Shown here one piece after another: positions 1-33,951 of a DNA stretch of 33,951 nt. The notes under the pieces were generated by a model that saw only the letters and a list, made by a program, of their open reading frames with translations, made no database searches and was not told the origin of the DNA. Origin of the DNA: an uncultured Verrucomicrobiales bacterium (GTDB lineage Bacteria > Verrucomicrobiota > Verrucomicrobiia > Verrucomicrobiales > DEV007). Where the stretch lies: NCBI GenBank assembly GCA_913058215.1, contig CAJXQE010000033.1, forward strand, positions 1 through 33,951, given 5' to 3'. Both the position numbers and the translations under genes were made by a program. Each line of letters begins with the position of its first letter. Position 1 is the stretch's first letter.

Positions 1-46
1 AGATCAGCCTCGGTCTCGTGGGCTCGGAGATGTGTATAAGAGACAG
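1..46. other. Illumina Nextera adapter (non-genomic)
   Basis: This stretch is sequencing-library adapter. It ends in the 19-base Tn5 mosaic end AGATGTGTATAAGAGACAG at 28-46, preceded by the Nextera read-2 sequence GTCTCGTGGGCTCGG and an 8-base index CAGCCTCG at 5-12. It is the reverse complement of the far end of the window. Genomic sequence starts at 47. Confidence 0.98.
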
Positions 47-90
47 GTCCCCGTGTTGAAGCCTACCGGGAAAGTCATCCCGTTCTGAGG

Positions 91-327
91 ATGGTCTTTA
101 TGATCTTCAAAAATCTCTTCGGCGGCATTCTTTTCCTCGGAGGAGTGCTTATGTTGATCACTCCCGGTCAGGGAGTTCTTACGATCATGATCGGTCTGAT
201 GTTGATGGATTTCCCGGGAAAGCGAAATCTGGAAATCTGGCTGGTGAAAATCAAACCGATCAATTCCGCGATCAACTGGATGAGAAAAAGGGCGGACAAG
301 CCTCCGCTCCTTCTGCCTTCGGATTAG
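91..327 (+). CDS. PGPGW-family transmembrane protein, 5' end missing
   Basis: Small membrane protein of unknown function. The visible part has a hydrophobic helix, then the family-like core ITPGQGVLTIMIGL (second membrane segment), a DFPGKR stretch and a basic amphipathic tail with NWMRKRADKPP. This resembles the PGPGW family (usually about 70-130 residues, two membrane segments). The reading frame stays open upstream of the ATG at 91 to the adapter junction at 47 and encodes plausible sequence (VEAYRESHPVLR). The true start is therefore probably lost, and the ATG given here is only the first one available. No ribosome binding site fits this ATG. The gene is followed by 121 bases with nothing recognisable and then the aminotransferase. 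Family assignment is from sequence pattern only. Confidence 0.75.
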   Translation: MVFMIFKNLFGGILFLGGVLMLITPGQGVLTIMIGLMLMDFPGKRNLEIWLVKIKPINSAINWMRKRADKPPLLLPSD

Positions 328-448
328 GTTTCACCGCAAGCCCTTCAAGCTTGTGAACACCTACAGTTCAGGGAAAGACAAATTTTAGTCCATCGACGGT
401 ACGAATTTGAATTTGTCATTTGCTCAACGCAGTCCTTATTGCCTCGAA

Positions 449-1528
449 ATGAGCGAACACGTGCGACTTCACATCCCAGGGCCTGTGGAAATTTCCCCGG
501 CAACATACGAAGCAATGGCGACCCCGATGATCGGGCACCGCTCCAAAGATTTCGTTGCTCTTTACGACGACATCCATCCGGGACTTCAGGAACTTCTCGG
601 CACCCAACAGCCGGTGTTCCTTTCCACTTCGTCAGCCTGGGGTATCATGGAAGGCTCCATCCGGAATCTGGTGAAAAAGAAAGTCCTTTGCTGCTGTTCC
701 GGAGCGTTCTCCGACAAGTGGATCGATGTGGCCAGGCGCTGTGGAAAAGAAGGAGAAGCACTCCAATACGAATGGGGAACTCCCGTCGACCCTGCTGATA
801 TTGATGCGAAACTTGCCACCGGCGAATTCGATACGGTCACTTTCATTCACAACGAAACCTCAACCGGTGTGATGAACCCGCTCGCGGAAGTCGCGGCTGT
901 TGTCAGAAAGTATGACGATGTCTGCCTTGTCGTTGATACCGTCTCCAGCTTCACGGTTGTTCCGATTGAGTTCGATAAGCTCGGCATCGATGTGCTCCTT
1001 ACCGGCAGTCAGAAAGCATTGGCTCTGCCTCCCGGGCTCGCCGTTTTCACCGTTTCCGATCGCGCCTTCGACCGCGCATCCACCATTGATGATCGCGGAT
1101 ACTACTTCGATTTTCTCGAGTTCAAAAAGAACCAGGCGAAATCGATGACTCCGAGCACACCGTGCATCGCAACGATCTATGGATTACGCCATCAGGTGAA
1201 GCAGATTTTCGCTGAAGGTATCGAGGCGCGCTTTGCCCGCCACGAGAAGCTCAATAACATCGTTCACGAGTGGATTCGCGAAAACGGTTTTGAGTTTTTT
1301 GCACCCGAAGGCTTCCGTTCCAAATCTCTGACCTGTATTGCAAACAACAAGGGCATTGATGTGGCAAAGCTTCAGCAGATCATGCGCGAAGAGCACAAGA
1401 TCCAGCTCGACGGAGGATACGGAAAAATTAAGGGAACATCTTTCCGCCTTTCCAACATGGGAGACGAAACCGAAGAGACTATCGGCAATTTGCTGAACTG
1501 TCTCGACGCGGCACTTCCCAAGGTGTAG
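449..1528 (+). CDS. Class V aminotransferase (alanine/serine-glyoxylate type)
   Basis: PLP-dependent aminotransferase of fold type I, class V, of the alanine-glyoxylate / serine-pyruvate group. It would move an amino group between alanine or serine and glyoxylate or pyruvate in the cytoplasm. Visible features are the N-terminal HIPGPVEISP motif, the GHRSKDF substrate-loop segment, the cofactor aspartate in VVDTVSS and the Schiff-base lysine K189 in TGSQKALALPPG. The length of 359 residues is normal for the family. The frame can be extended to a TTG at 407, but the ATG at 449 gives the usual family N-terminus (MSEHVRLHIPGP), so I chose it. No Shine-Dalgarno is present at either start. It runs in the same direction as trpF, 29 bases downstream. 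The exact substrate cannot be read from the sequence. Confidence 0.88.
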   Translation: MSEHVRLHIPGPVEISPATYEAMATPMIGHRSKDFVALYDDIHPGLQELLGTQQPVFLSTSSAWGIMEGSIRNLVKKKVLCCCSGAFSDKWIDVARRCGKEGEALQYEWGTPVDPADIDAKLATGEFDTVTFIHNETSTGVMNPLAEVAAVVRKYDDVCLVVDTVSSFTVVPIEFDKLGIDVLLTGSQKALALPPGLAVFTVSDRAFDRASTIDDRGYYFDFLEFKKNQAKSMTPSTPCIATIYGLRHQVKQIFAEGIEARFARHEKLNNIVHEWIRENGFEFFAPEGFRSKSLTCIANNKGIDVAKLQQIMREEHKIQLDGGYGKIKGTSFRLSNMGDETEETIGNLLNCLDAALPKV

Positions 1529-1557
1529 CTCGCCCTCTCAATTTCACCCCCGAAGAA

Positions 1558-2235
1558 ATGCCTGAAGGCATCACTCCAAAAACTGAATCGCTCTTCACGG
1601 GTGATTCGGTCGGGGTGAAAGTCTGTGGCATCACCACGGGAGAGCAAGCGCAACAAATCGTCGCTCTCGGGGCCGATGCCATTGGCGTGAACTACTGGCC
1701 GAAATCAAAACGCTACATCGAGCCGGCCCGCGCCTGCGAATGGCTCTCGAGTCTTGATAGTAAAGTCATCCGCGTTGCCGTTTTCGTGAATCCGACCGAC
1801 GATGAGCTTCGCTCCGTGTTCGATTCCGGCTGCATCGATTTTCTCCAGCTTCATGGGGACGAACGATCTGACAGGGTCAATTCATTGATTCAAGAGGGTC
1901 TACCCGTTTTCAAAGCGCTGGGTGTGAAAGATCGGACTATGCTCGATGGAGCTACCGACTTTGAAGGCAAAACCCTGCTTCTCGATGCTTACGCCCCTGT
2001 GGAATATGGCGGGAGCGGCGAAACGATGGACTGGTCACTCGGCGCCGAAGCAGTCAGGCAATGGCCGGACCGTGAAATCATTTTGGCCGGTGGACTGAAA
2101 CCGGACAACATCGCGGATGCCATTCGCCAGGTAAATCCGGCAGGAGTTGACGTCGCCAGCGGAGTGGAATCCTTTCCGGGAATGAAAGACCTGGATCTGG
2201 TAAAAGCGTTTATCAAAAACGCGCGCAAGGCTTGA
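1558..2235 (+). CDS. trpF: Phosphoribosylanthranilate isomerase
   Basis: Third step of tryptophan synthesis: Amadori rearrangement of N-(5-phosphoribosyl)anthranilate to CdRP. It is a single-domain (beta/alpha)8 barrel in the cytoplasm. The general base Cys23 lies in KVCGIT and the general acid Asp143 in LLLDAYAP. The phosphate-binding signatures GGSGETMDW, LAGGLKPDN and VDVASGVES are intact near the C-terminus. The protein has 225 residues, slightly long because of about 18 extra N-terminal residues before the first strand, so the real start could lie further in. No other trp gene is next to it, and the upstream partner is an aminotransferase. Its end is 2 bases from the convergent lipoprotein gene. 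Confidence 0.95.
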   Translation: MPEGITPKTESLFTGDSVGVKVCGITTGEQAQQIVALGADAIGVNYWPKSKRYIEPARACEWLSSLDSKVIRVAVFVNPTDDELRSVFDSGCIDFLQLHGDERSDRVNSLIQEGLPVFKALGVKDRTMLDGATDFEGKTLLLDAYAPVEYGGSGETMDWSLGAEAVRQWPDREIILAGGLKPDNIADAIRQVNPAGVDVASGVESFPGMKDLDLVKAFIKNARKA

Positions 2236-2237
2236 GG

Positions 2238-3113
2238 CTATTTCAAAGCGATTCCGTGCTTCTGCCAAAACGCCGCAAGATCGGTTGTCGAACCTTTGAA
2301 AACATTTCGTTCGGTCGGTCGATCAATATTTCCAAAATAGGTCGTATTGCGGTAGTGGCCGTGCGAATACACTTTCGGGCTGGAAGCACCGCTTGACCAT
2401 TCGACTCCGCCATATTGCCACATCGTCCATCCGGGCCAGAGACCATATTGCTTCACGAGATGCTCAGGCGTCTCGGCCCCGCTGGTATGAGAATAAAGAG
2501 CGAGCCAATACGGAGCGCGGAGCAGTTGCTGCCTGGTCTTTGAGTCGGCGGAACTGGTCAGTTGCTTCAAGGCCTGACTGTTCTCTAGATACGACACCGG
2601 AACTATCCCGGTTCGCGACTCGACCCGCTCCATGAATCGCAAGATCGCTGAAAGCGAGAGATCACCATCGTAATCACCGCAAAGAAGAAGGGAAGGCGCA
2701 CTCCAATCCCGACTACCGGCCAGGGATTTAGCACGGTCAACAAACTGATCCGCCTGGGTGACCGGGCTGACATGTTTTTGCACCCGATAATAGAGCCCCG
2801 GAAACATCCCGGCACGGTCGGCCGAAGACACAAAGGCAACGCACTTATTATCAAGCTTCCCGCCCTTTCCAGCACGGGCAATGAGCCCCTTCGACCCGTT
2901 TGCAGCCAGAGCCGAAACATCGTTCTCAGAAAAGCCTCGACCTTCGCGCTGGCGTTCCTTGGGATCGTAAGAGGAAACATTGATGATCTGCTGCATCTCA
3001 CCGGAATACGTGGATGCCGTCCCGATCGTCGACGGGTAGTCAGGTATATCGGAGGGATCAGTCCGGCATTGGACGAGAAAGGCAGTGAGTAAAACGAGGA
3101 ATAGATATTTCAT
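2238..3113 (-). CDS. Lipoprotein with GH25 lysozyme-like fold, possibly inactive
   Basis: Probable envelope lipoprotein: the N-terminus MKYLFLVLLTAFLVQC is a signal peptide ending in a non-standard lipobox (Gln before Cys16). The rest resembles glycoside hydrolase family 25 muramidases. It has a first strand INVSSYDP, a central GLYYRVQKH...QADQF segment, then GWTMWQYGG and the end pattern GNIDRPTERNVFKGS before DLAAFW. In active GH25 enzymes the first strand carries an Asp (as in GIDVS) and a central Asp-x-Glu does catalysis. Here the first position is Asn, and the centre reads LLLCGDYDGD with no Asp-x-Glu. It may be a non-catalytic cell-wall binder or a diverged enzyme. The ATG at 3113 gives a clean signal peptide; the frame extends only to a GTG at 3140. 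It is divergent from arsR. Confidence 0.7.
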   Translation of the reverse strand: MKYLFLVLLTAFLVQCRTDPSDIPDYPSTIGTASTYSGEMQQIINVSSYDPKERQREGRGFSENDVSALAANGSKGLIARAGKGGKLDNKCVAFVSSADRAGMFPGLYYRVQKHVSPVTQADQFVDRAKSLAGSRDWSAPSLLLCGDYDGDLSLSAILRFMERVESRTGIVPVSYLENSQALKQLTSSADSKTRQQLLRAPYWLALYSHTSGAETPEHLVKQYGLWPGWTMWQYGGVEWSSGASSPKVYSHGHYRNTTYFGNIDRPTERNVFKGSTTDLAAFWQKHGIALK

Positions 3114-3156
3114 CGGACAGTGGCCCGTAAAGTAAGCCACGTATCGAAACTGTCAC

Positions 3157-3201
3157 TTTACTTTCGTGAATAGTTCCATATTTTTAAAATCATGAAACTA
3201 T
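3157..3201 (+). promoter_or_regulatory. arsR promoter and candidate ArsR operator
   Basis: An inverted repeat has arms ATAGTTCCAT (3170-3179) and ATGAAACTAT (3192-3201), 9 of 10 pairs matching across a 12-base AT-rich spacer. The right arm includes the arsR start codon. A possible sigma70 promoter, TTTACT (3157-3162) and TATTTT (3179-3184) with a 16-base spacer, overlaps the left arm. Dimeric ArsR repressors bind such dyads over the -10 region, so autorepression of the arsenic operon is the natural reading. A start site near 3191 would give a leaderless mRNA. Confidence 0.6.
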
Positions 3202-3530
3202 CAGAAGCCGCAAATGCATTGGGAGCTTTGGCCCAACCCACCCGCTTGGAGATTTTCCGTCTGCTCGTGAAATGTGGCACGGATGGAATGGGTGCCGGCA
3301 ACATTTCCGCTTTGCTGAAAATCCCAAAGCCGACGCTTTCTTTTCATCTCAAGGAACTTCTTGCCGCCGGATTAATCAATTCAGAACGCGAGGGCCGTTC
3401 AATCACTTATCGGCTCGAGGTTGGTGGAATTCGAAACTTAATGTGCTTTCTCACTGACGACTGCTGTCAGGGGCGTCCCGAACTTTGCCTCCCGGATTCT
3501 GCCTGCACCACGAACGGTGTCTGCGCCTGA
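3192..3530 (+). CDS. arsR: ArsR-family arsenic-responsive repressor
   Basis: Winged-helix metalloregulator of 112 residues, expected to repress this operon until arsenic binds. The N-terminus has the family signature LAQPTRLEIFRLL; the recognition region is IPKPTLSFHLKELLAAGLI (about residues 44-62), followed by a beta wing SEREGRSITYRL. The C-terminal tail is rich in cysteine: C91 and C92 in DDCCQGRPELC, C99, C105 and C111. This pattern is typical of As(III)-binding ArsR proteins, and here it supplies the likely sensing site. No Shine-Dalgarno precedes the ATG, and the inverted-repeat operator overlaps it. gapdh follows after 21 bases and then arsJ, which fixes the role as arsenic control. 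Confidence 0.92.
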   Translation: MKLSEAANALGALAQPTRLEIFRLLVKCGTDGMGAGNISALLKIPKPTLSFHLKELLAAGLINSEREGRSITYRLEVGGIRNLMCFLTDDCCQGRPELCLPDSACTTNGVCA

Positions 3531-3551
3531 TCACCCACAACAGATTTAAAG

Positions 3552-4595
3552 ATGAAAACGATACCGCGAATTGGGATCAATGGCTTCGGCCGCATGGGCA
3601 GGCTCGGTTTCCGAGCCGGATGGGATTCCGAAGATTTCGAAATTGTCCACATCAATGAGATCAAGGGCGGCACGGAAGCTGCGGCTCACTTGCTCGAATT
3701 CGACTCCGTTCACGGACGCTGGGATCGAAATATCAGCGCCTCGTTTGAGCACATCGAAGTGGATGGGCACGAGATCAGTTTCAGCGAAAAGGAATTCCCT
3801 GGTGAAGTCGACTGGGCGGGAATGGGAGTCGAAATCGTCCTCGAGTGTTCAGGGAAATTCCGAACCACTGAAACGCTGCAGGCCTATTTTGATTCGGGCG
3901 TTCAAAAGGTAGTGGTAGCAGCTCCAGTGAAGGAAGGGGCTTTAAATATAGTGATGGGTTGTAACGATCATCTTTATGATCCGGGTCTGCATCATCTCGT
4001 AACCGCAGCCTCCTGCACAACCAACTGCATCGCTCCGCTTATAAAAGTCATTCAGGAAAAACTGGGGATCGAGCACGGGATGATCACCACGCTCCACGAT
4101 GTTACTAATACCCAGACGGTAGTCGATGCGCCTCACAAAGACCTGCGACGCGCCCGCTCGGCTCTGAATTCTCTTATCCCGACCAGCACCGGATCAGCAA
4201 CCGCGATCACAATGATCTATCCAGAGCTAAAAGGGAAACTCAACGGCATTGCCGTGCGTGTACCCCTCCTCAATGCCTCGCTCACGGATTGTGTATTGGA
4301 ATTGAAAAAAAACACGACTGTTGAAGAGGTGAACTCCCTGCTCAAGTCCGCTGCCGAGGGTGAATTGAAGGGGATTCTCGGATACGAAGAGAAGCCATTG
4401 GTTTCCAGCGACTACGTCAATGATCCCAGGTCAGGAATTGTCGATGCACTCTCAACCATGGTCGTCGACGGAAGCCAGGTGAAGCTCCTCGTTTGGTATG
4501 ATAACGAATGGGGCTACGCCAAGCGGATGATGGAACTTGCGGCAAAAGTCTCGAACAGCCTCATGCCATCGGCTCAGGAACTCGCGATATCCTGA
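3552..4595 (+). CDS. ArsJ-associated glyceraldehyde-3-phosphate dehydrogenase
   Basis: GAPDH-family enzyme of 347 residues. In arsJ operons it oxidises glyceraldehyde-3-phosphate with arsenate in place of phosphate, giving 1-arseno-3-phosphoglycerate for export. The Rossmann motif INGFGRMGR is at residues 9-17. The catalytic Cys155 is in AASCTTNC and the activating His182 in [10 protein letters not shown]. The run [20 protein letters not shown] is characteristic of the arsenic-linked subgroup, whereas glycolytic enzymes usually read HAYTxxQ here. The gene sits between arsR (21 bases) and arsJ (11 bases), and its stop overlaps the arsJ Shine-Dalgarno. It is therefore a dedicated copy; a housekeeping GAPDH is expected elsewhere in the genome. 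Confidence 0.93.
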
Positions 4596-4606
4596 GAGGA
4601 AATTTG

Positions 4607-5851
4607 ATGGATTTGCGAAATTACTCCCTGGTGACCGCTGCCTACTGGGTCTTCACGATCACTGATGGCGCCTTGCGAATGATTGTGCTGCTGCACTTTC
4701 ATACGCTCGGGTATTCCCCTGTTCAGATCGCTTTCCTTTTTCTGCTGTATGAACTCTGTGGAATTCTCACCAATCTTTTCGGAGGATGGATCGGATCTAG
4801 AACCGGTCTAAAAGCCACGCTGTTCGCCGGTCTTGCCATCCAGATAACGGCCCTGGGAACGCTTTCCCTCCTCAACCCCGAATGGGCTCCGGTTTTATCG
4901 GTCACTTTCGTGATGGGAATGCAGGCTCTCTCCGGAGTGGCAAAAGATCTCACTAAGATGAGCTCAAAGAGCGCGGTAAAACTGCTGGTACCTGCCGGAT
5001 CCGGAAATTCGGAAAGCCTTCTTTTCAAATGGGTGGCGATTCTCACCGGATCTAAGAATGCTCTCAAGGGTGTCGGCTTTTTTCTGGGAGGGCTTCTCTT
5101 GAGTTTGCTGGGCTTCGCCCTTTCTCTGCAAGCGATGGCGGCAGCTGTCCTGCTGGCACTGATAGTCACCGCCATTTTTCTGAGGGGCGACATGGGACGA
5201 TCGAAAGTGAAATCCCGCTTCAGGCAATTGTTTTCCAAGAGTTGCGAGATCAATCTGTTGTCGGCTGCCCGCTTCTTTCTCTTCGGCTGCCGCGATATCT
5301 GGTTTGTGGTGGGGCTTCCCATTTTCCTGGCTGAGATTCTTGAGTGGAACCACGAATCGATTGGAGGATTCCTCGCCGTCTGGGTAATCGGATACGGCTT
5401 TGTTCAGGCCTCCGCCCCGGCTCTTTTCCCCAATAAAGGAGGCATGGAATCCCGGGAAGGTGCGAAAGGAATCCTGATCTGGGGAGGCGTATTAACAGTC
5501 CTCACCGCAAGCATCGCCTGTGCGGTTCACTTTGATTTTTACCTTCTGTGGTCCGTAATGATTGGGCTTGGGCTCTTTGGAATTGTTTTCGCCCTTAATT
5601 CAGCGCTCCACTCATACCTGATTCTCTCCTATTCGGACTCGGACAAAATCTCGCTCGACGTCGGCTTTTACTACATGGCCAATGCCTGCGGGCGACTCGC
5701 TGGCACCCTACTCTCCGGATTGACCTACCTCTACGCGGGTCTTCCGGGTTGCCTCTGGACCAGCGCCGCGTTTGCCCTCATCGCCACAGTGATTACCGTC
5801 TGGCTCCCACGAACCGGAGCCTGCTGCGAAGTCTTCCCTAAAGAGAAATGA
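4607..5851 (+). CDS. arsJ: Organoarsenical efflux permease ArsJ (MFS)
   Basis: Major-facilitator transporter of 414 residues with about 12 hydrophobic segments, in the inner membrane. ArsJ proteins expel 1-arseno-3-phosphoglycerate, which then breaks down to arsenate outside the cell. The N-terminus MDLRNYSLVTAAYWVFTITD and the following LHFHTLGYSPVQIAFLFLLYE match the ArsJ pattern closely. The loop after TM2 has GGWIGSRTGL, an MFS A-like motif, and the conserved KDLTKMSSKSAVK segment is present. The ATG at 4607 is preceded by GAGAGGA at 4594-4600, one of only two convincing ribosome binding sites in this window, so an upstream GTG/ATG extension into gapdh is rejected. It ends 8 bases from the convergent exonuclease gene. 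Confidence 0.93.
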   Translation: MDLRNYSLVTAAYWVFTITDGALRMIVLLHFHTLGYSPVQIAFLFLLYELCGILTNLFGGWIGSRTGLKATLFAGLAIQITALGTLSLLNPEWAPVLSVTFVMGMQALSGVAKDLTKMSSKSAVKLLVPAGSGNSESLLFKWVAILTGSKNALKGVGFFLGGLLLSLLGFALSLQAMAAAVLLALIVTAIFLRGDMGRSKVKSRFRQLFSKSCEINLLSAARFFLFGCRDIWFVVGLPIFLAEILEWNHESIGGFLAVWVIGYGFVQASAPALFPNKGGMESREGAKGILIWGGVLTVLTASIACAVHFDFYLLWSVMIGLGLFGIVFALNSALHSYLILSYSDSDKISLDVGFYYMANACGRLAGTLLSGLTYLYAGLPGCLWTSAAFALIATVITVWLPRTGACCEVFPKEK

Positions 5852-5859
5852 CTGCGCCC

Positions 5860-6621
5860 TCACCCTAGAATGATCTCAACGGGGCAATGATCAGAGCCCA
5901 AAACGTCCGCGTGGATCTTTGCACTTTCGACCCGGTCCATCAAAGTTTCTGAGACGCAGAAATAGTCGATCCGCCAGCCAACATTCTTGGCGCGGGCTCC
6001 ACCTCGATAACTCCACCAGGTGTATTGATCGGTTTCATCCGGATGGAAATGGCGAAAGCTGTCGACGAATTTCCCGCCAATTATGTTGTCAAAGCCAGAG
6101 CGCTCTTCGTCAGAGAAACCCGCGCTCTTCCTGTTCTGTTTCGGTCTCGCCAGGTCAATTTCGGTGTGGGCTACATTGAGATCTCCGGCAAAAATAACCG
6201 GCTTAGTCTTTTCCAATTCCCTCATGTAACAAAGAAAATCGCGATCCCACTCCTGACGATAGGGCAGTCTGCGCAATTCGTTCTGAGAATTGGGTGTGTA
6301 GACATTCACTAGATAAAAATCGTCATACTCAAGGGTAATCACCCGGCCCTCCTGATCGTGCTCCTCGATCTCAATTCCCAGCTTCTCGGATAATGCAGGC
6401 TTCCGCGACAAGACAGCCACCCCTGAATACCCTTTCTTCACGGCTGGATTCCAGTAGATGTTCCAATCGTCATCAGGAAAGGGAAACTCCACCTGATCCC
6501 TCATCGCTTTGACCTCCTGAAGCAGAATCATATCCGGCTGTTCCTTTTCCAACAACTCGAAAAAAGTCCCTTTCTTCAACACAGCGCGAATGCCGTTGAC
6601 GTTCCAACTGATGATTTTCAT
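5860..6621 (-). CDS. xth: Exodeoxyribonuclease III
   Basis: AP endonuclease / 3'-5' exonuclease of the EEP superfamily, acting in base-excision repair by cutting at abasic sites and cleaning 3' ends. The 253-residue length is standard. Metal and active-site residues are visible: Asn7 in SWNVNG, Glu36 in LLQEVK, Tyr108 in NVYTPNS, Asp147 and Asn149 in GDLNVAH, WRIDYF near the end, and the Asp244-His245 pair in GSDHCPV. The sequence looks like the ExoA/Xth type. It starts with ATG at 6621 without a Shine-Dalgarno, is divergent from the ABC cassette across 169 bases with no clear promoter motif, and is convergent with arsJ. Confidence 0.95.
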
Positions 6622-6790
6622 ATTTTACAAAGTAAATTTTCACTTGCGATTTCCGTAAACCAGCCAAATTACCACTTGCAAGCGGAACGCGACGGCCCGT
6701 TAGGAGTCTGTCGGATTTTTCGCTTTTTTCCAAACAAATCGCGTAACAAGTTCCGCTAAACAAAGACTAACCGAAACGAGTTTCAATCTG

Positions 6791-7741
6791 ATGATAGAAG
6801 TTAATGATCTGCATAAGCACTTTGGCTCGAAGGTCGCCGTGGATGGGGTGTCCTTTAAAGTAAAAAAGGGCGAAGTTCTGGGATTTTTAGGACCTAACGG
6901 TGCCGGGAAATCAACGACCATGCGAATGGTTACCGGGTATCTCCCTTCAACCTCCGGTCAAATCCTTATTGATGGAGTTGAGCTGGAAGACAACGAGGTT
7001 ACCGCCAAATCAAAAATAGGATATCTCCCTGAGTCAGCACCGCTTTATTCGGACATGACAGTAGAGGGTTTTCTTCGGTTTGCTGCTGAATTACGCGGAA
7101 TTCCTAATTCAGGCCTGACTGACGCGGTCAATAAAGCGATCGAAACCTGCTTTCTCGAAAAAGTCCGCCACCAGAGCATCGAAACCCTTTCCAAAGGTTT
7201 CCGCCATCGGACGTGCCTCGCTCAATCAATCATTCACGATCCTGAGATTCTGATTCTCGACGAACCAACCGACGGTCTTGATCCCAACCAAAAGCACGAA
7301 GTTCGTGCCCTCATCAAACGAATGGGTAGAGATAAGGCGATTATTTTCTCCACTCACATTCTCGAAGAGGTTGAAGCCGCCTGCACCCGGGCAATCATTA
7401 TTGATCGCGGAAGTGTTATTGCCGACGGCACCCCGGACGAACTCAAAGCCAAGGCGCAAAACGCCGGGGCAGTTTTGCTTCGCGCTTCCGGACTCGCCGG
7501 AACCGGCATCCAACAGGAACTGGAGAAACTTACGGAGGCAAAAAAAGTCATCGTGGTCGAATCCGGTGACGACTACATCGAAGCCCGGGTCGTTCCTGCG
7601 AAAGGAAAAGGAAATGAACTCAGTCCCGCTGTTTTCAAACTCTGTAAAGACAAGGGCCTCGAAATTCAGGAATTGCGTGTGGAGCAAGGACGTCTCGACG
7701 AGCTTTTCCGCGAAATCACCAAATCGGACAGCGAAGACTGA
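6791..7741 (+). CDS. ABC transporter ATP-binding protein, GldA-like
   Basis: ATPase subunit of an ABC-2 type exporter, 316 residues. Walker A GPNGAGKST is at 34-42, an LPE Q-loop variant (GYLPESAP) near 78-85, the signature LSKGF at 133-137, Walker B ILILDEPT at 153-160 and the switch His189 in STHIL. LSKG in place of LSGG is common in the GldA/NatA group. About 90 C-terminal residues form the accessory domain often seen in drug and gliding-type exporters. It is first in a same-strand run with a GldF-like permease, a GldG-like protein and a DUF4340 protein, a set conserved in Bacteroidota and Verrucomicrobiota. The substrate is not known. No Shine-Dalgarno precedes the ATG. Confidence 0.93.
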   Translation: MIEVNDLHKHFGSKVAVDGVSFKVKKGEVLGFLGPNGAGKSTTMRMVTGYLPSTSGQILIDGVELEDNEVTAKSKIGYLPESAPLYSDMTVEGFLRFAAELRGIPNSGLTDAVNKAIETCFLEKVRHQSIETLSKGFRHRTCLAQSIIHDPEILILDEPTDGLDPNQKHEVRALIKRMGRDKAIIFSTHILEEVEAACTRAIIIDRGSVIADGTPDELKAKAQNAGAVLLRASGLAGTGIQQELEKLTEAKKVIVVESGDDYIEARVVPAKGKGNELSPAVFKLCKDKGLEIQELRVEQGRLDELFREITKSDSED

Positions 7742-7804
7742 ACCGGAGAGAACTGAAACAAGCCTTCGAATTCTGACTCAATTTATTCTCTCAAGTAAAC
7801 CATC

Positions 7805-8647
7805 ATGGATGCTCTTCTTACTTTGATCCTCGAATTTGCGATCCCGACAGTTATTGTCGCCGCCATTTTCGCCACTATCATGATCTTCCTGCTCCCGCGG
7901 GAGGTCAGAACCATATTCAAACGCGAACTGAAAGCTTATTTCACGTCGCCTATCGCATACGTTCTGTTTGTCGTTTTCCTCGGAATTTCCAGTACCCTTT
8001 CCTTCTTTTTTATGGGTGTCCTGGAAAGCGAGGAAGCGAGTCTGCTGCAGCCTTATTTTCAGTATCTTCCCTGGTATCTCGTCCTGATCGCTCCAGCGGT
8101 CGGAATGCGTCTCTGGTCGGAGGAACAGCGACTCGGAACAATGGAGCTGGTGCTGACGATGCCGCTTGCGCCCTGGCATGCCATCCTTGGAAAATACCTG
8201 GCTGCAGCGGTCGTCCTTTTCGGAATGCTGGTGCTCTCTTTCCCTATCGTCTGGACGATCAACTATCTCGGTGATCCCGATAACGGAGTGATTATGGCAG
8301 GGTTTGTCGCCACTTACTTCGTCGCCCTATGCTTCCTCGCTGTAACCTCCGTGGTATCCGCGATGACGAAGAGCCAGTTGGTCGCACTGCTCGTATCAGT
8401 AGCGATCTGCATGATGCTCTGGCTCAGCGGCCTGCCTCACATTTCCAATTTCCTCGACAGTATCAACGAGGGCTGGTGGCTTCTGATCTATCCGTTCCTT
8501 AAACTCGCCAACAGCCTCGGGGCGATGCCTCACTTCAACGAACTCGCTAAAGGAGTCTTAAGCCTTCGCGATATCATGTTCTTTGTCACTTTCATCTTCT
8601 TCTGCCTCTTCGCGACTTCTGTAGTCATTCGACTGAAGCGCGCCTGA
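7805..8647 (+). CDS. ABC-2 permease, GldF-like
   Basis: Membrane subunit of the same exporter, 280 residues with six or seven hydrophobic segments. The family pattern starts at about residue 37 (FKRELKAYFTSPIAYV) and includes the cytoplasmic loop RLWSEEQRLGTMELVLTMPL, the interface with the ATPase in ABC-2 permeases. About 35 extra residues before the core include a complete hydrophobic segment (about 8-30). This is either an additional helix or a start placed too early, because an in-frame Met lies just before the core. It follows the ATPase gene after 63 bases and precedes the GldG-like gene by 47 bases. Confidence 0.9.
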   Translation: MDALLTLILEFAIPTVIVAAIFATIMIFLLPREVRTIFKRELKAYFTSPIAYVLFVVFLGISSTLSFFFMGVLESEEASLLQPYFQYLPWYLVLIAPAVGMRLWSEEQRLGTMELVLTMPLAPWHAILGKYLAAAVVLFGMLVLSFPIVWTINYLGDPDNGVIMAGFVATYFVALCFLAVTSVVSAMTKSQLVALLVSVAICMMLWLSGLPHISNFLDSINEGWWLLIYPFLKLANSLGAMPHFNELAKGVLSLRDIMFFVTFIFFCLFATSVVIRLKRA

Positions 8648-8694
8648 ACCTTTCTGTTTTTCATCCTTTACCTGAAACGCTTACGAACTGAATC

Positions 8695-10749
8695 ATGAGT
8701 GAATCGAAAAAAATATCTTCAAAAAATCTGGGCCGCGGCCCCATGGCGATCATCGGACTCGTTGTAGCTTTCGCCATCGCCCTGCTCGTTAATTACCTTG
8801 TGGGAATGTTCAGCTTTAAGGCTGATCTAACGGAGAACAACATTCATACCCTCTCGAAGGGAACGAAAAACATCCTCAGCAAACTCGATACACCGGTAAC
8901 GATTCGTTACTACGTATCGAGCGACAGAGGCTCCCTCGGACCGAGCGAAAAAGCGATGGTTCGACGTGTCGAAGACCTTCTCAACGAGTACATTTCTTAT
9001 GCACCCACGAAAGAAGTGGAGCTGCCAGACAGGGAAACCGGCGAGTTTGAAAAGCAAAACATTCGCATGCTGACGGTGAAAAAATTCAATCCTTCACCGG
9101 ATACAGATGCCGAGGATTCCGCGAGAGCCGACGGCCTCCAGCAGGGAATGTCCGGTGAAACTAGAAGTGATATCTTCTTCGGCATAGCAGTGGAGTGCCT
9201 TGACAAAAAAGAAACGATTCCATTCATCCCGGCGAGACCCGAAGTGATGCTGGAATATGACCTTTCAAGGGCCATCGCCAACGTTCATGGGGAGAAGAAT
9301 AAAAAAATCGCTGTAATGACCAGCATGTCGGTCGGGGGGGGATTTGCTGGAAATTTCCAGGCACCGCCCAAGCAGCCCTGGATTTTCTACGAGCAGCTTT
9401 CACAGGACTACATCGTCGAGACAATCCCTCCAACGGTTTCGGAAATTCCCGCAGGAACTACGACCCTGATCGTTCTTCACCCCTACGATATTACCGAGGA
9501 AGGGCAGTACGCGATTGACCAGTATTTACTTGGTGGCGGTAGCGTGATGGCCTTTGTTGACCCCAGCTTTTTCTATGCACGGGCAATGGCCCCGGCAAGC
9601 CCGCAGATGCCGGGAATGCCTCCGCAGGGTGGTGGTGGACCTGGTCCTTCGTCCGATCTGGACAAACTTTTGCCAAAATGGGGAATCAGCTTCGACAATA
9701 CAAAAGTAGTCGCCGACCTGGACTTCGCCTCACAGATTATTCGGCAGGGAAATTTCTCTCCGGTATTCCTTACCTTGAACAAGCAATCGCTCGGAAATCC
9801 CGATGCCCCTGACAATGTCACTAACAACTTGAATCGTCTTAATGTTCTTGCATCGGGAGGATTTCAAATTGCAGCAGTCGACGGGATCGAAGCAACTACG
9901 CTCATCCAGAGTTCAGAGGTCAATGAATACATTGAAGCTGCCAACGCTGACCCTACTGCGGAAGGAAACACTGACAGTATCCGCAAGAACTTTAAGCCCA
10001 GCGGAACACCTCGCGCGCTGGTCGTCCGATTGTCCGGAAACTTCAACACAGCGTTTCCTGAAGGGAATCCTGCCGCCGCCAAAGAGGAGGAAGAAAAAGC
10101 CAAAGCTCCTGATGGTGAAAAGGGTAAGGGAAAAGGCGAGGAAGCTCCCAAAGAAGAGAAAAAAGACGATTCACTTAAAAAATCCACAGCCCCGGGCCGC
10201 GTCATGTTGTTCGCCGATACGGATTTTATCTACGATGACAATGTAGGCCAGAGAAGTAATTTCCCCGGAATGGGAACGATTCTCCAGTTGATGAATGAAA
10301 ACCTGACTCTGGTTCAGAATGGAGTCGAGCAACTTTCCGGTGATGCCGATCTGCTCGAGGTCCGCAGTCGTTCATCAGTCAGTCGCCCGTTCACTCGCCA
10401 GAGTCAATGGAAGCGGGAAGCGGAAGATAAATACAAAGAAGAGATTTCCAAATTCGTGAAGGAAAGAGACGAGGCCGAAGCCCGTGTTCAGGAAATTCTT
10501 TCACAGACACCAGGCGGTGTTGAAAAGGCGATTCTCTCACCCGAGATCCAACAGGAAATGGAGAAGGTCGAGAAGAACAGAAGGGATACTGCAAAACGCA
10601 TTCGCGAACTTCAAAAACAGGAGAAACAGGAACTCACTCGTCGTCAGGCTGCCTTTAAATTTGGTAACGCTCTGTTGATGCCCATCCTGATTATCCTTTT
10701 CGGTATCGGACTGGCAGTCTTTCGGAAAACAAGAACCGCAGCACGGTAA
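8695..10749 (+). CDS. GldG-like ABC auxiliary membrane protein
   Basis: 684-residue protein resembling GldG and the ABC-type uncharacterised transport system family (PF09822). One hydrophobic segment near residues 17-40 anchors the N-terminus. A large extracytoplasmic-type domain follows: TENNIHTLSKGTKNILSKL, then DLSRAIANV, and later the VMLFADTDFIYDD block typical of the family. A coiled-coil-like stretch (about 575-655) leads to a second membrane segment near 660-678. Two low-complexity parts stand out: a Pro/Gly-rich stretch at about 300-322 (QMPGMPPQGGGG) and a Lys/Glu-rich linker at about 460-500. It probably works with the neighbouring ATPase and permease. Gliding is not implied by this gene alone. 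Confidence 0.88.
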   Translation: MSESKKISSKNLGRGPMAIIGLVVAFAIALLVNYLVGMFSFKADLTENNIHTLSKGTKNILSKLDTPVTIRYYVSSDRGSLGPSEKAMVRRVEDLLNEYISYAPTKEVELPDRETGEFEKQNIRMLTVKKFNPSPDTDAEDSARADGLQQGMSGETRSDIFFGIAVECLDKKETIPFIPARPEVMLEYDLSRAIANVHGEKNKKIAVMTSMSVGGGFAGNFQAPPKQPWIFYEQLSQDYIVETIPPTVSEIPAGTTTLIVLHPYDITEEGQYAIDQYLLGGGSVMAFVDPSFFYARAMAPASPQMPGMPPQGGGGPGPSSDLDKLLPKWGISFDNTKVVADLDFASQIIRQGNFSPVFLTLNKQSLGNPDAPDNVTNNLNRLNVLASGGFQIAAVDGIEATTLIQSSEVNEYIEAANADPTAEGNTDSIRKNFKPSGTPRALVVRLSGNFNTAFPEGNPAAAKEEEEKAKAPDGEKGKGKGEEAPKEEKKDDSLKKSTAPGRVMLFADTDFIYDDNVGQRSNFPGMGTILQLMNENLTLVQNGVEQLSGDADLLEVRSRSSVSRPFTRQSQWKREAEDKYKEEISKFVKERDEAEARVQEILSQTPGGVEKAILSPEIQQEMEKVEKNRRDTAKRIRELQKQEKQELTRRQAAFKFGNALLMPILIILFGIGLAVFRKTRTAAR

Positions 10750-10794
10750 ACCAACTAGAACTCTCCGAAGTCCAAAACCAACCTACTTGTTAAC

Positions 10795-12036
10795 ATGGGA
10801 AAAAAAGCTCTAATCAAATTGCTCATCATTCTCGTCGTCATAGGAGCGATTGCGACGATTCTTCGTTTTACCGGGACTGGAGGCAGCGTGGATACGGTTT
10901 CTTCCTCGGAAGACAAAACCAATGTATTCCCTGACTTTCCGGTCAACGACATCGCCTCGATCACTCTGGAGGAGAAAGACAGTACGATCACTTTGAATCG
11001 TGGCGCCGAGTATTGGAGTGTAGCGGAACGCGGAGACTACCCTGCCAAAGCGGAGACGATTATTTCTGTCCTCCGGGGAATCTGGGATATGAAAATCATT
11101 CAGTCTCCTCCTATTGGAAAAAGCCAGTATGGAAGAGTCAAACTGGTGAATCCGAAAGAAGCTACCGATATAGAGGAGGCAGCTTCCATCCTTCGGTTCA
11201 AGGATACAGAAGGCAAAGAACTGACCTCTCTTTGGTTGGGGAAAGTCTACGAGAGATCTGAAAATCGCCCCAATCCTTTTGGCGGTGGAATGGCCACTTC
11301 CGAAGCGGGTCGCTACATCAAAAGAGGAGACAAAAACAACATTTATCTCGTCGGTCAAACATTCAAGGAAGTAGAAAGCGATCCCTCCAAGTGGCTCGAC
11401 GAAACGTTCTTTCAAGTAAACGGAATCAAGTCGATTTCGATCAAATCCGGAACACCGGAAGAAGATTGGAAATTGATTCGTGAAGATGAAAGTGGAGACT
11501 TCAAATTCGCCAAAGCCAAAGAGGGCGAAGAGCTTGATCCGGCTAAGACTTCAAGCATGAAGAGTGCCTTCGCAAATCCCAGCTTTGAAGATATTCTGGT
11601 CGGAGAAGCAGCGGCAAAGAACAAGGCTGATAAGACTTCATTTCATCTCGAGACCTTCCATGGATTTACCTATGACATTTCCGTTGGAGAGAAGAATGAC
11701 CTCAACGAACTTGCTCTCACTCTGAAGGTCTCCGGTAAATTCAATGAAAAGCGGGTTGAAGGAGAAGAAGAAAGCGAAGAGGAGAAGAAGAAACTCGATG
11801 AAGCCTTTATTGCTGACTTGAAAGGCGCTGAAGACAAACTCGCTACAGAGAAATCATTCGAGGGAATCGTCTACAAAGTTCGTAGTTACGTGGTGGATTC
11901 AATCGCCAAAAAACGCTCAGAACTTCTCAAAGATGAGGCGAAAGAGGGCGCTGCAACCCCCGGCGGGCCACCTCCTTCATTACCAGGTGGTATTCAGATT
12001 CCCGGCCTGCCTCCTGGCGGCGGTGGTAATCAGTAA
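10795..12036 (+). CDS. DUF4340 domain protein
   Basis: 413-residue protein with a single N-terminal membrane helix (about residues 7-25, LLIILVVIGAIATIL) followed by repeated beta-rich segments of the DUF4340 type: VNDIASITLEEKDSTITLNR, then EYWSVAERGDYPAKAETI and a second similar unit with GIKSISIK and DWKLIRED. The C-terminus is acidic (EEESEEEKKK) and ends in a Pro/Gly-rich tail of about 25 residues (LPGGIQIPGLPPGGGG). DUF4340 proteins commonly follow GldG genes; the function is not known, and an extracytoplasmic partner role is inferred. It is the last gene of the cassette, 46 bases after the GldG-like gene and just before a strong terminator. Confidence 0.87.
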   Translation: MGKKALIKLLIILVVIGAIATILRFTGTGGSVDTVSSSEDKTNVFPDFPVNDIASITLEEKDSTITLNRGAEYWSVAERGDYPAKAETIISVLRGIWDMKIIQSPPIGKSQYGRVKLVNPKEATDIEEAASILRFKDTEGKELTSLWLGKVYERSENRPNPFGGGMATSEAGRYIKRGDKNNIYLVGQTFKEVESDPSKWLDETFFQVNGIKSISIKSGTPEEDWKLIREDESGDFKFAKAKEGEELDPAKTSSMKSAFANPSFEDILVGEAAAKNKADKTSFHLETFHGFTYDISVGEKNDLNELALTLKVSGKFNEKRVEGEEESEEEKKKLDEAFIADLKGAEDKLATEKSFEGIVYKVRSYVVDSIAKKRSELLKDEAKEGAATPGGPPPSLPGGIQIPGLPPGGGGNQ

Positions 12037-12064
12037 ACTCCCCTGAGAAAAATCGTAAGCAAAT

Positions 12065-12083
12065 CGAGGGCATAGAGCCCTCG
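12065..12083 (+). terminator. Hairpin upstream of the cassette terminator
   Basis: Perfect 7-bp stem CGAGGGC / GCCCTCG with a 5-base loop (ATAGA), 29 bases after the DUF4340 stop. It has no U-tract of its own but lies 10 bases before a full terminator, so it may help to stop transcription or protect the 3' end. Confidence 0.5.
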
Positions 12084-12092
12084 CTTGTTCAG

Positions 12093-12124
12093 GCGGCGAA
12101 TCGTTCTCGATTGGCCGCTTTTTT
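12093..12124 (+). terminator. Rho-independent terminator of the ABC cassette
   Basis: Stem of 11 positions with one G-G mismatch (GCGGCGAATCG with CGATTGGCCGC), a 4-base loop TTCT, and six T directly after (12119-12124). It is on the strand of the upstream ABC/DUF4340 genes and separates them from the histidine kinase. Confidence 0.85.
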
Positions 12125-12188
12125 ATGTACCCGCCCAAAGACCAGAGCTGGCACCACATCACTGAAACCCCTTAAGGGAAATTAATTA

Positions 12189-12217
12189 TTGCCATATGTG
12201 TAATAATGATTTATATT
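12189..12217 (+). promoter_or_regulatory. Candidate sigma70 promoter of the hybrid kinase
   Basis: TTGCCA (12189-12194) and TATATT (12212-12217) are separated by exactly 17 bases in an AT-rich stretch. Transcription would start near 12224, leaving a very short leader before the ATG at 12235 (or the second ATG at 12244). Read by eye only. Confidence 0.55.
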
Positions 12218-12234
12218 ATTCGTAATTTCAATAA

Positions 12235-14373
12235 ATGGATAATATGCTTGAGAAATCTCTGAATGACCGATCTATGTCCGGTCTCGGAGAGGTGATTCTT
12301 TCACCTGATGACAAGTTCCTCGAAGGAATGGCATCTCAGGCAGTGCCCCATCTTCCTGCCGACATACTGCAATTGTTTAGCAAGGGTGCCTTTTCATTCT
12401 GGCAATGGAATCTCACTACCAATCAACTTTCCGTGCAGGGTGCAATGCAAGCCGACACGATCGAAGAATGGATATCCCGAATTCATCCCCGGGACCAGGC
12501 AGAGTTTTCACGTTTTCTTGACGAAGAAGCTGAGCCGAACTCTCCTCCCCGGATCATTGACTACCGGATCAAGAGACATCGTCTCGGCAAATGGCTGAAA
12601 GTCAGGCACACTGCTGTTGCCACTGGAGACAGATCCCCGATCTTATCCTGCCTTGTTGAAAATATCCAGGCGACGGATGCAGAACAGACGCGGCTCCACG
12701 CACTGGAGAATCAGTTCAAGCAGGCAGAAGACCGTATTCACAGATTCATTCGGGGAGTGTTACAAAATCCCGGAGCGGGTTTCTTCGATAAAGCGGCAAA
12801 AAACCTTCTCGTGGCACTAAACGCTGAATCGGTGTCCATCTTTGGCATCGATTATGCGAAAGAGGAAATTATGCCTTTAGGGGCATGCCACCTCGAAGGG
12901 ATTGCAAAGTTAGAAATTGCTCAATTGGACTTTGGATTCGTTCAGGAATCCGTGAGATCAGGACTGTTGTTTCACTTCCCTGTCCCGGGCAGTGCGCTGA
13001 AACTCTCGATTCCGGGAGATAAACTAGACCACCTCGCGATCCACTTGCTCCCTTCAGAAGACGATGGCGTTATCGGTCTGATTGGAGTCCAATTCGAAGA
13101 CAGTTTACAGATGCGGGACCAGGCTCTGTCAGAGTTACTTCTATCATTAGGGTCAACTTTGTGTTCGGCAGAGATCTCAAGACTGGCAGAGGCAAAGGAG
13201 CTTGAGCAAACTGAAAGCCTGCTTCGTCAGTCTCAAAAAATGGAGGGAGTCGGTAGGCTTTCAGGTGGAATGATTCACGATTTCAACAATCTGCTGGCGG
13301 TGATTCAGGGGCATGTTGGAATTCTTCAATGCGGAATGAAAGGTGCGGACCTGGATTCGACGATGACGGAGTCGATCGAAACCATTCGCGATGCATCTAG
13401 GCAGGCCGCAGAACTCACCCGCCAGTTGCTGGTTTTCAGCCGGAATCAGCCTCTTCAGTTCTGTTCCCTGGATTTTAATGCCGTGACTGCCGAGTTTACA
13501 AAAATGCTGCGCCGCATGGTCGAAGAGACCGTGGATTTACACACTCGTTTCGAATTAGGGATTCCCCCCGTTTTTGGAGACAAAGCAATGCTTGGCCAGG
13601 TATTGATGAACTTGGTCGTCAATGCCCGTGACGCTATGCCTGATGGAGGCACCATCAATATTCGGACGCGGCAAGTCACCATCAAACCGGATCACCCCAA
13701 GGCTCCAGCTCCCGGAGAATATATCTGCTTGGAAGTTGACGATACCGGCTCAGGGATTTCCGAATGCGATCTTGAGAAAATATTCGAACCTTTCTTCACG
13801 ACAAAAGATGCCGGCAGGGGCACCGGAATAGGATTGGCTAATGTCAGCAGAATTGTGAAACAGCACGATGGGTTCATCGAAGTTGAGAGCGACCAGGTTT
13901 CTGGAAGCTGTTTCAAGGTTTATTTCCCAACAAGCAAAGAAAGCGATGCGAAAACAATTAAAACGGAGGCTCCAACTATTAGTCGAAATCAAGTTTCTAA
14001 CGCCACCATATTCCTCGTGGAAGATGACAACGCTGTTCGGAAGATGGTCCGCAAGCTTCTCGAAATGCATGGCGCTCAGGTATTCGAAGCAGTTTCCGGT
14101 AAAGATGCCCTGGAAAAATGGCCTGATCTTTCCGATAAGATCACGCTCGTGATGACGGATATCGTCATGCCGGACGGAGTGAATGGATGGGAGCTGGCTC
14201 AAACTTTATCGAAAGAGGACCCGCATCTTCCCATTTTACTAACCAGTGGATACAACGAAGATCCGGGCGACTACGAGTTTCCTGACAGTGCACCTATCAA
14301 ATTTCTCCAAAAGCCTTACGAGATAGCCGATTTGAAATCGACCCTCGACCTTCTACTCAACTACGAGGAATAA
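12235..14373 (+). CDS. Hybrid histidine kinase (PAS-GAF-HisKA-HATPase-receiver)
   Basis: 712-residue two-component sensor kinase with no clear membrane segment, so probably cytoplasmic. In order: a PAS-like region (about 50-145, with FWQWNL and DYRIKRH), a diverged GAF-like region (about 175-320), a HisKA domain with phospho-acceptor His348 in GGMIHDFNN, and an HATPase domain with N-box NLVVNARDAMPDGG, G1 DDTGSGIS, the FFTTK segment and G2 GRGTGIGL. A C-terminal receiver has Asp642 in VMTDIVMP and a terminal KPYE lysine switch. No separate response regulator is adjacent, so the output partner is elsewhere. The frame offers ATGs at 12235 and 12244; neither has a Shine-Dalgarno. Confidence 0.93.
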   Translation: MDNMLEKSLNDRSMSGLGEVILSPDDKFLEGMASQAVPHLPADILQLFSKGAFSFWQWNLTTNQLSVQGAMQADTIEEWISRIHPRDQAEFSRFLDEEAEPNSPPRIIDYRIKRHRLGKWLKVRHTAVATGDRSPILSCLVENIQATDAEQTRLHALENQFKQAEDRIHRFIRGVLQNPGAGFFDKAAKNLLVALNAESVSIFGIDYAKEEIMPLGACHLEGIAKLEIAQLDFGFVQESVRSGLLFHFPVPGSALKLSIPGDKLDHLAIHLLPSEDDGVIGLIGVQFEDSLQMRDQALSELLLSLGSTLCSAEISRLAEAKELEQTESLLRQSQKMEGVGRLSGGMIHDFNNLLAVIQGHVGILQCGMKGADLDSTMTESIETIRDASRQAAELTRQLLVFSRNQPLQFCSLDFNAVTAEFTKMLRRMVEETVDLHTRFELGIPPVFGDKAMLGQVLMNLVVNARDAMPDGGTINIRTRQVTIKPDHPKAPAPGEYICLEVDDTGSGISECDLEKIFEPFFTTKDAGRGTGIGLANVSRIVKQHDGFIEVESDQVSGSCFKVYFPTSKESDAKTIKTEAPTISRNQVSNATIFLVEDDNAVRKMVRKLLEMHGAQVFEAVSGKDALEKWPDLSDKITLVMTDIVMPDGVNGWELAQTLSKEDPHLPILLTSGYNEDPGDYEFPDSAPIKFLQKPYEIADLKSTLDLLLNYEE

Positions 14374-14398
14374 TAGCGACCATCCCTTGATGTGCTTT

Positions 14399-15193
14399 TC
14401 ACGAATCGGAAATTTCTTTGGCAGGATTTCTCCCGATAAAAGGATGCTGCTCGATATCGAGAACTGATCCTGAGACCGGACCACATTCATCACTGAGAAA
14501 GTAGACTGCAGCTGCCGCAATTTCAGCGGGATCAAAAATTCGACCACTCGGGGCAAACTGATCTCCGAGAAGTCTGGGCCAGTCTTCCGGTAAGCCCTGC
14601 TCCGTCTTTCGAATCTTTTCATTCTCTGTCAAAATCCAGCCCGGGTTGATTTGATTCACCCGAACCCGGTATTCACGGTGCAGAGTATCTCCCAGATTTC
14701 TGGACATCGTCATCAGTGCACCCTTGGAAATCGAGTAAGGAAGCAAATCAGGCTCACCGCAGTAGGCATTGACCGATCCAATATTGACAACACATCCTCG
14801 GGTTTTCTCTAACTCAGGAAGGAGAGTTTTGATCAGAAAAAACGGTGCTCTCACGTTGATCGACATAAACCGGTCAAATTTTTCGATATCCGTGGTTTCA
14901 ATCTTCCCGGTCCCCACCATCGCGGCATTGTTGACCAAGCCGTCGATTCGCCCGAACCGTTCCACCATGGCTTCTTTTAATCGTTGCGGAGTTTCCGGAT
15001 CCTCCAGATCTGCAATTAGAACATCGCTGTTCTCCCGCTCAGGATCCAACTCCTGCCAGGTTGACTCCGCCAAATCCGGTTCCAGACCATGAAGAAGTAC
15101 CCGGGCTCCGTTTTCGAGGCATCGTTTGGCAATGGCTTTACCTATACCGGTGGTCGAGCCTGTGACGAGAATCGCCTTTTCAGATAAATTCAC
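14399..15193 (-). CDS. Short-chain dehydrogenase/reductase
   Basis: NAD(P)-dependent oxidoreductase of the classical SDR family, 264 residues. The cofactor motif TGSTTGIG is at residues 11-18, the NNAA motif at 88-91, and the catalytic Ser140, Tyr153 and Lys157 (YSISK) are all present. The sequence NQINPGWILTE after the active site and the end GPVSGSVLDIEQHP are typical of FabG-like and sugar-dehydrogenase-like SDRs. The substrate cannot be told from the sequence. It lies 15 bases downstream of the membrane protein gene at 15209-16120 and probably shares its transcript. The convergent histidine kinase ends 25 bases away. Confidence 0.92.
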   Translation of the reverse strand: MNLSEKAILVTGSTTGIGKAIAKRCLENGARVLLHGLEPDLAESTWQELDPERENSDVLIADLEDPETPQRLKEAMVERFGRIDGLVNNAAMVGTGKIETTDIEKFDRFMSINVRAPFFLIKTLLPELEKTRGCVVNIGSVNAYCGEPDLLPYSISKGALMTMSRNLGDTLHREYRVRVNQINPGWILTENEKIRKTEQGLPEDWPRLLGDQFAPSGRIFDPAEIAAAAVYFLSDECGPVSGSVLDIEQHPFIGRNPAKEISDS

Positions 15194-15208
15194 GAAAAAA
15201 CGGAGCTG

Positions 15209-16120
15209 CTAGAGTTCCAGAGATATGAGATCATCCCCTGCCGCCGGTTTCAAATCGGTATCGCTGTCACGGTTTTTTGTAACAAGCCGGGCAATCGACT
15301 GCCCCTCTTCAACTTCATCTACTGTGACCCACCCCAGAATTGCGTCGCCACGACGGACCGCAAATCGTTGATCCTTTGCAACACCGCTCGCACTTCCTGC
15401 ATTGAATACCAAAATTCCCCAACTCTTATCGTAACTGATCACTTTTGCCAGGGCAGGAGACGCGACAACCTGTCGTTTCAATCTGGCGATACGCGCCTCG
15501 ACCTCCGGGTTTCCTCCCGGAGGATCTGCTGTCGCATTTCGCAAAAAGTCGGGCAGTTCCTCTGTAATTTCAGCGGCAGTATTTCCCGCATTTTGAATGG
15601 CAGTGCCGGAATTTTGCAGTGCAGTCCCTGTGTTGTTCGTCAACTCACCGTACCGATTCACTGTCGCCGCTGCCTGACGCTTTACCTGATTCAATGAATT
15701 CTGCATCGCCTCGATATCAGGATCAAGAGGACGCGGGAGATTCGTCTCAGCCGGAAAACGCTGCGGATCAATTGCTGAAATATCCGATCCTGCCACTGGT
15801 GGTGGTGCCTGCGTTACCTGTGGCGTCACCGGATTCTGAGCCACTGTTACTGCCGGAGCTACCGCTGGAGCAGCCTGCGGTTGCTGGTTAAGCTGGCTTT
15901 GATGAATGTAGGGAGTGTTGTTGCTGCCAACCGGAACGTAACCGATTCGCTCCATCATCGATTTCTCCTTCTCAGCATATTCTTTTTCAAGGCTACGACG
16001 GACGAAGTCCTTGTAACTCATCGCTCCTACGATCAAGAGCAATACAGCCGCAATTCCCAGCGCAATCGTCGGCGTGTTATTAGCCGGCTTCCGTTCGATC
16101 ATGTCCTCTGAACCCATCAT
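15209..16120 (-). CDS. Membrane-anchored protein with coiled coil and C-terminal beta domain
   Basis: Protein of 303 residues, function not recognised. One membrane helix near residues 17-36 (TIALGIAAVLLLIVGAMSY) is followed by a charged helix (EKEYAEKEKS), a Gln/Pro/Val-rich linker (about 75-115) and a low-complexity stretch with repeated NTGTALQNSGTAIQNAGN. The last 90 residues contain VISYDKSWGILVFNAGSASG followed by VAKDQRFAVRRG. This looks like the beta-barrel found at the C-termini of some envelope proteins (FlgT-C or MreC-like fold), where a G-[SA]-x-x-G-V turn is common. It probably sits in the envelope facing the periplasm. Three Met codons near the start (1, 2, 7) make the exact start uncertain. 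Confidence 0.75.
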   Translation of the reverse strand: MMGSEDMIERKPANNTPTIALGIAAVLLLIVGAMSYKDFVRRSLEKEYAEKEKSMMERIGYVPVGSNNTPYIHQSQLNQQPQAAPAVAPAVTVAQNPVTPQVTQAPPPVAGSDISAIDPQRFPAETNLPRPLDPDIEAMQNSLNQVKRQAAATVNRYGELTNNTGTALQNSGTAIQNAGNTAAEITEELPDFLRNATADPPGGNPEVEARIARLKRQVVASPALAKVISYDKSWGILVFNAGSASGVAKDQRFAVRRGDAILGWVTVDEVEEGQSIARLVTKNRDSDTDLKPAAGDDLISLEL

Positions 16121-16223
16121 ACCGTCGGAAGTATACTACACGCCTTGCCAGCGTGAAAGAGCAATCATTGTGAGAATTTCAGGCGAAAAACCCCACCGAA
16201 TCCCCTGAAGTAGACCGAACCCC

Positions 16224-16901
16224 CTAATGCAATCGCCACGGATCGCTGTGTGGCAAACGAACTACGGAAACTCCGGGAGGTCTTGGTAGAAGCCCGGTCG
16301 TATAAAGGAAATCGCGGACCGCAAGCTCTCTGAAACAAGGGTCAGACAGGCGGTGAGCAGGATGATAGCGGGACCAATGAGAGGGCCAATAAATCGGTCG
16401 GGCACACGGATCACAAGCACCGTAACCAAGAACGTACCCTGCAGGAAGGACAAGCCGGTTTCGTACAATGATATCAATTTGATACCCCTTTTGGTCAATA
16501 GCCAGGGTGCTGACAGGCGGTGGCGGTACCTTCGCCTCAACAACATACTGCGGAGGTATAATAATCTCCTCCTCCTCAGCAAACGGCTGAAGAGCCTCCT
16601 CATGAACCGCTTTTCCTTCATCCGCAAAGACGACATTCGTTGAGAATGAATCCTCAGAATCTGGAACCGGCTCGAACATTTCGCGGAGATTGATGGAAAG
16701 CTCTTCGAAACTTACTTTGGCAACGCCTTCTTTGTGACGAAACATCAATCCATCAACATCGGAACTTACAATCGTGATTTCATGGAAAATGCGCCCCCGA
16801 AGAGTCTTGATTCTCTCCAAGTCATAATCGGAATCCTGAGCCAATGCGCTGCCAATACTGAGAACAATGGATAAAATCCACGCGAAATTGAGAATTTTCA
16901 T
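16224..16901 (-). CDS. Secreted protein of unknown function
   Basis: 225-residue protein with a clear signal peptide: MKILNFAWILSIVLSIGSALA, with cleavage expected after the Ala-Leu-Ala. The mature N-terminal part (DYDLERIKTLRGRIFHEITI) and VDGLMFRHKEGVAKVSFEEL look like a small domain often found in secreted Verrucomicrobiota proteins that relates a table-like key to a value. This is pattern memory, not a firm family. The C-terminal part is rich in Pro, Trp, His and Arg, with three Cys (CDPC and a later DPCF). I chose the ATG at 16901 because it gives the best signal peptide; an ATG at 16916 and a TTG at 16946 are in frame. It is divergent from the thioredoxin gene across 182 bases with no obvious motif. 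Confidence 0.7.
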   Translation of the reverse strand: MKILNFAWILSIVLSIGSALAQDSDYDLERIKTLRGRIFHEITIVSSDVDGLMFRHKEGVAKVSFEELSINLREMFEPVPDSEDSFSTNVVFADEGKAVHEEALQPFAEEEEIIIPPQYVVEAKVPPPPVSTLAIDQKGYQIDIIVRNRLVLPAGYVLGYGACDPCARPIYWPSHWSRYHPAHRLSDPCFRELAVRDFLYTTGLLPRPPGVSVVRLPHSDPWRLH

Positions 16902-17083
16902 GGTATTGAGAATCATGTATGCGATTCCGATGGAAATAAAGCGCAAATTTCGGAATTTTCAGAAACAGGAGCCCCTGCCAGATTCCATTGAACGGCCCTA
17001 TAGCCAGTTTCAGCCTGAGTATTTTTCCTAGTAGCGCCTGATTTTTCGAGTCGAAAACTGGCTCGTTCCCCTTACATTCAGAC

Positions 17084-17878
17084 ATGGCATATGAAGTTCA
17101 GGACTTTGAGAGTGAAGTGATAAAACGCAGTTTCGACATCCCCGTGGTCGTCGACTTCTGGGCAAGTTGGTGCGGTCCCTGTATGATGTTTGGTCCGATC
17201 ATCGAAGCGGCCGCCGATAATGCAGAAGGCAGGTGGGCACTGATCAAAGTGGATACCGAAGCCAATCCGGCGATCGCGGAACAATTTGGAATTAAGAGTC
17301 TGCCAACGATCAAGATCTTCCGGAATGGTGAAGCCGTAGATGAAAGACTGGGATCACTGCCTGAGCCGGAGTTACTTAAATGGATCGCGGAATATGCTCC
17401 GACCGATGCGGACTCGCTGATCGATGACACTCGCGAATTGATCGGCCTCGGGAAATTCCAGGAAGCGTCTGATCTCTTGAAAGACGCCCCCGATAGCAGC
17501 GAATCCAAATTCCTTAGCGCCCGAATCTCCCTTTCTCTGGATCCGCCAGCCGTCGGTCCCATCGTAAAACAAATCGAGATTGGCGATGAGTTCTACGATT
17601 CGGCTCAGAACATCGCCGCGATTGGCGACGTCATCATCACTTCTGAAAAGGCTCCTGCCGATGAAAATGGCGATAGCCTTCGGGCTGGTTCAAAAGCTAT
17701 TCAAGAGGGCAACTTCGCCGGAGCCTGTGAATCCTTCCTCAAAGTACTTGAAGCCGATCGCGAATTTTTCGATGGCCGGGCCAAAGAAGCGCTCAAGAAT
17801 ATTTTTCTTCTGCTCGGTCCCCGCCACGAAGTCACCTCTCAGTATCAGCGGCAGTTTTCCAGTCTCTTATTTTCGTAA
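17084..17878 (+). CDS. Thioredoxin-TPR protein (CnoX/YbbN-like)
   Basis: 264-residue cytoplasmic protein. Residues 1-105 are a thioredoxin domain with active site Cys30-Gly-Pro-Cys33 in FWASWCGPC and the cis-proline Pro74 in KSLPTIKIF. The remaining 155 residues are helical with TPR-like pairs (ELIGLGKFQEASDLL and AIQEGNFAGACESFLKVLEA). This architecture matches CnoX/YbbN, a holdase that protects proteins against over-oxidation and hands them to chaperones. E. coli CnoX has lost redox activity, but here both cysteines are kept, so disulfide reductase activity is plausible. msrB follows after 20 bases on the same strand, which fits a shared role in oxidative damage repair. Confidence 0.9.
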   Translation: MAYEVQDFESEVIKRSFDIPVVVDFWASWCGPCMMFGPIIEAAADNAEGRWALIKVDTEANPAIAEQFGIKSLPTIKIFRNGEAVDERLGSLPEPELLKWIAEYAPTDADSLIDDTRELIGLGKFQEASDLLKDAPDSSESKFLSARISLSLDPPAVGPIVKQIEIGDEFYDSAQNIAAIGDVIITSEKAPADENGDSLRAGSKAIQEGNFAGACESFLKVLEADREFFDGRAKEALKNIFLLLGPRHEVTSQYQRQFSSLLFS

Positions 17879-17898
17879 TTCCAAGCCCGTAACTCCTC

Positions 17899-18333
17899 AT
17901 GTCAGAAAACAAAGACGAACTCCGCGATAAGCTCACCCCCATGCAATACCAGGTCGCCTGTGAGTGCGGCACAGAACCTCCCTTCGACAATGAATACTGG
18001 GACAATAAAGAAGAAGGCATTTACGTGGATGTAATTTCCGGTGAACCACTTTTTTCATCCCTAACAAAATTCGACAGCGGTACCGGATGGCCCAGCTTCT
18101 ACGAGGCGATCAAAGAGGAGGAAGTTGTCGAGGTGAAAGATTCAACCCACGGAATGGTCCGCATTGAGGCACGCTCAAAGACCGGTGATGCCCATCTCGG
18201 ACATGTCTTTCCGGACGGTCCTCAACCAACCGGACTTCGTTACTGCATCAATTCCGCGTCTCTTCGGTTCATCCCCAAAAACAAGCTTGAGGAGGAGGGC
18301 CTTGGAGAATTGCTCTCACTTTTCGAAGAATGA
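17899..18333 (+). CDS. msrB: Peptide-methionine (R)-S-oxide reductase
   Basis: Reduces methionine-R-sulfoxide in proteins. 144 residues, single MsrB domain. Conserved blocks are [42 protein letters not shown] and [12 protein letters not shown], where Cys116 is the catalytic cysteine. The two CxxC zinc motifs found in many MsrB proteins are absent, so this is a zinc-free form. Cys21 or Cys23 just before GTEPPF could serve as the resolving cysteine. The upstream gene is a thioredoxin-TPR protein, and thioredoxin is the usual electron donor of MsrB, so the pair makes functional sense. Confidence 0.95.
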
Positions 18334-18360
18334 CGCGTTTGCGCAATGGAATACACCCAC

Positions 18361-18392
18361 ATCTAAATATAGATTCAAAACTGTATTTAGAT
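18361..18392 (+). promoter_or_regulatory. Candidate IclR-type operator overlapping the regulator start
   Basis: Inverted repeat ATCTAAATATA (18361-18371) and TGTATTTAGAT (18382-18392), 10 of 11 pairs matching across a 10-base spacer. The right arm includes the ATG at 18391. Such a dyad at the start of the regulator gene suggests autoregulation of the regulator-cytochrome operon. It has no U-tract, so a terminator of msrB is less likely. Confidence 0.5.
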
Positions 18393-19170
18393 GCCAACAC
18401 CCACAATAGACACCGGACTTAGCCTCTCTCCCGGAACTGACCGAACCCTTTCGATTCTCGAAAAGCTCAGCGAATCCCACCGCGGATTGTCGGTAGCTGA
18501 GTTGGTTCGCGAACTTGGCGTTTCTCAAAATTCCGTATTCCGGATCACTGCCACCCTTCACGAGCGGGGCTATCTTTATCGGCGCGAAGACGACAAGCGC
18601 TATATCATCAGCAACAAGCTCTTTGATCTCGTTCGTCCGAAAGTGAACGAAAAGAGTCTCGCCGTCTGTGCTTACGAATCTTTAAGAAGTCTCTCACAAG
18701 CCAGCGGTGAAACCTCCCAGTTGCTAATTCGCTCGGGCAACAAAGGAGTCGTCCTTGAACAAGTCGGCGGCAAACATCCCGTCAAAGTCCTCGGTGAAGT
18801 TGGGCTTAGCGTCCCCCTCTACTCCTGTGCTCCAGGCAAAGCAATCCTCGCCTGGTTGCCTGACGGTGAACTGGCAGAATGGTTTTCCTCCGTTCAGCTG
18901 AAAAAATTCACGACCACGACCCGGGCCACCCGTAAAGCTCTCACTCAGGATCTGGAGACGGTCAGGGCCAATGGCTACGCAGTAGATCTGGCAGAAGGGC
19001 TTGAAGGGATTCATTGCATCAGCGCTCCGGTTTTTAACGAATACGATTATCCAGTCGCTGCTGTCACCGTGATGGCTCCAATCTTTCGACTTCCCCCCGA
19101 ACAATTTCCCGATCTCGGTAAAAAGTGTATTCTTGCTGCATCCGAAATTCGCGATCGCCTCCTTTCATGA
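18391..19170 (+). CDS. IclR-family transcriptional regulator
   Basis: 259-residue regulator. The N-terminal winged helix includes RTLSILEKLSESHRGLSVAE and the recognition region LGVSQNSVFRITATLHERGY (about 50-69). The C-terminal effector domain (about 90-255) is of the GAF-like IclR type, with SGNKGVVLEQV, the conserved PLYSCAPGKAILAWL block and the late segment GIHCISAPVF. The ligand is unknown; IclR proteins often sense small carboxylates or sugar-derived metabolites. The stop codon overlaps the start of the next gene (ATGA), so the regulator and the large cytochrome-type protein are translationally linked. An inverted repeat spans its start codon. No Shine-Dalgarno. Confidence 0.92.
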   Translation: MPTPTIDTGLSLSPGTDRTLSILEKLSESHRGLSVAELVRELGVSQNSVFRITATLHERGYLYRREDDKRYIISNKLFDLVRPKVNEKSLAVCAYESLRSLSQASGETSQLLIRSGNKGVVLEQVGGKHPVKVLGEVGLSVPLYSCAPGKAILAWLPDGELAEWFSSVQLKKFTTTTRATRKALTQDLETVRANGYAVDLAEGLEGIHCISAPVFNEYDYPVAAVTVMAPIFRLPPEQFPDLGKKCILAASEIRDRLLS

Positions 19171-22100
19171 AACATCTCTCCTCACCGATTCAAAAGGGTC
19201 TGCTTGTCGTATTGACCTTGTTTGGTCTCGTGCAAATCATTGCGGCAGCTCCAATCCCGGCGGATCAGCTCGAATTTTTTGAGAACAAGATCCGACCCGT
19301 TCTTGCCCAGGAATGCTATGAGTGCCACAACTCGCGGGACAAGGCGAAGTCGGGCCTGATTCTCGATTACCGGGACGGACTCCTCAAAGGCGGTGATCTG
19401 GGACCATCCCTCGTTCAAGGAAAACCGGACGAGTCGATCCTGATGGAGGCCCTTCGTCACGAATACGATCTCGAAATGCCGAAGGCCGGAGTGAAGCTCG
19501 ATCCTCCTATCGTTGCTAATTTCGAAAAATGGATCGCTATGGGCGCGCCCGATCCACGTGACAATCCTCCAAGCGATGATGAACTGGCTGCAGACACTTC
19601 CTGGGATGCGATTCTCGAGACCAGAAAAAACTGGTGGAGTTTTCAACCAATCAAGAACCCGACATCTCATGACAATGTCGACGCATTTCTTCAGTCCGGA
19701 ATTGAAAGCAAGGGACTAAAGGCTGCAGCGCCAGCCGATCCACTCCTCGTCATGCGACGGCTCTATTTCGCCATCACCGGCCTCCCCCCTACTCCCGAAC
19801 AAATCGAAGAATTTCGGTCGGCGGAACAGGATCCAAAAGCCAAAATTCAGGACCTTGCGAATCAGCTCCTCGACAGCCCCCAGTTCGGAGAACGATGGGC
19901 ACGCCACTGGATGGACTGGATTCGCTACGCCGAGTCACACGGTTCTGAGGGTGATCCCAGAATAGATAACGCTCACCTCTATCGCGATTACCTCATCCGG
20001 GCGCTCAATAAAGATATTCCCTACAATCAACTTCTGCGGGAACACCTTGCGGGTGATCTGATCGATAAACCCCGGCTCAACAAGGAGCTGGGCGTCAATG
20101 AATCAATGATCGCCACAGCCCACTGGCGCATGGTTTTTCATGGCTTCGCACCGACCGACGCCCTCGATGAAAAGGTGCGGTTCACCGACGATCAAATCAA
20201 TGTTTTCACCAAAGCCTTTCAGGGACTGACGGTTTCCTGCGCCCGCTGTCACGACCACAAATTCGACGCCATTTCACAAGCCGACTACTACGCCCTCTTC
20301 GGGATATTCGGATCGACCCGTCCCGGTAGGAAGCTGATTGATCTTCCGGAGACTCTGGAGAAAAACAAGGCGGAGCTCGCCGCACTGAAACCACAAATCC
20401 AGGATGCGGTCGCCCGAGATTGGCAGACAATGATCGGAGATATCGAAGTCCCCGCGGAAATCGCCAAGCTGGAAAAAAATTGGGCCACCGAGAAAGAGAA
20501 GATCCTCAAAAACGCTCAAGAACGCGCTTCCTGGAAATCAATCCCTTCCGCGAAGAGTTGGGATCTCAGCAAGACAGACGATTACCACTCCTGGTTTCGT
20601 TACGGAAACGGACTCCCTGAAAAAGCGACCCCGGCGGGAGATTTCGCCATCGCCCCGGAGGGGGGAGACCGTGTCATTGCGGACATTTTCCCTTCGGGAA
20701 TCTATTCAGGCCTCCTTTCCAACAAACAAGCGGCGCGGCTGACTTCGCCGGAGTTTACGTTGGAAGGTAAGAACACCCTGCAAGTGCTGGCCCGGGGAGG
20801 CGGCAACGCCATGGTCCGCTACGTCGTCCAGAACTACCCTCGTAGCGGAACCGTTTTCAAAGTCATCACCCTGGGTGCAAATGGCAAAAAAGCGAAAGAC
20901 AAGTCGGCGTCTGACAAGTGGAAGTGGCACACTTTCGATCTGGAATTCTGGGATGGCGACGACATCCATATTGAATTTTCCACCGCCCGCGACGCACCTC
21001 TCCTAACCAAGCCGGATGAGCGCTCCTGGTTCGGCATCCGGCAAGCCATGCTCGTCGAAAAGGGTACCGCGATCGCTGTCACCGCCCTCTCTACCGAGCA
21101 CCTCGACGCCATCGCCCGGGCCAAAGGCGAAGATCTCTCCGAACGTTTCCGCAACGCGACATCGAGCGCCGTAGCAAGTTGGGGTCAGGGTAAATCGACC
21201 AATGCCGACGCGCATTTCCTCAACTACCTACTCGACCAAAAAGCCTTGCCGAACAAGTTATCGGCACTCCCTCAAGCATCCGCTCTCATCGAGAAATACC
21301 GTGTCCTGGAAACCGAGATCAAAGCGCCGACTCGTGTTCACGGTCTCGACGAATGGGTCGCTTCAAATCAGGCCCTCTATGATCGGGGCGACCACAAGAA
21401 ACCACTCGGGGATATTCCCCGTCGTTTTCTGGATGCGATCGATCCTACCCCCTATCAAACAGACATAAGTGGACGTCTCGAACTTTCGGATGATCTACTT
21501 CGCGATGACAATCCATTCACTCGAAGAGTCATCGTCAACCGGATCTGGCATCACGTCTTTGGCCAGGGCATCGTCCCGACGGCCGACAATTTCGGCCGCA
21601 TGGGAGAACAACCGAGCCACCCGGAGTTACTCGATTTCCTAGCCGTGAAATTTTCCGACGAGTTTGACTGGTCGATCAAGAAGATGATTACCTACCTTGT
21701 TACGAGCGGTGCGTTTCAGCGATCCAGTCAGCCGGTTCCGGATGTGGAGCAAAAGGATCCTGACAATCGTCTTCTTTCCCACTTCCCTGTAAAACGACTC
21801 GAAGCCGAAGCCGTTCGCGACGCCCTGCTCGTTGCTTCCGGAAAGCTCGATCCCAAAATGTATGAGGGGTCGGTGAATGGGGGATCTACGCGTCGATCCG
21901 TTTACGTTGAGGTGATCCGCAATCGGCTCGATCCGTTTCTCAGCGTCTACGATGCTCCTGTTCCCTTCTCTGCCACCGGACGTCGTGCCGAAACAAATGT
22001 TCCGGCGCAATCGCTAACCATGCTCAACAACAATTTCGTAATCGGAGCGGCAGAACAGTTGGCCAGAGAAACTTCCGAAGGTTCCGACGAAGATCGTATT

Positions 22101-23156
22101 CGAAAAATGTGGGTGAGAGCTCTGGGCCGGGATCCTTCCGCGAAGGAGAAAGGTTCCGCATCCGATTTCATTTCAGCGATACGGTCACAAGGCTCACAGA
22201 TTGTAGAAAGCCAGAAGTCTCTCGATCAACGGATGTCAGACTTAAAGGCTGCCAAAGAAGGGACTCTCTCTCCAGTCAGAACGAAACTACAAGCTGTCCT
22301 CGATGAAGAAAATTCAAAAGCTGAAAGCAAGGGCCCGGTTGACCTCGGAGCGATTGGGCATTGGGATTTTTCCCAAGGTCTTAATGATCTCAAAGGGAAT
22401 GCGGATCTGAAGCTCCTTGGTTCAGCCCGCCTCGAAGAGGGCATTCTCATTGTCGATGGAAGCGGGATGGCCGCGAGCAAACCTCTTGGGAATGACCTTA
22501 AGGCGAAGACCCTGGAAGTCCGGGTTCAACTCGATGATCTTAATCAAAAAGGAGGAGGGGCCATGTCAGTCCAGGGATTGCCGGGCGAACCCTTTGACAG
22601 CATTACTTATGCAGAAAGACGTCCACTCCGATGGATGCCGGGAAGTAGTGGTTTCAGGCGAACCAAAGACCTCAACGGGACGGACGAAAAGGATGCTCAA
22701 CAGTCTCCCGTTCATCTGGTGATTACCTATCATGAAGACGGCACTATCAACGCATACCGTAACGGACAGCCCTATGGTGACTCTTACGTGGCCGATCATG
22801 TAGAAGACTATAAGAAAGGGAACTCCCAGGTTATTTTCGGCCTAAGGCACGGAACCAATCCCGGTGGAGGCCGGGCGCTGCGCGGAAAGATCTTCGATGC
22901 CCGACTCTATGATCGCGCGCTTACTCCTTCGGAAGTCAATGCGATCGCAACAGGAAAGAGGAACCACGTGACAGAGAAAGAAGTCATGGAATCTTTGACC
23001 AAAGGTCAGGTCGAACGCATTTCCGATCTGGATAAACAGATCACTGCAACAAAGTCCGAACGCGAAGCCCTGGGCAACGCCCTCACCGAAATCGACGTAT
23101 GGAAGAACTTCGCTCACTCCATCTTCAACCTGAAGGAATTTATCTATGTTTACTGA
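19167..23156 (+). CDS. PSCyt1-DUF1549-DUF1553 protein with LamG insertion
   Basis: Very large exported protein of 1,329 residues with a signal peptide ending near AAA-AP (about residue 28). In order: a Planctomycete-type cytochrome C domain (PSCyt1) with heme motif CYECH at 50-54; DUF1549 (about 175-385) with a second CxxCH at 358-362 (CARCHDHKFD); a beta-rich module (about 470-640) resembling a carbohydrate-binding domain; and DUF1553 from about 770 (RRVIVNRIWHHVFGQG). A LamG/concanavalin-like domain (about 1060-1263, GHWDFSQG to YDRALTPSEVNAI) is inserted before the DUF1553 end NLKEFIYVY. The ATG at 19167 overlaps the regulator stop; the frame also extends to a GTG at 19125. Such proteins are abundant in Planctomycetota and Verrucomicrobiota next to DUF1501 genes. 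A role in polysaccharide use is suspected but unproven. Confidence 0.92.
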   Translation: MKHLSSPIQKGLLVVLTLFGLVQIIAAAPIPADQLEFFENKIRPVLAQECYECHNSRDKAKSGLILDYRDGLLKGGDLGPSLVQGKPDESILMEALRHEYDLEMPKAGVKLDPPIVANFEKWIAMGAPDPRDNPPSDDELAADTSWDAILETRKNWWSFQPIKNPTSHDNVDAFLQSGIESKGLKAAAPADPLLVMRRLYFAITGLPPTPEQIEEFRSAEQDPKAKIQDLANQLLDSPQFGERWARHWMDWIRYAESHGSEGDPRIDNAHLYRDYLIRALNKDIPYNQLLREHLAGDLIDKPRLNKELGVNESMIATAHWRMVFHGFAPTDALDEKVRFTDDQINVFTKAFQGLTVSCARCHDHKFDAISQADYYALFGIFGSTRPGRKLIDLPETLEKNKAELAALKPQIQDAVARDWQTMIGDIEVPAEIAKLEKNWATEKEKILKNAQERASWKSIPSAKSWDLSKTDDYHSWFRYGNGLPEKATPAGDFAIAPEGGDRVIADIFPSGIYSGLLSNKQAARLTSPEFTLEGKNTLQVLARGGGNAMVRYVVQNYPRSGTVFKVITLGANGKKAKDKSASDKWKWHTFDLEFWDGDDIHIEFSTARDAPLLTKPDERSWFGIRQAMLVEKGTAIAVTALSTEHLDAIARAKGEDLSERFRNATSSAVASWGQGKSTNADAHFLNYLLDQKALPNKLSALPQASALIEKYRVLETEIKAPTRVHGLDEWVASNQALYDRGDHKKPLGDIPRRFLDAIDPTPYQTDISGRLELSDDLLRDDNPFTRRVIVNRIWHHVFGQGIVPTADNFGRMGEQPSHPELLDFLAVKFSDEFDWSIKKMITYLVTSGAFQRSSQPVPDVEQKDPDNRLLSHFPVKRLEAEAVRDALLVASGKLDPKMYEGSVNGGSTRRSVYVEVIRNRLDPFLSVYDAPVPFSATGRRAETNVPAQSLTMLNNNFVIGAAEQLARETSEGSDEDRIRKMWVRALGRDPSAKEKGSASDFISAIRSQGSQIVESQKSLDQRMSDLKAAKEGTLSPVRTKLQAVLDEENSKAESKGPVDLGAIGHWDFSQGLNDLKGNADLKLLGSARLEEGILIVDGSGMAASKPLGNDLKAKTLEVRVQLDDLNQKGGGAMSVQGLPGEPFDSITYAERRPLRWMPGSSGFRRTKDLNGTDEKDAQQSPVHLVITYHEDGTINAYRNGQPYGDSYVADHVEDYKKGNSQVIFGLRHGTNPGGGRALRGKIFDARLYDRALTPSEVNAIATGKRNHVTEKEVMESLTKGQVERISDLDKQITATKSEREALGNALTEIDVWKNFAHSIFNLKEFIYVY

Positions 23157-23249
23157 CAGGATACCTCTTCCGGCCCGGTCCCGGAAAGGGTGGAGGAATC
23201 TGTTCTCGGTGATATCAGGCCTTTTAATTCTCATCAATCTTTTGAATAA

Positions 23250-24650
23250 ATGAATACAACACATTCAAGGCGACATTTTCTCGAGCGCACGTCCGCTGGC
23301 TTCGGCGCGATGGCTTTATCCGGAATGCTTCATCGTGACCTATTCGCAGCAGGAGAGAAACCCGAAGCGAAAGCGAAGAACGTCATTCTCTGCTACATGT
23401 CGGGAGGCTTTTCTCAGGTCGATTCCTTTGATCCCAAACCACGGCTCAAGGACGAACACGGCAAGGATATGCCGATGAAAGTCGAGCGGACTCAGTTCAA
23501 CAATAATGGCCAGATACTCGGTTCACCTTTCGAGTTTAAGAATTACGGACAGAGCGGGATTCCGGTCAGCGACATTTTCAAAAACATAGGAGGACATGCC
23601 GACGAACTCGCTGTGATTCGATCGATGACGACAAGCGTCAACGAACACGCCCAGGGAAATTTCATGGCTCACAGCGGTTTCCCTTTTCTTGGTCATCCCA
23701 GTGCAGGAGCCTGGGTGAGCTATGGACTTGGTTCGGCGAATGACAATCTTCCGACTTATTGCGTTCTTCAAAGCGGCGGCGCAACCATCGCGCACGGAGG
23801 AGTTGGCCTTCACAGCAGCGGATTTCTTCCGGCTCAGCATCAGGCCTCGATCCTGCAGGCAGACAAACCGGATCCAGTTTCTAACATCAAACCAAGCCAG
23901 GCGAAATCACTGCAACGAACCCGACTTGATTTTGTGAAGAAGATCGACAAACAATTTTCCTCCTCCCTCGGTGGAAATGACAAAGTGGATGCCGCCATTC
24001 AAAACTACGAGACCGCTTTCAACATGCAGTCGGCTGTCCCTGAAATTTGTGATTTGTCAGGAGAAACGGAAGCGACCCTGAAGATGTATGGAATTGGAGA
24101 CCCGAATCGCACACTTTCCGCTTATGGGACGCAGGCATTACTGGCAAGAAGGCTTGTGGAAAAAGGCGTCCGCTTTGTGGAGTTGTCCTGCCTCACCGAA
24201 GGGATCGGCGCTGGCGGAGCTGCGAACCCCTGGGATCAACACTCAGCTGTAGAAAAAGGCCACCGGGCCATGGCTCATCAGGTTGATCAACCCATCGCGG
24301 CCTTGATCACCGACTTAAAATCCCGGGGGCTACTCGACGAAACCCTCATCGTTTTCACGGGAGAATTTGGGCGCACTCCTTTCTCCCAGGGAAGCGATGG
24401 CCGTGACCACAACCCCTACGGGTTCAGCGTGTGGATGGCTGGTGGTGGTATCAAGGGCGGAACCATCTACGGGGAGACTGACGAATATGGTTACAAGGTG
24501 GTCGACAAGCCGAAAACGTTCTACGATCTCTGGGCCACGGTTCTGCATCAGTTAGGGATTAATCACCACGACCTCACCTATCGGTATGCCGGTCGAGATG
24601 TGAGACTGACTGATGTGCATGGGGAAGTAATTCAGGAAGTGATCTCGTAG
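23250..24650 (+). CDS. Tat-exported DUF1501 protein
   Basis: 466-residue protein of the DUF1501 family, related in fold to the alkaline phosphatase/sulfatase superfamily. The N-terminus has a twin-arginine signal (Arg7-Arg8 in SRRHFLE) followed by a short hydrophobic stretch, so it is probably exported folded. Family blocks include [61 protein letters not shown] and [20 protein letters not shown], whose acidic and His residues resemble a metal site. It follows the PSCyt1-DUF1553 gene by 93 bases. This pairing is highly conserved in Planctomycetota and Verrucomicrobiota, so the two proteins probably act together. The substrate is unknown. Confidence 0.93.
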
Positions 24651-24699
24651 ATCCAACTTTTTCAAAAAGGTATTCTTCCCGAACCCGGCAGTCGCAATC

Positions 24700-24721
24700 G
24701 TAGAATCGACTTCAGTCGATT
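24700..24721. repeat. REP-like palindrome with GTAG tag (single copy)
   Basis: GTAG (24700-24703) is followed by a perfect 7-bp stem AATCGAC / GTCGATT with loop TTCA. The stem extends one more pair if the G of GTAG pairs with the following C. A tetranucleotide GTAG before a short stem-loop is the layout of RAYT-associated REP sequences in other bacteria. It lies in the 91-base gap between two convergent genes and has no U-tract. Only one copy was seen here. Confidence 0.4.
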
Positions 24722-24741
24722 CACCCGAAGCGCAACAGCGT

Positions 24742-25677
24742 CTATGCTCTGGGATGAGTCTTCTCGTAGACCGTCTTCATTCGCTCGATCGAAACGTGCG
24801 TATAAATCTGGGTCGTGGAAAGGCTGGCGTGCCCTAACAAAGTCTGAACACTTCGAAGATCTGCACCGTGATCGAGCAGATGAGTGGCAAAACTATGACG
24901 GAGTTTATGAGGACTGACATTCACAGGAATGTCGGAGGCGGCGTGATATTTTTTAAAAACTGATGAGACCGACCTTGTTGTGAGCCGCTTCCGCAGCTTG
25001 CTAATAAACAGCGGTCCGCTCATGACCTTCGCCTGATTCCGATATTCATGGATGGCGTCCGCTGCCGGAGTTCCCACCGGACAAACCCGCTCCTTGCTAC
25101 CCTTTCCGAAAACGCGGACACATTCATTGTGAAGATCGAAATCACTTACATTGAGGGCAGCCAGTTCCGAGAGTCGAATACCCGAGCTGTAAAATAGCTC
25201 AAGAATCGCGGCATCACGCCAGGCAATCCATGCAGGTGCCTGCTTTGCCTGTTCAATTTTGTGCGGCAATTCCAGGAGTTGAACTACCTGAGCCTGAGTC
25301 AGAACCACCGGTAATTTCTTTTCCGCCTTGGGCAGCTGGACCTCTGCAACGGGATTGTGAGTGAACCCTTGTCGGCGTGTGAGAAATTTATAGAAACTGC
25401 GCAAGGCTGCGAAATGCAGTCGAATCGTGGCGCGCGCCCACTCCGCTTTCATGCATTCATACAAGTAGTCGCGAAAGTCCTCTGCATCGACTTTCTCCCA
25501 AGTCTTGAATGAGGGTGCCGAAGCCCGGAACCGGGTCAAGGCGTGATGATAATTTGTCAGGGTTCGGTCGGAGGAATTTTTCTCAACCGAGAGATACTCA
25601 AGAAAAGTATCAACGAGCAGGTCGTCTTTTTCTGAAGCGGAGTGACCCGATGCAGAACCTGTCTGCGATCCCGCCAT
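24742..25677 (-). CDS. xerC: Tyrosine recombinase XerC
   Basis: Site-specific recombinase of 311 residues, expected to resolve chromosome dimers at dif together with XerD. An N-terminal SAM-like core-binding domain (about 18-110) is followed by the catalytic domain with Arg168 (SGIRLSEL), Lys192 (GKGSKER), His257 and Arg260 (HKLRHSFATHLL), His283 (LGHASLS) and the nucleophile Tyr292 (IYTHV). All six catalytic residues are present. The end KTHPRA is typical of chromosomal Xer proteins. It lies 7 bases downstream of the DUF4912-like gene and is probably co-transcribed with it. A second, XerD-like gene lies at the right end of the window. Confidence 0.93.
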   Translation of the reverse strand: MAGSQTGSASGHSASEKDDLLVDTFLEYLSVEKNSSDRTLTNYHHALTRFRASAPSFKTWEKVDAEDFRDYLYECMKAEWARATIRLHFAALRSFYKFLTRRQGFTHNPVAEVQLPKAEKKLPVVLTQAQVVQLLELPHKIEQAKQAPAWIAWRDAAILELFYSSGIRLSELAALNVSDFDLHNECVRVFGKGSKERVCPVGTPAADAIHEYRNQAKVMSGPLFISKLRKRLTTRSVSSVFKKYHAASDIPVNVSPHKLRHSFATHLLDHGADLRSVQTLLGHASLSTTQIYTHVSIERMKTVYEKTHPRA

Positions 25678-25684
25678 TGAATGC

Positions 25685-26101
25685 TTAGTTTACGGAAGAC
25701 TTGTAGCTCTTCGGCCAGAACTGGGACCCGCGGTAACTGAGGGACGAACTCATAGCACCAAGCGATTTGGAAGGAAATTCCGGAAGCTTGATGTGCTGGC
25801 TGAAAATCGGCCGAAAACCATTCACATCGGACCATCCCAAAGTGATTTCATACTTCCGGTCTTCAGCCATCAACGGAACGATGAAGTGGCCGGACTCGCG
25901 GTGAAGAATAATCAACTCTTCGACATCCGACTCTTCACTATTCAAGAAAATGCAAAGGCGGGATCCAGAATGCGCAGGCTGACGGTCTGCCGTCAAATTC
26001 CAGTATACAACCGCCGTATCACAGTTGCGGGGCATCGCTACAAACGAATCTTCGTGGGGGTTTGCAATTGGGTCGGATTGAAGATTGGCAGCAACTTGCA
26101 T
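25685..26101 (-). CDS. DUF4912-like small protein
   Basis: 138-residue protein, function unknown. The first half contains FVAMPRNCDTAVVYWNLT, which resembles the core of DUF4912, where a strand ending in a YW-E/N-L pattern is characteristic. Further beta-strand segments follow (SRLCIFLNS, HFIVPLMAEDRKYEITLGW). The C-terminal third (SSSLSYRGSQFWPKSYKS) looks disordered and basic. No signal peptide or membrane segment is visible. It lies directly upstream of xerC and is divergent from hisF. Family membership is by eye and only moderately sure. Confidence 0.6.
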   Translation of the reverse strand: MQVAANLQSDPIANPHEDSFVAMPRNCDTAVVYWNLTADRQPAHSGSRLCIFLNSEESDVEELIILHRESGHFIVPLMAEDRKYEITLGWSDVNGFRPIFSQHIKLPEFPSKSLGAMSSSLSYRGSQFWPKSYKSSVN

Positions 26102-26246
26102 AACGTTCGTAATTTGTTAGAGAGGTTTATTTAACCACGATTAGTTTAAATTACCAGAAATTTAGTATAAATTAACTATCTTTTTTGCGTGATGGGCGTT
26201 TTTACCCCTTTGATTTCGTTCCAAGGCTGGGGAATGATGGTTTTTT

Positions 26247-27011
26247 ATGCTTACAAAACGTATTATTCCCTGTCTCGACGTGACGGACGGCCGTGTCGTC
26301 AAAGGTACAAATTTTGTAAATCTCCGTGACGCCGGCGATCCGGTGGACTGCGCCGTCGAGTACAATCGTCAAGGTGCTGATGAACTGGTATTCCTCGATA
26401 TCACTGCCTCTTCCGACGAACGAAAGACGATGGTCGATGTGGTTAAGCAAACTGCTGAGAGATGTTTTATGCCGGTAACCGTAGGCGGTGGAATTCGCAC
26501 CGTGGATGACATGCGGATTATGCTGATGGCCGGTGCCGACAAGGTTGGAATCAACACCGCCGCAGTCGCGAATCCTGAAGTGGTGTCTGGCGGCAGCAAA
26601 GCTTTCGGGGCCCAATGCATTGTCGTGGCGATCGACGCAAAGCGAAAAGCGGATGGGAGCGGATGGGAAGTGTTTACTCACGGCGGCCGCAAGCCCACGG
26701 GCAAGGATGCTATCGAGTGGGGACGCGAAGTCGCCGACCGGGGAGCCGGGGAAATTTTGCTGACGAGCATGGATGCCGACGGTACTAAAGCCGGTTACGA
26801 CATCGAGTTGACCGCCGCAATCAGCGAGTCGATTTCCATTCCTGTGATCGCCAGTGGCGGTGCCGGAAACCTCGATCACATGGTCGAAGTTCTGAATGCC
26901 GGAAAAGCGGACGCGGTTCTCGCGGCCAGTATTTTCCACTTTGGCGAATTCACTGTCGCCGACGTGAAGAACTACCTGGGCGAACGCAATATTCCGGTGC
27001 GGCCTGCTTAG
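26247..27011 (+). CDS. hisF: Imidazole glycerol phosphate synthase subunit HisF
   Basis: Cyclase subunit of the HisF-HisH complex in histidine synthesis; it uses ammonia from HisH to turn PRFAR into IGP and AICAR. 254 residues, (beta/alpha)8 barrel. The catalytic pair Asp11 (IPCLDV) and Asp130 (VVAIDAKRK) is intact. Phosphate-binding glycines appear in [17 protein letters not shown] and [10 protein letters not shown]. Length and start are standard. The partner hisH is not next to it. Its stop overlaps by 4 bases the stop of convergent pgi. The 145-base divergent region upstream is AT-rich (about 26130-26200) and probably holds promoters, but no clear -35/-10 pair was chosen. Confidence 0.97.
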
Positions 27012-28582
27012 CAAACAAACTGATCGTCTCCCGGACTCTGCCCGTCGTCGCGTTGGCAGAAGCCGACTCCGGCGAGGTGATTGAGGCAGTGATAGACCGT
27101 CTCAACGTCCCCTTCCCCGAGGTTGGAAGCCATCTGCGATGCAGTTACTCCGGCACTGCCGGTTTCGGTGAGGTGTTGTTTTACCCGACCTAACAGATCG
27201 AGAAAATCTCCAGCTGCTTTTTTCCCGGCTTCAACTCCGGGCTGGTGATAGGCATTGATGTTCACGATGCTGGCGTAAAATCCAACGGCGCGTTCAAACA
27301 GGGCGATCAATGATCCAAGAGATTTCGCATTCAGCTCATCAAGTGAAATTGTCATGGAAGGACGATCACTTTCGTAAAGAGCATTGCGGCTCCCTCTTAA
27401 AAAGCCCTGAAGATAATCTCCGCTGGTAGAACCATGCTCGTCGACCATCATGGATTCAGCCGAGCCCCGGGTATTGCGAACCTCAATAAAGGTCACGAAG
27501 AAATTGGCGAGTCCGTCGCGCAACTGTTGCACGTAGGCATGCTGATCGGTGGAGCCTTTGTTTCCATAAACGGCGATCCCCTGATTGACCCGCTTTTCGT
27601 TCCCGATCTCGTATTCTTTGCCGAGCGACTCCATCACCAATTGCTGGAGATATTTGCTCATCAGCTCAAGGCGATCGCAGTAAGGGAGAATGACCATATC
27701 CTTTTCCCCCCGACCATTGCCCGCGTGATGCCACATCAAGGCCAACTGCATCGCCGCATTTTTGGAGGCATCTTCGGAACGGGTCAGCTCATCCATGACT
27801 GCCGCCCCCTCCAGAAAATTATCAATATTCATCCCGAGAAGGGCTGCAGGCAAAAGGCCCACGGCACTCATGAGGGATGTCCGGCCACCCACCCAGTCTT
27901 CCATTTCGAAACGGGCGAGCCAGTTATTCGCCTGTGCGATTTTATCCAGCTTGCTGTCGACACCGGTTACGGCAACAGCATATTTAGGAAAATCGAGCCC
28001 GATGCTGGAAAATTTCCGCTCAGTTTCGACCATCCCGTTTCGCGTTTCAGCCGTGCCACCGGATTTGGAAATAACAACAACGAGAGTCTCCGACAAACCG
28101 TGGCCGAGCTCGGCAAAGGTGTCATCCATTCCACCGGGATCGGTGTTGTCGAGAAAATGCAGATCAATCGGGGAATTTGGAGGCAGGAGAGCCTTGTTCA
28201 AGAGCTGAGGCCCGAGAGCTGAACCACCGATTCCAACAAGAAGGATATGTCGAAAGGAGACTTCATTCGGTGCGGTGATTTCCGCATTATGAATTTTCTT
28301 CGCAAACTCGACGATACCGTCCTTCACTTTGCGAATCCAGGCGGCCTCTTCGGTCGGAGCGAGGTCCGGATTTCTGAGCCAGTAATGACCGACTGCGCGT
28401 CCTTCATCCGGATTCATGATCTCACCGGCTTCGATCGCGACCCGGTCTTGAAAGGCTTTTGCCACCTGATCCTCGAGGTCCTCCGGCACTCCTGACGGCG
28501 CATTCATCCGGCTCACATCCAGCGAAAAGCCAAGCTCCGGATATCTGATCAAGGTTTCGTTGTAGGTGTCCCACTCGCTCAT
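27008..28582 (-). CDS. pgi: Glucose-6-phosphate isomerase
   Basis: Interconverts glucose-6-phosphate and fructose-6-phosphate in the cytoplasm. 524 residues with two SIS subdomains. Visible signatures are GIGGSALGP at residues 117-125, SKSGGTAET at 172-180 and the segment [15 protein letters not shown], which surrounds active-site residues in the family. The final 60 residues contain a small helical winged-helix-like part ([20 protein letters not shown]) seen in the long cyanobacterial/plant-type Pgi group. The start at 28582 has no Shine-Dalgarno. It is convergent with hisF and divergent from the Dabb gene by 48 bases. Confidence 0.95.
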
Positions 28583-28630
28583 ACACTTTTATGTTCGACA
28601 CATCGACCCGTTTAGCAAAAGGTTTCCTCA

Positions 28631-29011
28631 ATGAAATACGCTCTTTCACTCATCCTCTTTATCGGATTGTTCATACCTATGGCTGTTCAAGCAGATCATC
28701 ATGAATCAAAAGGTTTTCGCCATATTGTCTTCTTCAAATTCAAAGACGGCACCACGGATGCGCAGACAAAAGAGATCGTCGACGCCTTTGTCGCTTTGAA
28801 AGGCAAGATCGACGGGATCACTGATTTCGAATGGGGCCCGTCAGAAAGCATCGAAGAATTAAACGACGAATTCACCCATTGCTTTGTGGCGACGTTTAAA
28901 GACAAAGCGGCCCTTGAAGCCTATTTGCCTCATCCCGCTCACCAGGAATTTGTTTCTTTGTTGAAACCGAAGCTGGACAAGGTTTTCGTTTTTGATTACA
29001 ACCCTAAGTGA
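28631..29011 (+). CDS. Secreted Dabb-domain protein
   Basis: 126-residue protein with a signal peptide (MKYALSLILFIGLFIPMAVQA) and one stress-responsive alpha/beta barrel (Dabb, PF07876) domain. Dabb markers are GFRHIVFFKFKDGTT at the start, the central DFEWGPSES and the end segment FKDKAALEAYLPHPAHQEFV. Dabb proteins are small dimers of unclear and varied function; an exported form is common in Planctomycetota and Verrucomicrobiota. Two hairpins lie directly downstream, the second a strong terminator, so the gene appears to be transcribed alone. No Shine-Dalgarno precedes the ATG. Confidence 0.9.
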   Translation: MKYALSLILFIGLFIPMAVQADHHESKGFRHIVFFKFKDGTTDAQTKEIVDAFVALKGKIDGITDFEWGPSESIEELNDEFTHCFVATFKDKAALEAYLPHPAHQEFVSLLKPKLDKVFVFDYNPK

Positions 29012-29031
29012 CCACTTAAAGTAACAACGGT

Positions 29032-29074
29032 CCAACAGGGTACAATCAACGAAACAACCCTGTTGGGCTGTTTT
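29032..29074 (+). terminator. Weak terminator-like hairpin after the Dabb gene
   Basis: Perfect 10-bp stem CCAACAGGGT (29032-29041) and ACCCTGTTGG (29057-29066) with a 15-base loop, followed by GCTGTTTT. It begins 20 bases after the Dabb stop. The loop is long and the T-run short, so it may be an attenuating or 3'-protecting structure ahead of the stronger terminator. Confidence 0.55.
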
Positions 29075-29095
29075 ACTTCTTTGGGAAAAGCGAGT

Positions 29096-29127
29096 CGCGG
29101 AAGATTTTCATCTTCCGCGTTTTTTTT
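29096..29127 (+). terminator. Strong rho-independent terminator
   Basis: Perfect 10-bp stem CGCGGAAGAT / ATCTTCCGCG with a 4-base loop (TTTC), followed by eight T (29120-29127). It ends transcription from the left (Dabb gene) and lies 2 bases from the convergent sulfite reductase stop. Confidence 0.9.
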
Positions 29128-29129
29128 GC

Positions 29130-30881
29130 TTATTCCGCAGCTGCTGCTGCTGCTTTCGCCACTGCTCTTTCCTCGAACTCCACGTGGAAGTGTGAGGAAT
29201 CGGGCTCTTCGCCGGGCTTACGGGTGCGTCCCCAGAAGTCGGTGAAGGTCTCGTCCGCTTCCCGGTTCTTTGCGAAGTCTTCGAGAATTTCGCGCATTTC
29301 GGCGGGGATGTCGTCGAACATCACGACTTTCTTATACAAACCGGCAAGACGGTCACCGCGATGGGAACCTCCGACATACATGGCGTATTTTTGCGGTCCG
29401 CGTCCGACGAATCCGAAGTCGGCGTTATAAGGACGCGCGCAACCATTAGGGCAACCAGTCATGCGGATGAGGAGTTGCTCATCTTCCAGATCGAAATCGT
29501 TGAGAATATCATCAACTGAATCGAGAAGGCCTCCGAGCACACGCTCACTTTCGGCCAGGCCTAAACCACAGGTCGGAAGGGAAACACAGGCGTGAGCCAT
29601 TTGTTTCATCACGGAGAATTGTTCGCCACCGGGAATTTTGTGGTCAGCCAGAATTTTGTCGACCACGGATTTTTGATCTTCAGAAATGTCGGAAAAGACC
29701 AGATTGCAGTTTGGCGTCACGATCGACGAAAGACCGTGCTTCTCTGAGAGAAGACGAAACGCCGTTTTGTATTGAGCGCCGTTTTCAATATCTTCGACAC
29801 GTCCCTGGGGAACGTGGATACCGCGGAAAGAATTTCCGTCTCCCTGCTCATGCCATCCAAGCATGTCGCCTACGGTTTCAAAGGTCACTTCTTTTACATC
29901 TTCCAGAGCAAGGCCCTCGCCAACGAGTTTCTTCACTTCGCCGAGGAACCATTCGATTCCTTTCTCCATGATGACATGTTTGAGACGGGCGAGCTTCCGG
30001 TTTTCACGGTTCCCGTTCGCTTTCTGCACCTGGATAACGGCTTTCACGACTTCCATGACATCACCGCGCTCCGCATAAGCAAGAGGTTTGGCCAAGTGAG
30101 GACGCGTCGCCTCCATTCCGTGAGTCATTCCGAAGCCGCCACCGACCCAGATCGAGTAACCGGCAACTTTCCCGTCGACGACATGAGGAACCATTCCGAT
30201 ATCGTTGGAAAAAATATCGACGTCGTTACGCGGTGGAACAGCGATACCGATTTTAAATTTACGGGGAAGATAGTCTTTTCCGTATATGGGATCCTCCGGA
30301 TCATCGGATGGTTCACCTTCGGTCATGGGAAGCTTTTCCCCGTCGAGCCAGATGTCGTAATACGCTTTCGTTGTAGCGAGGAAAGTCTGAGTGATCTCTT
30401 CAGCAAGATTTTGGCAATCTTCATGAACGGCGTCTTTTATCGGCGACGCCGGCCCCATCGTATTCCGAACCACATCTCCGCAGGCACCGCTGGTGGTAAG
30501 ACCAGACGCGACAACCGTTTTGACGACGGTCTGAAGATCTCCAATAAGAACGCCATGAAGCTGAATTCCCTGACGGGTGGTGAGACGCATATTTCCGCAT
30601 CCCACAGAATCCGCGATGTTGTCATGGGCGATGTATTGCTCTGCAGTGAGCCGGCCACCGGGCATCTTGCTCCGGATCATGAAGCTCCACGCTTTGTCGA
30701 GCTTCTGCTTGCGGCGTTCCTTGCGAAGATCCCGGTCATCCTGTTGATAGGATCCGTGAAACTTCATCAGCTGATACTCTGCGTCTTCAAAGTGGCTAGC
30801 CCCGGAATTGATCGTTTCAACGATCTTTCCGCGCAATCCGCGACTTTCCTTTTTGATTTCCTCAACGCTTTGCTTTGCCAT
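29130..30881 (-). CDS. cysI: Assimilatory sulfite reductase hemoprotein
   Basis: Siroheme and 4Fe-4S enzyme of 583 residues reducing sulfite to sulfide for cysteine synthesis. Two ferredoxin-like half domains and two siroheme-binding domains are visible. Substrate-side arginines lie in MRLTTRQGIQLHG and the conserved GACGDVVRNTM; the cluster cysteines lie in CVSLPTCGLGLAESERV and TGCPNGCARPY. The sequence resembles ferredoxin-dependent (plant/cyanobacterial) enzymes as much as CysI, and no flavoprotein CysJ is adjacent, so the electron donor is open. The start at 30881 has a good ribosome binding site (AAAGGA about 8 bases upstream); an ATG at 30932 is also in frame. The C-terminus ends in an Ala-rich tail encoded by repeated GCA/GCT-type codons. 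The sulfatase gene ends 130 bases upstream. Confidence 0.94.
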   Translation of the reverse strand: MAKQSVEEIKKESRGLRGKIVETINSGASHFEDAEYQLMKFHGSYQQDDRDLRKERRKQKLDKAWSFMIRSKMPGGRLTAEQYIAHDNIADSVGCGNMRLTTRQGIQLHGVLIGDLQTVVKTVVASGLTTSGACGDVVRNTMGPASPIKDAVHEDCQNLAEEITQTFLATTKAYYDIWLDGEKLPMTEGEPSDDPEDPIYGKDYLPRKFKIGIAVPPRNDVDIFSNDIGMVPHVVDGKVAGYSIWVGGGFGMTHGMEATRPHLAKPLAYAERGDVMEVVKAVIQVQKANGNRENRKLARLKHVIMEKGIEWFLGEVKKLVGEGLALEDVKEVTFETVGDMLGWHEQGDGNSFRGIHVPQGRVEDIENGAQYKTAFRLLSEKHGLSSIVTPNCNLVFSDISEDQKSVVDKILADHKIPGGEQFSVMKQMAHACVSLPTCGLGLAESERVLGGLLDSVDDILNDFDLEDEQLLIRMTGCPNGCARPYNADFGFVGRGPQKYAMYVGGSHRGDRLAGLYKKVVMFDDIPAEMREILEDFAKNREADETFTDFWGRTRKPGEEPDSSHFHVEFEERAVAKAAAAAAE

Positions 30882-30986
30882 TACGATTTCCTTTCTGAGA
30901 AGTGGTTTCCGACAGTGCGGTTCCCCTTCCATTGTTCTTCAAATTTTGACGCGAACTAAGCACGAACCTTTCAAAACGCAAACTCG

Positions 30987-31001
30987 GGTGATGTCATCAC
31001 C
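30987..31001. promoter_or_regulatory. Perfect palindrome upstream of cysI
   Basis: GGTGATGTCATCACC reads the same on both strands apart from the central base (two 7-base arms). It lies in the 130-base gap between the sulfatase stop and the cysI start, about 105-120 bases before the cysI ATG. It could be a binding site for a dimeric regulator of cysI or a small hairpin at the 3' end of the sulfatase message. Confidence 0.35.
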
Positions 31002-31011
31002 AGTCTTTATT

Positions 31012-32472
31012 TCACGGGCCATTCCGGTCAAAGAATGTCCCAAATTTCTGATAATTGTGATACGGCACCGCTTTCTTCTGCCAGTCTCCCACTGCACCAT
31101 CGTAGAGTTTTCTCATTTCCTCCAAAGCCGATGAGTGAGAAGGGTCTTCGATGAGGTTGTGCATTTCGAGCGGATCTTCGCCGGTAAAGAACAATTCCTC
31201 TGCCGCTTTGAATCCACCTTCCGCGTATGGCCAGCGGACAAATTTCCAGTCTTTCGTCACGACTCCGAGACTGTGGGCTTCTTCAGGTCCCCACACATTG
31301 ATCAAGGGAAGCGACTCATGAATGGTGGCTGCCGGATTGTCATAAAGGGCCTTTAAACTTTTTCCGTCCATGGATTTGGGTATTTTAACTCCGGCGAGAT
31401 CCAGCAAAGTCGGTGCAAAATCAACATTCCCGGTCAGCGCATCACAGCGGATCTCTTTTCCTGAATTCTCGTGTCCGGGGATATATACGACCAAAGGCAC
31501 CCTCGAGGCTTCTTCGTAGGGCAAAACTTTTGATCCGTATCCGTGCGACCCGCAAAGGAATCCGTTGTCGGAAGTAAAAATGAGGACGGTATCTTTCGCT
31601 TCACCGCTTTCATCGAGTGCCTTTCGGATCATCCCCACCGCCACATCGATCGCATAAATTTGCTGATGATAGATAGCCATGACCTCATCATATTTATCCG
31701 AATACCCCCATTCTTCGAATCGGACATACTGACGTCCCTGGCGGCTTTGTTCAGAGAAATGTCCACCGTTCTCCCGGCCATAGTTTTCGGGTTTCTTGAA
31801 GACTTTCCCTTTGTAGACTTCGTCAAACTGCGGATCGGGAGTCGCCGGCTTGTGCGGCGCTTTAAAGCTTATGGACAGACAGAAAGGCTCCTCTTTGCCC
31901 GCAAAGTCCTGAATGAAATCGCGACCGAAGGCACCATAGGAAACGGAGGAATGAGGGTATTCCTCCGCATACTTCGCCATCGATTTGTTTTTTTTCGTCG
32001 CATAGTTGGTCTGACCGGGGCCTCCACCCCATCGATCAAAGTCCTTCTCCGGAAGTTTTCCTTTCCCGCCCGGCTCTTCTGAGACTACGAATCCAAATTT
32101 TCCGGCAACAGCGGTCTTGTATCCAGCTTTTCGAAGAAGCATCGGATAGCTCTTTGCCCAGCTTTTGGCGAGAAGCGGTCCATGCTCAAAATTGCAACCG
32201 GTCCGGTACTCAAAATTTCCCGTCATGATGCTGGCCCGACTCGCCATACAGATGGCGGTGGTGTCGTAGTGGTTGTCGAATACCATTCCATCCGCCGCCA
32301 ATCCATCGATGTTGGGCGTTTTGACGTCTTTGTTTCCGTAGCATCCCAGAGAGTAGAAACTCTGATCATCGGTCAGCAGGAAAATCAAATTGGGGCGTTC
32401 CTCCGCCGCATTCGAGAGAACGGGTAGGATCAAAGCGCTAAGAAGGGGTAAAAACTTTCTCATCATTCGCAT
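31012..32472 (-). CDS. Exported sulfatase (formylglycine type)
   Basis: Arylsulfatase-family hydrolase of 486 residues with a signal peptide ([22 protein letters not shown]). It should release sulfate from sulfated polysaccharides or other esters outside the cytoplasm. The formylglycine site is Cys75-Met-Ala-Ser-Arg79 followed by ASIMTG, which fits the C-x-[PA]-x-R rule. Calcium-binding Asp35-Asp36 are in LLTDDQ, and the later [13 protein letters not shown] supplies further metal and substrate residues. The central KAPHKP and terminal [10 protein letters not shown] motifs are typical of the family. It lacks a nearby formylglycine-generating enzyme or maturase, which must be elsewhere. Three Met codons cluster at the start (32472, 32466, 32463). 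Confidence 0.94.
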
Positions 32473-32622
32473 TCTCGCTGAAAATACCCATCCGGTCGAG
32501 GGGCAGGGATCAGATTTTTTTCTATGTAACCTTTATTTTGAGATCAATTCGAATTCCCGAAGTCCTGATTACCAATTTGTAGAGATTTTTACCCCTTAAT
32601 TTTTAGAAAACGGCCTTTGCGG

Positions 32623-32651
32623 TTGTAAAATGGTCACAAATTTGATATATT
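32623..32651 (+). promoter_or_regulatory. Candidate sigma70 promoter for the small membrane protein
   Basis: TTGTAA (32623-32628) and TATATT (32646-32651) are spaced by 17 bases, 29 bases before the ATG at 32681. The rest of the 208-base gap 32473-32680 shows nothing else recognisable. Confidence 0.5.
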
Positions 32652-32680
32652 TCTCTAAACCGCGTCTCTCTTTTGTAAAA

Positions 32681-33088
32681 ATGCATCGTTCCGTCAAAAG
32701 CTCCCCAATCAGCCTCTTCGCCCTCGTTACCGGAATCGTTCTGGTCACTCTTTTAGTGATCGACGGTGTTCCCAGCGTAAGCGAAGCAAACTTCGGTTCA
32801 GGCTTCAGCAACACGGTCACAGCAGACAGTACGCTCGCCGTGTTTATGATTGGTGGAATCGTTGGAATGATTTCAGGAATCGGCCTGTTTTTCGGCTATC
32901 TTATGTGGCGTGAGAAACAGGCGATCGAGCAACCTGATGAGCTTGATGTTCTTTTCGAAGAACTCGCCCGCGAAGAGGAGGAAGCTCTTTTTGTCGAAGA
33001 TCTGAACACTGCTAAAGAAGAGAAGGCAGAATCTCTCGATCCCTGGGAACGTCCATCCGACTGGTGGAAACGATCCGGCGAAGAGTGA
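32681..33088 (+). CDS. Small two-helix membrane protein of unknown function
   Basis: 135-residue protein with two hydrophobic segments: SLFALVTGIVLVTLLVIDGV near the N-terminus and FMIGGIVGMISGIGLFFGYL in the middle. The C-terminal third is very acidic (EELAREEEEALFVEDL) and ends in a Trp-rich DPWERPSDWWKR segment. The acidic tail should face the cytoplasm. No family was recognised. The ATG at 32681 is preferred over an in-frame start at 32630, which would fall inside the candidate promoter. A DUF167 gene follows after 69 bases on the same strand. Confidence 0.75.
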   Translation: MHRSVKSSPISLFALVTGIVLVTLLVIDGVPSVSEANFGSGFSNTVTADSTLAVFMIGGIVGMISGIGLFFGYLMWREKQAIEQPDELDVLFEELAREEEEALFVEDLNTAKEEKAESLDPWERPSDWWKRSGEE

Positions 33089-33157
33089 AACAGGCGGAAT
33101 TCATTTTCGGATTTCCCCTTTTCGCCACATCAAATTTTAGGCACTTCGATTTCCGCG

Positions 33158-33382
33158 ATGGTACGGATCGAAGTTAAAGTGAAGCCGAATTCGCGTGAGT
33201 CCACTCTGCTACGGCAGGATGATGGAATCTGGGTAGCGCGCCTCAAGTCACCTCCTGTCGATGGCAAAGCGAACAAAGAGTTGATTCGCCTGATCGCTGA
33301 TCAGTTCAAGCTGAAAAAGGCACAGGTAGTAATCAAATCCGGAGCTTCTTCCAGATTGAAGAGAATCCAGATCGATTCGTAA
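33158..33382 (+). CDS. DUF167/YggU-family protein
   Basis: 74-residue protein of the DUF167 (YggU) family, function unknown. The family pattern is complete: VKVKPNSRES at the start, the central block LKSPPVDGKANKELIRLIAD and the end VVIKSGASSRLKRIQI. Length is slightly short for the family (about 75-100). It is convergent with the truncated XerD-like gene, 41 bases away. Confidence 0.92.
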   Translation: MVRIEVKVKPNSRESTLLRQDDGIWVARLKSPPVDGKANKELIRLIADQFKLKKAQVVIKSGASSRLKRIQIDS

Positions 33383-33423
33383 GCGGGTCTCAATCCTTAG
33401 GTGTCTTGGAGAGCCGGTGCCTA

Positions 33424-33906
33424 TTACCCGCGCGGATGGAATTTCTTATGCACGGATCGAAGCTGTTTCTGATCCACATGGGTATAGATCTGAGTCGTGG
33501 AAATGTCGGCATGACCAAGCAATTCCTGAATGACCCGGAGATCTGCTCCATTGCTCAGCAAATGAGTGGCAAAGGAATGCCTGAGAAGGTGGGGATATAC
33601 ATTCTGCTCGACCCCCGCCATCTTCGCGCGGTCTTTAACGATCTGCCGGATGCGGTTGGTGGTTAAACTCGTCCCTCTCATCGAAAGAAATATCTCGCTG
33701 CCGGATTTAGGCCCAACCAGCCCGGGGCGCTCGTGATCAATATAATCACTCAAGCATTTCACCGCCTCTTTCCCGACAGGGACCAAGCGGGTCTTGTTCC
33801 CTTTCCCCGTCACCCGAATGACACGCTCTTCCAAATGAAGAAGCTCCAGCTTTGCTCCGGTTAATTCCGAAACCCGCAAACCACTGGCATAGAGCAATTC
33901 CAATAT
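33424..33906 (-). CDS. xerD: XerD-like tyrosine recombinase, 5' part missing
   Basis: C-terminal 160 residues of a tyrosine recombinase; the N-terminal core-binding domain is lost at the contig end. All visible catalytic residues are present: Arg in SGLRVSEL, Lys in GKGNKTR, His and Arg in HLLRHSFATHLL, His in LGHADIS and Tyr in IYTHVDQ. The end VDQKQLRSVHKKFHPRG fits XerD better than XerC. Bases beyond 33906 are adapter; if translated they would add a false MYKRQ N-terminus. With XerC at 24742-25677, both chromosomal Xer partners lie within 9 kb. Confidence 0.9.
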   Translation of the reverse strand: MLELLYASGLRVSELTGAKLELLHLEERVIRVTGKGNKTRLVPVGKEAVKCLSDYIDHERPGLVGPKSGSEIFLSMRGTSLTTNRIRQIVKDRAKMAGVEQNVYPHLLRHSFATHLLSNGADLRVIQELLGHADISTTQIYTHVDQKQLRSVHKKFHPRG

Positions 33907-33951
33907 CTGTCTCTTATACACATCTCCGAGCCCACGAGACCGAGGCTGATC
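33907..33951. other. Illumina Nextera adapter (non-genomic)
   Basis: CTGTCTCTTATACACATCT (Tn5 mosaic end) is followed by CCGAGCCCACGAGAC and index CGAGGCTG. It is the exact inverse of the left end and not genomic. It interrupts the XerD-like gene. Confidence 0.98.

Follow-up and report, generated by a model that had tools for sequence, protein, structure and literature searches.

The window, that is, the whole stretch of 33,951 nucleotides analysed here, is the entire contig C33 of a Verrucomicrobiales assembly (G000; 595 contigs, 7,665,812 bases), and it carries synthetic sequence at both ends. At the left end, bases 1–46 read AGAT + CAGCCTCG + GTCTCGTGGGCTCGG + AGATGTGTATAAGAGACAG without a single mismatch. 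The four bases AGAT (1–4, + strand) are the tail of the P7 flow-cell adapter, directly outside the index, and longer P7 tails stand at other ends of the same assembly (TACGAGAT in L013 and TTCAAGCAGAAGACGGCATACGATAT in L029). They are followed by the i7 index N710 (5–12, +; CGAGGCTG on the opposite strand), the 15-base Nextera read-2 tail (13–27, +) and the 19-base Tn5 mosaic end (28–46, +), an exact copy of a synthetic hybrid sequence. For the mosaic end, the read-2 tail and the natural IS50 outside end, we relied on the sequences that we take to be theirs. The initial annotation had recognized a Nextera adapter with mosaic end and read-2 part at this end, had named the index N710 and had let the adapter stop at base 46. 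All of its parts are exact, the last base of the mosaic end is base 46, and the name of the index is confirmed by a printed primer table, in which N710 appears as CAGCCTCG in the primer and as CGAGGCTG in the read, in agreement with the window (PMC7589761). The primers in that table bear the same index set on a different 3′ tail.

The mosaic end occurs in two exact copies in the window, at 28–46 (+) and 33907–33925 (−), while shuffled sequences gave 0.01 copies per window on average with up to three mismatches allowed. The second copy is part of an adapter at 33907–33951, missing from the initial annotation, whose 45 bases are the exact reverse complement of window bases 2–46. Outward of its mosaic end, the remainder (33926–33951, −) consists of the read-2 tail (33926–33940), the index N710 (33941–33948) and three bases of P7.

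Next to the left adapter lies a 5′-truncated gene for a PGPGW putative transmembrane protein (47–327, +; Pfam PF09656), the family match being barely above its cut-off (23.4 against 23.3 bits). The open frame (40–327) holds the C-terminal portion of the protein; the adapter supplies the codons for E and T and one base of that for G, and an in-frame stop at 37–39 closes the frame. Among the remaining 32 genomes of the genus, 29 carry a homologue, and in the 11 that were read the frame is open upstream and encodes a conserved front of about 50 residues ending in DYFL. In the relative G024, base 47 of the window corresponds to L276:7350 and the likely ATG lies at 7196, and by this comparison about 154 coding bases (about 51 N-terminal residues) are missing. 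The adapter had been said to hide the true 5′ end of the first gene; the gene is indeed cut, but its 5′ end is absent rather than concealed. A search of the assembly for the missing front part gave a best match of only E = 2.4, on C104.

The right adapter borders on a 5′-truncated tyrosine recombinase gene of the Xer type (33424–33906, −; Pfam PF00589). Its genomic frame starts at ILELLYASGLRVSELTG, and G024 has 137 residues more from its likely ATG, so that in this same-genus comparison about 137 N-terminal residues are missing; the homologues in the genus are mostly about 300 amino acids long, and a few are cut by contig ends. The adapter is wholly in frame with the recombinase and adds 15 false residues (DQPRSRGLGDVYKRQ), and the mechanical list of open reading frames begins the gene at a false GTG within the mosaic end (33921–33919). 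When the missing front part was searched for in the assembly, only the paralogue at window positions 25270–25614 and a weak place on C1 were found. The two paralogous Xer-type recombinases of the window (24742–25677, −, and 33424–33906, −) lie about 8 kb apart and are 46% identical; G024 has a similar pair on a single contig, at a distance of about 11 kb. Pfam was run on 14 proteins of the window, and beyond those of the two end genes the 12 others include an aminotransferase, a PRA isomerase, GAPDH, a sulfatase and phosphoglucose isomerase, which are ordinary chromosomal enzymes.

The adapters are not peculiar to this contig. The assembly contains 934 mosaic ends (465 forward and 469 reverse; none for the reversed-pattern control) and 441 copies of the complete 42-base N710 arm, consisting of index, read-2 tail and mosaic end (control none). 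In the stretches of the own assembly that were read, all 147 of the 147 copies outside the window start no more than 49 bases from a contig end; contigs C576–C595 were read as N and stand outside this positional check. Left ends taken by contig number (C20–C56 less C33, C57–C136 and C300–C319, with four ends picked for lacking the motif excluded) showed a full mosaic end in 115 of 136, a cut one in 3 and none in 18. The three cut ends begin inside the mosaic end, of which 15, 16 and 17 bases remain. The initial annotation was correct, and the artefact is larger than it had described, the right end of the window and most of the contig ends read also carrying adapter.

Repeats are a common cause of a contig stopping, and at least 5 of the 18 adapter-free left ends look repeat-like. 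Short tandem repeats open those of C36 and C133, those of C32 and C78 agree at 84% of 189 aligned columns, and that of C70 has 42 bases in common with C110. The left ends of C32 and C78 (L212:1–200 and L301:1–200) show the same repeated stretch, followed by an apparent terminator hairpin.

In the 149 mosaic-end-bearing ends that were read, out of 934, the complete i7 indices were all N710 (75 of 75) and the complete i5 indices all S503, TATCCTCT (43 of 43). One index pair in every end read points to one untrimmed library. The 94 other genomes compared, drawn from the same genus, family or order, include a single one with mosaic ends (15 + 21 copies); therefore, the motif is no lineage trait. 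At the left end of C1 (L001:13–48), the sequence GTATATGAAAGAGACAG beyond the mosaic end looks like a second, damaged mosaic end and is perhaps an adapter-to-adapter product.

The genomic bases that follow the left adapter (47–55, +) bear the target bias of Tn5. Scored against GNTYWRANC, which we take to be the Tn5 target consensus, 83 ends of the own assembly gave 3.42 at the junction compared with 2.50 (sd 0.13, maximum 2.87) at offsets 9–49, and a further 64 gave 3.70 compared with 2.49 (sd 0.18, maximum 3.0) at offsets 9–30. Among the matches listed from other public genomes, 140 ends at 118 loci gave 3.71 compared with 2.54 (maximum 2.82). Since the bias begins directly past the mosaic end, base 47 is identified as an in vitro tagmentation point. 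According to the portion of the literature considered here, the tagmentation site is symmetrical and the base bias occupies roughly the first 10 bases of reads (PMC9330563); there the bias is derived from reads, whereas here it comes from the ends of assembled contigs and is used to show that these ends are cut points.

With a probability of about 0.99, the terminal sequences are a sequencing artefact of a Tn5/Nextera library (N710/S503), produced by read-through of short inserts and assembly without trimming. The direct observations are the exact adapters at the ends, the one index pair, the bias at the junction, the truncated genes, the ends of the next contigs and two overlapping pairs of ends, the last two described below; no evidence against the artefact itself was found. 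In the proposed course of events, Tn5 loaded with Nextera adapters (N710/S503) tagmented the DNA, some inserts would have been shorter than the read length so that reads ran into the opposite adapter, and the reads were presumably assembled without trimming. Such untrimmed read-through would leave most contig ends as a Tn5 cut point followed by adapter. Because each read-through enters identical adapter words, the adapter most likely then formed a common hub of the assembly graph, at which contigs were halted to either side of many cut points.

Whether the adapters also broke contigs can be judged from the ends themselves. Among 149 trimmed ends, two head-to-head exact reverse-complement overlaps were found, of 28 bases (C18/C55) and 21 bases (C63/C87), beside shorter matches of 9 bases (C66/C76) and two of 7 bases. 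The chance value is 0.67 at 7 bases, 0.04 at 9 and practically nil at 21 or more, and the reversed control gave none. The two exact overlaps between adapters indicate that adapters probably split some contigs, and C18/C55 and C63/C87 seem to be overlapping neighbours parted only by each running into adapter. Each of the two long joins is crossed by an open frame (182 and 93 residues), which backs them weakly, since C63/C87 is open in a second frame too and the doubtful join of 9 bases is likewise open, over 83 residues. The 9-base match between the left ends of C66 and C76 (L289 and L299) has the length of the Tn5 target duplication; the two are perhaps both sides of one insertion event, but chance may account for the match.

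The length of the adapter remnants bears on the same question. It ranges from 19 to 68 bases (85 ends), with a peak at 46–49 and a median of 47 in both arms, and lies between 42 and 51 bases in 79% of 149 ends. This peak would arise if the adapter were one node, common to the junctions, of a de Bruijn graph with a word size of about 55. Such a hub predicts that commoner genomic starts go with shorter adapter remnants, and the test of this gave a rho of −0.24 (p 0.08) for the 54 own ends that had been held out, −0.18 (p 0.05) for the full set of 117 own ends and −0.27 (p 0.004) for 110 ends from other genomes. The sign is the predicted one, the effect being weak. The full proposal, in which the adapter is one de Bruijn hub, contigs stop at tagmentation points and the remnant has a near-fixed length of k minus the few genomic bases that distinguish the junction, is put forward tentatively, at slightly under even odds. 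If it holds, the remnant length would serve as a fingerprint of the word size that the assembler used, and neighbouring contigs could be rejoined through short exact overlaps of their trimmed ends.

The surroundings of the two ends in G024 supply part of what can be said for a different course, in which contigs stopped at uncovered gaps, the last read happened to be a read-through and the adapters broke nothing. In G024, both terminal genes lie on one contig with order and orientation kept, and the PGPGW gene is preceded by two genes for NADH dehydrogenase, which Pfam assigns to the 20-kDa and 30-kDa subunits (nuoB and nuoC). The own-genome NuoC sits at the right end of C157, which terminates in the same N710 adapter, and the protein expected past the right end, which has no Pfam family, is cut at the end of C551, which also terminates in it. 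Measured on G024, gaps of about 209 bases to C157 and about 4497 bases to C551 remain, so sequence is missing at both ends of the window too, and the missing end-gene parts were not found in the assembly, which agrees with uncovered gaps. The first and last 100 genomic bases of the window matched the rest of the assembly at chance level only, with no overlapping neighbour, and a search of the assembly with 252 residues of the gene expected past the right end gave nothing, a result that shows little as it had no positive control. The window ends without overlap, the gaps on G024 and the 18 adapter-free left ends of 136 all tell against adapters alone having split the contigs. However, a plain coverage gap leaves no overlap, whereas two pairs among the 149 ends overlap by 21 and 28 genomic bases. 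Furthermore, the smallest contig of the assembly measures 2006 bases, so that a length filter has probably taken out the small fragments left where two breaks lie close together, and their removal would mimic gaps. Stopping at coverage gaps alone is accordingly regarded as a serious but somewhat doubtful possibility.

The attachment of adapters after assembly, by an error in submission or scaffolding, is very improbable. No support for such joining was found in the ends read; the remnants vary in length, three ends begin within the mosaic end, the i5 and i7 arms are both present, and the Tn5 bias sits at the junction. Least probable of all, to a practically negligible degree, is a natural end of a Tn5/IS50-like or other transposon within the genome. 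In its favour, the 19-base motif goes back to the ends of Tn5 and is inverted at the two window ends. Against it, the motif is a synthetic hybrid three mismatches from what we take to be the natural outside end (which nowhere fits the window with fewer than three), it has an Illumina tail and a sample index outward of it, it lies at the very tips of those contigs that were read and goes with one index pair, a single one of the 94 related genomes has it, and no transposase is present among the 14 window proteins scanned, the only recombinases being the two Xer-type genes. A further ground for rejecting a natural transposon end is that both copies terminate the contig, with no genomic DNA outside them.

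The read-through artefact is an ordinary one of a known kind, here in its Nextera-arm form, and it has no biology of its own. In a survey of MGnify genomes, TruSeq adapters were concentrated at the starts and ends of contigs (Moeller et al., 2024, BMC Genomics; PMC11536531). According to the portions of that report considered here, the adapters probably break contigs, up to 805 of them occurred in one assembly, and N50 rose in 327 of 1110 assemblies after trimming and rejoining (PMC11536531). The present case resembles the survey in the adapters at contig ends and in the probable breaking of contigs. It differs in that the survey, as far as these portions go, counted only a 12-base TruSeq word, and its main text contains none of the terms Nextera, Tn5 and transposase (PMC11536531). 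The Nextera arm is concerned here, a single genome carries 934 mosaic ends, and the effects on the end genes are described. Among the matches listed in a literature search on Nextera contamination of contigs or on false proteins coded by adapters, nothing relevant was found.

For users of this genome, the 934 mosaic ends, apparently nearly all at contig ends, bring up to about 50 false bases each. Genes at the ends are truncated or are lengthened with adapter-coded residues. Part of the fragmentation was probably brought about by the untrimmed adapters themselves and could be undone if the reads were trimmed and assembled anew.

By exact scan, this Nextera arm also turned up in other public collections, namely in at least 118 stretches of GTDB (species genomes) and at least 120 of IMG/VR. 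In the viral contigs of IMG/VR (L360–L439 and others), it lies mostly near the ends of the stretches among the matches listed. One copy in L418 is internal (4953–4986 of 9673, a whole viral contig), which suggests a chimeric join. In a Crenarchaeota MAG (L061:3943–3976; JAOAJQ010000047.1), the arm is internal to a scaffold, where a block of N and an index of 8 bases precede it, and this is an adapter retained at a scaffold join. The index N710 is common to many libraries and is seen again in MAGs from several SRR3933xxx runs. For a soil metagenome whose library bore N710, the part of its description considered gives N508 as the partner index and trimmed adapters, unlike the untrimmed N710/S503 library here (PMC7242671).
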